From Hyphomicrobiales bacterium (GTDB lineage Bacteria; Pseudomonadota; Alphaproteobacteria; Rhizobiales; Rhizobiaceae), in the NCBI GenBank assembly GCA_900466475.1, contig UBMI01000019.1, positions 136,664 to 200,663 of the forward strand: 64,000 nt of DNA, in the 5' to 3' direction. The position numbers were made by a program, and so were the translations under genes. The notes below the pieces were generated by a model. It saw only the letters and a program-made list of their open reading frames with translations, searched no databases and was not told the origin of the DNA. Below are positions 1 to 64,000 of the stretch, piece by piece (within the stretch, counting starts at the first letter, position 1; each line of letters starts with the position of its first letter).

Positions 1-242
1 GGGCGGATGAGGGGGCCGCGAGCGCACCGCCTTGTTCGTTTTGTGAGTTGGTGGAGGAGCGGCGCGGGCAGCCGCCAATACCCCGTCCAGGGAGGCGGCG
101 CATCTTCGCTTGCAGCACTCCGATAAACGCTATCGGCTCTTTCCGCGTGGGGTCGTTCACATCAGAATTGCAACTGCCCATTGCGGCCATCGGCCTGCTC
201 TTCTAGTTTGCGCGCCATGTTCCTCTTGCGTGCAAGAATCCC
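1..242. other. Left-edge stretch without a supportable gene
   Basis: I see no ORF with family-like sequence here. The + frame starting at base 1 is open to a TAA near position 124, so it could hold the last codons of a gene entering from the left. Its translation is rich in Arg, Gly and Ser and resembles nothing I recognise. The last 100 bases presumably hold the promoter of the Nudix gene that starts at 243. Confidence 0.3.
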
Positions 243-701
243 ATGAGTTCCCCCCGTACAAAAATCAATCTGAAAGCTCTTGGTCTCCATTGGCGCAACG
301 GCTGTCTTCTGGCGGCCGAGGTCTATGACAAGAAGGGGCGGGTTGCCGGCGTGCGTCCGCTCGGCGGCAGTGTTGAATTCGGCGAGGACTCGGAAGCGGC
401 TTTGAGGCGCGAATTCAGGGAAGAGCTCGGCGTGGAGGTCGAGGTTTTCTCAGGGCCGCTTGTCATGGAAAACATATATGTCTTCGAAGGCGAGAGCGGC
501 CACGAGATCATGTTCATCTTCAAGATCGGCTTCGTCTCGAATGACTATCAGGGTCAGGATGTGATCACCTTCCAGGAAAGCGATGGAACGTTCGGGGTGG
601 CTCGATGGTATGACCCGAAAACGCTCGATCTCGACGGCTCGCCAGGCCTCTATCCAAAAGGCCTGAAAGCGCTACTGACGTCCACTCTGCTGGCCGAATG
701 A
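243..701 (+). CDS. NUDIX hydrolase
   Basis: This 152-residue protein is a Nudix hydrolase, a family that cleaves nucleoside diphosphates linked to another group, usually with Mg2+. The Nudix box G-x5-E-x7-R-E-x-x-E-E-x-G-x is complete at residues 42-64, with G42, E48, R56, E57, E60, E61 and G63 all visible. The length is normal for a single-domain cytoplasmic Nudix enzyme. The ATG at 243 follows CTTGCGTGCAAGAATCCC, which has no strong Shine-Dalgarno site, so the start is slightly uncertain. It stands alone and converges with the autotransporter gene. Substrate cannot be told from sequence. Confidence 0.9.
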   Translation: MSSPRTKINLKALGLHWRNGCLLAAEVYDKKGRVAGVRPLGGSVEFGEDSEAALRREFREELGVEVEVFSGPLVMENIYVFEGESGHEIMFIFKIGFVSNDYQGQDVITFQESDGTFGVARWYDPKTLDLDGSPGLYPKGLKALLTSTLLAE

Positions 702-720
702 GCAGACGCTTTTGCTGCAT

Positions 721-3333
721 CTACCACTTCACGCGCAGGCCCGCGGTGCCGCTGAAAGCGTAACTGTCGCCGAAATCCTTCAGCGAGGATTTTGCGGCGA
801 CTTCGCCATAGAGCGAGTAGCGCTCGTCGTTCCAGGTGTAGGAGCCGCCAAGCGTCAGGCCGGCCCAGACAGGGTCGTTCCTGCTTTCAAAGCCGGTGCC
901 GGAGACATCGACGGCGGTGCCATCCAGGAACTCGCCGTAGAGATTGGCGATGCCATAGACCTTCGCCAGTGCCGTCTGGCCATCGGTGCGCTGCATTGTC
1001 TCCTCGTGATCGAGCGCCACGCCGAGCCGACCGATCAGGCTGTCGCCGTCATCAAGCGATACCCGTGCGCCGAAGCGATCATTGAACGTGTCGAAGTCGA
1101 CGGAGGAATAGATGAGTTGGGCCTGCGGCGTGACCGACCACGGCCCGGAGGCCGCAAAGCGCCGTCCGGTCTCAAGGCTCAGCGCGTAGCCGAAACCATT
1201 GTTGCCGCTTTCCATGGCGCCGTCGAGGAGGTCGGATTTCAGGTCGGTGTCATACCAGGTGGCCTGGCTCTGGGCGTCGACATAAAAGCCGTTATCGCCA
1301 TACCAGGTCAGCGTCGCGCCAAGCCCGAAGCCTGTCGTGTCGATATCGCCATTACCGTAGAAGGAGTCGATATCGCCTGATATCGTACCGTAGTGGACGG
1401 TGAGGCCGCCGATCAACCGGCCGCTCTGATCCTGATAGAGTTCGCCATCCAGGCCACCCTCCAGCTTGAACAGATCGTAGTCGTAGCTGTCGACGGCGGT
1501 GCTGCTGTCGGGCTCGATGCTCGCATGCATGCCCTCGGCGCGCAGCCAGACATTGTCGGGCCCTTTGGCCGATGTCGCCTTGTTGCCTTCCGTTCGGTAG
1601 CGGTCGCCGAGGCGCTGCTGCAGCGTGGAAAGCCCATTCAGGGCGAGCAGCAGCTGCGGATAGGCCTCGTAAAGCGGAACGCCGGGCTGGTACTGGGGGC
1701 CGATTGCCACTCCCGAGGGATCAATGAGTGCCGAGCGAAGATACCAGTCGCCGTCAGCAGGGGTCGCGATACCGTTCTGATAGAGCCGATAGGCGTATGC
1801 ACCGCCGACAACGGCCTGATCGCCCTGAAAAACATAGTCGCCGAGCAGCGAGAAGCTGCCGGCCGAGGTGCCGCCGACATCGACGATCTTGATGCCTTCG
1901 ACGGTCTGCGCCCCACCGCCGCCGAGATTAGTGACGCGCACATTGGTGGTGCCCGCCGTATTGCCCGTCACCACGAGCCGGTCGGTCGGCGAGGCATCGC
2001 CGCCGAGCACGCTCTCGATCGCAAGCGTGCCGCCATTGCCGGTGTAGTTGCCCGCGATGGTCAAGGTGCCGATGGAATTACCCGGGGCAACCGTGCCGGA
2101 ACTGGCGACGTCGCCAATGATGGTGCCGCTGCCTCCGAGCGTGCCGGCATTGGTGATGTCGCCGATAACGGAGGTCGGGGTTGTGTGATCGCCAATCAGC
2201 AGCGTGCCATCTGAGATGGTCCAGTCTGTTGTCGCCGAGCCGTTGCCGGTCAGAAGCCATGTGCCGGTGCCGGTCTTCTCGAACCTGTCGAAGTTCTGGT
2301 ATTGGGCTGCTGCGCCGATCTTCGATACGTCGAAGCTGTCGGTGCCCGCGCCGCCGAGGCGGAAGGTATCGACACCCGCGCCGCCAACGACGTTGCCGAT
2401 AATGTTGGAGCCGGCGTGAAGCTCCAGCGTCGTGGCGCCTGCGACAACGGAGATCGCGTTGCTGCCGCCGGCGCCGGTTTGAATGGTTCCGCTATTGATA
2501 AGCAGGGCACTCGGCGTCTGGACGATGATCCCGGCAGCATTGTTCCCGCCAACGATCGTGCCGTTATTTTCGAAGAAGGTCGCGCCGACCCCCAGACGGA
2601 CGCCTACGCCCCCACCGGCGCCGCCGTTGCCGCCGCGGATCGTCCCGTTGTTGGTCAGGGAGGCCGGGCTGGCGGCCGTGGCCAACTGGCCCAGATTGAC
2701 ACCGGTGCCCCCGCTGCCGGAGACGCTGTTTCCGCCCTGGATTAAGCCGTTGTTGGTGACCGCGAGCGCTCGGAGGGCGTTAATTCCCTCACCGCCAGAC
2801 CCTGCGCCGCTACTGGAGCCGCCTTTTACCGTTCCGTTGTTTATGAAGATGCCGGGGCCGGCGTAGGCGACGCCTGAACTGGTGGTCGGGCTTCCGTCGG
2901 CGCCGCCGGTGATCGAACCGTTGTTGACCAATGTCGAGGTAAGAGTGCCGCTGTTGTACCAAAACCCGCGTTGAGCAATGTTGCCGACGATAGTGCCGGA
3001 CAAGGTCAGAGTATTGCCGTTGGACGTTATCATCTGCAGGCCGGTCATAGTGAAGCCGTTGGTATTGATGCTGATCGGCTTCGTGGCATTGGGCAGTGCG
3101 GCAATGGTTCCTGCGATATTGCCCGTCAGCGTGATCGTCGCGCTGCCATCGGGGTCGCCATTGGCGGCTGTAACCGCGTTGGCGAATTCGGTGGCATTGC
3201 TGGCGGTGTAATTACCCGCAACCGCCGACATCGGGGAGAACAGACAGGAGGCGAGTGCCAGCGTCGCAAGACTTGCGCCCGAAAAAAGTTCTGCTTTCCT
3301 GGAAACCTTCGTGTCGACAACGCTGCCACGCAT
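721..3333 (-). CDS. Autotransporter outer-membrane beta-barrel protein
   Basis: This 870-residue protein looks like a type V (autotransporter) surface protein. A signal peptide of about 40 residues has a hydrophobic core ending in SPMSAVAG. The passenger is rich in Gly, Asn, Thr and Ser. Between about residues 130 and 320 it carries repeats built on N-N-G-x-I/V-x-G-G, typical of a beta-helix. The last roughly 260 residues have the alternating pattern of an autotransporter barrel and end in an aromatic residue (LRVKW). I chose the ATG at 3333 because AAAGGGG lies 6 bases upstream; an upstream in-frame start at 3390 would spoil the signal peptide. Function of the passenger is unknown; adhesion or biofilm roles are usual for the family. 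It faces an AT-rich upstream region. Confidence 0.9.
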   Translation of the reverse strand: MRGSVVDTKVSRKAELFSGASLATLALASCLFSPMSAVAGNYTASNATEFANAVTAANGDPDGSATITLTGNIAGTIAALPNATKPISINTNGFTMTGLQMITSNGNTLTLSGTIVGNIAQRGFWYNSGTLTSTLVNNGSITGGADGSPTTSSGVAYAGPGIFINNGTVKGGSSSGAGSGGEGINALRALAVTNNGLIQGGNSVSGSGGTGVNLGQLATAASPASLTNNGTIRGGNGGAGGGVGVRLGVGATFFENNGTIVGGNNAAGIIVQTPSALLINSGTIQTGAGGSNAISVVAGATTLELHAGSNIIGNVVGGAGVDTFRLGGAGTDSFDVSKIGAAAQYQNFDRFEKTGTGTWLLTGNGSATTDWTISDGTLLIGDHTTPTSVIGDITNAGTLGGSGTIIGDVASSGTVAPGNSIGTLTIAGNYTGNGGTLAIESVLGGDASPTDRLVVTGNTAGTTNVRVTNLGGGGAQTVEGIKIVDVGGTSAGSFSLLGDYVFQGDQAVVGGAYAYRLYQNGIATPADGDWYLRSALIDPSGVAIGPQYQPGVPLYEAYPQLLLALNGLSTLQQRLGDRYRTEGNKATSAKGPDNVWLRAEGMHASIEPDSSTAVDSYDYDLFKLEGGLDGELYQDQSGRLIGGLTVHYGTISGDIDSFYGNGDIDTTGFGLGATLTWYGDNGFYVDAQSQATWYDTDLKSDLLDGAMESGNNGFGYALSLETGRRFAASGPWSVTPQAQLIYSSVDFDTFNDRFGARVSLDDGDSLIGRLGVALDHEETMQRTDGQTALAKVYGIANLYGEFLDGTAVDVSGTGFESRNDPVWAGLTLGGSYTWNDERYSLYGEVAAKSSLKDFGDSYAFSGTAGLRVKW

Positions 3334-3946
3334 GTCTGACCCCTTTAAATTGATGGAAATAAAACGCCGCATGGAATCAGGCGGCAACAAGGATTAGTTG
3401 CTTTTCTACGTTTCCGTACCGTACCTGCTGAATGCGGAAAATAGTAATTTCTGGCGGGTTGGAAATGAGAGTAGGCTGATCGCAACTTACGGACAATTCA
3501 CAAAGCTAATATAAATCAATATGTTAAATTCTTATCCATTGCCGCCGGCAATCGGGCGGATGGCGTGAGGCGGGGACGAAAGCACCGCGTTCAGTGAGGC
3601 TGAAAGCATCTACCTAAGCGAGAATAAAACAATCGGGCATGGCGTTTGCCGTCGATAGTCATGCCCCTGTATATCTAGGGTGCAGTTGGTGACCCCTTGC
3701 GGGCGTGGTGTCGCGATGCAGCTGGTGTGACCGGCGATCCTGCTGAACGCATCGCTGTGACCGGCAAAGGAAAGGTCCCTCCGCCGGCTTTCTGTCGGCC
3801 GGGCGCATTCCGCTGCGCGCTGCCCATCTCCCATCCGGATGGTGCTTTCAGGTTCCGTCATCGCGCTCTCTTCCATCGCGCTGTTGCGGTGACCCCGATC
3901 CGGCGATCTGCGGCAGCAGTTTACACGGTCAGGACACTGCCGATCC
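3334..3946. other. Intergenic region upstream of the autotransporter
   Basis: About 610 bases without a convincing gene. The first 230 bases are AT-rich for this genome and probably hold the autotransporter promoter on the minus strand. The rest contains overlapping short ORFs on both strands (for example 3610-3969 minus and 3697-3987 plus) whose translations are rich in Arg, Pro and Cys and match no family I know. I treat them as chance ORFs. Confidence 0.5.
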
Positions 3947-4798
3947 TCAAGGGCGATCTTGGCCGGCAATGTCCTTTCCGCTCATGAAGTCCGGATAGAC
4001 GCTTTCGCTCTGGTCATCGGCCGGAAACATCGTTTCGATGCGTATTTCCTCGGCGGTCACCGTCTGCGGCGTACCGACCGTTGATATCATCGAGAAGAGG
4101 TTGAGCGTATGGCGTCCGGCCCGGAACCTGAGCGGGATCATGGGCAGGGCATCCGGGGCAGGTCCGGAGTGCGGGTCCTGCGGGACATCGGGATAGGCCA
4201 TCAGTTCGGCGATAAGCGTCTGCGTGCGTTCGTCGGAGACATGACCGATCGCTTCCCTTCTGACCCGCGACAGAAGACTGCCGGCTGTTTCCTCCCAGCG
4301 CATCAGGAAGGGCCGCATGCCCTCGGGATCGAACATCAGGTGCAGGAGATTGCGCGGCCGGGGGTGCCGCGAAAGATCGATGAACCGGTTGAAGAAGGCA
4401 GGGGCCGACACGTTCGTCTCGATCACGTTCCAATAGCGATCCATGGCGATTGCCGGAAATGGCTCGTGCTGCCGCAACATTCGCCTGACCGCGCGATGGA
4501 TGCCCTGCATCGAGGCGGCGTCGAGCGGGTCGTCGCGGTAAACCGGCGCGTATCCGGCGGCAAGGAAGATGGCATTGCGCTCGCGTAAGGGGATCTGCAG
4601 AGCGTCGGCAAGGTCGATGATCATCTGCCGGCTCGGCGTCGCTCGTCCGGTTTCGACGAAGCTCACATGCTTTTGCGAGATGCCGGTATCGAGAGCGAGT
4701 TCCAGCTGCGGTTTGCCGCGGATTTCCCGCCACTGGCGCAGCAGCATGCCTGCTGACGTGGGGTAGGAGGGCCGTGAGGCGTTGGAAGCTGTGGTCAT
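3947..4798 (-). CDS. XRE family regulator with MmyB-like ligand domain
   Basis: The 283-residue protein has an N-terminal helix-turn-helix of the XRE/Cro type (residues about 16-72, including the segment GISQKHVSFVETGRATPS). It is followed by the long C-terminal domain typical of MmyB-like regulators (about 105-265, with the family-like stretch around PFPAIAMDRYWNVIETN). Such proteins are thought to bind a small, possibly fatty, ligand and often sit beside oxidoreductases or carboxymuconolactone-decarboxylase-like genes, as here. It lies 58 bases downstream of the CMD gene on the same strand, so the two probably form one transcription unit. A GC-rich hairpin (4826-4843) separates them and may tune expression. 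Confidence 0.85.
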   Translation of the reverse strand: MTTASNASRPSYPTSAGMLLRQWREIRGKPQLELALDTGISQKHVSFVETGRATPSRQMIIDLADALQIPLRERNAIFLAAGYAPVYRDDPLDAASMQGIHRAVRRMLRQHEPFPAIAMDRYWNVIETNVSAPAFFNRFIDLSRHPRPRNLLHLMFDPEGMRPFLMRWEETAGSLLSRVRREAIGHVSDERTQTLIAELMAYPDVPQDPHSGPAPDALPMIPLRFRAGRHTLNLFSMISTVGTPQTVTAEEIRIETMFPADDQSESVYPDFMSGKDIAGQDRP

Positions 4799-4825
4799 GG
4801 CGTGCGATCGGTCCTTACGGAAGGC

Positions 4826-4843
4826 CGGCCGCCGGGGCGGCCG
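4826..4843. promoter_or_regulatory. GC-rich inverted repeat between CMD and XRE genes
   Basis: CGGCCGCC and GGCGGCCG are perfect inverted arms around GG. In the intercistronic mRNA this would form a very stable stem. It has no following T-run on the minus strand, so it is more likely an mRNA-stability or partial-attenuation element than a full terminator. Confidence 0.35.
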
Positions 4844-4856
4844 AGCGCATTCTATA

Positions 4857-5408
4857 TCAGGGCTTTACCCAGGCGTAGGCATCAAAGGGCGGCTCCAGGG
4901 CAGGGCGGGTGACACTGCCGGCATAGTTGGTGATGGCAGAAGCGGCGATGACGGCGATCACCTCGAGCAGTCTGCTCTCGTCGAAGCCGGCCTGAAGAAA
5001 CGCGCCCACGTCCGCCTCGGTCAATCGTCCGCGGGTCTCGATCAAGGTGCGGGCGAGGTTTGAAAGCGCTGCCGACTTCGGTTCGGCCGGCAATCCGCCG
5101 TTTCTGATGGCGTCGACATCGCTGGCCGCAATGCCGTTCTCGATTGCCAGGAACGAATGAAAGCCGACAGCCCATTCGCAGGCATTGATCACGGCGTTGG
5201 TCAGCAGCAGCACCTGGATCTGCGGCTCGGTGAAGCTGCCGCCATGCACATTCTGGAAAAGCGCTGCCAGGCAGTTGATGAGAACGGGCGATGTCGACAG
5301 GGCGCCCGCGATATTTGGGATGAAGCCGAATGCATCCTCTAGGCCGCGCAGGGCGGCTTGCGATGCGGCAGGCGCCGTTTCGAGGCTATGGATCGGAAAA
5401 CGAGTCAT
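4857..5408 (-). CDS. Carboxymuconolactone decarboxylase/AhpD-like protein
   Basis: This 183-residue protein has the all-helical CMD/AhpD fold signature. The usual catalytic segment of AhpD-like members is C-x2-C-x3-H. Here it reads C77-E-W-A80-V-G-F-H84, so the first Cys and the His are kept but the second Cys is Ala. A disulfide-based peroxidase cycle is therefore unlikely, and another chemistry or a binding role is possible. The C-terminal half (VIAVIAASAITNYAG) also matches the family. The ATG at 5408 is the first in frame. It is the upstream gene of a two-gene unit with the XRE regulator and is divergent from the PPOX flavoprotein gene at 5667. Confidence 0.82.
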   Translation of the reverse strand: MTRFPIHSLETAPAASQAALRGLEDAFGFIPNIAGALSTSPVLINCLAALFQNVHGGSFTEPQIQVLLLTNAVINACEWAVGFHSFLAIENGIAASDVDAIRNGGLPAEPKSAALSNLARTLIETRGRLTEADVGAFLQAGFDESRLLEVIAVIAASAITNYAGSVTRPALEPPFDAYAWVKP

Positions 5409-5666
5409 TGCATGACCTTTCAGATATCAGGTTGGGGCTTACGGCTCCCATGGCCGCGCCTGACCGAACATCTGAAAAACCCGGTATTGCAGCAATTAAC
5501 AGGGAGGTAATAGCCGCCGGCAAGATGCGTTCAAACCTTGCCGGTCATGACGCCGAGGCCGGCCGGCGGGATAGCGCGCCTTGACGAATACCCTATATTT
5601 GAGGTACGTACGTCATATAAGGGCGAGCGATCGTCCGACAAGAGGATGCTGTGGGAGGCAGATGCG

Positions 5667-6317
5667 ATGACGGAGTTCAGTGTCGATCCAAAGTTTGTCG
5701 TGGGGGACGAGGAGGCGCTTCGGAAGCTGTTTCAGCCGACGCATGCGCTGGCGGCGCAGAAATGCATGGGTGCGCTCGACAAGCATGCCCAGGAGTTCAT
5801 CCGGCGATCGCCGTTCATCTGTATCGGTACCCAGAACCGGGATGGCAAGGCCGATGTCAGCCCGCGCGGCGACCCGGTCGGCTTCGTGAAGATCCTCGAT
5901 CCGCACACGCTGGCGATCCCGGACCGGCCGGGCAACAATAGGCTGGATACGCTGGCCAATATTCTCACCAATCCGAGCGTCGGTCTGCTCTTCATCATCC
6001 CCGGATTTGACGACACGCTTCGCGTTAACGGCGAGGCGAGGCTGGTGACCGACCCTGACATCCTCGCGGATATGGGCGTCGGCGAACGCGTGCCGAAGCT
6101 TGCGATCCTGGTCAGGGTGGGCGAGGTGTTCCTGCATTGCGCCAAGGCATTCCGGCGCTCGCATCTGTGGGATCCGGAGCACTTCCAGGATCGCAACGAG
6201 ATGCCCTCGCTCTCGAAGATCATCCTGGACCAGACGTCCGGCGCTCCGGCCGATGACGGCGAAATGCGCAAGATAGATGACGCGCTCGAAGAGGCCTACA
6301 GGACGTCGCTCTATTGA
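5667..6317 (+). CDS. PPOX-class FMN flavoprotein (pyridoxamine-phosphate-oxidase family)
   Basis: The 216-residue protein belongs to the pyridoxamine 5'-phosphate oxidase-like split-barrel family, close to the MSMEG_1061-type FMN-dependent group. Visible marks are the beta-barrel opening FICIGTQNRDGKADVSPRGD, then DRPGNNRLDTLANI and the GEARLVTDP segment. The C-terminal CAKAFRRSHLWDP motif is typical of this subgroup. I chose the ATG at 5667 because GGGAGG lies 8 bases upstream; an ORF from 5538 would add 43 residues unlike the family. It is divergent from the CMD-XRE unit. The shared upstream region holds the small palindrome ACGTACGT near 5605, a candidate operator. Confidence 0.85.
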   Translation: MTEFSVDPKFVVGDEEALRKLFQPTHALAAQKCMGALDKHAQEFIRRSPFICIGTQNRDGKADVSPRGDPVGFVKILDPHTLAIPDRPGNNRLDTLANILTNPSVGLLFIIPGFDDTLRVNGEARLVTDPDILADMGVGERVPKLAILVRVGEVFLHCAKAFRRSHLWDPEHFQDRNEMPSLSKIILDQTSGAPADDGEMRKIDDALEEAYRTSLY

Positions 6318-6365
6318 CGGGGAAGCGTCCGGCGTAGCGAACGTGAAAGGAATGCCGGGGAGCGC

Positions 6366-6992
6366 CTAGCGATGAGCCGTCGCGAGCTTTGCGGCGAGCC
6401 CGACGAAGACGAGGCCGGCAACGCGATTGAGAATGACCTGGCTTCTGTCGGAGCGCTTCAGCCAGGCGCTGATCGAGCCTGCAAGCAGCGAGATGACGGC
6501 GAAAGAGGTAAAGGCGCAGAGGATGAAGATGCCGCCAAGCTGGAGCATCTGGAAAACGATGCTGCCATTGGCGCTGGAGGTGAACTGGGGCAGAAATGCC
6601 AGGAAGAAGATTGCGACTTTCGGGTTCGTGACATTCATGACGACGCCGCGCGCCATCATCTGCCACATGGGCTTGGCTTTCGCGGTCCCGGCTTCGAGTT
6701 CGTCCGGCACGGCCCGGAAGGCCTTGTAGGCGAGGTAGACAAGATAGCCGGCACCGATGAACTTCAGTGCATCGAAGGCCAGTTGCGAGGTCTGGAAAAT
6801 TGCCGCGACACCGAGCGACACGGCGACGGTGTGAAAGATGAGGCCGACGCACAGGCCCGCAGTCACCGACAGTCCGACACCCCGGCCGTAGATCGCCGAC
6901 TGCATCAGCACAAACAGATTATCGGGGCCGGGTACCCAGCACAGAACAGTGGCTGCGGCGGCAAACGTGATGACGGTCTCAAGCGAAAGCAA
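6366..6992 (-). CDS. LysE family translocator
   Basis: A 208-residue membrane protein of the LysE/RhtB amino-acid exporter superfamily with about six hydrophobic segments. The family signature after the first helix, W-V-P-G-P-D-N, is present, as is the mid-protein NVTNPKVAIFFLAFLPQF. No ATG fits the N terminus. The TTG at 6992 gives the expected MLSLETVITF beginning and has GCAGGAG about 9 bases upstream, so I take it as the start; reading further upstream adds about 85 Arg/Pro-rich residues that look non-coding. Likely exports a neutral or basic amino acid or a homoserine-lactone-like solute. It is one of three LysE-type exporters in this window. Confidence 0.85.
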   Translation of the reverse strand: MLSLETVITFAAAATVLCWVPGPDNLFVLMQSAIYGRGVGLSVTAGLCVGLIFHTVAVSLGVAAIFQTSQLAFDALKFIGAGYLVYLAYKAFRAVPDELEAGTAKAKPMWQMMARGVVMNVTNPKVAIFFLAFLPQFTSSANGSIVFQMLQLGGIFILCAFTSFAVISLLAGSISAWLKRSDRSQVILNRVAGLVFVGLAAKLATAHR

Positions 6993-7128
6993 TGTCGGGA
7001 ACTCCTGCGGCTGACGCCCAATAGCACGCGAGCGTGGGCAAAACCATCGGCGCCGGTGTGGACACAGCGTTATCAAGAACAGGTCCGCGCCGGTGAGGGC
7101 TATCCGCCTGTCGATCTGCCGAAACGGC

Positions 7129-7863
7129 TCAGACCGCGCGAACCTCGGCAAGCCGCCTGACTGCGTACTCGTCCCGCCAGCAGACGGCGGCCTCCCATGC
7201 GGCTGATGCCTGCGCGGCAATGTCATGCGCGCCGTCGTCGAGACCGGCGGCATTGCCGGGCAGTACCAGGTCGAGGTCGGGCACGTCGACGTGAGACTCG
7301 TCCCAGTCGATCAAGGCGACCCGATCGGCGGTCATGCGGATGTTGCCAGGATTGTTCGGGTTGCCGTGGACGACGCAAGTCCGGCGCCCGACGAGGCGCG
7401 CCCATGCGGCCCGGCATCGGATGACGGCCTCGGGCGGCATTGCGGAGAGGTTGATCCTCGTTCCGGTTTCGGCATGCAGGAGGTCGGTCGACGACCGCCA
7501 GCCCGGGCGCTGCGGCCAGCCCTGCGTCGACCGGTGCAGCTCGCGGAGCGTGTCGGCGACGCGACGCCAGTCGGACTGCGTCTCCGGAGGTCCGCCCTCC
7601 ATGTATTTCATCACCACCAGGCCATTGGCGAAGAGCCGGCCGTCGCTCGTCGGGATCGGCACCGGGACGGCCATGCCTTCCCGGTCGAGATGTTGGAGCA
7701 GCGCGGTTTCCCATGCGAGATCGGCGTCACTCCTGGAGCCGAGACGGCCGACAGCGATCTCACCGCGGATGCGGACCCTCCACACGTCGTTGGCAACTCC
7801 ACCCGTAAGCGGTTCGATGCGAACGGCGTCTTCCCCCCATTTCCCGAGCACTTCCCATCCCAT
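7129..7863 (-). CDS. APH-like phosphotransferase family protein
   Basis: The 244-residue protein resembles small aminoglycoside-phosphotransferase (APH/choline-kinase-fold) enzymes. The phosphotransfer loop reads V-V-H166-G-N168-P-N-N-P-G-N174-I, and the metal-binding segment is I-D186-W-D-E. In active kinases the loop is H-G-D, so the catalytic base Asp is replaced by Asn at 168, while the second Asn and the later Asp are kept. This may be a subfamily trait or signal weak activity. The start ATG at 7863 has no clear ribosome site. The gene lies 136 bases upstream of the LysE gene on the same strand. Substrate is unknown, and I see no basis for a specific resistance claim. Confidence 0.75.
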   Translation of the reverse strand: MGWEVLGKWGEDAVRIEPLTGGVANDVWRVRIRGEIAVGRLGSRSDADLAWETALLQHLDREGMAVPVPIPTSDGRLFANGLVVMKYMEGGPPETQSDWRRVADTLRELHRSTQGWPQRPGWRSSTDLLHAETGTRINLSAMPPEAVIRCRAAWARLVGRRTCVVHGNPNNPGNIRMTADRVALIDWDESHVDVPDLDLVLPGNAAGLDDGAHDIAAQASAAWEAAVCWRDEYAVRRLAEVRAV

Positions 7864-7946
7864 TGGCGCTGTTCCTGGCGGTCATGATTGAATGACCTGA
7901 GACATGGCGAAAGTTTACGACGTCACGATGTACTCGCGAGCGGCCT

Positions 7947-9113
7947 TCAATCGTGGCCCTTGAGCGGGATCAGCGAAAGCAGCGCAAGCATCGAGATTGC
8001 CGCACCGGCCATCGCCAGCGGCCAGAGGCCGACGGAAATGTAGGGCGCGACGGCAGTCGTTCCGAGCGCCGCTATGCCGAGGATCGCGGCGATGACGATT
8101 GCGGCTGCGCGCGAATGATCGCCGCGGGCGGCCGATATTGCCCGATGAAAGCCGATCGGCCCGCGGATGCCGAAGCCGAAATTCAAGGCGGCCCAAAGCG
8201 GGACCAGAACGAAAAGGCTGGACGCGCCGGTCAGAGCATAGGCGAAGATGGCCAGAAAGGCGCAGGGCATGATCGCCGTCCCGATGCGGATCGTTCTCAG
8301 CGTTCCGAATTTCGCGCCGAGCCAGGCGGAGGAATTGGCGGCCAGGATGAACATGGTTATGCCGCAGACCTGCAGGACGACGAAATCCCCGATTCCCCTG
8401 TCGAGGGGGCCGGTCAGCACAGCCGGCAGGCCGAAGACGAAGACCAGGAGCGCGCCGAGGGACAGGGCCTGGCTGGCGGCATAGAGGAGGAATTCGCCAT
8501 TCTTCAATATGGCGAGATAGCTGTGATGCTCTTCCATCTGCTGCGGGTGCGGGAAGGCGGCGCGCTGCCAGAAGACGGCTGCCGCTATCAGCGCCGCGGA
8601 TGCCGCCAGAAGCACGAAGGAAATCTCCCAGCCTCCGAACTCCAGCAGCCAGGCGCCCGCAATCGGGGCCAGCGCCGGCGCGAGGGACTCGACCGAGCCG
8701 AGCCGCCCCATGGCGGCGGCCGCCTTGTCATGCGGATAGAGGCCGTGGATGAAACCGGGCGCAAAGACGGCGGGGCCGGAGCCGAAGGCCCCCTGGGCAA
8801 AGCGCAGGGCAATCAGCCATTCGATCGAGGGAGATTCCGCGGCCGCCAGCGACGCGATGCCGAAGAGTGCAAGCGACCAGATCAGCAGCTTGCGCGGATC
8901 GAAGCGTGCGCCGAGCTCGCCGAAGGCGATGAGCCCGACCAGCGTGCCGAAGGCATAGGCGGCCAGCACGAGCTGGGCAATCTCGATGCTTCCGCCGAGC
9001 TGCCCCGGCAGGCTCGGGACGGCCGGAAGCACCAGATCGGTGCCGGCGATACCGAGCACGGTTCCGCTGGCGATCAGGGCGAACAGGAATGAGGTCTTCG
9101 GGCGTGCGGTCAT
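7947..9113 (-). CDS. MFS transporter, Bcr/CflA-like
   Basis: A 388-residue protein with about twelve hydrophobic segments, typical of drug:H+ antiporters of the major facilitator superfamily. The first helix carries GIAGTDLVLPAVPSL, matching the Bcr/CflA subgroup, and the loop after helix 2 has G-A-R-F-D-P-R-K, a motif-A variant. I prefer the ATG at 9113 because AGGGAG is just upstream and the protein then opens directly before the first helix. An ATG at 9173 would add 20 polar residues. It is divergent from nothing close; the next gene upstream is the esterase at 9281 on the same strand. Substrate unknown. Confidence 0.82.
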   Translation of the reverse strand: MTARPKTSFLFALIASGTVLGIAGTDLVLPAVPSLPGQLGGSIEIAQLVLAAYAFGTLVGLIAFGELGARFDPRKLLIWSLALFGIASLAAAESPSIEWLIALRFAQGAFGSGPAVFAPGFIHGLYPHDKAAAAMGRLGSVESLAPALAPIAGAWLLEFGGWEISFVLLAASAALIAAAVFWQRAAFPHPQQMEEHHSYLAILKNGEFLLYAASQALSLGALLVFVFGLPAVLTGPLDRGIGDFVVLQVCGITMFILAANSSAWLGAKFGTLRTIRIGTAIMPCAFLAIFAYALTGASSLFVLVPLWAALNFGFGIRGPIGFHRAISAARGDHSRAAAIVIAAILGIAALGTTAVAPYISVGLWPLAMAGAAISMLALLSLIPLKGHD

Positions 9114-9280
9114 CCGCTCCCTGGTATCAGAGCCCGATCCGGCGACCAATCGTCTCCGATCGATGTGTGCCATTCAATCATTTGATCTTTTGAGCTGTTT
9201 CAGGCGGCGGCACAGGTGCGGACAGGATCGATGGAAGCCGGCGACGCGGCGTACTGATGGCCGCCGCGTCGCCGCATCGA

Positions 9281-10324
9281 TCAATGCGTTGCGGGTTCGA
9301 GATAGCGGCGCAGATTGTCGCTGATCTGTTCGATCGCGGCTTGCGTCGAAGGCACGTTGCGGATCGCGTTCAACAGGACGAAGTCATGGATCGTGCCGTT
9401 GTAGCGGGCGGCAGCCACTGTCACGCCGGCTTCCTTCAGTTTGCGGGCATAGGCCTCGCCCTCGTCGCGCAGCGGATCGTTCTCGGCAGTGATGACGAGT
9501 GCCGGCGGCAGGCCCTTCAGCTGATCGATGCTGGCGCGCAGCGGCGATACATAAGGGTTGTCGCGGGTCTTGGCGTCGGGCGCGTAGAGATCCCAGCCGT
9601 ATTTCATGAAGGCGCGCGCCAGGAAACGCTGTTCTCCATATTCGTGATAGGAGCCGGTATCGACGCTGGCATCGGTCGCCGGGATCATCAGAACCTGCAA
9701 GCTGATCTTCGGTCCGTTGCGGTCCTTGGCCATGATCGACAGGGCGGCGGCCATGTTACCGCCGACAGAATTGCCGGCGACCGCGATGCGGCTGCCATCG
9801 GCGCCGAATTCATCGGCATGGGCCGCGACCCATTTCAGCGCGGCATAGGATTGATCGAGCTGCGTGGGGAACCGTGCTTCCGGCAGGGACGTATATTCGA
9901 CGAAGACGCCGACCTGGCCGGAGCCGACGACGAGATCGCGCAGCAGGCGCTGATGATTTTCATAATTGCCGACGATCCAGACGCCGCCGTGAATGAAGAG
10001 CAGCACGCCGGGTTTGCCGGTGATGTGCTCGGGCTTCATGATGTAGATCTTCACGCTCTGACCATCCTGGGTGATGGTCTGCTCGGTCGTGGTCACGCCC
10101 GACATGTCGACCGGCGTCATGTTCTGAAGCCCGGTCAGGATCTCCTGGGGCTTGGGCTGCGGCAGTTCCCAGAACGGGCTTGGATCCTTGTTGATCTCGG
10201 CAAGGAAGGCGCGGACCTGGGGGTCGATCCGCGGGTCGGTGGCAGCGTCCGGCGCCGCTTGAGCGGGCTGAATCATGAGATTTACTCCAAGGCTGAGGGT
10301 TGCGAGTAGGGGCAAGAGTTTCAC
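9281..10324 (-). CDS. Exported alpha/beta hydrolase, HSL-type esterase
   Basis: A 347-residue secreted hydrolase of the hormone-sensitive-lipase-like group. The oxyanion motif is H112-G-G, the nucleophile elbow is G-N-S186-V-G-G, and D283 (ENDPLRDEGE) and H313 (IHDF) complete the triad. A signal peptide of about 24 residues ends in QPAQAAP. I selected the GTG at 10324 because it starts exactly at the signal peptide and has GGAGAGAAAG about 8 bases upstream; the longer ORF from 10396 adds an unlikely tail. Probably cleaves short-chain esters in the periplasm. It follows the LuxR regulator gene on the same strand with a 99-base gap, so that regulator may control it. Confidence 0.87.
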   Translation of the reverse strand: MKLLPLLATLSLGVNLMIQPAQAAPDAATDPRIDPQVRAFLAEINKDPSPFWELPQPKPQEILTGLQNMTPVDMSGVTTTEQTITQDGQSVKIYIMKPEHITGKPGVLLFIHGGVWIVGNYENHQRLLRDLVVGSGQVGVFVEYTSLPEARFPTQLDQSYAALKWVAAHADEFGADGSRIAVAGNSVGGNMAAALSIMAKDRNGPKISLQVLMIPATDASVDTGSYHEYGEQRFLARAFMKYGWDLYAPDAKTRDNPYVSPLRASIDQLKGLPPALVITAENDPLRDEGEAYARKLKEAGVTVAAARYNGTIHDFVLLNAIRNVPSTQAAIEQISDNLRRYLEPATH

Positions 10325-10423
10325 GGTCTTTCTCTCCGGGAAGGTTGCACGCAGCCGCATTGGTAGCCCCCGGCCAGGAGCTTTCGCTTCTGTCAAATGA
10401 CCAGTCCGGTGACAGGTCGGTGG

Positions 10424-13243
10424 TCAGCTTTCAGGCGTGATGGCGTCGGTCAGAATGGGACGCAGCGCCGAGCGCGACGTGACGCCGGTCTTCGCAAAGA
10501 TGCGATGAAGGTGGTAGCCGACCGTGCGATGCGACAGATAGAGCCTGGCGCCGATTTCCTTGTTCGACAGGCCTTCGGCGGCAAGCTGGGCAATGTGCAG
10601 CTCCTGTGGGGTCAGCATTTCCCAGACATATTCGGTCCGCTTGCGGCTCGCTTCTCCCGAAGCGCGCAGTTCCTCGCGCGCACGCTCGCTCCAGGGCAGG
10701 GCGCTCAGCGCATCGAAGATGTCGCGGGCCTCGCGCAAAGGCGCTCTCGCATCGGCGGACCGGCGCTGGCGGCGCAGCCATATGCCATAGGCCAGCAGAA
10801 GACGTCCTCTCAGGAAAGGCCATTTGCCTGCGCCCGGCCCGAGACCCTGCAGATAGAACCGCTCGGCCTCCTCGGGTGTTGCGAGCAGCGCCCTGCCGTA
10901 GGACAGCATCGTTTCGACCCAGGGCACTGGCGACGGACCGGCGACACGCTGCATCTGCTCGATTACCTCCTCGGCCGTTTCGGCATGCCCGGAGAAGACC
11001 GCGGCCTCCACGAAATCGGCGAGACCGAAGAATTGCAGACCGGAATTGAAGGCCGGATCGGCAGGGATGAAAAGACGCCGCAGATGCTCATAGGCCTCCC
11101 AATGCCGGCCCGCGCCGATGGCGGCCGTGCCGCGCGCGATCTGCAGCATTGCCAGCAGGAAGCTCGCGCCGACAGAGACGACCAGGCGCTCGGCCTGGGC
11201 CGCAAACGCTTGCGACTGGTCCAGATTGCCCATCATGCCCGCAAGCCTCGCCTTGACGATCGTGGCCGCGGCAATCCAGAGCGTGCCTCCCGTTTCTTCG
11301 GCGAAGCGAACGGATTCTTCGGCCTCCCGCATCGCGCCCGTCCAGTCGCCGACTTCCATTTCTGCCCAGGCCTGAGCAAAGAGCACACGCGCGAGGTCGC
11401 TGAGCCGCCCCTGATCGCGCAAGGCGGCAGCCGAATAGGTCAGCAAACCGACGCCGAGGTCGAAGGCGCCGATGACATTGGCCGTACTGCCGAGAATGCG
11501 CGCCGCGACCGGATTGCCGCTGCTCGTGCCTGCAAGCTGCTTGAGCCTGCCCGATATCTCGCCGCCGAGGTGAAGCGGCTCGACGTAAGCGGATATGGCG
11601 ATCAGGCGTGGATCGGTGTCGGGCAAGTCGAGCCTGTTTGCGGCCATCAGGATGCTTTTGCGAAGATCCGCCTGCGCATTGCTCCACCAGCAGCGCTGGG
11701 CAGCGCGCCAGAGCAGGTTGCTTGCCAGATCCGTGGCGCCGGCAGCATGGGCCTCGGCGGCGAGGCCAACCAGACTGGGGATTTTCGTGGGGTCGTTGAC
11801 CATCGGAGGCTGGCCCATCTCGCGGCACCAGCCGATCCGTGCCGATGCGACAGGATCAGCCTCGCTGACATTGGCCTGGCGCAGCAGACGCTCCAGCAGG
11901 TCCGGCTGGCCGAGATCGGCGGCAAGCTCGGCGGCGCGCAGGAAACGGTCGCTCCTGGCTTTCGGCGTGCCGCTCAGCGCCGCCGCCCTTTCGAGAACCT
12001 CGATTGCCATGGCGACGGCACCTTTGCGCAAGGCGCGGCCGGCCATCGTATCATATTCGCCCGCCAGTTCTTCATCCGGTCCGATCGTCGCCGCCGCTCG
12101 ATGCCATAAATGCCGGTCCAGCTCCTGATGAACGATCGCGGCAAGGGCGGCATGGATCCTGTGCCGCGTCGCCAGATCTGCCGCCTGGTGCATTGCAGAG
12201 CGCACCAGCGGATGCCGGAACCGCACCTCCGTTTCGTCAAGGTCGATCAGCCTGGCGGCAATGGCAGGCGTCAGGGCACTGACGTCCACTTCTGCGCCCA
12301 ATACGGCTTTGCCGGCGCGCAGGATTTCGTGGAGCGATGTCCCGTCGTTTTCCGCCGCCACGAACAGCAGCATCCGGGTTGCGGCGGGAAGATCTGCCAG
12401 ACGGGACGAGAAGGCGCGTTCCAGGCGTTCCGTCAGCGGAAGCCATGTCGTATCCCTGATATCAGCCGCTCGCCTGTCGCGCGGCAGTTCCAGGAGGGCG
12501 AGGGGATTGCCCGCGGCCTCCTGGAGGAAGCGGCTGCGCAGATCGGCCGAAAGATCAGGCGCATGGGCGTCCAGCAGGTGTTCGGCGTCGGCTTCGCCGA
12601 GCCCCGAAAGCCGAAGCCGCAGGTGGGAGGGATCGTCGAACAGGCGGTCGAAGCCGTCGCGCATGGCCACGAACAGAACGATAGGATCCGAACTCAGCCT
12701 GCGGGAGATGAAGGCCAGCACCTCATAGGTCGCCTCGTCCAGCCACTGGGCGTCATCGGCAATGAGCAGGATGGGGCTTCGCGCCGCACTTTCCGTCAGA
12801 AGGGACAGTGCCGCGAGCGCCACAAGGAAGATGTCGGGTGGGCCTGTGTCATCATGCATGCCGAAAGCGGAGAACAGGGCAGATCGCTGACGGGGGACCA
12901 GGTTGACGGCCTCCTTCATCAGCGGGCGGAGCGCCTGCTCGAGCGCTGCGAAGGGCAGATGAACCTCGGCCAGAACGCCGGTCATGCTCAGGACCGTCAG
13001 ATCGCGCTCGCGGGCCTGATGCCTGGCCTGCTCGAGGAGGGCGGATTTTCCGATCCCGGGCTCGCCGCTGATCACCAGCGTCGACCCGCCCTGGTCGATC
13101 CGCGCAATCATCCTGTCGATCAGGGCTATGTCGCGATCCCGGCCCTGCAGGAATTCGGGGCCGGCGACGCGTGCAGACCGGGCGGGCGCGCCCTTGCCTT
13201 GTCTGCGCCGCGGCGCCGCGATCTTTTCCGACTGCTTGGCCAT
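10424..13243 (-). CDS. Large ATP-binding LuxR family (LAL/MalT-like) transcriptional regulator
   Basis: This 939-residue protein has an N-terminal AAA/STAND-type ATPase module with Walker A G60-E-P-G-I-G-K-S67 and a Walker B-like ILLIADDAQWLDE. A long helical repeat region follows, and the C-terminal LuxR DNA-binding domain contains LTPQELHIAQLAAEGLSNKE. Such regulators respond to a small inducer bound to the repeat region and activate nearby genes. The ATG at 13243 gives MAKQSEKIAA; another in-frame ATG lies at 13306, and neither has a strong ribosome site. The downstream esterase on the same strand is the obvious candidate target or co-transcribed gene. Confidence 0.88.
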   Translation of the reverse strand: MAKQSEKIAAPRRRQGKGAPARSARVAGPEFLQGRDRDIALIDRMIARIDQGGSTLVISGEPGIGKSALLEQARHQARERDLTVLSMTGVLAEVHLPFAALEQALRPLMKEAVNLVPRQRSALFSAFGMHDDTGPPDIFLVALAALSLLTESAARSPILLIADDAQWLDEATYEVLAFISRRLSSDPIVLFVAMRDGFDRLFDDPSHLRLRLSGLGEADAEHLLDAHAPDLSADLRSRFLQEAAGNPLALLELPRDRRAADIRDTTWLPLTERLERAFSSRLADLPAATRMLLFVAAENDGTSLHEILRAGKAVLGAEVDVSALTPAIAARLIDLDETEVRFRHPLVRSAMHQAADLATRHRIHAALAAIVHQELDRHLWHRAAATIGPDEELAGEYDTMAGRALRKGAVAMAIEVLERAAALSGTPKARSDRFLRAAELAADLGQPDLLERLLRQANVSEADPVASARIGWCREMGQPPMVNDPTKIPSLVGLAAEAHAAGATDLASNLLWRAAQRCWWSNAQADLRKSILMAANRLDLPDTDPRLIAISAYVEPLHLGGEISGRLKQLAGTSSGNPVAARILGSTANVIGAFDLGVGLLTYSAAALRDQGRLSDLARVLFAQAWAEMEVGDWTGAMREAEESVRFAEETGGTLWIAAATIVKARLAGMMGNLDQSQAFAAQAERLVVSVGASFLLAMLQIARGTAAIGAGRHWEAYEHLRRLFIPADPAFNSGLQFFGLADFVEAAVFSGHAETAEEVIEQMQRVAGPSPVPWVETMLSYGRALLATPEEAERFYLQGLGPGAGKWPFLRGRLLLAYGIWLRRQRRSADARAPLREARDIFDALSALPWSERAREELRASGEASRKRTEYVWEMLTPQELHIAQLAAEGLSNKEIGARLYLSHRTVGYHLHRIFAKTGVTSRSALRPILTDAITPES

Positions 13244-13558
13244 CAATCTAACGCTGCCTGCTCTGATCCGCGCGCAGGAATGCAAGCGAATCGAATCCCG
13301 GACCATGGTTCAGCAACTGCCGAAGCGTCGCCTTGTCATGGAGCGTGCCATTCGCGGGCATGTCCGTAAAGCAGCTTCGATACGGGCAAGGGAACCCGGA
13401 TTGCACGAGGAGGAAAGAGCGCTGCCGCCGCGATCAAATAGTGCCGACGCGCAGTGACGTTCGCAAATTTGTCATATCCGCTGGTTAGAAGCGGCGGCCT
13501 GCGCGCAGCCTGTCGAGGGACTCAGCTGCTGCGCCTTCCTTTTCCTGGAACGAGAGCC

Positions 13559-14800
13559 ATGCAGCAAAACAATCCGGCAGTGATCATCGAGGGTGCAACC
13601 GTGGTTTTCGGCGACCGTCTGGAGAGCGCCTCCGTGCGTATCGAAGACGGGCGGATCACCGGTATCGACGGCGCGCGCGACGGCGCTGATGTCATCGACG
13701 GACGCGGTCATCTGCTCGGCCCCGCCTTCGTTGACATTCACGGCGATGCCTTCGAGCGGCAGGTCATGCCGCGGCCCGGCACCATGCTGCCGGTGGCGGC
13801 CGCGCTGCTCGAGACCGATCGCCAGCTTGCCGCCAACGGTATCGCCACGGCCTATCACGCGCTGACGCTCAGCTGGGAGCCCGGGCTGCGCTCGGTCGAA
13901 ACCGGTTACGCGATCGTGCGTGCGCTCGACACGCTCACGCCGCGGCTGACGGTGGACAATCGCGTGCAGCTGCGCTGGGAAACCTTCTGCTTCGAGGCGA
14001 TCGATCTCATTCGCGAGGCGCTTGCCGGTCCGCGCCTGCCGTCGATCGCCTTCAACGACCATACGTCGATGGTGATGCTGCATCCGTCGATCCCGCTGCA
14101 GGAGCGGCCATTCGACCTCGATCCGGCCTTCCCGACCGTGGATCCCGAAACGCCCAGCTTCACCGAGAAGATGGCCGAACGCGCCAAGCGGGCAAAAATT
14201 CCGGTGGCCGACATGGTGGCGCTCGTGCGCAGCATGTGGGAACGCCGTCCTGAGGTGCCCGGTGCGATCGAGGAAGTCGCGGCCCTCGGCAAGGCTGCGG
14301 GCGCACCGATGCTGTCGCATGACGACAGCCAGATCGAAACGCGCGATTTCTTCCGCCTGCGCGGCGCGCGGATCTGCGAATTCCCGATGAACCGCAGGGT
14401 GGCGCGGGCGGCCCGCGATGCCGGCGACTTCATCGTCTTCGGCGCGCCGAATGCGACGCGCGGCGGCAGCCATCTCGCCTCGATCGGCGCGGCCGACATG
14501 ATCCGCGAGGGGCTCTGCGACATTCTCGCCTCGGATTATTACTATCCGGCGATGCTGCTCGGCCTCGCAAGGCTGAAGGCCGACGGCGTGGCACCGCTCC
14601 ATGCGCTCTGGCCGCTCGTGTCAGGCAACCCGGCACAGGCCTCCGGCCTTGCCGATCGTGGTCTCATCGAAATCGGCAAGCGGGCGGATCTCGTGCTGGT
14701 CGACTGGCCCGAGGGCGGAGCACCGGCAGTTCGCCGCACCTGGGTCGGCGGCCGCGAAGCCTATCGCGCGGCGCCCGCCGGTGAATTCGCAATGGCCTGA
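13559..14800 (+). CDS. phnM: PhnM-like amidohydrolase (ribose 1-methylphosphonate 5-triphosphate diphosphatase)
   Basis: The 413-residue protein is an amidohydrolase-superfamily enzyme most like PhnM of the C-P lyase pathway, which removes diphosphate from alpha-D-ribose 1-methylphosphonate 5-triphosphate. The hallmark FVDIHGDAFERQVMPRPG (residues 58-74) is present, along with later metal-site segments SHDDS and ILASDYYYP. The ATG at 13559 is preceded by GGAACGAGAG; the ORF upstream to 13454 lacks family character. No other phn gene lies next to it in this window, so it may serve a different substrate or complement a distant C-P lyase operon. Confidence 0.8.
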   Translation: MQQNNPAVIIEGATVVFGDRLESASVRIEDGRITGIDGARDGADVIDGRGHLLGPAFVDIHGDAFERQVMPRPGTMLPVAAALLETDRQLAANGIATAYHALTLSWEPGLRSVETGYAIVRALDTLTPRLTVDNRVQLRWETFCFEAIDLIREALAGPRLPSIAFNDHTSMVMLHPSIPLQERPFDLDPAFPTVDPETPSFTEKMAERAKRAKIPVADMVALVRSMWERRPEVPGAIEEVAALGKAAGAPMLSHDDSQIETRDFFRLRGARICEFPMNRRVARAARDAGDFIVFGAPNATRGGSHLASIGAADMIREGLCDILASDYYYPAMLLGLARLKADGVAPLHALWPLVSGNPAQASGLADRGLIEIGKRADLVLVDWPEGGAPAVRRTWVGGREAYRAAPAGEFAMA

Positions 14801-14831
14801 GACCGGCGGAATATCGCCCGGAACTGTCCGA

Positions 14832-14863
14832 TCCATATCTGCGCGCTACATCGCAGATATGGA
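14832..14863. promoter_or_regulatory. 12-bp inverted repeat spanning the start of a small membrane-protein gene
   Basis: TCCATATCTGCG (14832-14843) and CGCAGATATGGA (14852-14863) are perfect inverted arms with an 8-base centre. The ATG of the next gene (14859) is inside the right arm. As DNA it could be a dimeric repressor operator; as mRNA it would hide the start codon in a stem. Confidence 0.55.
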
Positions 14864-15026
14864 AACGCTCTATGTCCTGCTCATATTCGCCGTAGCCGTT
14901 GCCGCCATCTATCTGGCCGGCAAGTGGAACACATCCGACGCCGACCACTATATGGGCTTCGACAACCTGCGTTCGCGCGGCAAGCCCAAGGCCTCTGATG
15001 GCGACAGGGATGCGGAGAAGGAATGA
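14859..15026 (+). CDS. Small single-pass membrane protein, function unknown
   Basis: A 55-residue ORF that starts with a hydrophobic segment, METLYVLLIFAVAVAAIYLA, followed by a polar, charged tail ending GDRDAEKE. This is a believable N-anchored single-pass membrane protein with a cytoplasmic or periplasmic tail. I do not recognise a family. It begins 58 bases after phnM on the same strand and has no strong ribosome-binding site; its start codon lies in a perfect 12-bp inverted repeat. Confidence rests on the clean membrane-segment plus soluble-tail pattern and on codon use like the neighbours. Confidence 0.6.
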   Translation: METLYVLLIFAVAVAAIYLAGKWNTSDADHYMGFDNLRSRGKPKASDGDRDAEKE

Positions 15027-15076
15027 AGCCCTCATGGGGATGCGACAGGCGGGCCCGATCGGGAAGGCGCGCTGTT

Positions 15077-15673
15077 TTAGCGGAACATTCTCGCCTTTAA
15101 ACCCGCGATGACTTCGTCCGACACCTGGCGCAATTCCTCTCGCGAAGCACCATCATAGGCCTGGACGGACAGGCCCTGCAGGACAGCGACAAGATAACGG
15201 GCCAGCGAGAGAGCGTGGTCCCGGTCCAGCCAGTGCCCGAGCGTTGCTGCGATCATGTCGCGCATCGTGTCGCGGCGTTCCGCCAGCTCGCGCGCGAGTT
15301 CCGCATGGTCGGGGCCGCACTGGATCATGCCGCTCGAGATCATGCAGCCCCGCTCTCCGGCCGGGTCGATGACGGCGTCGATTGCCTTGTGGAGCAGGGT
15401 TTCGACCGTCTCCTGAAGGGTCTTGGTGGGTTTGATATCCCAGACCGGCCCGCGCAAACCGAAATAGCGTTCGAGCGCCTCGCGGTAGAGGCCGGCTTTG
15501 CTGCCGAAGGCCGAATAGAGGCTCGGGGGCGCGACGCCGATTGCCGCCGTCAGGTCGTTCAGCGAGACGCCCTCGTATCCATGCCGCCAGAAGAGCCGCA
15601 TGGCGATGTCGATCGCCTCGTCCCGGTCGAAGGTTCGCGGGCCGCCGCGGCGTGTTTTCACAACCTTATCCAT
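15077..15673 (-). CDS. TetR family transcriptional regulator
   Basis: A 198-residue TetR-type repressor. The N-terminal helix-turn-helix spans about residues 15-60 and includes SLNDLTAAIGVAPPSLYSAF. The C-terminal part resembles the TetR_C group with GCMISSGMIQCGPDH. I chose the ATG at 15673, since the region upstream encodes no family sequence and the palindrome TAGTGATCACTA (15673-15684) abuts it; no Shine-Dalgarno is seen, so the mRNA may be nearly leaderless. It is divergent from the exported hydrolase gene at 15751 and most likely represses both. Confidence 0.88.
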   Translation of the reverse strand: MDKVVKTRRGGPRTFDRDEAIDIAMRLFWRHGYEGVSLNDLTAAIGVAPPSLYSAFGSKAGLYREALERYFGLRGPVWDIKPTKTLQETVETLLHKAIDAVIDPAGERGCMISSGMIQCGPDHAELARELAERRDTMRDMIAATLGHWLDRDHALSLARYLVAVLQGLSVQAYDGASREELRQVSDEVIAGLKARMFR

Positions 15674-15684
15674 AGTGATCACTA
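15673..15684. promoter_or_regulatory. TetR operator, site 1
   Basis: TAGTGATCACTA is a perfect 12-base palindrome touching the TetR start codon. A near-identical copy lies at 15722-15733; the centres are 49 bases apart. This pairing in a TetR divergon strongly suggests the operator. Confidence 0.7.
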
Positions 15685-15692
15685 AAGACTGC

Positions 15693-15720
15693 TTGACAGC
15701 AAAAGGCAAGCGATTAGTTT
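15693..15720 (+). promoter_or_regulatory. Candidate promoter for the hydrolase gene
   Basis: TTGACA (15693-15698) and TAGTTT (15715-15720) are 16 bases apart and lie about 30 bases upstream of the hydrolase start, directly before operator site 2, so repressor binding would block transcription start. Confidence 0.55.
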
Positions 15721-15721
15721 G

Positions 15722-15733
15722 TAGTGATCGCTA
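15722..15733. promoter_or_regulatory. TetR operator, site 2
   Basis: TAGTGATCGCTA differs by one base from the perfect palindrome at 15673-15684 and overlaps the expected transcription start of the hydrolase promoter. Confidence 0.65.
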
Positions 15734-15750
15734 AACATAAGGATTTTGGC

Positions 15751-16644
15751 ATGTTGAGAATAATGCGCGGTTTCTTGGTGGTGGTCCTGCTGGCGGGACT
15801 GTCTTCCGTGGCGGTGGCCGCGGAGAAGAATTACACGGTGAAGGCGCCTGATGGCGTCGAGATCGCGGTTCAGGAAGCGGGCGATCCCGCCGGGCCGGCG
15901 ATCGTTTTCGTCCACGGCCTGCTCGGCAGCCATCTCAACTGGGATATGCAGGTCGGCAGTCCGGAGCTGCAGAAGTTTCGGCTGATCAGCTACGACATGC
16001 GCGGCCACGGCCTGTCGGGCAAGCCTGACGATGCCGAGGCCTATCGCGACGGGCGCCGCTGGGCCGACGATCTCTCGGCGGTCCTGAAGGAGACCGGGGT
16101 TAGCAAGCCTGTCCTCGTCGGCTGGTCGCTCGGCGGTGTCGTCATCTCGAACTATCTTGCCGCCTATGGCGACGGCGCCATTGCCGGCGTCGTCTATGTC
16201 GACGGCGTGATCGAACTCAATGCTGCGCTTATCACCGCGCATCCCGATGTCTATGCCGGCATGGCCTCGGATGAGCTCAAGGTGCATCTCGATGCGGTCA
16301 AAACCTTCCTGGCCCTGTGTTTTGCAACGCAGCCGGATACGGCAACCTTCGAGCGCCTGCTCTCCAATGCCGCGATGGCCTCATGGATCATGACGCGGAC
16401 AGTGCCGTCGATGACCGTTTCGGCTGCCGAGGGTCTGGGCAAAGCGCACGTTCCGGTTCTCCTGCTCTATGGCGGCAAGGACGATCTGGTGAATGTCGAG
16501 CCGAGCATCGCGCGCGCCCGCGCGCTCAATCCGGCCGTTCGGGAAAAGATCTATGCGGAGTCTGGCCACGCGCCATTCCTGGAGGAGGCACCGCGCTTCA
16601 ACCGCGACCTGGCGGAGTTCCGGGACTCGGTTTCCGGCAAGTGA
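15751..16644 (+). CDS. Exported alpha/beta hydrolase
   Basis: A 297-residue alpha/beta-fold hydrolase with a signal peptide of about 24 residues ending SSVAVAAE. The nucleophile elbow is G-W-S126-L-G-G, an acid residue lies in GGKDD (about 244-245), and the His is in S-G-H273-A-P-F. The oxyanion region is F-V-H-G-L-L-G. It resembles haloperoxidase/esterase-like periplasmic hydrolases. The ATG at 15751 follows AAGGA by 7 bases. Gene order and twin operator palindromes indicate control by the divergent TetR repressor, so its substrate may be related to the repressor's inducer. Confidence 0.88.
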   Translation: MLRIMRGFLVVVLLAGLSSVAVAAEKNYTVKAPDGVEIAVQEAGDPAGPAIVFVHGLLGSHLNWDMQVGSPELQKFRLISYDMRGHGLSGKPDDAEAYRDGRRWADDLSAVLKETGVSKPVLVGWSLGGVVISNYLAAYGDGAIAGVVYVDGVIELNAALITAHPDVYAGMASDELKVHLDAVKTFLALCFATQPDTATFERLLSNAAMASWIMTRTVPSMTVSAAEGLGKAHVPVLLLYGGKDDLVNVEPSIARARALNPAVREKIYAESGHAPFLEEAPRFNRDLAEFRDSVSGK

Positions 16645-16722
16645 AGCACGGGAAGGGGGCGGGCAGTGTGCTCGCTCCCTTTCTGCTTCTGTCGCGACAT
16701 CTTCTCTCGGCGCAAGCACGCC

Positions 16723-17247
16723 TCAATTTATGGCCCCACGCCCGAGTGCCGCCGATTGCTCCAACGTGATGGCATGGCCGAGCGGATCGGCGTGGCGATG
16801 AGAAAGCCGCCACTCTCCGTCCTCACGCCGATAGACGAGCGTCACCCGCAACGCCCAGTCCTGTGCGGGCAGGCCACCGACTTCGACGTGGGCGCGCTCG
16901 ATGACGGCGAGCACGATCATGTCGGCGCTGGCATAGGTTTGGACGACTTCCTGTTTCAGCGTGCCGTTCCTGAAGAACTGCCGCATGCCATCCCAGGTCT
17001 TTTCGGTGAAGCCGGCCTCGTGGGACGGCGTGCCGCCGAAGGGCGACATCAGCGTGAAATCCTGCGTGCGCGGCACAAGCGTCCGGTAGGTGTCGACATC
17101 GCCACGCATCAGCGCGGCATTGGCCTCTTCCGATATCCGGGCGAGATCGGCTGCCGGCATATCGGCCTTGATGTCGCGGACATTGCCGGCAAGGGAGGCA
17201 AGACCGGCGGTGCCGGCAACGAGAAGGGATCGTCTTGAAGGTGACAT
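16723..17247 (-). CDS. SnoaL/NTF2-like protein with Tat-type leader
   Basis: The 174-residue protein starts with MSPSRRSLLVAG, a twin-arginine-like leader followed by a short hydrophobic stretch, so it may be exported folded. The remainder resembles the SnoaL/DUF4440 branch of the NTF2-like alpha+beta cone fold, including ANAALMRGDVDTYRTLVP at the start and a C-terminal VYRREDGEWRLSHRHAD. Members are small enzymes or binding proteins. It is divergent from a LysR gene at 17386, which probably controls it. Three tandem 16-base repeats lie immediately upstream (17254-17301). Confidence 0.8.
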   Translation of the reverse strand: MSPSRRSLLVAGTAGLASLAGNVRDIKADMPAADLARISEEANAALMRGDVDTYRTLVPRTQDFTLMSPFGGTPSHEAGFTEKTWDGMRQFFRNGTLKQEVVQTYASADMIVLAVIERAHVEVGGLPAQDWALRVTLVYRREDGEWRLSHRHADPLGHAITLEQSAALGRGAIN

Positions 17248-17253
17248 GAGATT

Positions 17254-17301
17254 TCCTTTGCTAGCCTGGTCCTTTGCTAGTCTGGTCCTTTGCCGGCCTG
17301 G
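17254..17301. repeat. Tandem repeat, 3 x 16 bp
   Basis: TCCTTTGCTAGCCTGG, TCCTTTGCTAGTCTGG and TCCTTTGCCGGCCTGG follow one another without gaps between the SnoaL-like gene and its divergent LysR regulator. Copies differ at one to three positions. Unit number may vary between strains and change the leader of the minus-strand gene. Confidence 0.8.
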
Positions 17302-17376
17302 GGTTCAGAAGCGCGGCTGCGGAGCCTGCATGTCCAAACAATGCCGGTTTTCGAATGCTGAAGCCAATGATATGAT

Positions 17377-17393
17377 TTCAGCAATATGCTGAA
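17377..17393. promoter_or_regulatory. LysR-type box overlapping the regulator start codon
   Basis: TTCAGCA-ATA-TGCTGAA is a perfect inverted repeat with the T-N11-A geometry of LysR sites. It covers the ATG at 17386, which suits autorepression by the LysR protein and activation of the divergent gene. Confidence 0.6.
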
Positions 17394-18345
17394 TGAAACT
17401 GATCTCTCGCGCGCCGATCTCAATCTCCTCGTGCTTTTCGAAGCCGTCATCGAGGAGGGCCATGTCGGCCGCGCCGCCGACCGGCTGAACATCTCACCGT
17501 CAGCGGTCAGCCACGGGCTTCAGCGCCTGCGGCGGATGCTCAACGATCCGCTGTTCGTGAGGACGCCGAGAGGCGTGGTGGCGACGGCGCGCGCGATGGA
17601 GCTTGCAGCACCTGTTGCCGAGATTCTCGCCAGGGTGCGAAGCGTGATAGCGACGGCCGAGCCCTTCGATCCGGCGAGGTCGAGCCGCCGGTTCACGCTG
17701 GGGGCGCCGGATGGTGTTTCCGCGGTCTTCCTGTCCGCGCTGCTCTCGGGATTGGAAAGGACGGCGCCTGAGATCGATATCAGCATACGCCAGCTGCTGC
17801 CGGAGCAGGGCGAAAGCGCGCCTGCGCGGGCCTGGCGCAATGCGTTTGGCGAGCTGGAAGCGCGCGCCATGGACATTGCGATCGTGCCTTCCGATGACAT
17901 TCCGGCGCGCTTCCATAGCCTGACGCTCTATGAGGAGGACTTCGTCATTGCCATGCGCGCCGGTCATCCTTTCGCTGAGGAACCGACGCTCGAGCGCTAT
18001 GTCGGGATGCGCCACCTCGTCGTTTCACTTGGTGGCGATCCGCACGGTTTCGTCGACACGGCCCTCGAACAGATGGGCTTGAGCAGGCGGATGGCGCTGA
18101 CGGTGCCAAACTTCATGTTCGCGCTCGCCATCGCCGGCGAGAGCGACATGCTCGTTGCCGTCCCCCGGCGCTTTGCGGCACTCTACGCCCCGCGCTTCGG
18201 CCTCACGACGGTGGATGCGCCTTTGCCGCTGCCGCGTTTCCGGCTGAGCGCCGTCGCCCCGCGCGCCGCGATGATGGATGCGGGCCTCAGCTGGCTGTTC
18301 GGGATGCTGCAGTCGGCATGCGAGGGTTCTGCGGGATCGGCCTGA
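17386..18345 (+). CDS. LysR family transcriptional regulator
   Basis: The 319-residue protein has an N-terminal winged helix-turn-helix (residues about 8-65; AADRLNISPSAVSHGLQRLR) and a C-terminal periplasmic-binding-like effector domain. The opening DLNLLVLFEAV and the phrase FVRTPRGVVAT are typical of the NodD/NahR-like LysR branch. The ATG at 17386 is the natural start. It is divergent from the SnoaL-like gene and carries a LysR box over its own start codon. The gene downstream (DHA2 pump) is on the opposite strand and has its own LysR partner at 19902. Confidence 0.9.
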   Translation: MLNETDLSRADLNLLVLFEAVIEEGHVGRAADRLNISPSAVSHGLQRLRRMLNDPLFVRTPRGVVATARAMELAAPVAEILARVRSVIATAEPFDPARSSRRFTLGAPDGVSAVFLSALLSGLERTAPEIDISIRQLLPEQGESAPARAWRNAFGELEARAMDIAIVPSDDIPARFHSLTLYEEDFVIAMRAGHPFAEEPTLERYVGMRHLVVSLGGDPHGFVDTALEQMGLSRRMALTVPNFMFALAIAGESDMLVAVPRRFAALYAPRFGLTTVDAPLPLPRFRLSAVAPRAAMMDAGLSWLFGMLQSACEGSAGSA

Positions 18346-18387
18346 CCGGGAACGAACGAATGCTCTCGGCCCTGGCGAACAGAATGC

Positions 18388-19782
18388 TCATCGACTGCTA
18401 GCTCCAGATTGTCCCGCCAGTTCGTAGCGGGCGCGGCTCAGGCTGACCAGGCTGGCAATTGCCGCGCAGGCAGCCGACACGACGACCGCAGATTCGAGCG
18501 CGGCAGAGAGCGGCAATGTCGCGAAGATGAGCGACATGGAGATCCCGCCCAGGGTCTGGCCGAGAAGCCGTGCAGTGCCCTGCATGGCGCCTGCCGCGCC
18601 GCTTCGGGCTTTCGGAGCCGAGAGCAGCAGGATGCGGTTGTTCGGCGTCTGGAACAGGCCGAAACCCAGGCCGGCGATGACAGTGCCGACCAGAAACGCG
18701 ATGCCTCTCGGATCGGGCGGGCAGAGAACTGCCACAAGGAGGCCGACAGCCAGCAGCGCGCCGCCTGTCGCGCAAAGCCATGCGGTCTTGACGCGGTTTG
18801 CCAGACGTCCCGACAATGGCGCGATGATCGCCGTCGCAACCGGCCAGGGCATCATGTAGAGACCGGCCAGAACCGGGGTCATGTGCAGCCTGTGCTGGAG
18901 ATAGAAGGGTAGCGCGATGTAGCTCAGCATCTGGCCGCAGAAGCAGGATATCGAGGCGATGACTGCGACGCGGAATGCGGGTGCCGCCAGGAGATCCGTC
19001 GGAATGATCGGGGCATCGCTTTTGCGTTCCAGGCGCAGCAGGACGACTAGGCAAGCTACCGAGGCGGCAATGAGGACCGTGCCGCTTGCCGGCGCGGTTG
19101 CTATCCGGTCGGTGCCGCAGAAGAAGAGGATGAACATCGACGTGTTGGCCAGCAAGGCCTTGATGTTCAGCTTTCGCTTCGTGCCCTGCATCTTCTCCAG
19201 CAGACCGCCGCTGAGCAGCACGATGATGCCGATCGGTATATTGACCGCAAAGAGCCAGGGCCAGGTCGTGACGGAAAGGATGGCGCCGGCAATGCCTGGA
19301 CCGGCAGCGGAAGAAATCGCGATGACCATGGCATTGACGCCGATGATCGGACCCAGCATGTGCTGCGGCAGGGCCGAGCGCAGGTTCATCATGGCAAGCG
19401 CCATGATCGCGCCCGCGCCGAGGCCCTGCGCGAAACGGGCAAGGATCAGCAGGGAAAGGTCGCCCGCGAAGGCGCAGGCAGCCGAAGCCGCTGTGAACAG
19501 CGCGACGCCGATCAGGAAGACCCGCCGCGCGCCATAGACTTCCCCGAGCGCGCCACAGGGAAGAAGGGCGACCAGCACGGCCAGCTGATAGGCTGAGACG
19601 ACCCATACGGTGCTGCCCGCTTCCACGTGCAGCGAAAGCGCGATCGAGGGCAGGGCGACGTTGGCAATGGCTCCATCAAGAACGACGAGAACAGCCGAGA
19701 GAAGGATGAGTGCGATGGCCATGTACTGTCGAGGCGATGCCGGGCCATCCTGAGAAATCGGTGCGGTGGAGGCGAGGGACAT
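18388..19782 (-). CDS. MFS transporter, DHA2-type multidrug pump
   Basis: A 464-residue membrane protein with about fourteen hydrophobic segments, as in the 14-helix DHA2 branch of drug:H+ antiporters. The first helix carries V-V-L-D-G-A-I-A-N-V-A-L-P, a version of the family motif D1. The helix-5 antiporter motif C region reads SSAAGPGIAGAIL. Start ATG at 19782 gives a short polar N-terminus before helix 1. It is divergent from the LysR gene at 19902, with a 119-base shared control region containing two direct copies of ATCAAACG. Likely exports a toxic organic compound; the substrate is not visible. Confidence 0.88.
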   Translation of the reverse strand: MSLASTAPISQDGPASPRQYMAIALILLSAVLVVLDGAIANVALPSIALSLHVEAGSTVWVVSAYQLAVLVALLPCGALGEVYGARRVFLIGVALFTAASAACAFAGDLSLLILARFAQGLGAGAIMALAMMNLRSALPQHMLGPIIGVNAMVIAISSAAGPGIAGAILSVTTWPWLFAVNIPIGIIVLLSGGLLEKMQGTKRKLNIKALLANTSMFILFFCGTDRIATAPASGTVLIAASVACLVVLLRLERKSDAPIIPTDLLAAPAFRVAVIASISCFCGQMLSYIALPFYLQHRLHMTPVLAGLYMMPWPVATAIIAPLSGRLANRVKTAWLCATGGALLAVGLLVAVLCPPDPRGIAFLVGTVIAGLGFGLFQTPNNRILLLSAPKARSGAAGAMQGTARLLGQTLGGISMSLIFATLPLSAALESAVVVSAACAAIASLVSLSRARYELAGQSGASSR

Positions 19783-19855
19783 TGAGAAACTCCCAATCGT
19801 TGTCGGATGGCCGACCAGTTAGGCCTTGACGGCTGCAAGCGCCAGACGCAACGAA

Positions 19856-19879
19856 ATCAAACGACTGTTGCATCAAACG
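19856..19879. promoter_or_regulatory. Direct repeats in LysR/MFS divergon
   Basis: ATCAAACG occurs at 19856-19863 and again at 19872-19879, 16 bases (about 1.5 helical turns) apart, between the divergent pump and LysR genes. This is a weak candidate for a regulator site. Confidence 0.3.
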
Positions 19880-19901
19880 CCATGCCTGAGTAAATTGAAC
19901 C

Positions 19902-20801
19902 ATGTCCGATCTCGACCTCAATCTTCTGGTGGCACTGGATGCGCTGTTGCGCGAGAGAAGCGTATCGGCCGCCGCGCGCCGGCTTGGCCTCAGTACATCA
20001 GCCATGAGCCGGACGCTGTCACGGTTGAGGGCTGCGCTCGGCGATCCGATCCTTGTGCCGGCCGGTCGCGGCATGGTCGCAACGCCCCATGCTCTGGCGA
20101 TTGCCGAAGACGTGCATTCGTTGAGAGAAGCCGTGAAAGCGGTGCTCAGTCCGCCGTCAACAGTGGAAATCCGCGAGGTGCGCCGCGATTTCACCATCCG
20201 TGCCAATGAGGCGTTCGTGCTTATTTTTGCCGCGGGCCTGAGCGCTGCTGTGGCGAACACGGCACCAGGGATAAGGCTTCGGTTTGCGCCGCGAGCGGAC
20301 AAGGACGTTCAATCCCTGAGAGACGCGGCCGTGGATCTCGATATCGGCGTCCTGCCGACGGAGAGCGGGGAACTGCGTTGCCAGACCCTTTTTCACGACC
20401 GGTATGTGGGTCTTGCCAGGACAGGACACCCGATTTTCGATGCAGATCCGATCACGGTCGAGAGCTATTCCGCCTGGGGCCACGTACTCTTTTCACCGCA
20501 CGCGGATTTTGCCGGCCCGGTCGACAGGGCGCTCGCCGAACTCGGCGTCTACCGCGACGTCAGACTGATCGTGCCGAGCTTTCCAACAGTAATCGCGGTT
20601 GCTGCGGCATCCGATTTGATCGGCGCGATTCCGAATTCCTATCGCAAATCCGCCGCAACAAGCCAGATCAGGACTTTCGACCTGCCGGTCGCGGTGCCGG
20701 GTTTCGACATCGTCCAGGCGTGGCACCCGCGGATGGATGCAGATCCCGTTCATCGTTGGCTGAGAGCGCTGATCTTCGAGACGTTCAAGTCAATGAACTG
20801 A
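19902..20801 (+). CDS. LysR family transcriptional regulator
   Basis: A 299-residue LysR protein with helix-turn-helix at about residues 3-62 (SVSAAARRLGLSTSAMSRTL) and an effector domain resembling the NodD/NahR-like group (IRANEAFVLIFAAGL, then PHADFAGPVDRALAE). It begins DLDLNLLVALDALL, usual for this branch. The ATG at 19902 lies next to a weak ribosome site. It is divergent from the DHA2 pump gene, so it probably senses the exported compound and controls the pump. Confidence 0.9.
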   Translation: MSDLDLNLLVALDALLRERSVSAAARRLGLSTSAMSRTLSRLRAALGDPILVPAGRGMVATPHALAIAEDVHSLREAVKAVLSPPSTVEIREVRRDFTIRANEAFVLIFAAGLSAAVANTAPGIRLRFAPRADKDVQSLRDAAVDLDIGVLPTESGELRCQTLFHDRYVGLARTGHPIFDADPITVESYSAWGHVLFSPHADFAGPVDRALAELGVYRDVRLIVPSFPTVIAVAAASDLIGAIPNSYRKSAATSQIRTFDLPVAVPGFDIVQAWHPRMDADPVHRWLRALIFETFKSMN

Positions 20802-20948
20802 GCGCGCATTCGATAGTGAAAAGGACGGGTATCGGGGCAAGGCAGACGCTGTTCGTCGCCGTGCGCCGGCCGCTTTTGCGCGTGCCGCTTTGATGGCCGA
20901 TTGACAGACATCACTCCTTGTTCCAGCGCCGTCGACGTATTCATCCTG

Positions 20949-20965
20949 ATATAACGCCGTTGTAT
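20949..20965. promoter_or_regulatory. Inverted repeat upstream of the FecCD-type transport operon
   Basis: ATATAACG-C-CGTTGTAT is an inverted repeat with one mismatch, 46 bases before the operon. The half-site ATATAACG resembles half-sites of ModE-type molybdate operators, though the arm order differs from the E. coli site. Tentative. Confidence 0.35.
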
Positions 20966-21010
20966 ACGGCCGAATATCATGCTAGCGGTCGGCTCCATCC
21001 TTGAGGACCC

Positions 21011-22075
21011 ATGCCCATGATCGCCCGTCTCGCTTTCGTTGCGAAAATCGCCATTGCTATCAGTGGTTTATTGTTGTCTGCCCCTGCCTGGGCCGACCGT
21101 CTGGTTACCGATCAGATCGGCCGACAGGTGCACATTCCGGATGTCGTCAGCCGTGTCGTCATCCTACAGCACCAGACGCTCAATATCGCCGTGCAGATGG
21201 ATGCGATGGACAAGGTGGTCGGTGTACTCGACGAGTGGAAGAAGCAGCTCGGCGCCAATTATGTGCGTCTCGCACCACAGCTTCCGAACCTTGCAATGCC
21301 GGGTGGCCTCACCAAGGTCAATATCGAGGAATTGCTGAAGCTGAAGCCGGATGTGGTGTTCGTCACCAACTACGCGCCGGCCGACATGGTCAAGCAGATC
21401 GAAGATGCCGGGCTCGCCGTCGTCGCCATCTCGCTGCTCGACGTGCCGCCGGCGGAAGCCGTCAAGCTCAATCCGAGCGTCAAGGACGAGCCGGCTGCCA
21501 TCGACGCTGGTTTCGCGACCGGCGTGCGGCTGATCGCCGACGTGCTTGACCGCAAGGAAAAGGGCGAAGAGATGATCGCGGCCACCAAGAAGACCCGCAA
21601 GCTCGTTGCCGACCGGCTCGCCGACATCCCGGAAGACAAGCGCGTCGCCACCTACATGGCCAATCCGGACCTCTCCACCTATGGCCGCGGCAAATATACC
21701 GGCCTGATGATGGAGCGCGCCGGCGCCCGCAACGTTGCGAACTCGATCGCCGGTTTCAAGCAGGTGTCGATGGAAGACGTCCTGACATGGAACCCGGCCG
21801 TCATCTTCGTCCAGGAGCGTTATCCGGCTGTCGTCGACGAGATCAGGAAGGCCGATTCCTGGCATACGATCGATGCCGTCAAGAACGGCAAGGTCTACCT
21901 GATGCCGGAATATGCCAAGGCCTGGGGCTATCCGATGCCGGAAGCGATGGCGCTCGGTGAACTCTGGATGGCGAAGGAGCTTTATCCCGAGCGGTTCAAG
22001 GATATCGACATGCAGAAGGAAGCGGATGCCTATTACAAGGAGTTCTACCGCACCGACTATCGCCCTGCGCAATGA
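21011..22075 (+). CDS. ABC transporter periplasmic binding protein (FhuD/TroA-like)
   Basis: A 354-residue binding protein with a signal peptide ending SAPAWADR. The mature part has the two-lobed Peripla_BP_2 fold used for metal-chelate, cobalamin and some oxyanion uptake: LVTDQIGRQVHIP at the N-terminus, then NIEELLKLKPDVVFV, and a C-terminal AGARNVANSI and MPEYAKAWGYPMPEA. The ATG at 21017 is better spaced from GAGGA than the one at 21011; both give the same signal peptide. It is the first gene of an operon whose next gene overlaps by 4 bases (ATGA). Ligand is unknown; a ModA-like protein in the same operon hints at molybdate or tungstate. Confidence 0.87.
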   Translation: MPMIARLAFVAKIAIAISGLLLSAPAWADRLVTDQIGRQVHIPDVVSRVVILQHQTLNIAVQMDAMDKVVGVLDEWKKQLGANYVRLAPQLPNLAMPGGLTKVNIEELLKLKPDVVFVTNYAPADMVKQIEDAGLAVVAISLLDVPPAEAVKLNPSVKDEPAAIDAGFATGVRLIADVLDRKEKGEEMIAATKKTRKLVADRLADIPEDKRVATYMANPDLSTYGRGKYTGLMMERAGARNVANSIAGFKQVSMEDVLTWNPAVIFVQERYPAVVDEIRKADSWHTIDAVKNGKVYLMPEYAKAWGYPMPEAMALGELWMAKELYPERFKDIDMQKEADAYYKEFYRTDYRPAQ

Positions 22076-23106
22076 ATGACGACGTCTTCCCGCGACGCCC
22101 GCCATCGGTGATCATCGCCATACTGGCGGTCACTCTGGCGCTCGTCGCGGTCGCTTCCCTTGGCATAGGCCGTTACGACATTCCGTTCGCACGGGTAATC
22201 GAGATCCTCTGGGCGCCGATTTCGCCACCGGACGTGCCGGTAACGCCGACCGAGGCGAACGTCGTCTTCACGGTGCGCATGCCGCGCATCCTGCTGGCGC
22301 TTCTGGCCGGCGCGGGTCTCGCACTCTCCGGCGCCACGATGCAGGGCGTGTTCCGCAATCCGCTCGTGGGGCCGCAGGTGATGGGCGTCTCCTCGGGCGC
22401 TGCCTTCGGTGGTGTGCTCGCCATCCTCTTTAGCTTTCCGCGTTACGGGCTGCTTGGCTCGGCCTTCGTCTTCGGGCTTTCGGCTCTGGTTCTGGTCTAC
22501 GCGCTGAACGGCATCGTCGCGCGCCGCAACATCCTGGCGCTGGTACTGGCCGGTGTCGTCGTCACCGGCTTCTTCGGTGCGCTCGTCAGCCTTGTCCAGT
22601 ATCTGGCCGATACGGAGGACAAGCTGCCGGCCATGGTCTTCTGGCTGCTCGGCAGTTTCGCCACCGCCAATTGGGAAAAGTTCCTGCTGATCGCCGCACC
22701 GGTACTGATCTGCAGCTTTCTGCTGCTCGGCCTGCGCTGGCGCATCAATCTGCTCTCCATCGGCGACGAGGATGCCCGCGCCCTCGGCGTCAATGTCGAG
22801 CCGCTCCGTTGGCTGATCCTGATCCTCGTCTCCTGCATCGTATCGGCGCAGGTGGCCGTCAGCGGCGCTATCGGCTGGGTCGGGCTGGTCGTGCCGCATA
22901 TGGCGCGCATGCTAGTCGGCCCCGATCACCGGGTGATGATGCCGGCCTCGTTAATCATCGGCGCGCTCTACCTGCTGATAATCGATACCGTCGCCCGCAC
23001 TGCCACAGCCACGGAAATCCCGCTCGGTATCCTGACCGCGCTGATCGGCACGCCGGTCTTCGCGCTGGTGTTGAAGCAGACCCAGAGAGGCGCACGTGGA
23101 TTCTGA
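22072..23106 (+). CDS. FecCD family ABC transporter permease
   Basis: The 344-residue protein has the multi-helix pattern of BtuC/FhuB/FecCD-type permeases. Visible family segments are RMPRILLALLAGAGLALSG, FRNPLVGPQVMGVSSGAAFG and VSGAIGWVGLVVPHMAR, the last being the coupling-helix region that meets the ATPase. It overlaps the binding-protein gene by ATGA and the ATPase gene by 11 bases, so the three are translationally coupled. Two copies would form the membrane channel of a type II importer, like MolB2C2 or BtuC2D2. Confidence 0.92.
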   Translation: MNDDVFPRRPPSVIIAILAVTLALVAVASLGIGRYDIPFARVIEILWAPISPPDVPVTPTEANVVFTVRMPRILLALLAGAGLALSGATMQGVFRNPLVGPQVMGVSSGAAFGGVLAILFSFPRYGLLGSAFVFGLSALVLVYALNGIVARRNILALVLAGVVVTGFFGALVSLVQYLADTEDKLPAMVFWLLGSFATANWEKFLLIAAPVLICSFLLLGLRWRINLLSIGDEDARALGVNVEPLRWLILILVSCIVSAQVAVSGAIGWVGLVVPHMARMLVGPDHRVMMPASLIIGALYLLIIDTVARTATATEIPLGILTALIGTPVFALVLKQTQRGARGF

Positions 23107-23884
23107 TCCGGTCATGCTGCGCATCGAGGCCGTCAGCCAGTCCTATGACGGCGAGCACTGGCAGTTCCGCGATCTCGACTTCGACCTGAGGGCAGGTGAG
23201 ATCACCGCTATCCTGGGGCCGAACGGACGCGGAAAATCGACATTGCTGCGGGTTTTGGCAGGACTTCTGAAGCCAACCTCCGGCAGGATGGAACTCAATC
23301 GCGGCACTGGCTTCGTACCGCAGGAATTCATCGGCTCCTTTCCCTATTCGGTGCTGGATGTGGTGCTGATGGGCCGCGCCCGGCATATCGCGGTTTTCCA
23401 GACGCCGCGAAAGCGCGATGTGGAAAAGGCGATGGCGGCACTCAGCGCCACCGGCATGGCCGATTACGCATCGCGCAATATCGAGGCTTTGTCTGGTGGC
23501 GAGCGTCAACTCGTGCTGATTGCCCGCGCGCTTGCGGGTGAGAATGCGGTTCTGTTGCTCGACGAGCCGGCATCCGCGCTCGACCTGAAAAATCAGGATG
23601 TCGTGCTCTCCCTGCTCAGCGAATTGGCCGACCGTGAAAAGCTCGCCATTGCCTTTACTACCCATCAGCCCAACCACGCGGTCGCCGTGGCTGACAAGGT
23701 GCTGCTCATGCTGCCACAGACGAAAACCGTCTTCGGCGCAACCGAAGAGGTGATGACGGAAGCCTATCTGGAAGCGCTTTACGGCATTCCGATCCTGTCC
23801 GCGCGCCTCGGCAGCGGTGAGCGCGAAGAAACCGCTTTCGTGCCGCTCTTCCGGCGAAGAGACCGAAAAGGAGAACGTCGATGA
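23096..23884 (+). CDS. ABC transporter ATP-binding protein
   Basis: A 262-residue ATPase of a FecE/BtuD-type importer. Walker A is G41-P-N-G-R-G-K-S-T, the signature is LSGGERQLVLIARAL and Walker B is VLLLDEPASALDL, followed by a switch His in T-T-H-Q-P-N-H. The GTG at 23096 begins inside the permease gene; an ATG at 23114 is an alternative start. The 3' end overlaps the next gene by ATGA. It energises import of whatever the 21011 protein binds. Confidence 0.92.
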   Translation: MDSDPVMLRIEAVSQSYDGEHWQFRDLDFDLRAGEITAILGPNGRGKSTLLRVLAGLLKPTSGRMELNRGTGFVPQEFIGSFPYSVLDVVLMGRARHIAVFQTPRKRDVEKAMAALSATGMADYASRNIEALSGGERQLVLIARALAGENAVLLLDEPASALDLKNQDVVLSLLSELADREKLAIAFTTHQPNHAVAVADKVLLMLPQTKTVFGATEEVMTEAYLEALYGIPILSARLGSGEREETAFVPLFRRRDRKGERR

Positions 23885-24612
23885 CCCAATCCGTGAAGGT
23901 GCTCTCCGCTGGCAGCATGCGGCATGCATTTCCTGCCATCATTGGCGCTTTCGGGCAGATGACGGGTATCGGGATTTCACTGTCACTCGGGCCTGCCGGC
24001 CTGTTGCGCGAGCGGATCGAGGCAGGCGAAGCATTCCATCTTTTTGCTTCGGCCAATATGGCGCATCCGCGACGTCTCGCTTCCCTCGGCATTACGGAAG
24101 AGCCCATCTGCTTCGCGCGCAATCGGCTTTGCGTGATCGCACGCGCCGATCTCGGCCTCGCGACGGAGAATTTTCTCGACATCCTCTCAGATCCCCAGGT
24201 GAAGATCGGCACATCGACGCCAGGCGACGATCCTTCCGGGGACTATGCTTTCGAGGTTTTCGACCTTGTGGAGGCGAAGCATCCAGGCATGGGCGTCGCG
24301 CTGAAAGCGCGTGCGCGGCAACTGGTCGGCGGCCGCAATTCGCCGCCGACACCGCCCGGCAAGGGCGGCGGTTATCTGATCACTGACGGCGAAGCCGACC
24401 TTTTCCTGGGCTATTATTCCAACGCCCGGCTGCTGGAGGCCGACCCAGCTTTCCGCGCCGTGGAAATCCCGGCGGAATTCTCTCCCAAGGTCGAATATGG
24501 TTTGGGGCTGTGCAAGGGCGCTCCGGATGATGCGAGAGAACTGCGGGATTTTCTCCTGTCGGATCAAGGGCAGGAGATATTGAAAGGAGCAGGCTTTTCG
24601 CGGGTCGGTTAG
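23881..24612 (+). CDS. ModA-like substrate-binding domain protein without signal peptide
   Basis: The 243-residue protein matches the type II periplasmic-binding fold of molybdate-binding ModA. It opens with VKVLSAGSMRHAFPAI, then RERIEAGEAFHLFASANMAHP, and later VKIGTSTPGDDPSGDYAF and ITDGEADLFLGYYSNA. Unlike ModA it has no signal peptide: the fold begins within five residues of the ATG. It therefore appears cytoplasmic. It overlaps the ATPase gene by ATGA and is the last gene of the operon. It might bind the imported oxyanion inside the cell as a sensor, buffer or carrier. A missed upstream start is excluded by the overlap arrangement. Ligand is inferred only from fold. Confidence 0.75.
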   Translation: MTQSVKVLSAGSMRHAFPAIIGAFGQMTGIGISLSLGPAGLLRERIEAGEAFHLFASANMAHPRRLASLGITEEPICFARNRLCVIARADLGLATENFLDILSDPQVKIGTSTPGDDPSGDYAFEVFDLVEAKHPGMGVALKARARQLVGGRNSPPTPPGKGGGYLITDGEADLFLGYYSNARLLEADPAFRAVEIPAEFSPKVEYGLGLCKGAPDDARELRDFLLSDQGQEILKGAGFSRVG

Positions 24613-24808
24613 ATTCTGCGGATGCAATCCTCATGTGCCTGACCGTTCGGTGGATCGCAGCCATACGCGATAACCGAAACGCCACCATTGAACTCTCTCG
24701 CAAAAACTTGGCCGATCCCCGGCATTTGTTGGCAGCTTCGCGAAATCCGGCCCCCATCCGGAATGCTAGTCTCGCCTCACTTGCTTCCATTTCGAAAGGC
24801 CGTTGCCC

Positions 24809-25204
24809 GTGCTTCTGGATCGTTCCCGCCTGCCTGTCGTCTTCATCCGCACTGAGGCTAATGCCGAAACTCCCATCAATGATCAGATCGAGGCTCTCCT
24901 GGAGGAGCGGCGGCCTTTCGTGCTCGTCACGGATCACGCACCCGACGATCATGACGAGGACACGCAGGAGGAGCGCAAGGAGAGGGCGCTGTTTTTCAAG
25001 AAGATCAAGGACCGGATGAGGGCCTATTGCCGCGGCATGATCGTCATCGACGGCGGCAGGCCGATGTCGCCCGCCATCAAGATCGCGGCAGTCACGGCCG
25101 GAAAGGCCTTCGGCTTCGCGATCGTCTTTGCCGCAGATGAAGAGGAGGCGGAGCGCAAGGGGCGCAGCTTGCTCGGCAGCAGGGACGATGCCTGGTTACT
25201 CTGA
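24809..25204 (+). CDS. Conserved hypothetical protein
   Basis: A 131-residue protein beginning at GTG 24809 (AAAGG about 10 bases upstream); a TTG at 24803 is an alternative. The sequence alternates hydrophobic strands (PVVFIRTEANAET, PFVLVTDHAP, GMIVIDGG, GFAIVFAADEEEA) with charged helices, which looks like a small alpha/beta fold resembling STAS- or SpoIIAA-like proteins, but I cannot assign a family. It sits between the transport operon and an AraC regulator, and codon use matches its neighbours. Probably a real cytoplasmic protein of unknown role. Confidence 0.65.
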   Translation: MLLDRSRLPVVFIRTEANAETPINDQIEALLEERRPFVLVTDHAPDDHDEDTQEERKERALFFKKIKDRMRAYCRGMIVIDGGRPMSPAIKIAAVTAGKAFGFAIVFAADEEEAERKGRSLLGSRDDAWLL

Positions 25205-25261
25205 ATCCGGCTTCTGTGATAAGTCACGCGCCGTCGGCCAAGCTCGCAATGGGGATCGGCA

Positions 25262-26170
25262 ATGGATATTCCGGATAGATTTGACCCCGCGCGGATCGAC
25301 GATGTGTCGTGGCCGGCCTTCAGCTTCATCACCGAGACGACATTCGTCGGCGAGTCCGAGCCGCATCGCCACCAGAAGGCGCAGTTGCTCTACGTCATCA
25401 GCGGCGTGCTGACGATGAGGGCGGCCGGCGGTGTCTGGACGGTGCCGCCGAATTGCGCGCTGTGGATTCCGGGCGGCACCGCCCATAGCGGGCGCGTCTG
25501 CGGCCATGTCAGGATCGGCAATCTCTATGTCGACGCGAAACTAACCGACGGACTGCAGGACGAATGCGGCATTCTCTTCGTTCAGCCTTTTCTGCGCGAG
25601 CTGATCTTTCGGCTGGAGCCGCGCCCCGATAGTCCGGATATCGCGCCCGAACGGCTTAACCGGCTGGTGGGCGTGCTTCTCGATGAACTGCGCGCCGCGC
25701 CGCTCGAGCCGATCCACCTGCCGATGCCCGCCGACCGCAGGCTGCAGCGGCTGACGGAGGCGATGGTCGCCGAGCCCGGCCTGCGCTTCACCATAGACGA
25801 ATGGGGCGCGCGGGTCGGCGCCAGCAACCGCACGCTCAGCCGCCTGTTCCAGCGGGAGACGGGCATGTCCTTCATGCGCTGGCGCCAGCAGCTGCATATC
25901 GGCGTGGCGCTTCAGCGGCTGGCGGCCGGGCAGCTCGTGACCGTGATCGCCGGCGATCTCGGCTATGAAAGCGTCAGCGCCTTCATCGCCATGTTCCGCC
26001 GCATGCTCGGAACGACGCCGACGCGCTATTTCAGCGACCAGATGCCGGCGAGCCAGCACAGGCTGGAAATCACGGCGGACTGGCGCACGGAGCCGGGTGA
26101 GCGTGACGGCAGGGATGTTGCCAAGGGGTCGGCATCCAATCTGGTACCGTTCAGGCGGGAGCCGAACTGA
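25262..26170 (+). CDS. AraC family transcriptional regulator (NimR/cupin type)
   Basis: The 302-residue protein has an N-terminal cupin-like sensing domain (EPHRHQKAQLLYVISG, then VPPNCALWIPGGTAH) and a C-terminal double helix-turn-helix (about 180-275) containing GASNRTLSRLFQRETGMSF and the second helix region GYESVSAFIAMFRRMLGTTP. This pairing resembles NimR-like regulators, which often control nearby efflux genes. It starts 57 bases after the hypothetical gene on the same strand. No adjacent pump gene is present, so its target is unclear. Confidence 0.88.
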   Translation: MDIPDRFDPARIDDVSWPAFSFITETTFVGESEPHRHQKAQLLYVISGVLTMRAAGGVWTVPPNCALWIPGGTAHSGRVCGHVRIGNLYVDAKLTDGLQDECGILFVQPFLRELIFRLEPRPDSPDIAPERLNRLVGVLLDELRAAPLEPIHLPMPADRRLQRLTEAMVAEPGLRFTIDEWGARVGASNRTLSRLFQRETGMSFMRWRQQLHIGVALQRLAAGQLVTVIAGDLGYESVSAFIAMFRRMLGTTPTRYFSDQMPASQHRLEITADWRTEPGERDGRDVAKGSASNLVPFRREPN

Positions 26171-26186
26171 TATTTCCTAGCGAAGC

Positions 26187-26981
26187 CTAGAACAGCAGAT
26201 CCACATTGTCATGAGACCGGGTGAGGGGCCGGCCCTCCAGGAAACGGCATGGACCGGGGCCGGCTGCCGTTGCCTGCAGCACCGAGACATCGCCTGAAGG
26301 GCTGATGTGAAGCGCCGACAGGATATTCGTTGCAAAGGCGCCGGTATCGATGGCAATCCGGTTCGGGAAGACCTCGACGCGTTCGCTCGCGGTGATCGTG
26401 TGCCCGTGAACGACGATCTTGCCGAACGAGGCGCTGGCATTCAGGAACTCGCCGCGTATCCACATCAGCGCCTGCGCCTCCTGTTCGGCCAGGGCAATGC
26501 CGGGCTTCAGGCCGGCATGGACGAGGATGTGGTGGTCGAGCTCGACATAGCGCTCGGCATCGCGCAGGCATTGCAGGCGTTCGTCTCCGAACCGGCTCCG
26601 GATCTCCTCTGCAGTGATGCTTGCCTCAAGGGGCAGGCCGAAGGAGAGCATGGTCTCGCTGCCTCCGAGGTCTCGCCAGTGGCTGACAAGATCTGCCCGC
26701 GCGACCGGGTCCGTCTCGTCGAGGATCAGAAGCGGGATGGCGTCATGGTTGCCGCATATCAGTTTCGAGCCCGGCCTGTCGCGCAGCGTCCGGATGACGA
26801 GATCCAGCGCCCTGAGGCTCTCCGGCCCGCGATCCATGATGTCGCCGAGGAAGACGATCCGGTAATCGATCCCTTCGTCACGCGCCTTGCCGGCAATGCC
26901 TGAGAGCATCTCCTCCAGCAGGTCGGCGCGACCGTGGATATCGCCGATGGCGAATGTGTGCAGAGAAGCGTTCCCGGTCAT
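26187..26981 (-). CDS. Metallophosphoesterase, PrpA-like Ser/Thr phosphatase
   Basis: A 264-residue enzyme with all the metal and catalytic motifs of bacterial PPP-type phosphatases: FAIGDIHGRAD at the N-terminus, FLGDIMDRGPES, LICGNHD and, near the C-terminus, VVHGHT. A further His lies in the ILVHAG segment. The size matches PrpA/PrpB or diadenosine-tetraphosphatase-like enzymes. It converges with the AraC gene (16-base gap). The ATG at 26981 begins two residues before the fold's first strand, as expected. Confidence 0.88.
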   Translation of the reverse strand: MTGNASLHTFAIGDIHGRADLLEEMLSGIAGKARDEGIDYRIVFLGDIMDRGPESLRALDLVIRTLRDRPGSKLICGNHDAIPLLILDETDPVARADLVSHWRDLGGSETMLSFGLPLEASITAEEIRSRFGDERLQCLRDAERYVELDHHILVHAGLKPGIALAEQEAQALMWIRGEFLNASASFGKIVVHGHTITASERVEVFPNRIAIDTGAFATNILSALHISPSGDVSVLQATAAGPGPCRFLEGRPLTRSHDNVDLLF

Positions 26982-27109
26982 CGATGCCTGGCTCCGTTAT
27001 GGCATTTGGTATGGCATTGTTCTTGAGCCGCGCCAAGCTGGAGACCGGGGGAACAGGGCGGGGCGGCCGAAATAGATTTGCGCGATGTTTGCGGGCGATT
27101 GCGGTTTGG

Positions 27110-27257
27110 AAAAGACCCCGCCCCAAACCCCTCTCCACAAGGGAGAGGGGCTTAACGTGCTGCTCCCTTTTTCCTCCACATCTACCGTCTCGGGGGAGAA
27201 ACGCCGTGCTCAGGGTCAGGCCCTCCCGCTTGTGGGGAGGGGTTGGGGAGGGTTTTT
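27110..27257. repeat. Palindromic intergenic repeat element (about 148 bp)
   Basis: The left end (27110-27141) and the right end (27229-27257) are imperfect inverted repeats of about 30 bases. The core reads ACCCCTCTCCACAAG on the left and CTTGTGGGGAGGGGTT on the right. The left arm also folds on itself (CCCTCTCC-ACAA-GGGAGAGG). It lies between two outward genes in otherwise empty sequence. Elements of this kind are scattered through rhizobial and other alphaproteobacterial genomes and are non-coding; the ORF crossing it is a by-product. Confidence 0.65.
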
Positions 27258-27348
27258 CTTTCGGGCTGCAGACCGGACAGAAAGTTCCGCGGGCTCGCCG
27301 AGGCCGAACGCCAGCCACAGGTTTAGAAATGCGCCGAACCGACGCCGC

Positions 27349-28476
27349 TCACGAGGGTTTTCCGGCCCTCTTGACCAGCCGCCACCGGCCTTGCCCGATC
27401 GCCTGGCGATTGGCGATCTTTTCGGGCGCAGTGCCGGTCAGCACGGCTTTTATGTCGTCGCGCATCTGCGGGAAGACCCGGTAATATTGATGGTTTTGCG
27501 GCTCCGATGCAGAAAGCACGGCGCTGACGTCGACGGCCGATACCTTGTCGCTGATCGTACCCATATTGTCGGGGCCGTCGGCGCCGAGGCGCGGGCCGTT
27601 GAATTTCGTGCCGCTGCTGAGCGTGCTCAGGATCCAGTCCTTCTCGGAATAGTAGACGGTGATCGACCGGCAGATCCGGGGCAGGAACTTGAACTTGGCG
27701 GGATCGTCGAAGGCATCGGCATCCTCGTCGGCGGCGGCCAGGATCACCTTGTCGAAATAACGGCGGAGCGGCGATGACGGTGCGCCGTCGAGCGAGGTCA
27801 TGGCGTTGACGGCCGAAAGCGTCGGGGAGGCGGGCTCGGGCAGTTTCATCAGCGCCTGCAGCGCGTTGCGCATCACATAATTGCCCATGCTGTGGCAGAT
27901 CAGGTGGATGGCCTGGTCGCAGCGCTCCTCCTCGCTGAGCTTGTCGACGAAATCGCTGAGGCGGCGCAGGGTTCTGGCGATCGCGATGCCGGATGCCGCC
28001 GCCGTCTTGCGGTCATGGGCGTAATCGCCGAAGGGCGTGGGTATGGGCAGGAGCGAGGCGAGCGACGGCCAGGAGAAGACGAACATGTTGACGTCGAGCC
28101 CGTAGAAGGCGCTGAGCCACCCGGCGCGCTCGATGGAATCGACGAAACTGTTGCTGAAACCATGGATGAAGGCGATCGTCGGCTTGTTGTCGGCCTTCAT
28201 CGAGGCGCGGATGGCATCGAAAATCGTGTCGCTGCCAAGCGTCGGCGCCTCGCCCTCGGCAAAGAGAAGCTGCTGGCTGGCCACGGCGAGCGAGCCCGGC
28301 ACCATCACATTCGTCTTCCTCGACAGATTGACGTCGACCTTGGCGCTGCCGTAGCGCACATCGATGCCGCTGGTCGGCCCGAGCTCCGTGCCGAAACCGA
28401 TGATGCGCTGATGCTGCGGATCGGTGGGATCGAGGAGCGGCTGGCGATTGGTTGCGAAGTAAACCGTCTTGATCAT
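27349..28476 (-). CDS. DUF900-type alpha/beta hydrolase
   Basis: The 375-residue protein is a predicted esterase of the DUF900 family. It has the strand-turn motif FIHGFSNSFVDS, the typical FSWPSLA segment, YAHDRKTAAAS, and the nucleophile elbow L-I-C-H-S-M-G-N. These fit a serine hydrolase that acts on lipid-like substrates. The opening MIKTVYFATNRQP is usual for the family. No signal peptide is seen, so it is probably cytoplasmic. It is monocistronic; a palindrome at 28566-28582 lies upstream. Confidence 0.85.
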   Translation of the reverse strand: MIKTVYFATNRQPLLDPTDPQHQRIIGFGTELGPTSGIDVRYGSAKVDVNLSRKTNVMVPGSLAVASQQLLFAEGEAPTLGSDTIFDAIRASMKADNKPTIAFIHGFSNSFVDSIERAGWLSAFYGLDVNMFVFSWPSLASLLPIPTPFGDYAHDRKTAAASGIAIARTLRRLSDFVDKLSEEERCDQAIHLICHSMGNYVMRNALQALMKLPEPASPTLSAVNAMTSLDGAPSSPLRRYFDKVILAAADEDADAFDDPAKFKFLPRICRSITVYYSEKDWILSTLSSGTKFNGPRLGADGPDNMGTISDKVSAVDVSAVLSASEPQNHQYYRVFPQMRDDIKAVLTGTAPEKIANRQAIGQGRWRLVKRAGKPS

Positions 28477-28565
28477 GATCTTCTTCGCCTCTCGACGACG
28501 CGACCGTGCGGCTGTCGTTGCATGATGAACGCGATAGAAAGCGGACAGTAAATCCCGCCACGGCT

Positions 28566-28582
28566 GGCGTATTAATTACGCC
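28566..28582. promoter_or_regulatory. Palindrome upstream of the DUF900 hydrolase
   Basis: GGCGTA-TTAAT-TACGCC is a perfect 6-base inverted repeat around a 5-base AT centre, 90 bases before the minus-strand start at 28476. Possible operator; no regulator gene is adjacent. Confidence 0.35.
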
Positions 28583-28773
28583 GATCCGTGTGGATTTGCA
28601 GTATTCAATTTTTCTTTGAATATTTCCTCAAGAATTAGCTAATGCATTCTAGTGAGGATTGCAACAGGAATCAGGTTATCCCGGAGGGCGTCCGGGAATT
28701 CACGTGGTTCCGGCTGATCCATGCGAAGAACCGCTGACGATCCACCGACTGGCAGGATAGACGTCGATGAGGA

Positions 28774-30126
28774 TTAGCGCTGCGTTACCGCTTCGGCGGG
28801 ACACACGCTGCAACTCCTCTCGAGCTTTTCCAAAGCGCCAGCACCGGCCCAGCTTTCAAAGCCATATGCCTTGACGCGTTGTCTGATGAGGCAGCAGTCG
28901 GCGCGACCGGCCAAGGCCGGCTCAAGCGGATAATCGGTCCAAAACCTTTCTGCAGGCTTCCAGTAGCCCAGAACATCGAGCAGCGACACTCCGAAATAAT
29001 ATTCGTCTGCGTAGGAGTCCCCGTAACCTGGATCGTGCCGATAGGTGCCGTCCGGGTTCAGAGTGTTTTCGAATGACCAAAGCAACATCTGGCGGATTTC
29101 ATCGCGGGCCGTCCTGCGCTCCTCCTCGCTCATGTGGGGCCAGCCGAACTTGAAGATTGAGGCGACATCATAGAGGTTGTGGTTGGTAAACTTCCCACCG
29201 CTGCGCCACCCGAAGGGATAGGGATCGTCCTTGATGGCAAGCGTCGTCCTGATGATCTGCGGCCAATGATCCACTTCGCCCTTGCTGTATCGCACGACAT
29301 GAAATGTTATGCTGAGATCGGTGGTCTTGCGTATCTTGCCATCGATGACGTACCAGGCCCCCCAATAGCCAGTTGCGGTATCCTGTGAGCCGTGGATAAA
29401 AAACCATGCAGCCTCGCGTGCTTCATCCCAGTCTATGCTTTCGTCGAGCGCTACGTAGCCGGAAAGTATATCCTGGAGATCACGCTTGTAAGCTGCCGTC
29501 GAGTAACTCGTCATCAAGCTGCTTAGCTCGCCGCGGTTGTCGATGCCGGTGTTTTCGATGTCCGAAATCAGCAGGCTCTGCAGATAGTTGATGAGTTCAC
29601 GGCCGGTGCGCAGCCTCGGGCGCAAACGATAGTGAGGGGGTTCCCCCTGGCTTGTGAGAAGGCCGATCGCCGTTGCCGTCGCGCCTACTCGCATGAACCA
29701 TTGATCGTAGCAGAGTCCCCAGAAGCCATCGACCGGCGATTGCTCGCTGGCAAAGTTCTGGTCTTTATCCTGTAAGCTCCGCTCGATGCGCTCCAGCTTG
29801 TCCTCCAGCGCATTCCAGTTTGCCGTGTAGCCGAGCAGCCACTTTGCCTCGAGATACAGTTGCTCCGAGCATTGCAGAGTGTTGCCCGCAGCTTGTTCGG
29901 CAGCGATCCCGGCCGCGAGTGCTTCGAGGCGCTCCGCATAGTGCTGACGCCGTTCTCGATAATTGGGGTCAAACGCCTCGAACTCGCGAACAATGATGTC
30001 TCGCATGCCGTCCTGGTCCGCGAGCGCGACTGAGGGGAAGCCGCAGAAAATTGCAACCCCCGAAAGCGCCAGCAGCATCTGCCGAAACCCTGCAGCAATG
30101 CGGCGACTCCACCGCGCATGTGCCAT
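28774..30126 (-). CDS. Exported protein of unknown function
   Basis: A 450-residue protein that I do not recognise. A signal peptide of about 36 residues ends SVALADQ. The mature chain is helical and rich in Trp, Tyr and Phe, with long amphipathic segments, for example EAKWLLGYTANWNALEDKLE and FKFGWPHMSEEERRTARDE. It ends in a Cys-containing tail (ADCCL, RSCSVCP), so disulfides are possible in the periplasm. The repeated aromatic helices could suit an alpha/alpha-toroid like some polysaccharide lyases or glycosidases, but no catalytic motif is clear. I chose the ATG at 30126 with GGAGGAG just upstream. A counted 60-base line (29461) is 48% G+C, lower than typical here, so transfer is possible. 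Confidence 0.75.
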   Translation of the reverse strand: MAHARWSRRIAAGFRQMLLALSGVAIFCGFPSVALADQDGMRDIIVREFEAFDPNYRERRQHYAERLEALAAGIAAEQAAGNTLQCSEQLYLEAKWLLGYTANWNALEDKLERIERSLQDKDQNFASEQSPVDGFWGLCYDQWFMRVGATATAIGLLTSQGEPPHYRLRPRLRTGRELINYLQSLLISDIENTGIDNRGELSSLMTSYSTAAYKRDLQDILSGYVALDESIDWDEAREAAWFFIHGSQDTATGYWGAWYVIDGKIRKTTDLSITFHVVRYSKGEVDHWPQIIRTTLAIKDDPYPFGWRSGGKFTNHNLYDVASIFKFGWPHMSEEERRTARDEIRQMLLWSFENTLNPDGTYRHDPGYGDSYADEYYFGVSLLDVLGYWKPAERFWTDYPLEPALAGRADCCLIRQRVKAYGFESWAGAGALEKLERSCSVCPAEAVTQR

Positions 30127-30358
30127 TGTCTCCTCCACATTCGCCAGGTGGTCCCGTTGCGCTGCGACGACGGCTAGCCGCTTGGCTTTCGCGGAACTCC
30201 CACGCGTAGCTGTGCCAGATTTGCGTTCGATGACGTTAAGCGGAGATTATACTTCCAGCCCATGAAAAGAGGAAGATTTTACGACGGCGGGCGCAAAGCT
30301 CCCCGAGGATATGGAGAAGTGAGTTGACGGCGAATGCAGCCGATATTCGCGATCACCC

Positions 30359-31255
30359 TCACACCAGCGACCGCCTCGCCACCTCGATCACCGTCCGCGT
30401 CAGGCCCGCAAGCCGGTCCGCGGCGAGCCGGCTGATCTGCCAGTAGAGGACGACATCGAGAGGCGTGTCCGCAATCAACTCGACGAGGCGGCCGGCCTTG
30501 ATGTGGGCCTGCGTCAACTGGGTCGGGTTCATGCCCCAGCCCATGCCGAGCAGGGCAGCATCGAGAAAGCCCTGTGTGGCCGGCAGCCAGTGGGTCGGCA
30601 CGTTGGCGTCGGTCTTGAGCGTGCGGCGGATCCATTGCGCCTGCAGGCGGTCCTTCTGGTTGAAGGTGAAGGAAGGGGCGCGGGCTAGTGCTTCCGGGGT
30701 GACGCCGTCGGGGAAATAGCGGCGCACGAATTCGGGGCTGGCGGCGGCGTGGTAGCGCAGCGCGCCGAGCGAGTAGCGGCGGCAGCCGGCGACCGGCTTT
30801 TCCATGCTGGTCACGGCGGCGATGACGCGGCCGCGCTCCAGCCATTCGGCGGTGTGGTCCTGATCCTCGATGGAGATGTTGAGCAGGTAGTTCGAGCTTT
30901 TCGAGAATTCGGCCATCGCCTCCAGAAACCAGGCGCCGAGGCTGTCGGCGCTGGTGGCGATCTGCAGCGTGACGCGCTGTTCGGGATTGTCGCGGTCGCT
31001 CAGCGCCGGCAGGTGCTCCAGCAATTCGCTTTCGAGCATGCCGACATTTTCCATGTGCCGGCAGAGCCAGTCGCCCTTTTCCGTTGCCGTGCACGGCGTT
31101 GCGCGCACGACGAGGGCGGCACCGACGCGCTCTTCCAGCTGCTTGATGCGCTGGGAGACGGCAGAGGGCGTGACGTTCAGGATGGCGGCGGCCCTTTCGA
31201 AGCTGCCGGTCTGGACCACGGCAAGCAGGACACGAAGGGCAGGATAATCGATCAT
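30359..31255 (-). CDS. argP: LysR family regulator, ArgP/LysG type
   Basis: The 298-residue protein begins MIDYPALRVLLAVVQTGSFE and has the helix-turn-helix NVTPSAVSQRIKQLEERVG, close to ArgP (IciA)/LysG regulators that activate basic-amino-acid exporters when lysine or arginine is abundant. The effector domain includes LVVRATPCTATEKG, which is characteristic of this subgroup. It is divergent from an ArgO-type exporter at 31356 with a 100-base shared control region, the standard argP-argO or lysG-lysE arrangement. ATG at 31255. Confidence 0.9.
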   Translation of the reverse strand: MIDYPALRVLLAVVQTGSFERAAAILNVTPSAVSQRIKQLEERVGAALVVRATPCTATEKGDWLCRHMENVGMLESELLEHLPALSDRDNPEQRVTLQIATSADSLGAWFLEAMAEFSKSSNYLLNISIEDQDHTAEWLERGRVIAAVTSMEKPVAGCRRYSLGALRYHAAASPEFVRRYFPDGVTPEALARAPSFTFNQKDRLQAQWIRRTLKTDANVPTHWLPATQGFLDAALLGMGWGMNPTQLTQAHIKAGRLVELIADTPLDVVLYWQISRLAADRLAGLTRTVIEVARRSLV

Positions 31256-31355
31256 GGGTAAGCTGTGCTTAATTGACGTAAGGATGATTAATTAGCCTAA
31301 TCCGGTCGATCGGTCTACGGAGCGTTGCAACAACGCGACGGAACCCTCTGATATC

Positions 31356-31964
31356 ATGGACATCTCGACCTATTTCACCGGCATGGTGGCCGGCCTCAGC
31401 CTGATCGTGGCGATCGGCGCGCAGAACGCCTTCATCCTGCGCCAGGGCTTGCGCAACGAATATGTCTTTGCCGTCTGCCTTGCCTGCGCGCTTTCGGATG
31501 CGATCCTGATCGTCATCGGCGTCACCAGCCTGGCGCAGGCGGTGAAGCTCATGCCCTTTCTCGATCCGGTCATGCGTTATGGCGGGGCGGCGTTCCTCAT
31601 CTGGTATGGGGCGAAAAGCCTCTATTCGGCGGTCTGGTCTTCGGGCGCGCTGCAGGTTGCAAACGGGGCAGGGGCAAGCTTCGGCAAGACCATGGCCATG
31701 TGCCTGGCGCTGACCTGGCTCAATCCGCATGTCTATCTCGATACGGTGATCCTGCTCGGCACGATCTCGACGCGTTTTGCCGGCCATCAGGCCGCCTTTG
31801 CCGCGGGGGCGGCGAGCAGCTCCTTCCTGTTCTTCTTTTCTCTGGGATATGGTGCGGCCTGGCTTCGTCCCATCTTTTCACGGCCGGTTTCCTGGCGCAT
31901 TCTCGAAACCATCATCGCTTGCGTGATGTGGCTGATCGCGTTCAAGCTCCTGAACGGCATGTGA
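31356..31964 (+). CDS. argO: LysE/ArgO family amino-acid exporter
   Basis: A 202-residue membrane protein with about six hydrophobic segments and the LysE signature I-V-A-I-G-A-Q-N-A-F-I-L-R-Q-G in the first loop. LTWLNPHVYLDTVILLG is the conserved mid-segment of ArgO/LysE. It should export arginine, lysine or a toxic analogue such as canavanine across the inner membrane. It is divergent from argP, which probably activates it. A second LysE-family gene follows on the same strand after 39 bases. Confidence 0.9.
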   Translation: MDISTYFTGMVAGLSLIVAIGAQNAFILRQGLRNEYVFAVCLACALSDAILIVIGVTSLAQAVKLMPFLDPVMRYGGAAFLIWYGAKSLYSAVWSSGALQVANGAGASFGKTMAMCLALTWLNPHVYLDTVILLGTISTRFAGHQAAFAAGAASSSFLFFFSLGYGAAWLRPIFSRPVSWRILETIIACVMWLIAFKLLNGM

Positions 31965-32003
31965 CGGCCGCATACGCGCCAATCACGACCTTGGGAAACC
32001 AGA

Positions 32004-32639
32004 ATGACCGTCGATCCGCATCACCTTGCCCTTGTCTTCACCGCCTATATCATCGCCGCAGCCAGCCCCGGTCCCAGCAATATGCGCATCATGGGTGTCG
32101 CCATGCATCAGGGGCGCCAGTCGGCGCTGATGATTGCCGCAGGCGTCGTCAGCGGCTCGCTCTTCTGGGGCTCGATGGCGGCAACAGGGGTTTCGGCCGT
32201 TCTGGCGCAATATGCGCAGGCGCTCGTTGTCCTGAAGATAGCCGGCGGGCTTTACCTCCTGTTCCTCGCCTACAAGGCCGGCAAATCCGCCATGACCTCG
32301 GATGCGAAGCAGGGCAGGCCGCTCGATGCCCTCAAGCCGGCCTCGGGTTTCAGCCTCTATCGCCGCGGCCTGCTGATGCACCTGACCAACCCGAAGGCGC
32401 TGCTCGGCTGGATCGCGACCATGACGCTTGGTCTCGGCCCGGGCGCGACGCCGGCGACCGTCGCCGTCATCCTTGCAGGCTGCGCCATTCTCAGCATCAC
32501 GATCTTCTGCGGTTATGCGCTGGTCTTCTCCACCGCGCCGATGATCCGCATGTATCGCCATGCGCGGCGCTGGATCGAGGGCACGCTGGCGCTTGTCTTC
32601 GGCGCCGCCGGCATGAAGCTCCTGCTGTCACGCGCATAA
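32004..32639 (+). CDS. LysE family translocator
   Basis: A 211-residue RhtB/LysE-superfamily exporter. The first-loop signature is A-A-S-P-G-P-S-N-M-R, the mid-segment is LLMHLTNPKALLGWIA, and there are about six hydrophobic stretches. It follows argO by 39 bases and precedes a DapA-like gene by 14 bases, so these form an operon. The different signature (SPGPSN rather than IGAQN) indicates another amino-acid specificity from argO. Confidence 0.88.
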   Translation: MTVDPHHLALVFTAYIIAAASPGPSNMRIMGVAMHQGRQSALMIAAGVVSGSLFWGSMAATGVSAVLAQYAQALVVLKIAGGLYLLFLAYKAGKSAMTSDAKQGRPLDALKPASGFSLYRRGLLMHLTNPKALLGWIATMTLGLGPGATPATVAVILAGCAILSITIFCGYALVFSTAPMIRMYRHARRWIEGTLALVFGAAGMKLLLSRA

Positions 32640-32653
32640 GAAGGAAATTCCCG

Positions 32654-33556
32654 ATGCCGCTTTTCCATGGCCTTTCCGCCTTTCCGATCACGCCGGCTGA
32701 TGCCTCGGGCATTGTCGATACCGGCGCGCTCGCCACGTTGCTCGGCCGCATTGAGGCCGCGGGCGCAGATTCCATCGGGTTGCTCGGCAGCACCGGCGCC
32801 TATGCCTTCCTGTCGCGCCAGGAGCGGCGCCGGGCGGTGGAAGCGGCCATGTCTGCCGTCGGCGGCAAGATCCCTGTCATCGTCGGTGTCGGCGCGCTCC
32901 GGACGGATGAGGCGCAGGCGCTCGCCAGGGATGCGCGGGAGCTTGGGGCGGATGGCCTGCTGCTCGCGCCGGTCTCCTATACGCCGCTCACCGATGACGA
33001 GGTCTACGAGCATTTTGCTGCTGTCGCCGATGCCGGGCAGCTGCCGCTCTGCATCTACAACAATCCGGGCACGACGAAATTCACCTTCAGCGCCGAGCTG
33101 ATCGCCCGGCTTGCCAGGCTTGGCACCGTCAAGGCGGTGAAGATGCCGCTGCCGGCCAATGGCGATATTGCAGGCGAGATCAAAAGTCTCCGTACGGTGA
33201 CGCCGGATGGTTTCGCGCTCGGCTATAGCGGCGACTGGATTGCGGCGGATGCGCTGCTCGCAGGCGCCGATGGCTGGTACAGCGTCGTTGCGGGTCTGCT
33301 GCCCGCCGAGGCGCTGAAGCTGACGAGGGCCGCGCAGGCAGGTGACACCACGGAGGCGGGACGCATCAACGATGCCTTCGCGCCGCTCTGGGCGCTGTTC
33401 AAGGAATTCGGCAGTTTCCGTGTCATGTATACGATTGCCGATCTCATCGGCATCGGCCGGTTTTCGCCGCCGCGCCCGGTGCTCGGCCTTGCCGAGGCCG
33501 CACGTGGGCGGGTGCGCGAGGCGCTTGACAGCCTTGGTGCGGCAGTCGGCCGGTAG
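32654..33556 (+). CDS. DapA/NAL family aldolase (dihydrodipicolinate-synthase-like)
   Basis: A 300-residue class I aldolase of the DapA/N-acetylneuraminate-lyase superfamily. The Schiff-base Lys is K163 in VKAVKMP and the catalytic Tyr is Y135 in Y-N-N-P-G-T, positions close to DapA Y133 and K161. The substrate loop is G-S-T-G-A-Y rather than the DapA-like G-T-T-G-E-S, so the true reaction may not be lysine synthesis. The ATG at 32654 has AAGGAA upstream. Last gene of the argO-lysE-dapA-like operon; a hairpin terminator begins at its stop codon. It may make or break a compound exported by the preceding transporters. Confidence 0.87.
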   Translation: MPLFHGLSAFPITPADASGIVDTGALATLLGRIEAAGADSIGLLGSTGAYAFLSRQERRRAVEAAMSAVGGKIPVIVGVGALRTDEAQALARDARELGADGLLLAPVSYTPLTDDEVYEHFAAVADAGQLPLCIYNNPGTTKFTFSAELIARLARLGTVKAVKMPLPANGDIAGEIKSLRTVTPDGFALGYSGDWIAADALLAGADGWYSVVAGLLPAEALKLTRAAQAGDTTEAGRINDAFAPLWALFKEFGSFRVMYTIADLIGIGRFSPPRPVLGLAEAARGRVREALDSLGAAVGR

Positions 33557-33581
33557 AGCATTTCCGCTGCCGGAATTGCTC
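33556..33581 (+). terminator. Candidate terminator after the DapA-like gene
   Basis: GAGCA-T-TTCCG and CGGAA-T-TGCTC form an 11-position stem with one mismatch and a CTGC loop, starting at the last base of the stop codon. There is no strong T-run, so termination efficiency is uncertain. Confidence 0.5.
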
Positions 33582-33637
33582 CAGCCAGGGGGAGTGCTCT
33601 CCAAGGCGCGGAGTGATAGCCACGGGCCGGGCCGCGG

Positions 33638-33988
33638 CTATGCCCGCAGGATCTTCTCCATCGCCTTTCCCCTGGCGAGCTCATCGACCAGCTTGTCCAG
33701 GTAGCGGATCTCCCGCATGGTCGGCTCCTCGATCTCTTCGACGCGCACGCCGCAGACGACACCAGATATCAGCGACCGGGACGGGTTCATCGCCGGCGCC
33801 TGCGCAAAGAAATCCTCGAAGCTGGTTTTCTGCGCCAGCTGATCGTCCAGGCTCTTCGGGCTGTGCCCCGTCAGCCAGCAGATGATCTCATCGACCTCCG
33901 CTTTGGTGCGGCCCTTCTTCTCGGCCTTGGCGACATAGTGAGGGTAAACGCTTGCGACGCTGACCGAATAGATACGATGTTTCGTCAT
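33638..33988 (-). CDS. DUF2200 domain-containing protein
   Basis: A 116-residue small cytoplasmic protein matching the DUF2200 family from end to end: the N-terminal [24 protein letters not shown], then [13 protein letters not shown] and C-terminal [22 protein letters not shown]. Function of the family is unknown. The ATG at 33988 is preceded by GGAGGC on the minus strand. It converges with the DapA-like operon. Confidence 0.88.
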
Positions 33989-34051
33989 GCCTCCTCCCTG
34001 ACGGCGGGCATCTCGCGACAGCGCCGACAGCTTTGCCGTTGCGCGATCTTC

Positions 34052-35017
34052 TCAGACGCCATGATAGACGAGGCGCGTGAACAATTCAGGGGTGACAAGG
34101 AACTGCCCCCATTTCGCATCGAATTCGGCTGTCGGCTTTGCGGCAAGGACCTCGTCGATCGGCTTTCCGGCGGTTTTCAGTTTGGAGACGTTCCCGCGGA
34201 TCTCGACCAGCATCGTCCTGTACTCGGTGAGTTCCGATTTGTTGCTGACGGGATGGCCGTGACCGGGGATGACGATGGTATCGTTGGAGACATTGGCCAG
34301 GATGTCCTCGACCGCCTTGATCATTCCGTCGATCCCGCCACCGGTCGAATAGTCGATGAACGGATAGATGCCGTACCAGTAGAGGTCTCCTGCGTGGACG
34401 ATGTTTGCTTCGCCGAAGGTAACGGAGATGTCGCCATCGGTGTGAGCATTCGGATGATGCTTCAGCATCAGGGTGGATTTGTCGAGCTTGAGGGACATCT
34501 CGTCGCCGACGGTTTCCGAAGGCACGGCGGCGAGCGGCGGTCGCGGGAATTCGTAGTCCCAGTCCTCGACCCTCACGACCGACATCAGGTGTTTGCAGGT
34601 GTTTTCATGCGCCAGAATGGCCGCGCCCTCGGCGTTCAGCCATGCGTTTCCATCCGTATGATCGAAATGCCAGTGCGTGTTGATGAGATGAGTGATCGGC
34701 TGTTTGCCAAGTCGGGCGAGGGCCTCGAGTACCCGCGGCCGGGACGCGGTGATGCCGCCATCGATGAGAACCTTTCCGTCCGCGCCGGTCAGGACGGCGA
34801 TGTTTCCGCCCGATCCTTCGAGGATCGATACGCCAGCCCTTGCCTTATGGACCTTGATCGGCTCCTTGGCGGCGGAGTCGCGGATTATATCGACGATGCC
34901 CTGAGCCTTCGCGAATACCTGTTTCGGGCTGAGCCAGCCTCCGGATGCAGCGAATGTCGAGGCGGCCACGCAGCAGAGACAAAATCCGCGACGGGAAAGT
35001 CTGAAATCCTGGGTCAC
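34052..35017 (-). CDS. MBL-fold metallo-hydrolase with Tat leader
   Basis: The 321-residue protein starts with LSRRGFCLCCVAAS, a twin-arginine leader followed by a hydrophobic core, so it is probably exported folded. The metallo-beta-lactamase zinc motif H115-W-H117-F-D119-H120 is complete. Later ligands appear in NAHTDGD, VHAGDLYW and IPGHGHPVS. It resembles periplasmic MBL hydrolases of the broad cyclase/hydrolase group rather than true antibiotic-degrading enzymes. The ATG at 35017 follows AAAGGAC. Substrate unknown. Confidence 0.88.
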   Translation of the reverse strand: MTQDFRLSRRGFCLCCVAASTFAASGGWLSPKQVFAKAQGIVDIIRDSAAKEPIKVHKARAGVSILEGSGGNIAVLTGADGKVLIDGGITASRPRVLEALARLGKQPITHLINTHWHFDHTDGNAWLNAEGAAILAHENTCKHLMSVVRVEDWDYEFPRPPLAAVPSETVGDEMSLKLDKSTLMLKHHPNAHTDGDISVTFGEANIVHAGDLYWYGIYPFIDYSTGGGIDGMIKAVEDILANVSNDTIVIPGHGHPVSNKSELTEYRTMLVEIRGNVSKLKTAGKPIDEVLAAKPTAEFDAKWGQFLVTPELFTRLVYHGV

Positions 35018-35056
35018 TTGGCAGGTCCTTTCCGGAATGGCGGCGGGGCTCCAGGG

Positions 35057-35266
35057 TCAGACTGAAGCAGCTTCCCCGCCTTGGTTGATGATTTCGGGAT
35101 GCGTGGAGCCCATGCCGAAGAGCAGGCGATTGCGCAGTTTGCGCGTGCTGTTTTTCTTGATCAGTTTGATAGACGAAAAAGCGATGCCGGCGATGGGAAC
35201 GATCTGGTCGTCATCGTCGCGTCCGGGAGCCGCAGACGGCCCATCAGATCGTTGTTCCCCTCGCAT
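35057..35266 (-). CDS. Possible small protein upstream of the MBL gene
   Basis: A 69-residue ORF starting at ATG 35266 with CCGGGG about 6 bases upstream. Its C-terminal half (IKLIKKNSTRKLRNRLLFGMG) is basic and amphipathic. It is 39 bases upstream of the MBL-fold gene and could be co-transcribed. I recognise no family, and it lies in a 540-base stretch without a certain gene, so this may be a chance ORF. Confidence 0.3.
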   Translation of the reverse strand: MRGEQRSDGPSAAPGRDDDDQIVPIAGIAFSSIKLIKKNSTRKLRNRLLFGMGSTHPEIINQGGEAASV

Positions 35267-35497
35267 GACAGACCCCGGACGGAAGCTTTCAATGCAGTCG
35301 CGGGAATGTACAATATCAGAAAATTGCACGCAATCATCCGGCCGCCCTTCACGGATACCGTTCTTCGGGTTGGCGAAACCCATGGCCGCTTGCGGTGATC
35401 CAGGCCGATATCGATCACTCTCGAATTTCGGTCGAGCCAGGTTTTTATACGCCGGTCGCCACAAATCGCAGATGGAGATGACTCTTTTTGGCTCGTT
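35267..35497. other. Intergenic sequence, no gene seen
   Basis: Apart from the doubtful 69-residue ORF to its left, the gap between the MBL gene and the SDR gene holds no coding sequence I can support. Its right end carries the candidate ECF promoter. Confidence 0.4.
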
Positions 35498-35523
35498 GGA
35501 ACGTCGTTGTTGCGACCGTCGTC
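35498..35523 (+). promoter_or_regulatory. Candidate ECF-sigma promoter
   Basis: GGAAC (35498-35502) and CGTC (35520-35523) are 17 bases apart, 34 bases before the SDR start. This is the usual spacing and sequence style of ECF-recognised promoters and would allow autoregulation by the sigma factor at 36298. Confidence 0.45.
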
Positions 35524-35557
35524 GAACGGTCGGACCCGACCCGAATGAGGATGAGAG

Positions 35558-36301
35558 ATGGATCTGGACGGAAAGCGAATTGTTGTTGTCGGCGGCAGCC
35601 GTGGTTTGGGGAGGGGGCTTGCCGAGGCATTCGTGGCGCGCGCGGCCGACGTCACCGTGGTTGCCCGGAACGTGACGGCCATGCAGGAGGCGGGCGAACA
35701 ACCGGCCTTCACGGCCCTGTCGGCTGATGCAACCGATGTCGATGCGGCATGGCGCATCATGGAAGAAAGGCGACCCGATCTCGTCATCATGAATGCCGGT
35801 GCGGAACCGCCCATGGAGCGGATCGACCGGATCGGCTGGGAGGCATTCACCGCCAACTGGAACGTGGACGTCAAGGCCGCGCTGCACTGGGTACAGGCTG
35901 CCCTGACCCTGCCGATGGCGCCGGGCGGGCTTGTCGTGCTGGTTTCCAGCGGAGCCGCCGTGCAGGGCTCGCCGCTGTCTGGTGGTTATGCGGGCGCCAA
36001 GCGCGCGCAGTGGTTCATTGCGAAATATGCCGAGGGCCTGTCTGCGCAGCTTGGCCTGGGCTTGCGCTTCCGGGTGATCGTTCCCCGGCAGATGTTTGCC
36101 GGAACCGGTGTCGGCGATACCGGCATCGGAGCCTATGCCGCGGCGGCGGGTCGGACATTTGCCGAGCAGGCGGCCACCTGGCCGGACATGACGCCGCGGG
36201 CTTTTGGCGATATGGTCGCCGACCTGATCGGCAGGACTGATCTCGCCGAGGCGATGGTCTACGCGGTGCGCGGAGATACGGGAGTGACGGTCATCGAATG
36301 A
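35558..36301 (+). CDS. SDR family oxidoreductase
   Basis: A 247-residue short-chain dehydrogenase/reductase. The cofactor motif is G-G-S-R-G-L-G-R-G at the N-terminus, N-A-G follows strand 4, and the active-site region reads SSGAAVQGSPLSGGYAGAK, giving the Y-x3-K pair with upstream Ser. The ATG at 35558 follows GAGGATGAGAG. Its last four bases (ATGA) overlap the ECF sigma gene, so the two are co-translated. The substrate is unknown; the tie to a sigma factor suggests a stress-related carbonyl reduction. Confidence 0.9.
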   Translation: MDLDGKRIVVVGGSRGLGRGLAEAFVARAADVTVVARNVTAMQEAGEQPAFTALSADATDVDAAWRIMEERRPDLVIMNAGAEPPMERIDRIGWEAFTANWNVDVKAALHWVQAALTLPMAPGGLVVLVSSGAAVQGSPLSGGYAGAKRAQWFIAKYAEGLSAQLGLGLRFRVIVPRQMFAGTGVGDTGIGAYAAAAGRTFAEQAATWPDMTPRAFGDMVADLIGRTDLAEAMVYAVRGDTGVTVIE

Positions 36302-37200
36302 CGGAAGACGCTGCCCTCAAGGATGAAGAGAGGAAAACTCTGCTGGCAGCACTCGCGAGCGAAGCGGATGTGCTTCGCCCCGAGCTGCATCGCTATGCGG
36401 CGCGTCTGGTAGGGTCTGTCATCGACGGCGAGGATGTGATCCAGGAGGCGTTTGCCAGGGCATTTGCGACGGCGGGCTCGATCCCGCCGGACACGCCGCT
36501 GCGCCCCTGGCTGTTTCGCGTCGTCCATAACAAGGCCATCGATACCCTGCGCCAGCGCAGTACGCGCCGGGCGGAGCCCCTCGAGACGGCATTCGATCTC
36601 GCCGATGTCAGCGCCGTCGGCCCGGAGGATGCGCTGATCCGTCAGGACACCGTGCTGATAGCGCTTGGCCATTTTGCGGAATTGCCGGTGCCGCAACGCA
36701 GCGCGGTCATCCTCAAGGACGTGCTCGGAGAGTCGCTTGCGGATATCGCGGCGCTGCTCGAATTGAGTGTCGATGCCGTCAAGGCGCATCTGTCGCGCGG
36801 CCGGGCGAGCTTGCGCGCCGTCTCCGACATGCGGCGCGAGGTTGCGCCACCGTCCAGTCCGGAAGCCCTGAACTTTGCGGTGCTGTTCAACGCCCGGGAT
36901 TGGGACGCCTTGCGCCGCCTGCTGGCCGACGATGTCCGGCTGCGTCAGGCGCGTCGGCCGGAAATCTCCGGTGCCGCCGATGTCGGCCGATTCTTCACCT
37001 ATTATGCCGAATATCCGCCAGTCAGGATCGAGCCGGCCTGGCTGGAAGGCCGGGAAATATTGCTGGTATCGGCCGAAGCGTCCGATGGTCCTTCCTATTT
37101 CATGCTGCTCGAATGGCAGGGGCAGAAGATAAGCCTGATCCGCGACCATCGCTATGCGACCTATGTCATCGAGGGTGCCGATGTCATGCCGACAGCATAG
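36298..37200 (+). CDS. ECF RNA polymerase sigma factor with SnoaL-like C-terminal domain
   Basis: A 300-residue sigma-70-family factor. Region 2 (DGEDVIQEAFARAFA, then RPWLFRVVHNKAIDTLR) and region 4 (LPVPQRSAVILKDVLGESL, then IAALLELSVDAVKAHLSRGR) are clear. The extra 110 C-terminal residues (LNFAVLFNARDWDALRRLLA, then RFFTYYAEYPPVRIEPAW) resemble a SnoaL/NTF2-like domain, as in ECF41- or SigJ-type factors where the extension controls activity instead of a separate anti-sigma. No anti-sigma gene is adjacent. It overlaps the SDR gene by ATGA. Confidence 0.88.
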   Translation: MTEDAALKDEERKTLLAALASEADVLRPELHRYAARLVGSVIDGEDVIQEAFARAFATAGSIPPDTPLRPWLFRVVHNKAIDTLRQRSTRRAEPLETAFDLADVSAVGPEDALIRQDTVLIALGHFAELPVPQRSAVILKDVLGESLADIAALLELSVDAVKAHLSRGRASLRAVSDMRREVAPPSSPEALNFAVLFNARDWDALRRLLADDVRLRQARRPEISGAADVGRFFTYYAEYPPVRIEPAWLEGREILLVSAEASDGPSYFMLLEWQGQKISLIRDHRYATYVIEGADVMPTA

Positions 37201-37252
37201 TGATGACCCGGGGCGATCGAGCGCTTTGCGGCGGTCGATGCCATGCCCCTGT

Positions 37253-38104
37253 TTATGGTGATGTGACGAGCGTTTCCGGCTTCAGATCATATGACCGCTG
37301 AACCAGACCGGCCCGCGTGCCGAGACCATCAGCTGTCATCCGGGTCCATACCTGCTGCGATTGCTCGCGAACGCCGTCTGCAAGTTCCGGCGCAACGATG
37401 TTGCGGAAGAGCTGCGATTTGCCCGCGATCACGTCAGCAATGGCTTTGAACACCGTCGACGGCTCGAACTGTTCAAAGGGGAAGGCCAGCTTGTCGTAGT
37501 CGAACACGCGCTCTTCCGGGTCGTCGTTCCAGCTCTTCGGGGCCAGGAATCCGGCATCGTTGAAACCGGTGAGATAGGGGCCGGGGTTGATGACCGCCAC
37601 CTCCACGCCGAATTCCTGGAGCTCCGTGGCCATTGTCTCTGCTATGGCCTCGAGAGCGTGCTTCGAGGCACCATAGGCGCCGACGAACGGGCCTGAAAGG
37701 ATGCCGACGACGGACGACATGAAGATGATCCTGCCGCTGCGTCGCGCGACCATCTTGCGCGCTATTCCCTGGGTGAGCTGCACCGGGCCGAAGACATTGA
37801 CCTCGAACTGTCGCTGCATGTTTTCAGGGGGGATGTCGATGATGGCGCCGCCCTCGATAATGCCGGCGCCGTTGACAAGTACGTCGATGTCCCACGATGC
37901 GGCGCGCCTGCGATCGCCTTCATTGTTGACGTCGAGTTTCTCGATGCGCAGGGCGAGGCCGTGGTTCCTTGCCTGGATCTCCAGCGCGCGGAGCTGCGGA
38001 TAGTTCTCGACGCAGGCGATCACGTCGTGACCGCGCCGCGCGAGCTCGATGGCCGCACCGTTGTTAAGGCCGCTGCCGGCACCTGTGATCATGATGGTGG
38101 TCAT
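37253..38104 (-). CDS. SDR family oxidoreductase
   Basis: A 283-residue short-chain dehydrogenase. The cofactor loop reads T-G-A-G-S-G-L-N-N-G, with Asn-Asn where most members have Gly-x-Gly, then N-G-A-G and the active-site S-S-V-V-G segment leading to Y-G-A-S-K. The C-terminal extension to 283 residues is longer than a minimal SDR. It lies 20 bases after the GlcG-like gene on the same strand and is the last gene of a probable DsbA-GlcG-SDR operon. Confidence 0.88.
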   Translation of the reverse strand: MTTIMITGAGSGLNNGAAIELARRGHDVIACVENYPQLRALEIQARNHGLALRIEKLDVNNEGDRRRAASWDIDVLVNGAGIIEGGAIIDIPPENMQRQFEVNVFGPVQLTQGIARKMVARRSGRIIFMSSVVGILSGPFVGAYGASKHALEAIAETMATELQEFGVEVAVINPGPYLTGFNDAGFLAPKSWNDDPEERVFDYDKLAFPFEQFEPSTVFKAIADVIAGKSQLFRNIVAPELADGVREQSQQVWTRMTADGLGTRAGLVQRSYDLKPETLVTSP

Positions 38105-38124
38105 GGCTGGTCTCCCGCAATGGA

Positions 38125-38544
38125 TCAGTTGCCCGAAAGGACTTTGGCGGCCATTTGGGCCACGTCCTCGTCCTGCTCGCCGTTGCCGCCGCTGGCGCCA
38201 ACCGCGCCCACGATCTCTCCATCGATGCTAACAGGCACGCCGCCGGGAAAGATGATGGCGCGGCCGTCGAGGCCATTGGCAATGCCGTAAAAGTCTCCGT
38301 GGGGCTGGGCAATCGTGGCGATGAAGCTCGTCGCGAGGCGGGTGGAGATGGCGGTGTAGGCCTTGTTATAGGCCAGCGCGACGCTCGAAAGCGAGGCGCC
38401 GTCCATGCGCGCCTGCGCGATGACGGTTCCACCGACATCGACAACGCAAATCGTGCTGGGCGAGCGGATCTCGGACGCGCGGGCGATGCCGGCCCTGATG
38501 ATTTGGTCCGCCTCGGCGAGACCGAGGCTCTTGAGCGTGATCAT
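38125..38544 (-). CDS. GlcG/HbpS family heme-binding-type protein
   Basis: A 139-residue protein of the GlcG/HbpS (DUF336) family. The N-terminal ICVVDVGGTVIAQARMDGA and the C-terminal FPGGVPVSIDGEIVGAVGASGG with EQDEDVAQMA are hallmarks. Members bind heme or small molecules and often accompany oxidoreductases. The ATG at 38544 follows AGGAGAAG on the minus strand. It is the middle gene between a DsbA-like protein and an SDR; no signal peptide is seen. Confidence 0.9.
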   Translation of the reverse strand: MITLKSLGLAEADQIIRAGIARASEIRSPSTICVVDVGGTVIAQARMDGASLSSVALAYNKAYTAISTRLATSFIATIAQPHGDFYGIANGLDGRAIIFPGGVPVSIDGEIVGAVGASGGNGEQDEDVAQMAAKVLSGN

Positions 38545-38590
38545 GGTCTTCTCCTGTCGATATCGATTGGAATGGATGGTGAGTTGATGC

Positions 38591-39253
38591 CTATCCCGGC
38601 TGCTGGGCTGCTACGCGTCGCAACGCTTCTTCGTAGTCGCGCGGCCTGCTCGCTCCCGAAATGCGGTATTTCTGTTGAAGGATGAGTGTCGGCACGGAGC
38701 GGATGCCGCGGCTATGCCAATCCGCTTCAGCGCATCGGACCTTGTTGGCGTACGCGCCGGATGTGAGGATCTCGCGGGCCGCCGAAGGATCGAGCCCCAC
38801 CACCTGCGCCGCATTGGCAAGGACATCGAGATTGGACACATCTGCACCATAGGTGAAGTGCGCTGCAAAAAGTACGAGCTCGAGGCCGATCTGGCGCTTC
38901 TCAAGTTCGGCCCAATGAACCAGCCGGTGTGCGTCGAACGTGTTGTAGAGACGCCGACTGTCGATCGAGGCCATATCGAAGCCGACCTCGGCCGCTCTCG
39001 CACGGATGGTTTGACGATTGCGCGCGGCCTCCGCTGCCGACAGGGCATATTTCCGCCCGACGTAGGCCGTGCTGTCTTCGCCGCCTTCCGGCATGGCGGG
39101 GTCGAGCTCGAAGGGCTGAAATGAGATCTTCACCTCTATCGAATCCTGCACGCGTTTCAGCGCTGCAAGGAGACTGTGCAGGCCGATCGCGCACCAGGGG
39201 CAGACAATATCGGAGATAAACTCCACCTCGACCGATCGCTTCAATGAGATCAT
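38591..39253 (-). CDS. DsbA family oxidoreductase, FrnE-like
   Basis: A 220-residue thioredoxin-fold protein of the DsbA/FrnE type, with active site C18-P-W-C21 in SDIVCPWC near the N-terminus and the helical insertion typical of FrnE (RLYNTFDAHRLVHWA). The C-terminal GIRSVPTLIL holds the cis-Pro. No signal peptide, so cytoplasmic. I chose the ATG at 39253 (GGAGG just upstream); the ORF to 39391 encodes an Arg/Pro-rich extension. It starts a probable three-gene operon with the GlcG and SDR genes. FrnE-like proteins are linked to polyketide or aromatic metabolism and redox stress. Confidence 0.88.
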   Translation of the reverse strand: MISLKRSVEVEFISDIVCPWCAIGLHSLLAALKRVQDSIEVKISFQPFELDPAMPEGGEDSTAYVGRKYALSAAEAARNRQTIRARAAEVGFDMASIDSRRLYNTFDAHRLVHWAELEKRQIGLELVLFAAHFTYGADVSNLDVLANAAQVVGLDPSAAREILTSGAYANKVRCAEADWHSRGIRSVPTLILQQKYRISGASRPRDYEEALRRVAAQQPG

Positions 39254-39593
39254 GGACCCTCCAGGCATGACGCCTTTCCCTGGCCGTCGGCCACGCGGAT
39301 GTCCCGTGACAGCAACTCTTTGGCCACTGACAGACAAGATCGGGGAGCGGGGGCGAATATTCCCAAGCCATCGAAGAAAGATCGCAACCAACTGAAAACA
39401 AGAGGGGATTTTTACAATCCTGCTGGACTGTCCATCGAAGCGAATGGCCGCAAGCTCTACTCGGCGTAAAGCTGGCTGCGGGATAGTGGCACGTAAAATC
39501 GAGGCAAGGGTCGCGATTTCTCTGGGGCTGCGCGGGCGATTGCCGACGACTGGGTGTAAGCTGACGCACCATTGAGCACAGGAGGTAGCGTCA

Positions 39594-39932
39594 ATGCCGC
39601 GTTTTCTTGCCGTTTACACCATGAAGCCCGAAGACTTTGCGTCCTTCCGAAAGCTGACCAAAGCCGAGCAGGATGCAATCGATACCGTTGGCGTTGCACA
39701 GTGGGCGGCGTGGGAGGAAAAAAATGCTGCGTCCATCCTCGATCGAGGTGGCATGGTCGGCAAGACGACGCGCATAACCAGGGACGGCATCGCCAAAGCC
39801 TTCAATCCACTCTGCGGCTATCTCGTGATCGAGGCGGAAACGGCTGATGACGCCGCACGATTGTTCGAGGACCATCCGCACATCACCGTGTTTCCCGGTG
39901 ACGGCGTGGATATCATGCCCTTCGTAACCTGA
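39594..39932 (+). CDS. YciI-like/dimeric alpha-beta barrel protein
   Basis: A 112-residue protein with the ferredoxin-like dimeric barrel pattern: strand MPRFLAVYTM, helix around KLTKAEQDAIDTVGVAQWAAW, then LCGYLVIEAETADDAARLFE and the closing HPHITVFPGDGVDIMPF. It resembles YciI/DGPF-type small proteins, but the family call is tentative. AGGAGG lies 8 bases before the ATG. It is followed by another dimeric-barrel gene (40027), so the two may be co-transcribed. Confidence 0.75.
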   Translation: MPRFLAVYTMKPEDFASFRKLTKAEQDAIDTVGVAQWAAWEEKNAASILDRGGMVGKTTRITRDGIAKAFNPLCGYLVIEAETADDAARLFEDHPHITVFPGDGVDIMPFVT

Positions 39933-40026
39933 GCGCTTGCGGGCGAGCATCACCCATTTGCAGTCATCTCTCGAGCGGGCGAAGGCGGGCGACGTTTGCT
40001 TCCGTCTCGAAAACAGAGGAAATCAC

Positions 40027-40380
40027 ATGCAGATAGCCGCGCTACCGGAACCGCCATACTATATGGTCAGCTTCACCTCGCAGCGAACAAACGTCGACGA
40101 TGGATATGGCGAGATCGGTTACGCAATGACCGAACTTGCGAGCCAGCAACCGGGGTATCTTGGCTTCGAAAGCGCGCGCGGGGCAGATGGCTTTGGAATA
40201 CTGGTCTCTTTCTGGAAGGACGAAGACAGTATCCGCGCATGGAAAGCCCTCGTCGACCATGCCGAAGCACAACGAAGAGGCCGCGAAGAGTGGTACTCGA
40301 AATACGAAATTCGCGTCGCTCTCGTGCAGCGCGCCTACGGATTTGACGGCGAGGGCCGACAGATGGCGAGTGCCACATAA
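40027..40380 (+). CDS. Antibiotic biosynthesis monooxygenase-like (ABM) domain protein
   Basis: A 117-residue single-domain protein with the ABM dimeric-barrel pattern: YYMVSFTSQRTN, then QPGYLGFESARG and DGFGILVSFWKDEDSIRAWK, ending with an Arg-rich helix that contacts ligand in the family. AGAGGA is 6 bases before the ATG at 40027. ABM proteins are heme-degrading or quinone-forming oxygenases, or simple scavengers of reactive compounds. It follows the YciI-like gene by 94 bases on the same strand. Confidence 0.82.
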   Translation: MQIAALPEPPYYMVSFTSQRTNVDDGYGEIGYAMTELASQQPGYLGFESARGADGFGILVSFWKDEDSIRAWKALVDHAEAQRRGREEWYSKYEIRVALVQRAYGFDGEGRQMASAT

Positions 40381-40510
40381 AGGAAGCGGTCCGGCTTTTC
40401 CTGGACCTCTTGATCCGGTCGCGGCCGTCTCTTCACCTACCTGTTTCCAGCAGACACCAAGCTTGACCGCGCTCGTGAAACCTTTCGATTGGTAATCCGT
40501 TTTCGCTCAC

Positions 40511-42517
40511 ATGGCCGAAACAAAACTGAAATCGAAATCGGTCGACGGCGCCGAAGCTGATGGCGTCGAGGAGACGCACCAGGGGAAGGCATCAACCGTC
40601 GATGTCGCGCCGCCGCCAGATGTTATCGAACCCGATCCGGGGCTCAGCCCGGAGGAGGCCGAGGAGGCGCGCAAGAAATATCTGCTGAAGCGGTTCTGGA
40701 TCAGCGCGCGCGGCTATTGGAGCCGCAAGGGCGATGGTTTCGCCTGGCCATGTTCCATCGGGCTGCTGATCATGATCGGCGCCAATGTCGGCTTCCAGTA
40801 TGGGATCAACAGGTGGAACCGCGGCATATTCGATGCCATCGAGCGGCACGATGCGGGTACCGTCTATTATCTGAGCGCGATCTTCCTGCCGCTGGTGGCC
40901 GGCAGTGTCATTCTCGTGACGTCACAGGTCTATGTGCGCATGATGATCCAGCGGCACTGGCGAAGGTGGCTTGCAACCTCGCTGATCGCACGCTGGCTGG
41001 CGAACGGGCGCTACTATCAGCTGAACCTGATCGGCGGCGATCACAAGAATCCGGAGGCGCGCATTTCCGAGGATCTGCGGATCGCCACGGAATCGCCCGT
41101 CGATTTCGTCGCCGGCGTTATCTCGGCCTTTCTCTCGGCCTCGACCTTCATCGTGGTTCTCTGGACGATCGGCGGTGCGCTGACGCTGCCGGTCGGCGGG
41201 ATGTCGATCACCATTCCCGGCTTTCTCGTCGTCACGGCTGTGCTCTATGCCGGCATCACCTCGACGACGATTGCCGTCATCGGCCGGCGTTTCGTTCGGG
41301 TTTCCGAGGTCAAGAACCAGGTGGAAGCCGAGTTTCGCTATACGCTGACGCATGTGCGCGAAAACGGCGAAAGCATCGCGCTTCTCGGCGGCGAGGAGGA
41401 GGAGCGCAACGACCTCAACAAGACCTTCGACAATGTTCTCCATCAGTGGGCGCAGCTTGCGCACCAGTATATGCGCACAACCTTCGTGTCGCATGGATCG
41501 ATGCTGATCGCGCCTGTCGTGCCTGTGCTGCTCTGCGCGCCGAAATTCCTTGAAGGCAGCATGTCGCTCGGCGAGGTGATGCAGGCGGCATCGGCCTTCG
41601 CGATCGTCCAGACCGCCTTCGGATGGCTTGTCGACAACTATCCGCGGCTTGCCGACTGGAACGCCTGCGCACGGCGCGTCGCCTCGCTGATGATGTCTCT
41701 CGATGGCCTGGAACGGGCCGAACAGAGTGATGCGCTCGGGCGCATCCAGCATGGCGAGACCGGGAGCGAGGCGATGCTGAGCCTCAATGATCTGGCTGTG
41801 TCGCTGGACGATGGAACCGCCGTGGTTACGGAAACCCGGGTCGAGATCGAGCCGGGCGAGCGGGTACTGGTTGCCGGCGAATCCGGCTCGGGCAAGAGTA
41901 CGCTCGTGCGCGCCATTTCAGGTCTCTGGCCCTGGGGCCACGGCAGCGTCGATTTCCATGCCGACAGGCGGTTGTTCATGCTGCCGCAACGGCCCTACAT
42001 CCCCTCCGGCACGCTGCGCCGGGCCGTCGCCTATCCCAATGCCGCCGACGCCTGGTCGCTGGACGAAATCAAGAGCGCGCTCGACAAGGTGGGGCTCGGT
42101 TACCTCAACGAGAAGCTCGGGGAAGAGGCGCCGTGGGACCAGATCCTGTCGGGCGGCGAAAAGCAGCGGCTCGCCTTCGCGCGCCTGCTGCTGCACAACC
42201 CCGATATCATCGTTCTCGACGAGGCGACCTCGGCGCTCGACGAGAAGAGCCAGGACAAGATGATGGAGATGGTGATCCGGGAACTTCCAAAAGTCACCAT
42301 CCTCAGCGTGGCGCACCGGGCCGAGCTCGAAGTCTACCACAGCCGCAAGATCACGCTGGAACGGCGCGAAGGCGGCGCCAAACTTGTCAGCGATATCGAT
42401 CTCATCCCGCGCAAGAGGAAGCGGAACATGCTGTCGCGCTTCCTGGACAGTCCGCGCTCCCTGGCGAAAGGCCGAACGCGCTCGGGCAAGACGGCGCTGA
42501 CCGACAGCAGGAAGTAG
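40511..42517 (+). CDS. ABC transporter, fused permease/ATPase, SbmA/BacA-like
   Basis: A 668-residue half-transporter. After a charged N-terminus (about 70 residues), the SbmA/BacA-type membrane domain runs to about residue 400 (FRYTLTHVRENGESIALLGGE is a family hallmark). The nucleotide-binding domain follows with GESGSGKST, LSGGEKQRLAFARLLL and IIVLDEATSALDE. This layout matches YddA/ABCD-type exporters of the peptide/very-long-chain fatty-acid group. A homodimer in the inner membrane is expected. The ATG at 40511 has only a weak ribosome site. Role not defined; BacA-like proteins in rhizobia affect envelope lipids and peptide tolerance. Confidence 0.9.
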   Translation: MAETKLKSKSVDGAEADGVEETHQGKASTVDVAPPPDVIEPDPGLSPEEAEEARKKYLLKRFWISARGYWSRKGDGFAWPCSIGLLIMIGANVGFQYGINRWNRGIFDAIERHDAGTVYYLSAIFLPLVAGSVILVTSQVYVRMMIQRHWRRWLATSLIARWLANGRYYQLNLIGGDHKNPEARISEDLRIATESPVDFVAGVISAFLSASTFIVVLWTIGGALTLPVGGMSITIPGFLVVTAVLYAGITSTTIAVIGRRFVRVSEVKNQVEAEFRYTLTHVRENGESIALLGGEEEERNDLNKTFDNVLHQWAQLAHQYMRTTFVSHGSMLIAPVVPVLLCAPKFLEGSMSLGEVMQAASAFAIVQTAFGWLVDNYPRLADWNACARRVASLMMSLDGLERAEQSDALGRIQHGETGSEAMLSLNDLAVSLDDGTAVVTETRVEIEPGERVLVAGESGSGKSTLVRAISGLWPWGHGSVDFHADRRLFMLPQRPYIPSGTLRRAVAYPNAADAWSLDEIKSALDKVGLGYLNEKLGEEAPWDQILSGGEKQRLAFARLLLHNPDIIVLDEATSALDEKSQDKMMEMVIRELPKVTILSVAHRAELEVYHSRKITLERREGGAKLVSDIDLIPRKRKRNMLSRFLDSPRSLAKGRTRSGKTALTDSRK

Positions 42518-42622
42518 AAGCCCGTCCGCGGCCCTCCGTCAGCCTTGCGCCAGTTTCACAACCTACTGGTACGGGCGCGCTCAACGCGCGGTTTTAATCA
42601 GGGAATATTGAAGGTCGATTTC

Positions 42623-42985
42623 ATGACAGCTCCAGTTACCGGAAACCCATTGTCGCAAATGTTCAACAATGCTTTCACGAAGCTTGATCGGGACGGTGAC
42701 AACAAGCTGAATGCAGATGAGTTCGCGGATTTCAATCAGGTCCTGATGCCCGGACTGAAGCTCGATGACAACGGCAAGCCGACGGTCGACATGCAGGCCC
42801 GCATGGATCACAATGGCGACGGATTTGTCGATCGCGACGAGATGAACACCACGGGCGTGCTGATGCCTGCGGACATGTGCGATCCGAGTCTCGGCTCCAT
42901 TATCAACTACCTTCACCTGAAGGGTGACGACGCAGCGCTCCGGGCAATGACGATGCTGGAGAGCGACACGCAGGACGATTCCTGA
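42623..42985 (+). CDS. EF-hand domain protein
   Basis: A 120-residue protein with two EF-hand loops: D-R-D-G-D-N-K-L-N-A-D-E and D-H-N-G-D-G-F-V-D-R-D-E, each with the Asp/Asn/Glu ligand spacing for calcium. There is no signal peptide. I chose the ATG at 42623, preceded by AAGG, over the longer ORF from 42545. It lies about 100 bases after the ABC exporter on the same strand. A calcium-buffering or signalling role is likely but unproven. Confidence 0.85.
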   Translation: MTAPVTGNPLSQMFNNAFTKLDRDGDNKLNADEFADFNQVLMPGLKLDDNGKPTVDMQARMDHNGDGFVDRDEMNTTGVLMPADMCDPSLGSIINYLHLKGDDAALRAMTMLESDTQDDS

Positions 42986-43029
42986 CTGCGATCGCCATCT
43001 GAAGAGTTTGCCACCGAAGAGGGCCGGCG

Positions 43030-43656
43030 CTAGCGCGGACGGGCGACGGCTGACAGGAAATCCTGCGTGTTCGACAGGATGGTGTCGCCCATGAAGCGAA
43101 GGGATTCTACGGATCGTCTGGCGGCGTCCGCGTCCCCAGATCCGCATGCGTCTTCGATCAGGATCGGGACGATACCAAGGTCGGCGGCATGGCGGCAGGT
43201 CGGCTCTATGCCGATCTCCATTGCAATTCCGCAGATCGCCAGTGCCGAAAGGCCGGCATCGCGCATGGCGATTGCGAGCGGCGTTCCCTCGAAAGCCGAC
43301 ATGCCCAGCTTGTCGAACACGAAATCCTGCTCCTGCGGATAGAGTTCCGGAATGATCCGAACCGCCTCGCTGTCCCTCAGAAACCAGGGTTTCACGGCCT
43401 CGGGATCATCGGTGCGCTGCCATGCCATTGCCATGCGCGTCGCAAACAGCCCCATCCACGGCCTCGGCAGGGAAAGGTGGCGGCAGAAGGCAATTCTCAT
43501 CCCGGCACGTCTTGCGCCAGCGACGATCTCGGCGATGCGGCGGCCCGTTTCTTCCGCTCCCGGCACCTGCCGGGCAATGCCGATCTGCATATCGTAGACC
43601 AGCAACGCGGTTCGATCGGGAGAAAGCCAGTCTGCAAGTGTCGTGGGTATCGTCAT
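43030..43656 (-). CDS. Isochorismatase-fold protein lacking the usual catalytic Cys
   Basis: A 208-residue protein of the isochorismatase/cysteine-hydrolase fold. The Asp (V-Y-D22-M-Q) and Lys (D-K116-L-G-M-S-A-F) of the usual triad are present, but the segment that should read G-x5-C-V reads G-I-A-M-E-I-G149-I-E-P-T-C, so the nucleophile is Gly. A Cys lies five residues later. Either that residue substitutes or the protein is not a cysteine hydrolase (isochorismatases proper also lack Cys dependence). The ATG at 43656 has AGGGA upstream. It converges with the EF-hand gene. Confidence 0.85.
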   Translation of the reverse strand: MTIPTTLADWLSPDRTALLVYDMQIGIARQVPGAEETGRRIAEIVAGARRAGMRIAFCRHLSLPRPWMGLFATRMAMAWQRTDDPEAVKPWFLRDSEAVRIIPELYPQEQDFVFDKLGMSAFEGTPLAIAMRDAGLSALAICGIAMEIGIEPTCRHAADLGIVPILIEDACGSGDADAARRSVESLRFMGDTILSNTQDFLSAVARPR

Positions 43657-43674
43657 CGGCGCATTCCCTGACAA

Positions 43675-43953
43675 TGGTGACCGCCCTTAGTTAGGGCGTG
43701 GCTGGCCATTTGAACAGCGATGCGGCGCACGCGCAGTGCAATTGCGCAATGCTCCCGGCCATCTGGAGAAGTGAAGGACAGGGCAACTTCCGGCCCGCCT
43801 GCCTTTGATCGGTACAGGAGCGCAGGGCCTGCTTCTGCCCACCCCATATTGAATTCCAGCAATGTATTGAGTACAAATTATTATTAACTGCTAATAATAA
43901 AGAATTCACCGATTTACTCTATAAAAAGGGATAAGCGAAAGAGGGAGGGGCCT
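43675..43953. other. Intergenic with a very AT-rich stretch
   Basis: The line 43861-43920 has 14 G+C of 60 by hand count (23%), far below the genome. It contains promoter-like TTGAGT at 43867 followed by TAATAA about 19 bases on. It leads into the small ORF at 43954. Confidence 0.45.
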
Positions 43954-44160
43954 CTGTTTATTGTATCTGTACTGGATGAAGGCGAAGAGAGAAACTTTGT
44001 AGCCGTCGCTCTACACATCAGCGACAGCGAGATTCACATCGATGTCGGCGGCGTCGAGCATCACTTCAGACTGGCCGACCTGATCGACATTCTCTCGGTC
44101 GAACACCATCGCGCTCATGATATCGCAGGGCGCGGGCGCGCCCTTGCGCTGTGCCATTGA
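43954..44160 (+). CDS. Candidate small protein with non-standard start
   Basis: Reading from CTG 43954 (or ATT 43960) gives a 66-68-residue chain. It runs from LFIVSVLDEGEERNFVAVAL through HIDVGGVEHHFRLADLID to a TGA at 44160. The strand-helix pattern, acidic surface and codon use look like a real soluble protein. A strong Shine-Dalgarno-like GAGGGAGGGG (43941-43950) lies 3-9 bases upstream, yet there is no ATG, GTG or TTG in frame. I do not recognise the family. Either a rare start codon is used or the original start was lost. Confidence 0.5.
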   Translation: MFIVSVLDEGEERNFVAVALHISDSEIHIDVGGVEHHFRLADLIDILSVEHHRAHDIAGRGRALALCH

Positions 44161-44356
44161 TCACGGTCGGGCCCGATATCGATCCCATGCCACGCCATTG
44201 CCGCGCCCCGGAGGGGCGGGCATAAATCGCCTTTGTGGTCCGTTTTCGGACGCCGAGGCGCGTTGACTGACGTCCAAAACTTGTCATGACGAGCGGAACC
44301 TCGGCGGATGTACCAAGTTGTGCCTGATGACCCATGAAGCGCAATGGAGGTTTTTC

Positions 44357-44785
44357 ATGCTTCTCAAGCTCATCACGGCATCCATCCTTTCCATCGGCCT
44401 CGCGACGTCAGCAATGGCGCAGACTTCAGGCGTCGGTGGCGGTACGGGCAGTGCGGGTAGCGGCACGGGCGGTGCTGGCGGTACGTCCGGCAGCGGCGTC
44501 ATCAGCCCCGGCACATCCGGCGCCGGCATGGGGACGGGCGCGGGCACCGGTACAGGTACAGGTACAGGCACGGGCTCCGGCAATACGCTGGCGCCGGACG
44601 CAAACAGCACCACCAACAGCATCGTGCCTGACCCCGATACGACGAATCCGTCCGTGCGCGGCGCCTCCGGCACAGGCAACGGCATGAGCAGGGGAACACC
44701 GGACTGCAACGGCATGACCGGCACCGGCACCGCCTCGGGGCTTCCCGGATCGGACACGTCCGCGCAGATACGCCCGAACTGCTAG
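44357..44785 (+). CDS. Gly/Thr-rich secreted protein of unknown function
   Basis: A 142-residue protein with a clear signal peptide (MLLKLITASILSIGLATSAMAQ). The mature chain is low-complexity Gly, Thr, Ser and Ala, including a G-T dipeptide run encoded by an ACAGGT-type microsatellite near 44550-44578. Two Cys lie near the C-terminus (PDCNG and RPNC). GGAGG is 6 bases before the ATG at 44357. Such proteins are found in rhizobia as exported, probably disordered, envelope or matrix proteins; no activity is evident. Confidence 0.8.
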   Translation: MLLKLITASILSIGLATSAMAQTSGVGGGTGSAGSGTGGAGGTSGSGVISPGTSGAGMGTGAGTGTGTGTGTGSGNTLAPDANSTTNSIVPDPDTTNPSVRGASGTGNGMSRGTPDCNGMTGTGTASGLPGSDTSAQIRPNC

Positions 44786-44819
44786 GGCACTTCCGGCAAG
44801 GCTGTCACCCATTGGTGAC

Positions 44820-45605
44820 CTAGTCGATGATGTGATAACCGCCGTCGATATAGATCGTATCGCCGGTGATCAGCCTTGCTGCGTCATGCGCGAGAAAGGC
44901 GGTCGCCATGCCGACATCGCCGATCGAGACGAGGCTGCGCGTGGGGGCCGTTTCCTCGGCCTTGTTCAGGAGTTCGTCGAATTCGGGAATGCCCGATGCT
45001 GCGCGTGTCGCCAGCGGGCCGGGGGAGATGGCGTGGACGCGGATACCTTTCGGCCCGAGTTCGGCCGCGATGTAGCGCACGGCGCTTTCGAGTGCGGCCT
45101 TTGCGAGGCCCATGACATTGTAGTTCTTCACCACCATCTGGCTGCCGTAATAGGTCATGGTGAAGAGCGTGCCGCCGCGTTTCATCAGCGGTTCGGCAAG
45201 ATGGGCCATGCGGATGAAGGACCAGCAGGATATGTCCATCGTCTTCAGGAAACCGTCGCGCGGCACATCGACGACGCGGCCCTGCAGCGTATCTTTCGGC
45301 GAGAAGGCGATGGAATGGACAACGAAGTCGAGCTCGCCCCAATATGCGGTGATGTTCTCGAACACGGCTTCCAGCTGCCCCGGCATCGACACATCGAGCG
45401 GCAGGAAAATCGGCGCTTCCAATGCGTCCGCCAGCGGCTCGACATGGGGTTTGGCCTTGTCGTTGAGATAGGTGACCGCGAGTTCGGCGCCAAGTGCGCG
45501 GAATGCCCTGGCGCAGCCCCAGGCGATCGACTGGTCGTTGGCAATGCCCACCACCAGGCCACGCTTGCCCTCGAGAAGTTTGGCCTTCACGTCCGGGATC
45601 ATCAT
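44820..45605 (-). CDS. fabI: Enoyl-ACP reductase, FabI family
   Basis: A 261-residue NADH-dependent enoyl-ACP reductase of the SDR superfamily. The FabI cofactor segment is G-I-A-N-D-Q-S-I-A-W-G and the active-site pair is Y162-x6-K169 in NYNVMGLAKAALES, as in E. coli FabI. HSIAFSPK and RVHAISPGPLATRAASGI are family-specific. It catalyses the last reduction of each fatty-acid elongation cycle. It is the last gene of the DUF3141-pta-ackA-fabI unit, 32 bases after ackA, the place held by a second fabI in Sinorhizobium. Start could be the second ATG at 45602, better spaced from GAGGGG. Confidence 0.9.
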   Translation of the reverse strand: MMIPDVKAKLLEGKRGLVVGIANDQSIAWGCARAFRALGAELAVTYLNDKAKPHVEPLADALEAPIFLPLDVSMPGQLEAVFENITAYWGELDFVVHSIAFSPKDTLQGRVVDVPRDGFLKTMDISCWSFIRMAHLAEPLMKRGGTLFTMTYYGSQMVVKNYNVMGLAKAALESAVRYIAAELGPKGIRVHAISPGPLATRAASGIPEFDELLNKAEETAPTRSLVSIGDVGMATAFLAHDAARLITGDTIYIDGGYHIID

Positions 45606-45637
45606 CTGCCCCTCTTGTTGGTTGAATGGTCTGCCGG

Positions 45638-46810
45638 TCAGGCGGCGACAAGTGCGAAAGTATGACGTGCGATCATCAGTTCCTCGTCCGTCGGCACGAC
45701 GTAGAGCGCGATCCTGCTGTCGTCGCCGGATATGAGCAATTCACCGGCATCGTTGGCCCTTTCATGAAGCGTTGCCCCCAGCCAGCCGAGCTTGCGGACT
45801 ATGCGTTCGCGCATGACAGGCGAGTTTTCACCGACGCCTGCGGTGAAGACGAAGGCATCGATACCGCCGAGGGCCGCGGCAAGCATGCCGGCATTGAGGC
45901 CGATGCGATGGACGAAATGATCGAGTGCGAGACCGGCTCCCGGCTCGTCGCTCGACAACAGGTCGCGGACATCGTTGCTGATGCCTGACAGGCCCTTGAG
46001 ACCGGACTCCTTGTAGAGCAGATCCTGCAATTGCGCCGGGCTCATGCCGCGCTCCTGCAGCAGATAGAGAAGCACGCCGGGATCGATCTGCCCGCATCGT
46101 GTGCCCATGGGCAGGCCGTCGAGAGCGGTGAAGCCCAGTGTGCTCTCGATACTTTTGCCTTCGTGGATGGCACAGAGCGAGGCGCCGCTTCCAAGATGCG
46201 CAACGATGAGCCGGCCGCGGCCGATATCCGGTGCGATCTCGGCGAGCCTGCCGGCAACATATTCGTAGGACAGGCCGTGAAAGCCATAGCGCCGCACACC
46301 CTCGGCGAAGTAATGGGCGGGAATGGCGTAGTGATCGGTCACCGGATCATGGCCGCGGTGGAAGGCGGTATCGAAACAGGCGACCTGGGCGAGCTGCGGC
46401 TGGTTCTCCAGCAATACGCGAATGGGTGCCAGGTTGTTCGGCTGGTGCAGCGGCGCAAGCGGTGTGTAGCGTTCGAGGTCGCGCAGCAGGTTCGCGTCGA
46501 TACGCACCGGGTGCCTGTGGTCGGGTCCGCCGTGGACGACCCGATGACCGACGGCGACCAGGCGCCCCTCGTGCCGTTCCCGCAGCCATTGTCCGACCAG
46601 CCGCATGGCCGCCGGCAGGTCGGGAACGGTCTCGCCGGGATAGTCGGCGTCGGCGAGCTTTTCGCCGGCGGCGTTCTTGATCGTCAGGCGCGGCGCGGTG
46701 CCGATGCCCTCCATCTTTCCCTTCACCTGCCGCGCAAGCGGGTCCGAGGCGGCGAAGACCTCGAATTTCAGACTGGAAGAACCGGCATTGACGACGAGAA
46801 GCGTGTCCAT
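45638..46810 (-). CDS. ackA: Acetate kinase
   Basis: A 390-residue acetate/propionate kinase. It opens with [13 protein letters not shown], then [29 protein letters not shown] and the ATP-site segments [13 protein letters not shown] and [14 protein letters not shown]. It makes ATP and acetate from acetyl phosphate, or the reverse. The ATG at 46810 lies only 4 bases after the pta stop, which indicates coupled translation. Gene order with pta upstream and fabI downstream matches the phosphate-stress operon described in Sinorhizobium meliloti. Confidence 0.95.
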
Positions 46811-46814
46811 GGCA

Positions 46815-47780
46815 TCAACCGCCCTGAATCGGCGCCGTACGCCGGCGCGCTTCGGCAAAGAGCACGCCGACGGCGCAGGAGGCGAGGCGCGCCCGTACGT
46901 TGTCGGCACGCGATGTCAGGATAATCGGCACCCGAGCGCCCAGCACGAGGCCCGCCGCATCCGCCCGCGCCAGGAAGGTGAGGTTCTTCGCCAGCATGTT
47001 GCCGGCTTCGAGATTGGGGACGACGAGGATCTGCGCCCGGCCGGCGACCTCGGACCGGATGCCCTTGATGCGTGCCGCTTCCGGGTCGATCGCATTGTCG
47101 AAGGCGAGCGGTCCGTCGAGGATGCCGCCTGTTATCTGTCCGCGCTCGGCCATCTTGCAGAGTGCGGCCGCATCGATGGTCGAGGGGATCTTCGACGTGA
47201 CCGTCTCGACCGCCGAAAGGATCGCCACCCGGGGCGTGCCGAGGCCGATCGCCGTGAAAAGATCGACGGCGTTCTGGATGATATCGCGCTTGGCATCGAG
47301 ATCGGGGGCGATGTTGATGGCAGCGTCGGTGATGAAGAGCGTCTCGGAATAGTTCGGCACGTCCATGACGAAGACATGGCTGATGCGCCGTGCCGTCCTC
47401 AGGCCCGTGGCCGAAGAGGTGACGGCCCGCATCAACTCGTCCGTATGCAGGCTGCCCTTCATCAGCAGGTCGGCGCGGCCTTCGCGGATGATCTCCACGG
47501 CTTTCGCAGCCGCCGCATCGCTATGCGGTGCATCGACAAGCTCGAAGGGCGAGATATCGATGGCATGGGCTTTTGCAACCGTTCTGATCTTCTCCGTCGG
47601 CCCGACGAGGACCGGACGCATGAGCCCGTCTTCGGCGGCTTCGACCGCTCCGCGCAGCGATGACTCGTCGCAGGGATGAGCAACGACAGTGGTCATCTGC
47701 GGCGCTTGCCTTGCCTTGACAATCAGTCGCTCATATTTTTCGTGCTGCCTGGCTTCGCCAGGGTTTTCCCAATCCGGCAT
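46815..47780 (-). CDS. pta: Phosphate acetyl/butyryltransferase
   Basis: A 321-residue enzyme of the phosphate acetyltransferase family, short form without the DRTGG domain. Family segments are [20 protein letters not shown] and [20 protein letters not shown] near the C-terminus, with [18 protein letters not shown] closing the active site. It converts acetyl-CoA and phosphate to acetyl phosphate for AckA. The ATG at 47780 has GGAGG 3 bases upstream; an ORF to 47921 adds an Arg/His-rich extension. Located between the DUF3141 gene and ackA. Confidence 0.93.
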
Positions 47781-47829
47781 GTGCCTCCGCTCCCTGCTGA
47801 AAGACCGTTTCGAGCCCTGATGCGCCCGG

Positions 47830-50115
47830 TTATTTCGCCCGCCTGACGGCCCTGAGTGGCGTCGGGCTGCCTGGTGTCGGGCTGCCTTGCAATGGGCTGT
47901 CTGGCGATGTCGCCCCGGCAAGGTGTGCTTCGGAAGGGCCGAAGAGGTCGACGATCTTCTGCCAGCGCTGCTCGGCCTCGCCGGAAAGCGGGCCGCGCGC
48001 GTTCAACACTTCACGAAGCGAGGCGAGGGCATGACGGCGGGCTTCTTCGTCCGCCGGCAGCAGTTGCGGTATCGCGTTGACGGCAGCCTGCTCATCGATG
48101 ACAAGCATGAGGAACTGGTCGCGGATCAGCGCCTTGAATTCGGCAAGCGTCATCGCCGGCATGTTGTTCTCGGCGCGCCGCATCCGGCGGATGGCGGCAA
48201 AGCCGCGCTCGTCGGCTGCGCCATGCGCCATGGCGACATGGAGCAGGCTGCGCGCCAGACCTTCCTGCAGGCCGCCCTTGTCGATCCGCGCCCTCAGCTC
48301 CTCGATCCTTGTTTTCAGCACCTGGGCATGCAGCGCTGTCTTGCTTGCGCGACGGTGCGGCTTCTCGTTCCATGGATCGATGCCGACCGCCGCCTGCAGG
48401 AACGGCGAGCCGTAGACGGTGAGGAATGCCGCCTCGCTGAACGCCTCGATCCCTTCACGCCATGCGTCGAGCCCGGCGACGATCTGCTGTGAAACGATCT
48501 GCTCGATGGCGAGGAAGGGATTGTTTGCGGCGACGGGACGGCGCTCGTCCTCCACGTCGACCGCAAGGTCGGCGATGGGCGCCATCAGGGGATTGAGGTC
48601 GGAAAGCAGCTCGTATTGCAGCCGCAGCGGATGCAGCCTGCGCATCTCTTCGGCCGCTTGTTCCGGCACCATTGCGCGGATGAAAGGCTGGGCGAAGGTG
48701 CGGTAGAGCGACAGGTTGATTTCCGAGACCTTGGCCGCCGTCGCAAAACGCCTGTCATCGGCGGCATTGTTGCAGCCGAGCGCGCGTATATCGTCGAGCG
48801 TCCGCTCCTCGCAGCGCATGATCCAGTCGCCCTCGACAAGGTCGCCGCCGACGGTCGCATCCGTCCTGGCTTCGAAAATCGCCTCGTAGAGGCCGGGCGG
48901 CAATGCATCGATCAGGTCGATATTGCTGGAGAATTCCCCATGTTCCTTGCGGGCGACGCTGGCGGAGACGAAAATGCCGAGATGGCCGATCTTTTCGTGC
49001 ACCGTGTAGACGATCGTCTGGCCGTGCGAGCGGATCTCGTTGACGCTGTCATAGAGATCCGCGATCCAGCCGAGCGCCTGGGCGGGCGGGGTGATATTGT
49101 CTCCCTTGGAGCAGAAGACGACGATCGGCGCGCGGATATTCCTGAGATCGATCGTCTCGCCTTTCGAGGTCTCGATGCGGCCGGCGGCGAGATTGTTGCC
49201 GACGAAGAGCTCGTCGACGATGAACTGGATTTCCTGCGCATTCAGGTTGACGTGATTGCCCCACCATTGCTCGAAGCCGAGATAGCGCGGCGCCTCGGTA
49301 TCGATCTTGGAATAGAGATTATACTGCTTGGTCCAGAGCGTATTGGCGGGGTTCTGGTTTTCGAAATTCTGCACCAGCCAGGCGCCGTCGAACTTGCCGT
49401 GGCCGAGATCGCCGGTCAGCGCCGTCAGCCAGGTGCCGCCGAGCAGGCCGCCCGTATAGCGCATCGGATATTCGCCGCGTTTGCCGGCCCAGTAGGAAAG
49501 GGGGGCGCCGGCGATGATGATCGAGCCGAAAAGCTCGGGCCGCATGGCAGCGAGCATCATGACGGCCCAGCCGGCTTGGCAATTGCCGATCACGCAGGGC
49601 TTTGCGTCAGCGCCCGGATGCAGCGCAATGACCTTTTCCAGAAAGATCGCTTCGGCAAGCGCGATATCCTCGAGCGTCTGGCCAGCGACCGGGTCCGGCA
49701 GGAAGCCGATGAAATAGCAGGGGTGGCCGGCTGCGAGTGCAACACCGATCTCGCTGTCGGCCTTGAAGCCGCCAATGCCCGGCCCATGCCCGGCACGCGG
49801 ATCGACCACGACGAAAGGCCGGCGTGTTTCGTCGATGTCCGTGCCCTCGGGCGGGACGATGCGAACCAGCGCGTAGTTGACCGGCCGCTCGAGGTCGCGC
49901 CCGTCCAGCAGCACCTCGGGCGTGAAGCTCAGCACATGGGGTGCTGCCGCTTCCGAATGGACACGATATTGATTGCCGCGCTTTCGCATCACATCCCAGA
50001 AGAGAACGCTGCGCTGGGTGGCGTCTCTGAGATAATCGAAGGCCATGCCGGCCGGGCCGAACTGGGTTGCAAAATCAAACTTCGAGAGATGGGAAGGGTA
50101 CCACATGCCAAACAT
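47830..50115 (-). CDS. DUF3141 domain protein, PhaC-like Cys hydrolase fold
   Basis: A 761-residue protein of the DUF3141 family. The N-terminal half is an alpha/beta fold like polyhydroxyalkanoate synthases: the nucleophile elbow is G-N-C179-Q-A-G-W, the acid is D339 in CSKGDNITPP and the His is H378 in EKIGHLGIF. So the triad appears to be Cys-Asp-His. The C-terminal 350 residues are helical with a low-complexity tail (SPDSPLQGSPTPGSPTPLRA). AGGAGG lies 6 bases before the ATG at 50115. It starts the operon with pta, ackA and fabI, a set tied to acetyl-CoA overflow and low-oxygen or phosphate stress; the first ORF of the Sinorhizobium operon is its likely counterpart. Confidence 0.9.
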   Translation of the reverse strand: MFGMWYPSHLSKFDFATQFGPAGMAFDYLRDATQRSVLFWDVMRKRGNQYRVHSEAAAPHVLSFTPEVLLDGRDLERPVNYALVRIVPPEGTDIDETRRPFVVVDPRAGHGPGIGGFKADSEIGVALAAGHPCYFIGFLPDPVAGQTLEDIALAEAIFLEKVIALHPGADAKPCVIGNCQAGWAVMMLAAMRPELFGSIIIAGAPLSYWAGKRGEYPMRYTGGLLGGTWLTALTGDLGHGKFDGAWLVQNFENQNPANTLWTKQYNLYSKIDTEAPRYLGFEQWWGNHVNLNAQEIQFIVDELFVGNNLAAGRIETSKGETIDLRNIRAPIVVFCSKGDNITPPAQALGWIADLYDSVNEIRSHGQTIVYTVHEKIGHLGIFVSASVARKEHGEFSSNIDLIDALPPGLYEAIFEARTDATVGGDLVEGDWIMRCEERTLDDIRALGCNNAADDRRFATAAKVSEINLSLYRTFAQPFIRAMVPEQAAEEMRRLHPLRLQYELLSDLNPLMAPIADLAVDVEDERRPVAANNPFLAIEQIVSQQIVAGLDAWREGIEAFSEAAFLTVYGSPFLQAAVGIDPWNEKPHRRASKTALHAQVLKTRIEELRARIDKGGLQEGLARSLLHVAMAHGAADERGFAAIRRMRRAENNMPAMTLAEFKALIRDQFLMLVIDEQAAVNAIPQLLPADEEARRHALASLREVLNARGPLSGEAEQRWQKIVDLFGPSEAHLAGATSPDSPLQGSPTPGSPTPLRAVRRAK

Positions 50116-50430
50116 GTCAAACCTCCTGGCTCACCGCTCTCGGCGGGAGTTCAAAGACCTAATTGCTGGAAGTAATAGTCTCGATCCTCGTCCGCATTGC
50201 GCATGGGCGGCGCTGCCGGCCACGGAGTTTTGTTAGCACCTGCAGCATAGTTGGAGCGCCCCGCGGTGCAACGTATTTTACGGTAGGTTACGGGCCGTTT
50301 TCAGCTCGCCTTTCGACCCGTCATCCATGTCCGGCGGGCGGGCTTGCCGGCCGATCGTGTTGACCGATGTCAAAGACCATGGCGTGCCGGATCGCTACCG
50401 TGGGGATATCCATCACGGAGGGCAGCCATC

Positions 50431-51264
50431 ATGGCCATCACGACAGTTCTTGGTATCCTCAGGAGCAGCAAATTCGAGCGCGACCTGAAAGGCGCGGCGG
50501 GTTTCTGCGCCACCTACGGGGCCCATCTGACCGCACTTGCCGTTTCCATCGGCGCGGCCCCGTCGCTCAGCCAGTACGATGCCATTTCCACCATCTGGCT
50601 GGATGAGAGGCAGCGCGAGATCGACGAACTCGCCACCACGACCGCGAAGATCAAGGAGACGCTGTCGGGCAGCGATCTCTCGTTCGAGGTGCAGGATCTC
50701 TACACGGAATTTGCATGGGCCGACGAGGATTTCGCCGAGCGTGCGCTTTATGCCGATATCGTGCTCCTGGGATCGGACGCGGCAGGAGATGCCGACCTCA
50801 GAAAGCGGATCTTCGATGGCGCGCTCTTCCAGACCCCGACGCCGATCCTGATCAACCGCGGGCAAAAGGCCATCGCCGCGTCGCCAAGGTCCGTGGTGCT
50901 CGCATGGGATTCCAGCAACGAGGCGGCGCGGGCGGCCCGCCAGTCGCTCGATCTTCTGGAAAGAGCCGAGATCGTTCATGTGACGATGGTCGACCCGGTC
51001 GCGCGCATGCGCACGAATGGCGAGGAGCCGGGCGCCGACATAGCGGGCTTCCTTGCCCGGCACGGCGTCAGGGTTCAGGTCGATCGGCTCTCGAGCGAAG
51101 GCAGAAGCGCCGATGCGATCATCACCCGGCATGCGGTGGACATGGGGGCGGACCTGATCGTCATGGGCGCCTACAATCATCCGAGATGGCAGCAGAGCCT
51201 GTTCGGCGGCGTGACCCGCAGGATGATCGAAGAATGCCGGCTGCCGCTCTTCCTTGCCCACTGA
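50431..51264 (+). CDS. Universal stress protein family
   Basis: The 277-residue protein carries two USP-like halves; the second ends in LIVMGAYNHPRWQQSLFGGVTRRM, the ATP-site-like terminal pattern of UspA proteins. The first half (MAITTVLGILRSSK) lacks the full nucleotide motif. GGAGG is about 9 bases before the ATG at 50431. It is divergent from the DUF3141-pta-ackA-fabI operon across a 315-base region, a pairing common in low-oxygen gene sets. It probably aids survival in energy or oxygen limitation. Confidence 0.88.
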   Translation: MAITTVLGILRSSKFERDLKGAAGFCATYGAHLTALAVSIGAAPSLSQYDAISTIWLDERQREIDELATTTAKIKETLSGSDLSFEVQDLYTEFAWADEDFAERALYADIVLLGSDAAGDADLRKRIFDGALFQTPTPILINRGQKAIAASPRSVVLAWDSSNEAARAARQSLDLLERAEIVHVTMVDPVARMRTNGEEPGADIAGFLARHGVRVQVDRLSSEGRSADAIITRHAVDMGADLIVMGAYNHPRWQQSLFGGVTRRMIEECRLPLFLAH

Positions 51265-51371
51265 ACCAGAGAACTTCGGCCCTCTCGCGCAAATGCCATC
51301 AGCAACAGGGAGGTGGATCCCTGTCCAGAATATTAGAAAATGTGTATGAAGGTCGAGCTGGTTCGGGGGAC

Positions 51372-51902
51372 ATGCGAATGCTGTCGATTTCGAGGGCATG
51401 CACTGCTGAGGATTTCACCATCAGTGGCGAATTGTGCAGGTCGTTTGGCGCCTGGGATGCCGAGGCATGCCGCGCCTATGACATCCCGCCGGAGGTGGTA
51501 GAGACCTTTTTCCATAGCGAGGACGACGAGGCGCTGGCAGCAAGGTACAGCCAGGCGGACGCTCCGCTTCTGCTGGCTCGATGGCATGGCGAACCGGCAG
51601 GGTGCATTGCCCTTGCACCGTTCGACGAAGGCGCGGCCGAGATCCACAAATTCTATGTAGACCCGGCCTTTCGAGGGCGCGGTATCGGCAAGGCACTCCT
51701 GCAGGCGATCATGGCCGAAGCCGGCAAGGGGCCGAGATCGATGCTGCTGCTTCATACGACGGTCTATATGAAGAGCGCGGTGTCGCTGTACGAAGCGTTC
51801 GGCTTCACGCCTTGCCCACCGTTCCGGGACATTCCTGATGTGATCAGGCACACCGAGGTCTTCATGAAGCGGCCGATCGAGCGCGACGATTTCATTCAGT
51901 AG
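51372..51902 (+). CDS. GNAT family N-acetyltransferase
   Basis: A 176-residue acetyltransferase with the GNAT core. The acetyl-CoA pyrophosphate loop is F-R-G-R-G-I-G-K-A-L-L in HKFYVDPAFRGRGIGKALL, preceded by strand 4 and followed by VSLYEAFGFTPC, the conserved C-terminal Tyr/Phe segment. GGGGGAC sits next to the ATG at 51372. It follows the USP gene by 107 bases on the same strand. Substrate is unknown; many relatives acetylate small amines. Confidence 0.88.
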   Translation: MRMLSISRACTAEDFTISGELCRSFGAWDAEACRAYDIPPEVVETFFHSEDDEALAARYSQADAPLLLARWHGEPAGCIALAPFDEGAAEIHKFYVDPAFRGRGIGKALLQAIMAEAGKGPRSMLLLHTTVYMKSAVSLYEAFGFTPCPPFRDIPDVIRHTEVFMKRPIERDDFIQ

Positions 51903-51986
51903 CCTGCTTGCTGCGATTGCTGCCCCTTGGAAATCTCCCGCATCCAAGCGAAGATCATCCCGCTCTAGCTCTTGGGGGAGATGCTG

Positions 51987-52460
51987 ATGGAAAACCACGA
52001 GGCTTTTTTACGTGAGGCGATTGCGCTTTCGAAATCCGCGATGGAAAACGGCGACGAACCGTTCGGGTCGGTGCTGGTGAGGGATGGCGAAGTCATCCTT
52101 CGCGCTGAAAACAGCGTCTTTACCGGCCACGACATGACGAACCATGCCGAGATGAACCTCGTCAAACTGGCGGCAAAGCACTACGACACTGCCTATCTTG
52201 CCGACTGCACGCTCTACACCAGCACGGAGCCCTGCGCGATGTGCTCCGGGGCGATCTACTGGTCGGGCATCGGGCGAATGGTATTTGCGTGCTCGGAGGT
52301 ACGGCTTGGCGAGATTGCCGGCATCGGGTTGAACGTACCGAGCCGGGCGGTGCTGCAGACCGGGGCGCGCATTGTCACCGTCGAGGGACCGACGAACCTC
52401 GAAGAGGAGGCCGCCGCAGTCCATCAGGAATTCTGGCCGAAACATCTGGGCAAGGTTTAG
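51987..52460 (+). CDS. Nucleoside/guanine deaminase, TadA-like
   Basis: A 157-residue zinc deaminase of the CDA/TadA superfamily. The zinc site is N-H-A-E-M with catalytic Glu, and P-C-A-M-C supplies two Cys ligands; the C-terminal segment EFWPKHLG resembles guanine/cytosine deaminases. GGGGGAG lies 6 bases before the ATG at 51987. It probably converts guanine or a related base to its oxo form. It converges with the P-type ATPase gene (10-base gap). Confidence 0.9.
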   Translation: MENHEAFLREAIALSKSAMENGDEPFGSVLVRDGEVILRAENSVFTGHDMTNHAEMNLVKLAAKHYDTAYLADCTLYTSTEPCAMCSGAIYWSGIGRMVFACSEVRLGEIAGIGLNVPSRAVLQTGARIVTVEGPTNLEEEAAAVHQEFWPKHLGKV

Positions 52461-52470
52461 GGCTCGCTAT

Positions 52471-54342
52471 CTAGCGCAGTGCCCTGAGCGCGTTCAGGAT
52501 GACGGCCACATCGATCACTTCCTGCAGCATGGCGCCGGTGACCGGCGGCAGGAAACCGGCGCCGGCGAAGAGCATGGCGACGAGCGAGAGGCCGATGCCG
52601 GCGAAAATGCTCTGGACGGCGATGGCGCGGGAGCGCCTGGCTATCTCGATTGCCGCGGCGATCCTGTTCAGATCATTGCGGATCAGGACGATATCGGCGG
52701 CCTCCGCCGCAGCCGCGAGATTGGTGGCGCCGACGGCGATGCCGACATCTGCGGCTGCGAGTGCCGGAGCATCGTTGACGCCGTCGCCGACCATCATGAC
52801 CCTTCCGGCTGTGCGCTCCCTGGCGACGACCTCGACCTTCTGAACGGGCGTGAGCCGCGCTTCCACGGCATCCAGCGACAGCGAACCGGCAATGGCGGCG
52901 GCAACGCTGCGCTCATCGCCGCTCGCAAGCACGATCCGGCGGACACCCAGCTTGCGGAGCTTGCCGACAAGCTCGACCGCATCGCCGCGCAGCCGATCCT
53001 CGAAGCCGATTTCGCCGGCGAGCTGTCCGTCGAAGAAGACCTTTGCCTGCATCCGGCCTTTTTTCTCAGGAGGAAGGGAGGGCCTGCCATCCGCCGTGAA
53101 GTAATTATCGCCGCCGACGCTTACCCTGATCCCGTCGACAAGCCCGGAAATGCCGGCGCCTGCAAGCTCCGATACGTCCGTCGGACGTGACAGCGCCAGC
53201 TGCCGTCTCCGGGCTTCCCTGACGATTGCGCGGCCGACAACATGCGAGGATGCCTGATCGAGCGAGGCGGCAAGACGCAGGATCCTGTCCGGTCCTTCCG
53301 GCCCGTCGATCGAGACGACTTCCGGATCGCCCGCCGTCAGCGTGCCGGTCTTGTCGAAGACCGCGACGGAGGCGTCGGCCAGGATCTCCAGCGGGCCTGC
53401 GCCCTTGACCAGCACACCCGCCTTGGCAGCCTTCGAGGTTCCGGCCGCGAGCGCCACGGGAACGGCGAGGATCAGCGGGCAGGGGGTTGCGACGACCAGA
53501 ACCGCGACGATGCGCGCCATGTCGCCGGACAGGATGGCGGCGCCGGTCGCGATCGCCAGCGTTAGGAGCAGAAAGGCGATCGCATAGCGATCGGCCAGTC
53601 GCGCGATCCGCGCCTTCGAACGCCGGGATGCCTCGACCAGCTTGACGATGCCGGAATAGGTGCTGTCTTCTGCGCGGCTTTCGACCCTGATCTCGACCGC
53701 GTCTCCGGCATTGGTGGCGCCGCTCTCGATCCGCGCACCTTTGGCAAGGTGCACCGGAAAGGCTTCTCCGGTCAGGACGGATTGATCGATCGATGCACTC
53801 TCCGACATCAGAGTACCGTCGGCAGGGATCACATCGCCCCTGCGGATCATCAGCATATCGCCGACCGCAATGTCGGGAATGGGGACTTCCTCCAGCCCGT
53901 CTTCCATGAAGCGAAGTGCGGTGCGCGGCACCTGTGCCAAGAGGGCCGACATGCCTTCGTCGGCACGCCGATGCGCATAGGCTTCCAGAAACTGGCCGCC
54001 GGCATACATGAGGGCGACGATCGCCCCGGCGAGATATTCGCCGAACCAGAGGGTCGAGCCCATGGCAAGGGCTGCGATCAGGTCAAGACCAAAATCGCCG
54101 TTTCGGAGCTTGGCACCAATGTCGATCAACAGGAAGGCAAGGGCAACACAGGTGCTTGCGGCAAGGGCCAGCCGGCTTGCCGAGCCGAAATCCAGCAGGA
54201 AGAGGACGAAAGCACCGGCCAGACCGGCCACTGCTGCCGCCGCCATGATTGTCGAGCGCAAGCCGATGTCGGGCATCCATGCGCGCGGTTCGCCGGAAAT
54301 GCGAATTCGGGGCTGAACCATCGGCTCGTCCGGAACGCTCAT
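52471..54342 (-). CDS. P-type ATPase, heavy-metal-type
   Basis: A 623-residue P-type ATPase. The phosphorylation site is D-K-T-G-T-L-T, the membrane motif is A-T-P-C-P-L-I-L-A-V-P, and the hinge is GDGVNDAPALAAADVGIAVG. The actuator TGE is in SVLTGEAFPV. There is no N-terminal metal-binding domain or CxxC. The usual P1B SEHP motif reads S-S-H-V-V-G and the transport motif is CPL rather than CPC or CPH, so metal choice is unclear. I chose the ATG at 54342 (GGGAGG about 9 bases upstream); the ORF to 54471 adds unlikely residues. Located in the stress gene cluster with USP. Confidence 0.88.
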   Translation of the reverse strand: MSVPDEPMVQPRIRISGEPRAWMPDIGLRSTIMAAAAVAGLAGAFVLFLLDFGSASRLALAASTCVALAFLLIDIGAKLRNGDFGLDLIAALAMGSTLWFGEYLAGAIVALMYAGGQFLEAYAHRRADEGMSALLAQVPRTALRFMEDGLEEVPIPDIAVGDMLMIRRGDVIPADGTLMSESASIDQSVLTGEAFPVHLAKGARIESGATNAGDAVEIRVESRAEDSTYSGIVKLVEASRRSKARIARLADRYAIAFLLLTLAIATGAAILSGDMARIVAVLVVATPCPLILAVPVALAAGTSKAAKAGVLVKGAGPLEILADASVAVFDKTGTLTAGDPEVVSIDGPEGPDRILRLAASLDQASSHVVGRAIVREARRRQLALSRPTDVSELAGAGISGLVDGIRVSVGGDNYFTADGRPSLPPEKKGRMQAKVFFDGQLAGEIGFEDRLRGDAVELVGKLRKLGVRRIVLASGDERSVAAAIAGSLSLDAVEARLTPVQKVEVVARERTAGRVMMVGDGVNDAPALAAADVGIAVGATNLAAAAEAADIVLIRNDLNRIAAAIEIARRSRAIAVQSIFAGIGLSLVAMLFAGAGFLPPVTGAMLQEVIDVAVILNALRALR

Positions 54343-55393
54343 GGTCGCACGCCTCCCATTTCCGCTGGGTGTTTCCTCTCGGGTGCGCAGGATCGATGCT
54401 TGAACTCGTTGCCTGGCGCCGTCATGCGTCCGGGAATGTGGCACGGTCAGCGGATTTTTCCTTGATCTCACGCAAGCTGCGCCTGACCGATGGGCACGAC
54501 GACTATGCGCTATAAGCGGACGAGGGCTCAGCTAGGGAGATGTGGTCGATCTGGGGCCGCGAGAGGACTGACCGTTTTTAGATCAAGAAGGGACTATGGC
54601 TGCCGTTCGTTAGGCGTACGGGAGTAGTAAGTACCGACGCATTATCGCCAACTACGCCAGGTCAGGGAGTCTCGGATCGCCTTTTCCAGCGCATCGTCGA
54701 TCAAACCACGCGCTTCAAGCAGCCTACGCAAACGGGAAGGCGTAGCAAAGGCATCCAGCCAACCCATGTTGAGTTTGACTAAGCTCGGATTACCCCCTGG
54801 AGCATCGATCATCTTCCGAGCGAAATGTTCATCGTCCAAAGTTATTGCCGGGAGGCGGTAAAAATCTCTCTTGCCCAATGTTTGCAGGATTTGTCGAAAA
54901 CGAAGCGCCATCTTTGCGCACGACCGCCACGGTGCCGCTGCTCGCCCATCCTTCAAGGTAGTGTCGCCGTACATAGTGTTGTCGCCGCGTCACGTTCATA
55001 GATAAAGGTTGGCACTTTCATGGGGGTGGCACAATTCGTTTAAGCGGCCAAGCGCATGCCTTCGCATTAATTTCCGATGCGATATGCTGGCTTTGAGGCT
55101 CCGTATCTAGATTGCTGGCATGGCCAGAGGCGCCCCGAACGGCAGCTTTTGGGGAGCAGCGCCACAGAGCGAAGTGGCCGACATGAGGGCGCAAGTTGGC
55201 CGCGTGGCAGCTGCGCCACTTACGCCACAACTTTCGGTCGCCATCCACTTTCCGATAGGCCCTGAAGACGACCCCCAGTTGCTCTACGATTGGCATTGTC
55301 GCCGCGCGGCGCCATTTGGCCTAGTTGATAGCTTTCTTGCAATTGCTCCGCTCAGTCTCCAAAATCAAGTCGCATCAATCAAAAGGACCTCTT
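54343..55393. other. Gene-poor stretch at the left of a lower-GC islet
   Basis: Over 1 kb with only one doubtful ORF (54642-54974). Overlapping ORFs on both strands at 55018-55485 have no family character. The sequence around 55134-55190 (a short CGAACGGCAGCTTTTGG-type block) looks like degenerate non-coding DNA that is often mis-annotated. I see no transposase, tRNA or att-like direct repeat. It may be a decayed insertion. Confidence 0.45.
54642..54974 (-). CDS. Doubtful hypothetical protein
   Basis: A 110-residue ORF; from an inner ATG at 54911 it gives an 89-residue chain with a reasonable helical pattern (FRQILQTLGKRDFYRLP, then ATPSRLRRLLEARGLIDDAL). No ribosome site is visible at either start and no family is recognised. 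It may be the remnant of a larger gene in a decayed region. Confidence 0.35.
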   Translation of the reverse strand: MYGDTTLKDGRAAAPWRSCAKMALRFRQILQTLGKRDFYRLPAITLDDEHFARKMIDAPGGNPSLVKLNMGWLDAFATPSRLRRLLEARGLIDDALEKAIRDSLTWRSWR

Positions 55394-55903
55394 ATGAGTG
55401 CTCGCCTATCGACTGCCATAAAAATCGGCGAAGCCGCAAAAGGGATCTTGCTAAAGACTCAAAGCTTCCCCGATCGAGAAGTTGAAAAGCTCGATGGTGT
55501 TTGCCAACTTGTGCATGTTGGCGTGGAGCCTATGCTTCTGGCACTGTCGATGGAGCTGGCACTCAAGGCGTGGTTCGTTTTTGACTTCGATGATCCGAAA
55601 ACTGCCAAATCGCACGACCTAGCGAAGCTGTTTGATAAGCTTAAGCCCGAGAGTCAGGAGAAACTTGACGCGGAGTTCAAGAGATCAGTGGCGCCATATC
55701 ATCCCAACTTCTTGCATACTGACTACAGTATTCGTCACGTCCTGTACCAGCACAAAGATGCGTTCATCGATTGGCGCTACCTTCATGAGCCTAAATCCAC
55801 GATGTTCGACCGGAGTACTTTCCAGGCAACACTGGAAATGGTGCTCAAAGAATTTGACAAGAGATATCGCATTGAGCGGGTAGAGCCGCTTTGGCAATCC
55901 TAA
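55394..55903 (+). CDS. HEPN-like protein
   Basis: A 169-residue helical protein. The H74-D-L following LALSMELALKAWFVF, and the later W127-R-Y-L-H-E, match the layout of HEPN-domain proteins, several of which are nucleic-acid-linked defence or toxin components. The classical R-x4-6-H is not certain. AAGGA lies about 8 bases before the ATG at 55394. Two counted lines in the gene gave 28 and 30 G+C of 60 (47-50%) against 38 of 60 in the neighbouring cyclase gene, consistent with recent transfer. No nucleotidyltransferase partner is adjacent. Confidence 0.65.
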   Translation: MSARLSTAIKIGEAAKGILLKTQSFPDREVEKLDGVCQLVHVGVEPMLLALSMELALKAWFVFDFDDPKTAKSHDLAKLFDKLKPESQEKLDAEFKRSVAPYHPNFLHTDYSIRHVLYQHKDAFIDWRYLHEPKSTMFDRSTFQATLEMVLKEFDKRYRIERVEPLWQS

Positions 55904-56147
55904 GTAGCTGGACATCGAGGACGAGTGTCCGCCTTCTAGAACTTGCATAAGCGGCCTCATCGACTGAAAAGGCGATGCGAATCCGCCTTTTATGGTCGGA
56001 CCGTCGAATGACTGTTTCGGGCCAGAAGCGGCCCAATGTCTCACCGGCTTGCCATCAAATCGTAAGCATTGCCAATCGCAAAACATCCAGGCCCGCTAAT
56101 GTGCTACATTGCGTCATCACAGGCTTCTGTTGCGGGGGGGATCGAGA

Positions 56148-57908
56148 ATGCAGCGCAAGCTGGCCACGATCATGGTCGGGGATTTCGTCGGCTCCACCTC
56201 TGCGATGGAAACAGACGAAGAGGGAGCGATTACCCGGATCGATACTGTCCTCGAAACGGTTCGCGCCGTCGTCCAGCGCCATGACGGCCGTGTGTTCGGC
56301 ACGGCGGGGGATGCGTTGCTTGCGGAATTCGCCAGTCCCGTCAATGCGCTCCGGTCCGCCATCGAGGCGCGCGCCGAGATCGCTGCGCTTCCTGGAGCGA
56401 GCGGCGGCGACATGCGGTTTGGCCTCCATCTTGCCGATGTGGTGGTCGTCGGCTCGGACCTGCGTGGCGACGGCGTGAACATCGCCGCGCGCATCGAGGC
56501 GTCCGCGCCACCCGGCGCAATCGACGTTTCAGGGCTGCTTTACGACCAGGTGCGGCGTGTCTCGCCCTGCGGGTTCGAAGATATCGGCGAAAGACGGCTA
56601 AAGGGGATTCTGGAGCCGATCCGGATCTACCGGGTCACCGAACTGGTGGACCGCCACGTCTATCAGTTCGCTCCAACGCGCTCCGCCCCCAGCGCCGCCC
56701 AGTCTCCCCGGACCAACTCGATCGCGGTGACGCGCTTCGACGTGGCGTCTGGCGACGTTGCGGATCAATGGTTCCTGGCGGAGGGCATTACCGACGACCT
56801 GACGCTCGAACTCAGCCGCCTGAAAGGGTTATTCGTCAGTTCCCGCTCGGCGGCCGCCGCCCTGACGACGAAAGACCCGGTCGAGATCGGCCGTCTTCTC
56901 GGCGTCGGCTATGTCATCAGCGGCTCGATCCGGCAGGTGGGCGAGGACCTCAGGGTCAATATCGCGCTGACCGAGACGGGAGAGGGGCTCGTCATCTGGT
57001 CGGACCGGATCAAGCGCCCGTTTCGCGAATTGCTCGATGTGCTGGACGAGATCATCGCCCGTGTCGCGGCAACGGTCTCCGGACGTATCGAACAGTCGGA
57101 ACTTGCGGCAGCACGGCTGAAGCGGCCGGAGAACATGACGGCCTATGAGTACTATCTACGCGGTCTCGACCATCACCGCCTGGTGGGCGTGGCGGATATT
57201 CACATCCACGAAGCTATGAGCTGGTTCGAGCGGGCAATGGTGGCCGACCCCGGTTTCGGCCGTCCCTTCGCAATGCATGTCTGCTCGTGGAGCAACCTGC
57301 CGAGCTTCGACATGGACAAGGCCGAGCAGCAGGTTGCACATGCGCTCGCCCTCGACCCGTCCGACCCGGAAGCCCATCGCATCATGGGCGCGATCAAGAT
57401 GAAATCGGGCGACTTCGTTTCGGCCCGCTATCACCACATCCGCGCCCATGAACTCGCACCGAACGACGCCTATATTCTCGGCCGCAGCGCTGCCTTCTAC
57501 GTCTATGCCGGGGAGGCCGAGCGCGCCCTCGAAATGCTCGATCGCGCCGAAACGCTCGATCCCTTCCTGCCGGTCTGGATCACCGAGGAGCGGGTGGCGG
57601 CGCTCTATGCGTTGAGCCGGTTCGAAGAGATGATCCGTGTCGCCGTGACGCTGCCGTTCCAGACCCGGCGCAAGTCGCTCTACCAGGTTGCCGCCAGCAT
57701 GGCCTGCGGCAATGCCGACAGGGCCGAATCCCTGGTCCGGCAAGCGCTCTCGCTCGATCCGACCCTGTCGGCGGTCTATATCCGGATGCAGGAAACCTAT
57801 GCGGACGAATCCGTCACCGAAACGCTGGTTGCGCGCAATTGCGATGCCGGCCTGCCGTTGACGCCGCGCAAGCCCGCAGCGCGGAAGAAATCACTCTCCC
57901 TGAGATGA
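56148..57908 (+). CDS. Class III adenylate/guanylate cyclase with TolB-like and TPR regions
   Basis: A 586-residue protein. Residues 1-175 form a class III cyclase domain: metal Asp D12 (VGDFVGST), D55 (GTAGDALLAEF), and N111/R115 in GDGVNIAARIEA. A TolB/OmpR-like region (about 185-320, LGVGYVISGSIRQVGEDLR) follows, then TPR-like helices (about 340-560). The design is common in Rhizobiales, where many cyclases sense different cues. No membrane segment is seen. GGGGGG precedes the ATG at 56148. It lies beyond the lower-GC islet and has host-like codon use. Confidence 0.88.
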   Translation: MQRKLATIMVGDFVGSTSAMETDEEGAITRIDTVLETVRAVVQRHDGRVFGTAGDALLAEFASPVNALRSAIEARAEIAALPGASGGDMRFGLHLADVVVVGSDLRGDGVNIAARIEASAPPGAIDVSGLLYDQVRRVSPCGFEDIGERRLKGILEPIRIYRVTELVDRHVYQFAPTRSAPSAAQSPRTNSIAVTRFDVASGDVADQWFLAEGITDDLTLELSRLKGLFVSSRSAAAALTTKDPVEIGRLLGVGYVISGSIRQVGEDLRVNIALTETGEGLVIWSDRIKRPFRELLDVLDEIIARVAATVSGRIEQSELAAARLKRPENMTAYEYYLRGLDHHRLVGVADIHIHEAMSWFERAMVADPGFGRPFAMHVCSWSNLPSFDMDKAEQQVAHALALDPSDPEAHRIMGAIKMKSGDFVSARYHHIRAHELAPNDAYILGRSAAFYVYAGEAERALEMLDRAETLDPFLPVWITEERVAALYALSRFEEMIRVAVTLPFQTRRKSLYQVAASMACGNADRAESLVRQALSLDPTLSAVYIRMQETYADESVTETLVARNCDAGLPLTPRKPAARKKSLSLR

Positions 57909-57974
57909 TGATCGCCCGGCTGCATCAGACTGCCGCGGCCCGTCTCCAAAGATCGGCGCAGGCCGCGAGTGCTT

Positions 57975-58547
57975 CTAGGCCTTGAGCCGGGCGAGCTGCG
58001 GGCCGACGATCGCGGCAAAGAGGCTGGGCTCGCCGAGGGCGCGGGCCGACAGCATGGCGCCGTGGACGGAGGCCATCAGGATCTGCGCTTCCTCCTCGGG
58101 CGATCTGGTGAGCCGGAAGAGCTTCTGCTCTGCGCCGGCCTTCAGCACCGATGTCAGCCAGGCGGCCAGGTTCTCGAAATGCCGGCGCACATGGGCTGCG
58201 ACCGGCTCCGGCAGCATCTGCATTTCGGCCGCGAGCATGGCGCAGACGCAGAATGGTTCCGTGGCATCGAGAATGCATTTCTGCCAGTAGTTCAGATAGG
58301 CCTGCAACTGATCGACAGGACCGGGGACGTGCTCGCGCAGCGAGTTCAGGCCGGATTCGGCGCGCTGCGTATAGCGATCGACCAGGACCTGCACGAGCTC
58401 GGCCTTGGTGGGGAAATGGTGGTGGATGCTCGCCTTGCGGATACCGACCGCCTCGGAAATATCGGCATAGCTGAAGCCGTTATAGCCTCCCGCCACGACG
58501 AGGGACTGCGCTATATCGAGGATTTTTTCCGAAGTCGTCTGTTCCAT
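57975..58547 (-). CDS. TetR family transcriptional regulator
   Basis: A 190-residue TetR repressor; the helix-turn-helix is GFSYADISEAVGIRKASIHH (about residues 24-43) followed by FPTKAELV. The C-terminal half resembles the AcrR-like group with CVCAMLAAEM. The ATG at 58547 is the first in frame. It is divergent from a DUF308 membrane-protein gene, with two CCTA...TAGG-type palindromes in between (58552-58575 and 58669-58680), the likely operators. Confidence 0.9.
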   Translation of the reverse strand: MEQTTSEKILDIAQSLVVAGGYNGFSYADISEAVGIRKASIHHHFPTKAELVQVLVDRYTQRAESGLNSLREHVPGPVDQLQAYLNYWQKCILDATEPFCVCAMLAAEMQMLPEPVAAHVRRHFENLAAWLTSVLKAGAEQKLFRLTRSPEEEAQILMASVHGAMLSARALGEPSLFAAIVGPQLARLKA

Positions 58548-58551
58548 GCAG

Positions 58552-58575
58552 CTTGCCTATCTGCCGGTAGGCAAG
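58552..58575. promoter_or_regulatory. TetR operator candidate, regulator-proximal
   Basis: CTTGCCTA (58552-58559) and TAGGCAAG (58568-58575) are perfect 8-base inverted arms around TCTGCCGG. It abuts the TetR start, suiting autorepression. Confidence 0.6.
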
Positions 58576-58647
58576 GCTGTCAAGCTGGCGCTGCGGGCTC
58601 GCTCACGCGCTTGTGTTCGTCATGGCAGCGGGCGGCGCGTTTGGCGA

Positions 58648-58680
58648 TTGACTCCTTAAAGTTATCTACCTACTAGTAGG
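58648..58680 (+). promoter_or_regulatory. Promoter and operator candidate for the DUF308 gene
   Basis: TTGACT (58648-58653) lies 17 bases before TACTAG (58671-58676), which is inside the palindrome CCTACTAGTAGG (58669-58680). The arms share CCTA/TAGG with the other site, so the same TetR protein may bind and block the -10. Confidence 0.5.
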
Positions 58681-58702
58681 AAGACAAAACAAGGAGCCTG
58701 TC

Positions 58703-59278
58703 ATGCAAAACCAATCTTCCGCGCAATCGAGCTGGTTGCGATCCTACTATTTCGTCCGCGCGCTGTTCTCGATCGGCTGGATCATCGCCGCCATTCTTGC
58801 GGCCAGTCTGTCGGGAAGCCAATCGGCGCTCGCGTCGGTGCTGCTCGTTATCTATCCGGCCTGGGATGCGGTGGCGAACCTCGTGGACGCCCGCTCGAAT
58901 GGTGGACTGAAGGCGAATCCCGCACAGAGCTTCAACGTCGCCGTCAGCACGATCACCACGCTCGCCGTCATCATCGCCGTGCTTGATAGCACCTATGCCG
59001 TGCTCGCGGTCTTCGGCATCTGGGCGATCTTCTCGGGCCTGCTGCAGCTTTCGGCGGCCGTGCGGCGCTGGCGCATTTACGGCGCGCAGTGGGTGATGAT
59101 CCTCAGCGGCGCGCAATCGACGCTCGCCGGCGGCTTCATGATCAGCCGGGCCTATGGGACCGCGGCGCCGAGCATTCTCGACATTGCGCCCTATGCCGGG
59201 TTTGGCGCCTTCTATTTCCTGCTGTCGGCGGTGTGGATGACCGTTGCGGCCTATCGGAAGGCGAGTGTGCAGGGGTGA
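58703..59278 (+). CDS. DUF308-type membrane protein
   Basis: A 191-residue integral membrane protein with about six hydrophobic segments, similar to DUF308/HdeD-like proteins: YYFVRALFSIGWIIAAILAA, VLLVIYPAWDAVANLVDAR and FGIWAIFSGLLQLSAAVRRW. Function is unknown; HdeD is linked to acid and stress tolerance. AAGGAG is 6 bases before the ATG at 58703. It is divergent from a TetR gene that probably represses it. Confidence 0.85.
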   Translation: MQNQSSAQSSWLRSYYFVRALFSIGWIIAAILAASLSGSQSALASVLLVIYPAWDAVANLVDARSNGGLKANPAQSFNVAVSTITTLAVIIAVLDSTYAVLAVFGIWAIFSGLLQLSAAVRRWRIYGAQWVMILSGAQSTLAGGFMISRAYGTAAPSILDIAPYAGFGAFYFLLSAVWMTVAAYRKASVQG

Positions 59279-59542
59279 GGTGCCAGCCCCAGCCGGAATG
59301 AGAGAATGCTTCGATGGCATGGGCGCGGAGAGCCGCCCATCGCCATCGTTTCCGTGGGATTCCAAAGCCGACGGTTGCGTGGGTGCCCAAAGCAGGCTCT
59401 TCATTCGAGGAGATGTCGATAGACGATTGTCGGTTCTCTCGCACCCCCGTTGGCAAACCGCCCCCTCAGCGGCTAATCTTGCGCCACCCCACCTTCGGCC
59501 GCCCCTTCCCAGGCCCGGCCGCACCATCACGAGGACATCATC

Positions 59543-60706
59543 ATGAGCACCATCGAAGCCGTCGCCGAAGAGGCCAAGGGCTGGCGCCGGCATATCCATC
59601 AGAATCCGGAGCTGCTGTTCGACCTGCCCGAGACGGCGGCCTTCGTCGCCGGCAAGCTTGCGGAATTCGGCTGCGATGACGTCACGACCGGGCTTGCCAG
59701 GACCGGGGTCGTCGCCGTCATCGAGGGCACCAAGGGCCCCGGCAAGACGATTGCGTTGCGCTGCGACATGGATGCGTTGCCGATGTCGGAGCAGACCAAT
59801 CTTCCCTATGCCTCTGTTAATGCCAACCGCATGCATGCCTGCGGTCATGACGGGCACACGGCCATGCTGCTTGCCACCGCAAAATGCCTTGCCGAAGTCA
59901 GGGATTTCTCCGGCAAGGTCGTGCTGATCTTCCAGCCGGCGGAAGAGGGCGGCGGTGGTGCGCGTGTCATGATCGAGGAAGGCCTGCTTGAGCGTTTCGG
60001 CATTGACGAGGTCTACGGCATGCATAACGAGCCGGGCCTGGAAATCGGTTCCTTTGCCACGCGCGCCGGACCGTTCATGGCGGGTGCGGATCGTTTCGTC
60101 ATTACCATCAACGGCAAGGGCGGGCATGCGGCAGCACCGCAGATGACGCGCGATCCCGTTCTCGTCAGCGCCCATATGGTGACTGCGCTGCAATCGATCG
60201 CCTCGCGCTTTACCGATCCCTTCGATCCTGTCGTCGTTTCCGTCACCTTCTCGGAAGCGGGTAACGACAAGGCGCTGAACGTCATTCCCGCTTCCGTGCG
60301 CCTCGGCGGCACCATCCGCACCATGCAGGCGGATACGCGCAAGGCCGTCGAGCAGCGGTTCCGCGAGATCGTGCATGGCACGGCGAAGCTGTTCGAGACG
60401 GAAGCCGAGATCGACTGGCGGCCGGGCTATCCGGTCACGGTCAACGATGCCGGCAGGACGTCAGCTGTCGTTGCGGCGGCTGCGCGGGTAGCCGGCGAGG
60501 AGCGGGTGGAAGCGGCCTACGTGCAGTCGATGGGCGCGGAGGATTTCTCCTACATGCTGGAGAAACGGCCGGGCGCGATGATCCTGATCGGCAACGGGGA
60601 TAGCGCGGGTCTGCACCACCCGGCCTATGATTTCAACGACAAGGCGATTGCGCATGGGGTGCGCTACTGGTTGTCGCTGGTCGGGCAGGAGCTTGGGGGG
60701 CGCTGA
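59543..60706 (+). CDS. M20 family metallohydrolase (hippurate-hydrolase-like)
   Basis: The 387-residue protein is an M20/M40-type amidohydrolase. The metal site includes HACGHDGHTAMLL, E-E in QPAEEGGGG and the C-terminal AEDFSYML and HHPAYDFND. GKGGHAAAPQ marks the dimerisation lid. Members hydrolyse N-acyl amino acids, such as hippurate or acetyl derivatives. GAGGAC lies about 8 bases before the ATG at 59543. It is monocistronic; the 264 bases upstream show no gene. Confidence 0.9.
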   Translation: MSTIEAVAEEAKGWRRHIHQNPELLFDLPETAAFVAGKLAEFGCDDVTTGLARTGVVAVIEGTKGPGKTIALRCDMDALPMSEQTNLPYASVNANRMHACGHDGHTAMLLATAKCLAEVRDFSGKVVLIFQPAEEGGGGARVMIEEGLLERFGIDEVYGMHNEPGLEIGSFATRAGPFMAGADRFVITINGKGGHAAAPQMTRDPVLVSAHMVTALQSIASRFTDPFDPVVVSVTFSEAGNDKALNVIPASVRLGGTIRTMQADTRKAVEQRFREIVHGTAKLFETEAEIDWRPGYPVTVNDAGRTSAVVAAAARVAGEERVEAAYVQSMGAEDFSYMLEKRPGAMILIGNGDSAGLHHPAYDFNDKAIAHGVRYWLSLVGQELGGR

Positions 60707-61007
60707 GGCTGACTGGGTGGAGAGGAGCGTGGTTTTCCTCTCCCTCATTTCTGCGTCCCTGGCGCCGGCGCCGGGGATATCAGAGAAGCCAGCCACCGCG
60801 CGTCCGTGCGGTGAATGACGCCCGACATATGCGACAAGCGAAATAATCTCTCCTGCCCAAGGACTTTGGCAGGCTGGATCCCTGTGACAAGCACAGGGAT
60901 GAGGGAGAGAGGAGGCGGGTCTCGGTACCCCGGACGATGTTTGCGCTGTTAGAGGCGCGTGTCGCCGAAGACACTGCCGCGACCGGGCGCGGCGGAGAGC
61001 CTGTCCC
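60707..61007. other. Intergenic between M20 and LOG genes
   Basis: About 300 bases between convergent genes, without an ORF I trust. It contains GGCGCCGGCGCCGG and a strong hairpin at 60878-60900. Confidence 0.5.
60878..60900. terminator. Hairpin between convergent genes
   Basis: ATCCCTGTG-ACAAG-CACAGGGAT is a perfect 9-base stem with a 5-base loop between the M20 gene (+) and the LOG gene (-). It may be a bidirectional transcription stop or part of a dispersed repeat; it lacks T-runs. Confidence 0.4.
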
Positions 61008-61586
61008 TCACAACCACTTCGGCACGTCGACCCGTTGAAACGCCCTCAGATCGCCAATCAGCCCGGCCGCATCGGCATTCACTGAAATTGAATAGCGATG
61101 CGCCGGCGGCAGGAATTTCGTCTCCACCATGTGGTCTATGAACTTGAGAAAGGCATCGAAGAAGCCTGCAGAATTCAACAGGCCGACGGGTTTGTCGATC
61201 TCGGAGAGCTGGTTCATCGTCCAGACCTCCATCAATTCCTCGATCGTGCCGATGCCGCCGGGCAGCGCGATGAAGGCATCGGCAAGCTCGGCCATGCGCT
61301 GTTTGCGCAGGCGCAGGGTCGGCGTGATTTCATCCGTCGTGAGCTTCGGGTGCGAATGGCCGCGCTGATGCAGGCTTTCGGTGATAACGCCATGCGCCGT
61401 GCCGCCGGCCTCGAGCACTGCATCGGCGACGACGCCCATCAGGCCCTTGGTCGTTCCGCCATAGACGAGGCCGATGCCCTGGCTCGCCATGGCCCGGCCA
61501 AGCGCGCGGGCGCCATCGGCGAAATCGTCCGTTGCGCCGAAGTTCGATCCGCAGAATACCGCGATGGACTTGATGGAGCGTGTCAT
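61008..61586 (-). CDS. LOG family protein (cytokinin riboside phosphate ribohydrolase-like)
   Basis: A 192-residue Rossmann-fold protein of the LOG/TIGR00730 family. The signature P109-G-G-I-G-T-I-E116 (PGGxGTxxE) is intact, preceded by VYGGTTKGLMGVVADAVLEAGG. The enzymes cleave nucleoside 5'-monophosphates such as cytokinin precursors or AMP. The ATG at 61586 opens with TRSIKSIAVFCGSN, typical of the family. It is downstream of, and on the same strand as, a sensor kinase gene, 142 bases apart. Confidence 0.92.
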   Translation of the reverse strand: MTRSIKSIAVFCGSNFGATDDFADGARALGRAMASQGIGLVYGGTTKGLMGVVADAVLEAGGTAHGVITESLHQRGHSHPKLTTDEITPTLRLRKQRMAELADAFIALPGGIGTIEELMEVWTMNQLSEIDKPVGLLNSAGFFDAFLKFIDHMVETKFLPPAHRYSISVNADAAGLIGDLRAFQRVDVPKWL

Positions 61587-61728
61587 GATCGGTCGCCTTC
61601 CTGTGTTTTAGCTGACACGCAATAGCGGCCAGTCGCAACAAAGGAAAGCGGTCAGGAGGCTCGATCCGGCATCAGTGCCGATATGCACAACCTCGATCTG
61701 CAGCGTCAGTCCGACGCCGGCGTTAGGC

Positions 61729-63027
61729 CTACCGATCGGTCTCAGTTGCGGCCACCGGCAGCGAGACGGAGAAAAGGGCGCCGCCGCCATTGTGGTTGGC
61801 GGCGCTGATATCGCCGCCGTGGTCGAGGATGATGGACTGACAGATGGAGAGGCCGACGCCGACGCCGTCCTGTTTCGTGGTGTAGAAGCAGTCGAATATC
61901 CGCCCGAGATCGACGGCTGATATGCCGTCGCCGCTGTCGCGGACGGAGAATTGTATCCTCTGGCCCGACGCGCTTGTGGCGATCTCGATGCGGCGCGGCC
62001 GCTTGCCGCTGCTGACGACGGCCTCGATGGCATTGAGGAGCAGGTTGACGACAACCTGCTGCATCTGGATGCGGTCGCCGAGGAAGGCGGACAGGCCGGG
62101 AGTGCAGGCGACCGAAATGCGGATCGCGTGCATATCGGTTTCGTGGCGGACGAAGGACAGCGCATCCCCAATGATCTCATTGAGGTCGAGCGGCTTTCGT
62201 ATCGTCGCCTGGCCGCTTGCCATGCCGCGGACGTGTTTGACGATTTCGCTCGCCCTATGGGCGCTCGCCGCCATGCGCGCGGCAATCTCCTTGAGCTTGG
62301 TGATGTTCGGCTCGTCGCGTGACAGATGCAGCCTTGCGGTTTCGCAGTCGGTGACGATCGCGGCAAGCGGCTGGTTGACCTCATGGGCAATCGAAGTCGC
62401 GAGCCTGCCGAGCATGGAGAGCCGCGCCGTATGCAGCGGGTCGGCCTCGCGCTCGCCGGGTTGTCTCCGATCGGTGATATCCGTGAGCACGATGAGCAGC
62501 GGTTCGGGACTTTCGGCCGAAGGGAAGGTGACCGAGAGTTTGACATCCAGCATGGCGCCCTTGAAGCTGCGCATCTTCATCACCTCCGAGAAGAGCTTCG
62601 TCCCCTCGAACCATGCGCGCATCAGCCTCCTGCCGGTCTGGGGCGATAGGGCAAACAGATAGCTTGCCGGCCCCTGCAGGTCGTCGCACGAGGATGCCTG
62701 CAAAAGGGAAACGGCCATCTCGTTGGCGTCGCTGACGAAAAGACCTGCCTGCGAAATGCCCGCCGTGAGAAAGTGCTCGGCATCGCCCCTGACCTTCGAT
62801 CCGGAAAGCAGTGCCCAGAGGCTCGTGGGATCGAGCTGCAGGACCGGGACCGGAAGATGATGGATCAGGGCTGTAGCGTGCGTCTCGCTGCGCGCACGCC
62901 TTGCCGGCAGATCGCCGTTAGCGCCGCCTTGGATGACGACGATCGGCGGCTGCGCGACAGAGCGCTCGCCATGTCTGGCGTCATCCCATCGAGCAGCGAT
63001 GTTCCGCGCTATCGGCGTGTCGGCCAT
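61729..63027 (-). CDS. Sensor histidine kinase (PAS-HisKA-HATPase)
   Basis: A 432-residue soluble kinase with no clear membrane segment. A PAS-like region (about 50-185) precedes the dimerisation helix holding H215 in SIAHEVNQPLAAI, the FixL/DctB-type H box. The ATP domain has NLLLNAIEA (N box), DSGDGIS and GVGVGLSIC (G box). No response-regulator gene is adjacent, so it is an orphan kinase within this window. It is divergent from a LysR gene at 63288 across 260 bases. Confidence 0.9.
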   Translation of the reverse strand: MADTPIARNIAARWDDARHGERSVAQPPIVVIQGGANGDLPARRARSETHATALIHHLPVPVLQLDPTSLWALLSGSKVRGDAEHFLTAGISQAGLFVSDANEMAVSLLQASSCDDLQGPASYLFALSPQTGRRLMRAWFEGTKLFSEVMKMRSFKGAMLDVKLSVTFPSAESPEPLLIVLTDITDRRQPGEREADPLHTARLSMLGRLATSIAHEVNQPLAAIVTDCETARLHLSRDEPNITKLKEIAARMAASAHRASEIVKHVRGMASGQATIRKPLDLNEIIGDALSFVRHETDMHAIRISVACTPGLSAFLGDRIQMQQVVVNLLLNAIEAVVSSGKRPRRIEIATSASGQRIQFSVRDSGDGISAVDLGRIFDCFYTTKQDGVGVGLSICQSIILDHGGDISAANHNGGGALFSVSLPVAATETDR

Positions 63028-63287
63028 TTGCCCTTCCTATACGCTCAGCCACTATGTTTCAGGCCGGATGTTCCGGCGGGTGCAATAGTTTGTCCGAGAC
63101 AATGCCTCTTCGTTGCGGGCGCGCGCATTCTGCGGGCGCGCATCCACCTGCGGCCGCCATTGGCGGCACCATATCGGTCATGATAGTAGCCATCAGGCTG
63201 AATAGAGTCGAAGCCAAGGTAAAGCGGGGCAAAGGGTGGCACAATGCCCGCTTCCGGCAACAGGGTGTTGCGCTCAGTGGAACATAG

Positions 63288-64000
63288 ATGATCGACCTGG
63301 ATGATATCAGAAGCTTCGTGGCGGTGGTCGAAAGCGGCGGCTTCAATCGCGCCGCCCAGAGCCTCGGCGTGTCCAAGTCGATCGTCAGCCGGCGCATCGC
63401 GCGCATGGAGACTGATCTTGGGGCGCGGCTGATTAACCGCAGCACGCGCGGCATCAGCGCCACGGAGGCCGGGCTCGAATTCAAGGCGCGCTGCGGGCGC
63501 ATTCTTGCCGAACTCGAGGAGGCGCGGGATGCGGTCGCCACCTATGCCGGCGGCGATGTTACCGGGCGTCTGAGGCTCGCCGCACCGCTTGCCTTCGGGC
63601 AGCGCTATCTCGGTCCCATCCTGACCGAGCTTGCCGGCCGCCATCCGCGCCTCGAGATCGATGTCTCCTTCTCCGAGCGCGCCGTCGACCTCATCAGCGA
63701 ACATTATGATGCGGCGATCCGGCTCTTCGAGCTGCGCGATCCCTCGCTGATCGCGCGCCGCATCGCGCCGGTTAGGCCCTTCATCGTCGCCAGCCCCGAT
63801 TATCTTGCCCGCAACGGCCGCCCCGAGAAGCCCGAAGACCTGCTTTCGCATGACTGCATCATCTATTCCGGGCGCCATATTCCGGAATGGAAGTTCCGTG
63901 CCGGCAAGCGCATCGTGTCGATCCGCCCGAATGGACGGCTTCTGACCGATAATGCCGAGGTGCACCTGGGCTGGACGATTGCCGGGCTCGGCGTGGCGGA
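63288..64000 (+). CDS. LysR family transcriptional regulator, cut by the window end
   Basis: The gene starts at ATG 63288 (GTGGAAC upstream) and runs past base 64000, with at least 237 codons visible. The N-terminal helix-turn-helix reads NRAAQSLGVSKSIVSRRIAR, and the effector domain begins RLRLAAPLAFGQRYLGPILT, typical of the CrgA/TsaR-like branch. It is divergent from the sensor kinase; its target may lie beyond the window. Confidence 0.88.
   Translation, partial: MIDLDDIRSFVAVVESGGFNRAAQSLGVSKSIVSRRIARMETDLGARLINRSTRGISATEAGLEFKARCGRILAELEEARDAVATYAGGDVTGRLRLAAPLAFGQRYLGPILTELAGRHPRLEIDVSFSERAVDLISEHYDAAIRLFELRDPSLIARRIAPVRPFIVASPDYLARNGRPEKPEDLLSHDCIIYSGRHIPEWKFRAGKRIVSIRPNGRLLTDNAEVHLGWTIAGLGVA

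What the first reader, a model, noticed from the sequence alone, without database searches (positions are those of the whole stretch)
21011..24612. FecCD-type importer operon ending with a signal-less ModA-like protein
Three genes form a type II ABC importer (binding protein with signal peptide, FecCD permease, ATPase), all overlapping. A fourth overlapping gene encodes a ModA-fold protein that has no signal peptide, so its ligand site would be cytoplasmic. Known family facts: MolABC of Haemophilus is a FecCD-type molybdate importer, while ModA is normally periplasmic. Inference: an importer combined with an intracellular oxyanion receptor, perhaps a sensor or carrier for molybdate or tungstate.
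Basis: partly seen in the sequence, partly recalled or inferred. Interest (0 to 1): 0.55.

Follow-up and report, generated by a model that had tools for sequence, protein, structure and literature searches.

The report
Molybdate importer operon with cytoplasmic ModA
A Rhizobium operon for importing molybdate (a MolABC importer) ends with a relative of the usual exported molybdate-binding protein that appears to stay inside the cell and has lost one conserved contact residue, a pattern repeated in other alpha- and gammaproteobacteria, which points to an undescribed step in how bacteria handle molybdenum after uptake.

Summary
The first three genes are molABC: each protein's best solved relative, by a wide margin, is H. 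influenzae HI1472 (MolA), HI1471 or HI1470. The fourth, here called modAL, has the ModA fold but no signal peptide; in several relatives an in-frame stop just before the start rules one out.

The arrangement recurs. ModAL lies in the molA cluster in 11 of 12 MolA-bearing genomes of a 398-genome phylum sample and 12 of 12 of a Rhizobium-genus sample, but in only 2 of 5 intact cases in family f191. Five of the first 12 keep molA and modAL without MolBC.

Two new points. (1) The residue aligned with E. coli ModA Ser39, a molybdate contact, is Ala/Val in 41 of 41 clear signal-less proteins analysed, Ser in 14 of 14 exported sisters and 15 of 15 canonical ModAs. (2) ModE-operator-like palindromes precede molA in 41 of 42 loci, and 3 of 5 in a second scan.

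Best reading: a ModE-controlled MolABC importer plus a cytosolic, probably weaker-binding oxyanion acceptor. Location, ligand and role of ModAL are inferred. The transcriptional-sensor idea is not supported.

The parts
20933..20956 (.). predicted ModE operator, upstream copy (CGACGTATTCATCCTGATATAACG)
   Evidence: score 14.6 with a matrix from the E. coli modA operator half-sites only; the threshold alone is not selective (4 hits >=13, at 3 places, in the 64-kb window; 0-4 hits in five shuffled windows); similar copies 75-84 bp upstream of molA in relatives L011, L166, L168, L169
20958..20981 (.). predicted ModE operator next to molA (CGTTGTATACGGCCGAATATCATG)
   Evidence: begins 53 bp upstream of the molA start; the best score (13.9) among the upstream regions of 88 window ORFs of 200 aa or more, next 10.0; conserved in relatives
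21011..22075 (+). molA: periplasmic molybdate-binding protein with signal peptide (354 aa)
   Evidence: Peripla_BP_2; 456 bits, E 7.9e-136 to HI_1472 (3psa/3psh), next best 111 bits
22072..23106 (+). molB: FecCD-type permease (344 aa)
   Evidence: FecCD; 373 bits to HI1471 (2nq2_A), next best 190 bits
23096..23884 (+). molC: ABC ATPase (262 aa), no TOBE domain among its Pfam matches
   Evidence: ABC_tran; 231 bits to HI1470 (2nq2_C), next best 107 bits
23881..24612 (+). modAL: signal-less ModA-fold protein (243 aa), above the cut-off of NCBIfam PRK03537.1-4
23995..23997 (+). codon of modAL Ala39, aligned with E. coli ModA Ser39
   Evidence: A 37 and V 1 of 38 in the signal-less clade, A in 3 of 3 other clear signal-less rows, S in 14 of 14 exported, S in 15 of 15 canonical ModA

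Best explanation
Shown by sequence: the locus is a run of overlapping genes molA-molB-molC-modAL with ModE-operator-like sites in front. Inferred mechanism: when molybdate is scarce, ModE releases the promoter; MolA captures molybdate (or tungstate) in the periplasm, MolBC imports it, and ModAL, an exported ModA-type binding protein recast as a cytosolic one, takes up the incoming oxyanion and holds or passes it on (to Mop, MoeA/MogA or the next user). Loss of the Ser39 hydroxyl would weaken binding, which suits a protein that must release its ligand at cytosolic (micromolar) concentrations. How likely: MolABC importer 0.95; ModAL in the cytoplasm 0.9; ModE control here 0.8; ModAL binds molybdate/tungstate 0.6; acceptor/buffer role 0.4. 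The confidence below is for the whole chain.
For: MolA, MolB and MolC orthology. ModAL fold: Foldseek's first 14 hits and 22 of the 25 best VIA rows are molybdate/tungstate-binding ModA/WtpA or the ModA-type Lmo1041, Z up to 24. Invariant in the 38 signal-less and 14 exported rows alike: A10, G11, S12, S57, D117, P118, G120, D121, Y122, Y178. Signal-less across the group, with in-frame stops 0 to 5 codons before the aligned start in L128, L122, L113, L012, L013, L017. Co-occurrence: 11 of 12 MolA genomes in 398 have ModAL in the molA cluster, and all 11 signal-less members listed there have MolA, against 0 of 6 exported members; Rhizobium genus 12 of 12. ModE-like sites in 41 of 42 loci and in front of the genome's own modA. 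In Salmonella, STM3142 (molA by position and annotation) is in the molybdate iModulon with modABC (PMC9764980, passages). Purifying selection.
Against: No binding or localisation data. Ser39, a direct molybdate contact, is replaced, so ModAL may bind poorly or not at all. Residues 111-120, which hold part of the conserved pocket motif, are modelled with low confidence (mean pLDDT 58). MolABC occurs without ModAL in G559 and in 3 of 5 intact members of family f191, so ModAL is not essential to the importer. molA and modAL occur without a MolB orthologue in G413, G539, G637, G720, G723, and without MolBC in the fetched stretches L129, L173, L174 and L202, which an importer-acceptor model does not explain by itself. 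L020 has modAL but no molABC within its 5-kb flanks; modAL frames look broken in L025 and L026. Signal-less relatives also occur with no MolA in the fetched stretch (L134, L135). STM3141, where Salmonella modAL should lie, is not listed in the iModulon. ModE-like sites are missing or weak in L128, L201, L202.
Confidence: 0.42

Rival explanations
1. ModAL is a cytosolic regulator of the transporter: when loaded with molybdate it docks on MolBC (or a borrowed FecCD importer) and shuts it, replacing the TOBE regulatory domain that ModC-type ATPases carry.
For: No TOBE domain among the Pfam matches of MolC. Rice et al. 2014 (PMC4031551, passages) call regulation of MolBC-A poorly understood and see intracellular molybdate level off near 22 uM.
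Against: molA and modAL occur without a MolB orthologue in five sampled genomes; MolABC occurs without ModAL in several others.
Confidence: 0.18
2. ModAL has left oxyanion binding: signal loss and Ser39 loss mark a switch to another ligand (a cofactor intermediate, for instance) or to a protein-partner role.
For: Ser39 is replaced in 41 of 41 clear signal-less rows and kept in 14 of 14 exported and 15 of 15 canonical ones; three of the 41 rows fall outside the main clade (Paracoccus, Mesorhizobium), so the switch may have recurred. The fold also occurs in proteins crystallised with other ligands (PEB3, AcfC).
Against: Ser12, Tyr178 and the DP.GDY motif are invariant; the gene is tied to MolA and to ModE-type sites. 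Two rows without a clear signal peptide keep Ser39 (L110, L134), so the two losses are not strictly one event.
Confidence: 0.22
3. ModAL is the molybdate sensor of the operon, working with a ModE that cannot bind molybdate itself.
For: The ModE-like protein beside this genome's modABC is 125 aa with only an HTH domain (85.4 bits to TIGR00637, below its cut-off of 98.5); of the genome's 16 TOBE matches the only one beside it lies on the opposite strand, in modC.
Against: 48 of 60 Rhizobium-genus genomes have no MolA at E<=1e-40; whether they control modABC with a short ModE was not tested. Full-length ModE with a TOBE domain in enterobacteria is recalled, and enterobacteria have modAL too.
Confidence: 0.1
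4. ModAL acts in the periplasm after all, exported without a classical signal or read from a mis-annotated start.
For: Its sister group has signal peptides.
Against: In-frame stops 0 to 5 codons before the aligned start in several genomes, and no strongly hydrophobic stretch next to the start in the 32 of the 41 signal-less rows for which this was computed.
Confidence: 0.04

Closest known systems
MolABC of Haemophilus influenzae (HI1472-HI1470) and its neighbour HI1469
   Same: Homologous importer; HI1469, listed as modA, lies at the end of the mol cluster (PMC4031551, PMC3928620, passages); Pasteurella multocida has the order molA-molB-molC-modAL with no room for a signal peptide.
   Different: HI1469 itself was not fetched here and is called modA in print; the passages seen do not comment on its location or pocket.
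Canonical ModA (E. coli, A. vinelandii, P. aeruginosa)
   Same: Fold (Z about 23), Ser12 and the lobe-B Tyr position.
   Different: No signal peptide, Ser39 to Ala, a segment around residues 148-151 (L-V-G-G) that is a gap in all 15 canonical rows, no ModB/ModC partner alongside; about 20% identity.
Exported sister group (NF002918 relatives, some beside TupBCA-like or distant MolA-like importers)
   Same: About 40% identity; shared HP, ST, DP.GDY and GG motifs.
   Different: Signal peptides present, Ser39 kept, no MolA orthologue in the six genomes checked for it.
Cytosolic molybdate binders Mop, ModE, ModG (TOBE fold; recalled)
   Same: The proposed compartment and ligand.
   Different: Unrelated fold; ModAL's only Pfam match is SBP_bac_11.

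Membership tests
MolABC importer | MolA orthologue with signal peptide | tested here: met
   456 bits to HI_1472 over residues 29-352, next best 111; signal peptide read by eye
MolABC importer | MolB and MolC orthologues in the operon | tested here: met
   best solved relatives are 2nq2_A and 2nq2_C by a wide margin
MolABC importer | transports molybdate or tungstate | not testable with these tools
   needs a binding or uptake assay
ModE regulon | ModE-type palindrome in front of the first gene | tested here: met
   window site conserved; 41 of 42 loci at p<=0.015 against 200 shuffles each, rows not independent. Second scan 3 of 5. Same matrix on canonical modA upstreams: 13 of 33 score 12 or more
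ModE regulon | ModE binds the site and represses with molybdate | not testable with these tools
   needs gel shifts and transcripts
ModA (molybdate ABC importer binding protein) | ModA fold and family profile | tested here: met
   TIGR01256 65.5 over 62.5
ModA (molybdate ABC importer binding protein) | exported, signal peptide | tested here: not met
ModA (molybdate ABC importer binding protein) | oxyanion contact Ser12 | tested here: met
   S in 38 of 38, 14 of 14 and 15 of 15 (E. coli numbering and role recalled)
ModA (molybdate ABC importer binding protein) | oxyanion contact Ser/Thr at position 39 | tested here: not met
   A 37, V 1 of 38; the Ser39 role is recalled; the position I take as equivalent, Thr60 of P. 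aeruginosa ModA, is a contact in PMC9171197 (passages)
ModA (molybdate ABC importer binding protein) | genes for ModB and ModC alongside | tested here: not met
   the genome's modA and modC lie on another contig, C13
NCBIfam NF002918 PRK03537.1-4 | score above the curated cut-off | tested here: met
   321.1 against 288; the model's name (ABC substrate-binding protein) is an annotation, not a test

The most novel reading that the evidence does not exclude
Some bacteria run molybdate uptake with a binding protein on each side of the membrane: periplasmic MolA and a cytosolic ModA derivative, translationally coupled in many genomes, whose affinity was lowered by losing Ser39, forming a relay that hands the oxyanion to the cofactor machinery. 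It would be an ABC-importer binding protein converted into an intracellular metal-oxyanion chaperone.
Probability: 0.33. Interest if true: 0.78.

Novelty: new variant of a known kind. Interest (0 to 1): 0.6.

Why it matters
How molybdate travels from the importer to the cofactor enzymes, and how MolABC is regulated, are open: Rice et al. 2014 invoke an 'unknown factor' linking cytosolic molybdate to molABC transcription (passages). The predicted ModE operators are a candidate answer for the regulation, well supported in Rhizobium and enterobacteria and weakest in Pasteurella and family f191. ModAL is a candidate, present from Rhizobium to Pasteurella, for the first cytosolic step. The Ser39-to-Ala change that goes with signal loss gives a one-residue, testable prediction about affinity. 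Databases name these proteins molybdate ABC transporter substrate-binding proteins, which is probably misleading for this group.

Tried and rejected
Considered and dropped: iron, heme or B12 import (FecCD families); none of the 16 NCBIfam models hit by MolB reaches its cut-off and HI1471 is far closer than heme or B12 permeases. Pseudogene: rejected by dN/dS 0.11-0.17, though modAL frames look interrupted in L025 and L026. Link to nitrogen fixation: no nifD match in this genome. A first pocket table contained canonical rows read on the wrong strand; it was replaced, whose 15 canonical rows are E. coli plus the first 14 of 33 loci with a ModA match, cut off by the script. A greedy ORF caller hid genes behind shadow ORFs and was replaced by tblastn. 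The tree does not show one origin for all signal-less proteins: 38 rows form a clade at 92/91, while Paracoccus and Mesorhizobium fall outside; L110 has a very long branch.

Rows left out of the 41: L110 and L134 (no clear signal peptide, Ser39 kept); L025 and L026 (broken frames), L010 and L020 (dropped by me when the set was made), all four Ala at position 39; near-copies L160, L162-L165, L167, L172 and L198, L202, whose printed N-termini all read GPAG. The hydrophobicity measure covers 32 of the 41. In the VIA list sulfate-, iron- and citrate-binding proteins also score Z 18-22, so the fold alone does not fix the ligand. Some molA start positions used in the operator scan are approximate by a few codons. 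In some searches only part of the first-look candidates of some genomes was scored, so a ModAL could have been missed.

Literature: searches showed no title, abstract or passage describing a cytosolic ModA beside MolABC. I saw listings, several of them capped (30 of 52, 15 of 140, 15 of 103, 15 of 16; the word 'mode' made some noisy), and passages of eight papers. Most subscription papers, Tirado-Lee 2011 among them, are not held, so absence from print is not shown.
Full report
Check of the observation. Pfam gives Peripla_BP_2, FecCD, ABC_tran and SBP_bac_11. The fourth protein scores 321.1 bits against NCBIfam NF002918 (cut-off 288) and 65.5 against TIGR01256 modA (cut-off 62.5). It starts MTQSVKVLSAGS with no other start codon back to the preceding in-frame stop, 20 codons upstream.

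What the importer is. The binding protein has 456 bits to HI_1472 (MolA, 3psa/3psh) against 111 for the next solved protein; the permease 373 bits to HI1471 (2nq2_A) against 190; the ATPase 231 bits to HI1470 (2nq2_C) against 107. By sequence this is a MolABC molybdate/tungstate importer, not an iron or heme system. Transport itself was not tested here.

Conservation of the four genes. Of 18 loci of Rhizobium and near relatives fetched by similarity to the fourth protein (L009-L026), 16 have all four genes in the same order; L020 has only modAL within its flanks and L022 lacks molA and most of molB; L025 and L026 have what look like broken modAL frames. In the Rhizobium-genus sample 12 of 60 genomes have MolA at E<=1e-40 and all 12 have molABC followed by ModAL. 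In the phylum sample 12 of 398 have MolA; ModAL is in the same cluster in 11, in line with molABC, convergent to it, or paired with molA alone, the exception being G559. All 11 signal-less members of that sample have MolA; the six exported members have none. In family f191 (chosen through G661; I take it for Pasteurellaceae from genome size, no call names it) 6 of 61 have MolA, one of them broken; of the five intact, two have ModAL in the cluster (L198, L202) and three have molABC without it. Pasteurella multocida carries molA-molB-molC-modAL, and its modAL frame opens only three codons before its ATG.

A pair without a transporter. In G413, G539, G637, G720 and G723 molA and modAL stand together with no MolB orthologue; their best FecCD proteins are 37-42% identical and lie elsewhere, against 52-59% in the six genomes with an adjacent molB. 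The same pair, without MolBC in the fetched stretch, is in Pantoea plasmids, in a Salmonella record directly after hypA-hybG and, by DNA similarity, in 45 of 5426 E. coli genomes; the one I opened has a FecCD transporter (33% to MolB) divergently beside it. In the phylum sample MolA keeps ModAL (11 of 12) more often than MolBC (7 of 12); in f191 it is the reverse (2 against 4 of 5). The orphan pairs are unexplained.

Signal loss and the pocket. In the exported sister group (14 rows) the N-termini carry hydrophobic stretches (11-residue mean 2.1-3.2 in 13 of 14, 1.5 in L027); signal-less rows stay at or below 1.2, except L119 at 1.7, where the stretch lies far upstream of the conserved start (computed for 32 of the 41 signal-less rows). 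In an alignment with 15 canonical ModAs, the column of E. coli Ser39 is Ala in 37 and Val in 1 of 38 rows of the main signal-less clade, Ala in the three other clear signal-less rows (L130, L175, L135), Ser in 14 of 14 exported and 15 of 15 canonical rows. Ser12, Tyr178 and D117, P118, G120, D121, Y122 are invariant in the clade and the exported group. In P. aeruginosa ModA the residue I take as equivalent, Thr60, gives main-chain and side-chain contacts, and Asn33 stands at the Ser12 place (PMC9171197, passages). That paper also reports nanomolar binding with one contact residue fewer than in other ModAs, so a missing contact need not abolish binding. Two rows without a clear signal peptide keep Ser39 (L110, L134). 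The tree puts 38 signal-less rows in one clade (92/91), exported rows as neighbours, canonical ModA apart (100/100).

Structure. AlphaFold from 17 window and relative sequences: mean pLDDT 90, pTM 0.85, but residues 111-120, part of the conserved pocket motif, average 58. Foldseek's first 14 PDB hits are ModA/WtpA proteins or the Listeria ModA-type protein Lmo1041; VIA-align gives Z 24.4 to Lmo1041 and about 23-24 to the best ModAs. Sulfate-binding proteins follow at 22.

Regulation. A matrix built only from the two half-sites of the E. coli modA operator finds a match within 102 bp upstream of molA at p<=0.015 (200 shuffles each) in 41 of 42 loci; the miss is P. multocida. Among the f191 loci scanned later, L199, L200 and the broken L203 have a match (p 0.01-0.02), L201 and L202 do not, and L198 was not scanned. 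The rows are related, so this is not 41 independent events. The score alone is not selective over 64 kb (4 hits in the window, 0-4 in shuffled windows); the argument rests on place and recurrence. As a control, 13 of 33 canonical modA upstream regions score 12 or more. In the window two sites lie in tandem at 20933-20956 and 20958-20981; the nearer one scores highest of 88 window ORF upstreams, and this genome's own modA has a site too. The ModE-like protein next to modABC is 125 aa, HTH only. In Salmonella the molybdate iModulon contains modABC, STM0770, STM0771, STM3142 and yghW (PMC9764980, passages); hyb is STM3150-STM3143 (PMC3940037, passage) and STM3142 is called a periplasmic ferrichrome-binding protein (PMC5183578, passage), the position and kind of molA. 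That identification is inferred, and STM3141 is not listed in the iModulon.

Link to prior work. Rice et al. 2014 (PMC4031551, passages) deleted HI1469-HI1473 as the mol cluster, saw molB repressed 10-fold by molybdate and proposed an 'unknown factor'. ModE is the simplest candidate given the sites above, although the evidence is weakest in Pasteurella and f191, the nearest relatives examined if f191 is that family. PMC3928620 (passages) lists HI1469 as modA and quotes a Kd of about 100 uM for the mol system. My searches (listings and passages only) turned up no description of a cytosolic ModA group.

Mechanism. Shown by sequence: overlapping genes, an importer of the Mol type, a signal-less ModA-fold protein, loss of Ser39, ModE-like sites. 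Inferred: cytosolic location, molybdate or tungstate as ligand, weaker binding, acceptor/buffer role. Rivals (transporter regulator, new ligand, sensor, unconventional export) are listed with tests. The orphan pairs and the ModAL-free MolABC loci fit the favoured model least.

Noticed in passing
L105, L107, L108, L120 (TupA-like tested); L105, L112, L117 (TupB-like tested): Exported NF002918 relatives lie directly after a TupA-like gene (NF041772, 222-248 bits, below its cut-off of 400) in 4 of 4 tested, with a TupB-like permease further upstream in 3 of 3 tested; L105 and L107 also have a distant MolA-like/FecCD/ATPase set downstream.
   Followed up: partly
L133:5123-10373: Indioceanicola plasmid: exported ModA-like gene, a TrmO-type gene, a FecCD importer and, on the other strand, a TOBE-domain gene in one cluster. 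Why a tRNA methyltransferase homologue lies there is unexplained.
   Followed up: no
L135:5746-9940: Mesorhizobium plasmid: TOBE protein and a signal-less ModA-like gene (Ala39) next to a formate dehydrogenase gene, with no MolA found in the fetched 12.7 kb.
   Followed up: partly
L173:822-9697: Salmonella hydrogenase-2 operon flanked by a DUF2623 gene (YghW by recall) and molA-modAL; yghW and STM3142 share the molybdate iModulon in print, suggesting molybdate control around a nickel hydrogenase locus.
   Followed up: no
L203:1610-3948: Family f191 genome G808: mol operon in decay (molA in several frames, molC match short) that still keeps a ModE-like site.
   Followed up: no
window 3342-3366: AT-rich palindrome that scores above the molA site with the ModE matrix (19.1); its gene context was not examined.
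   Followed up: no
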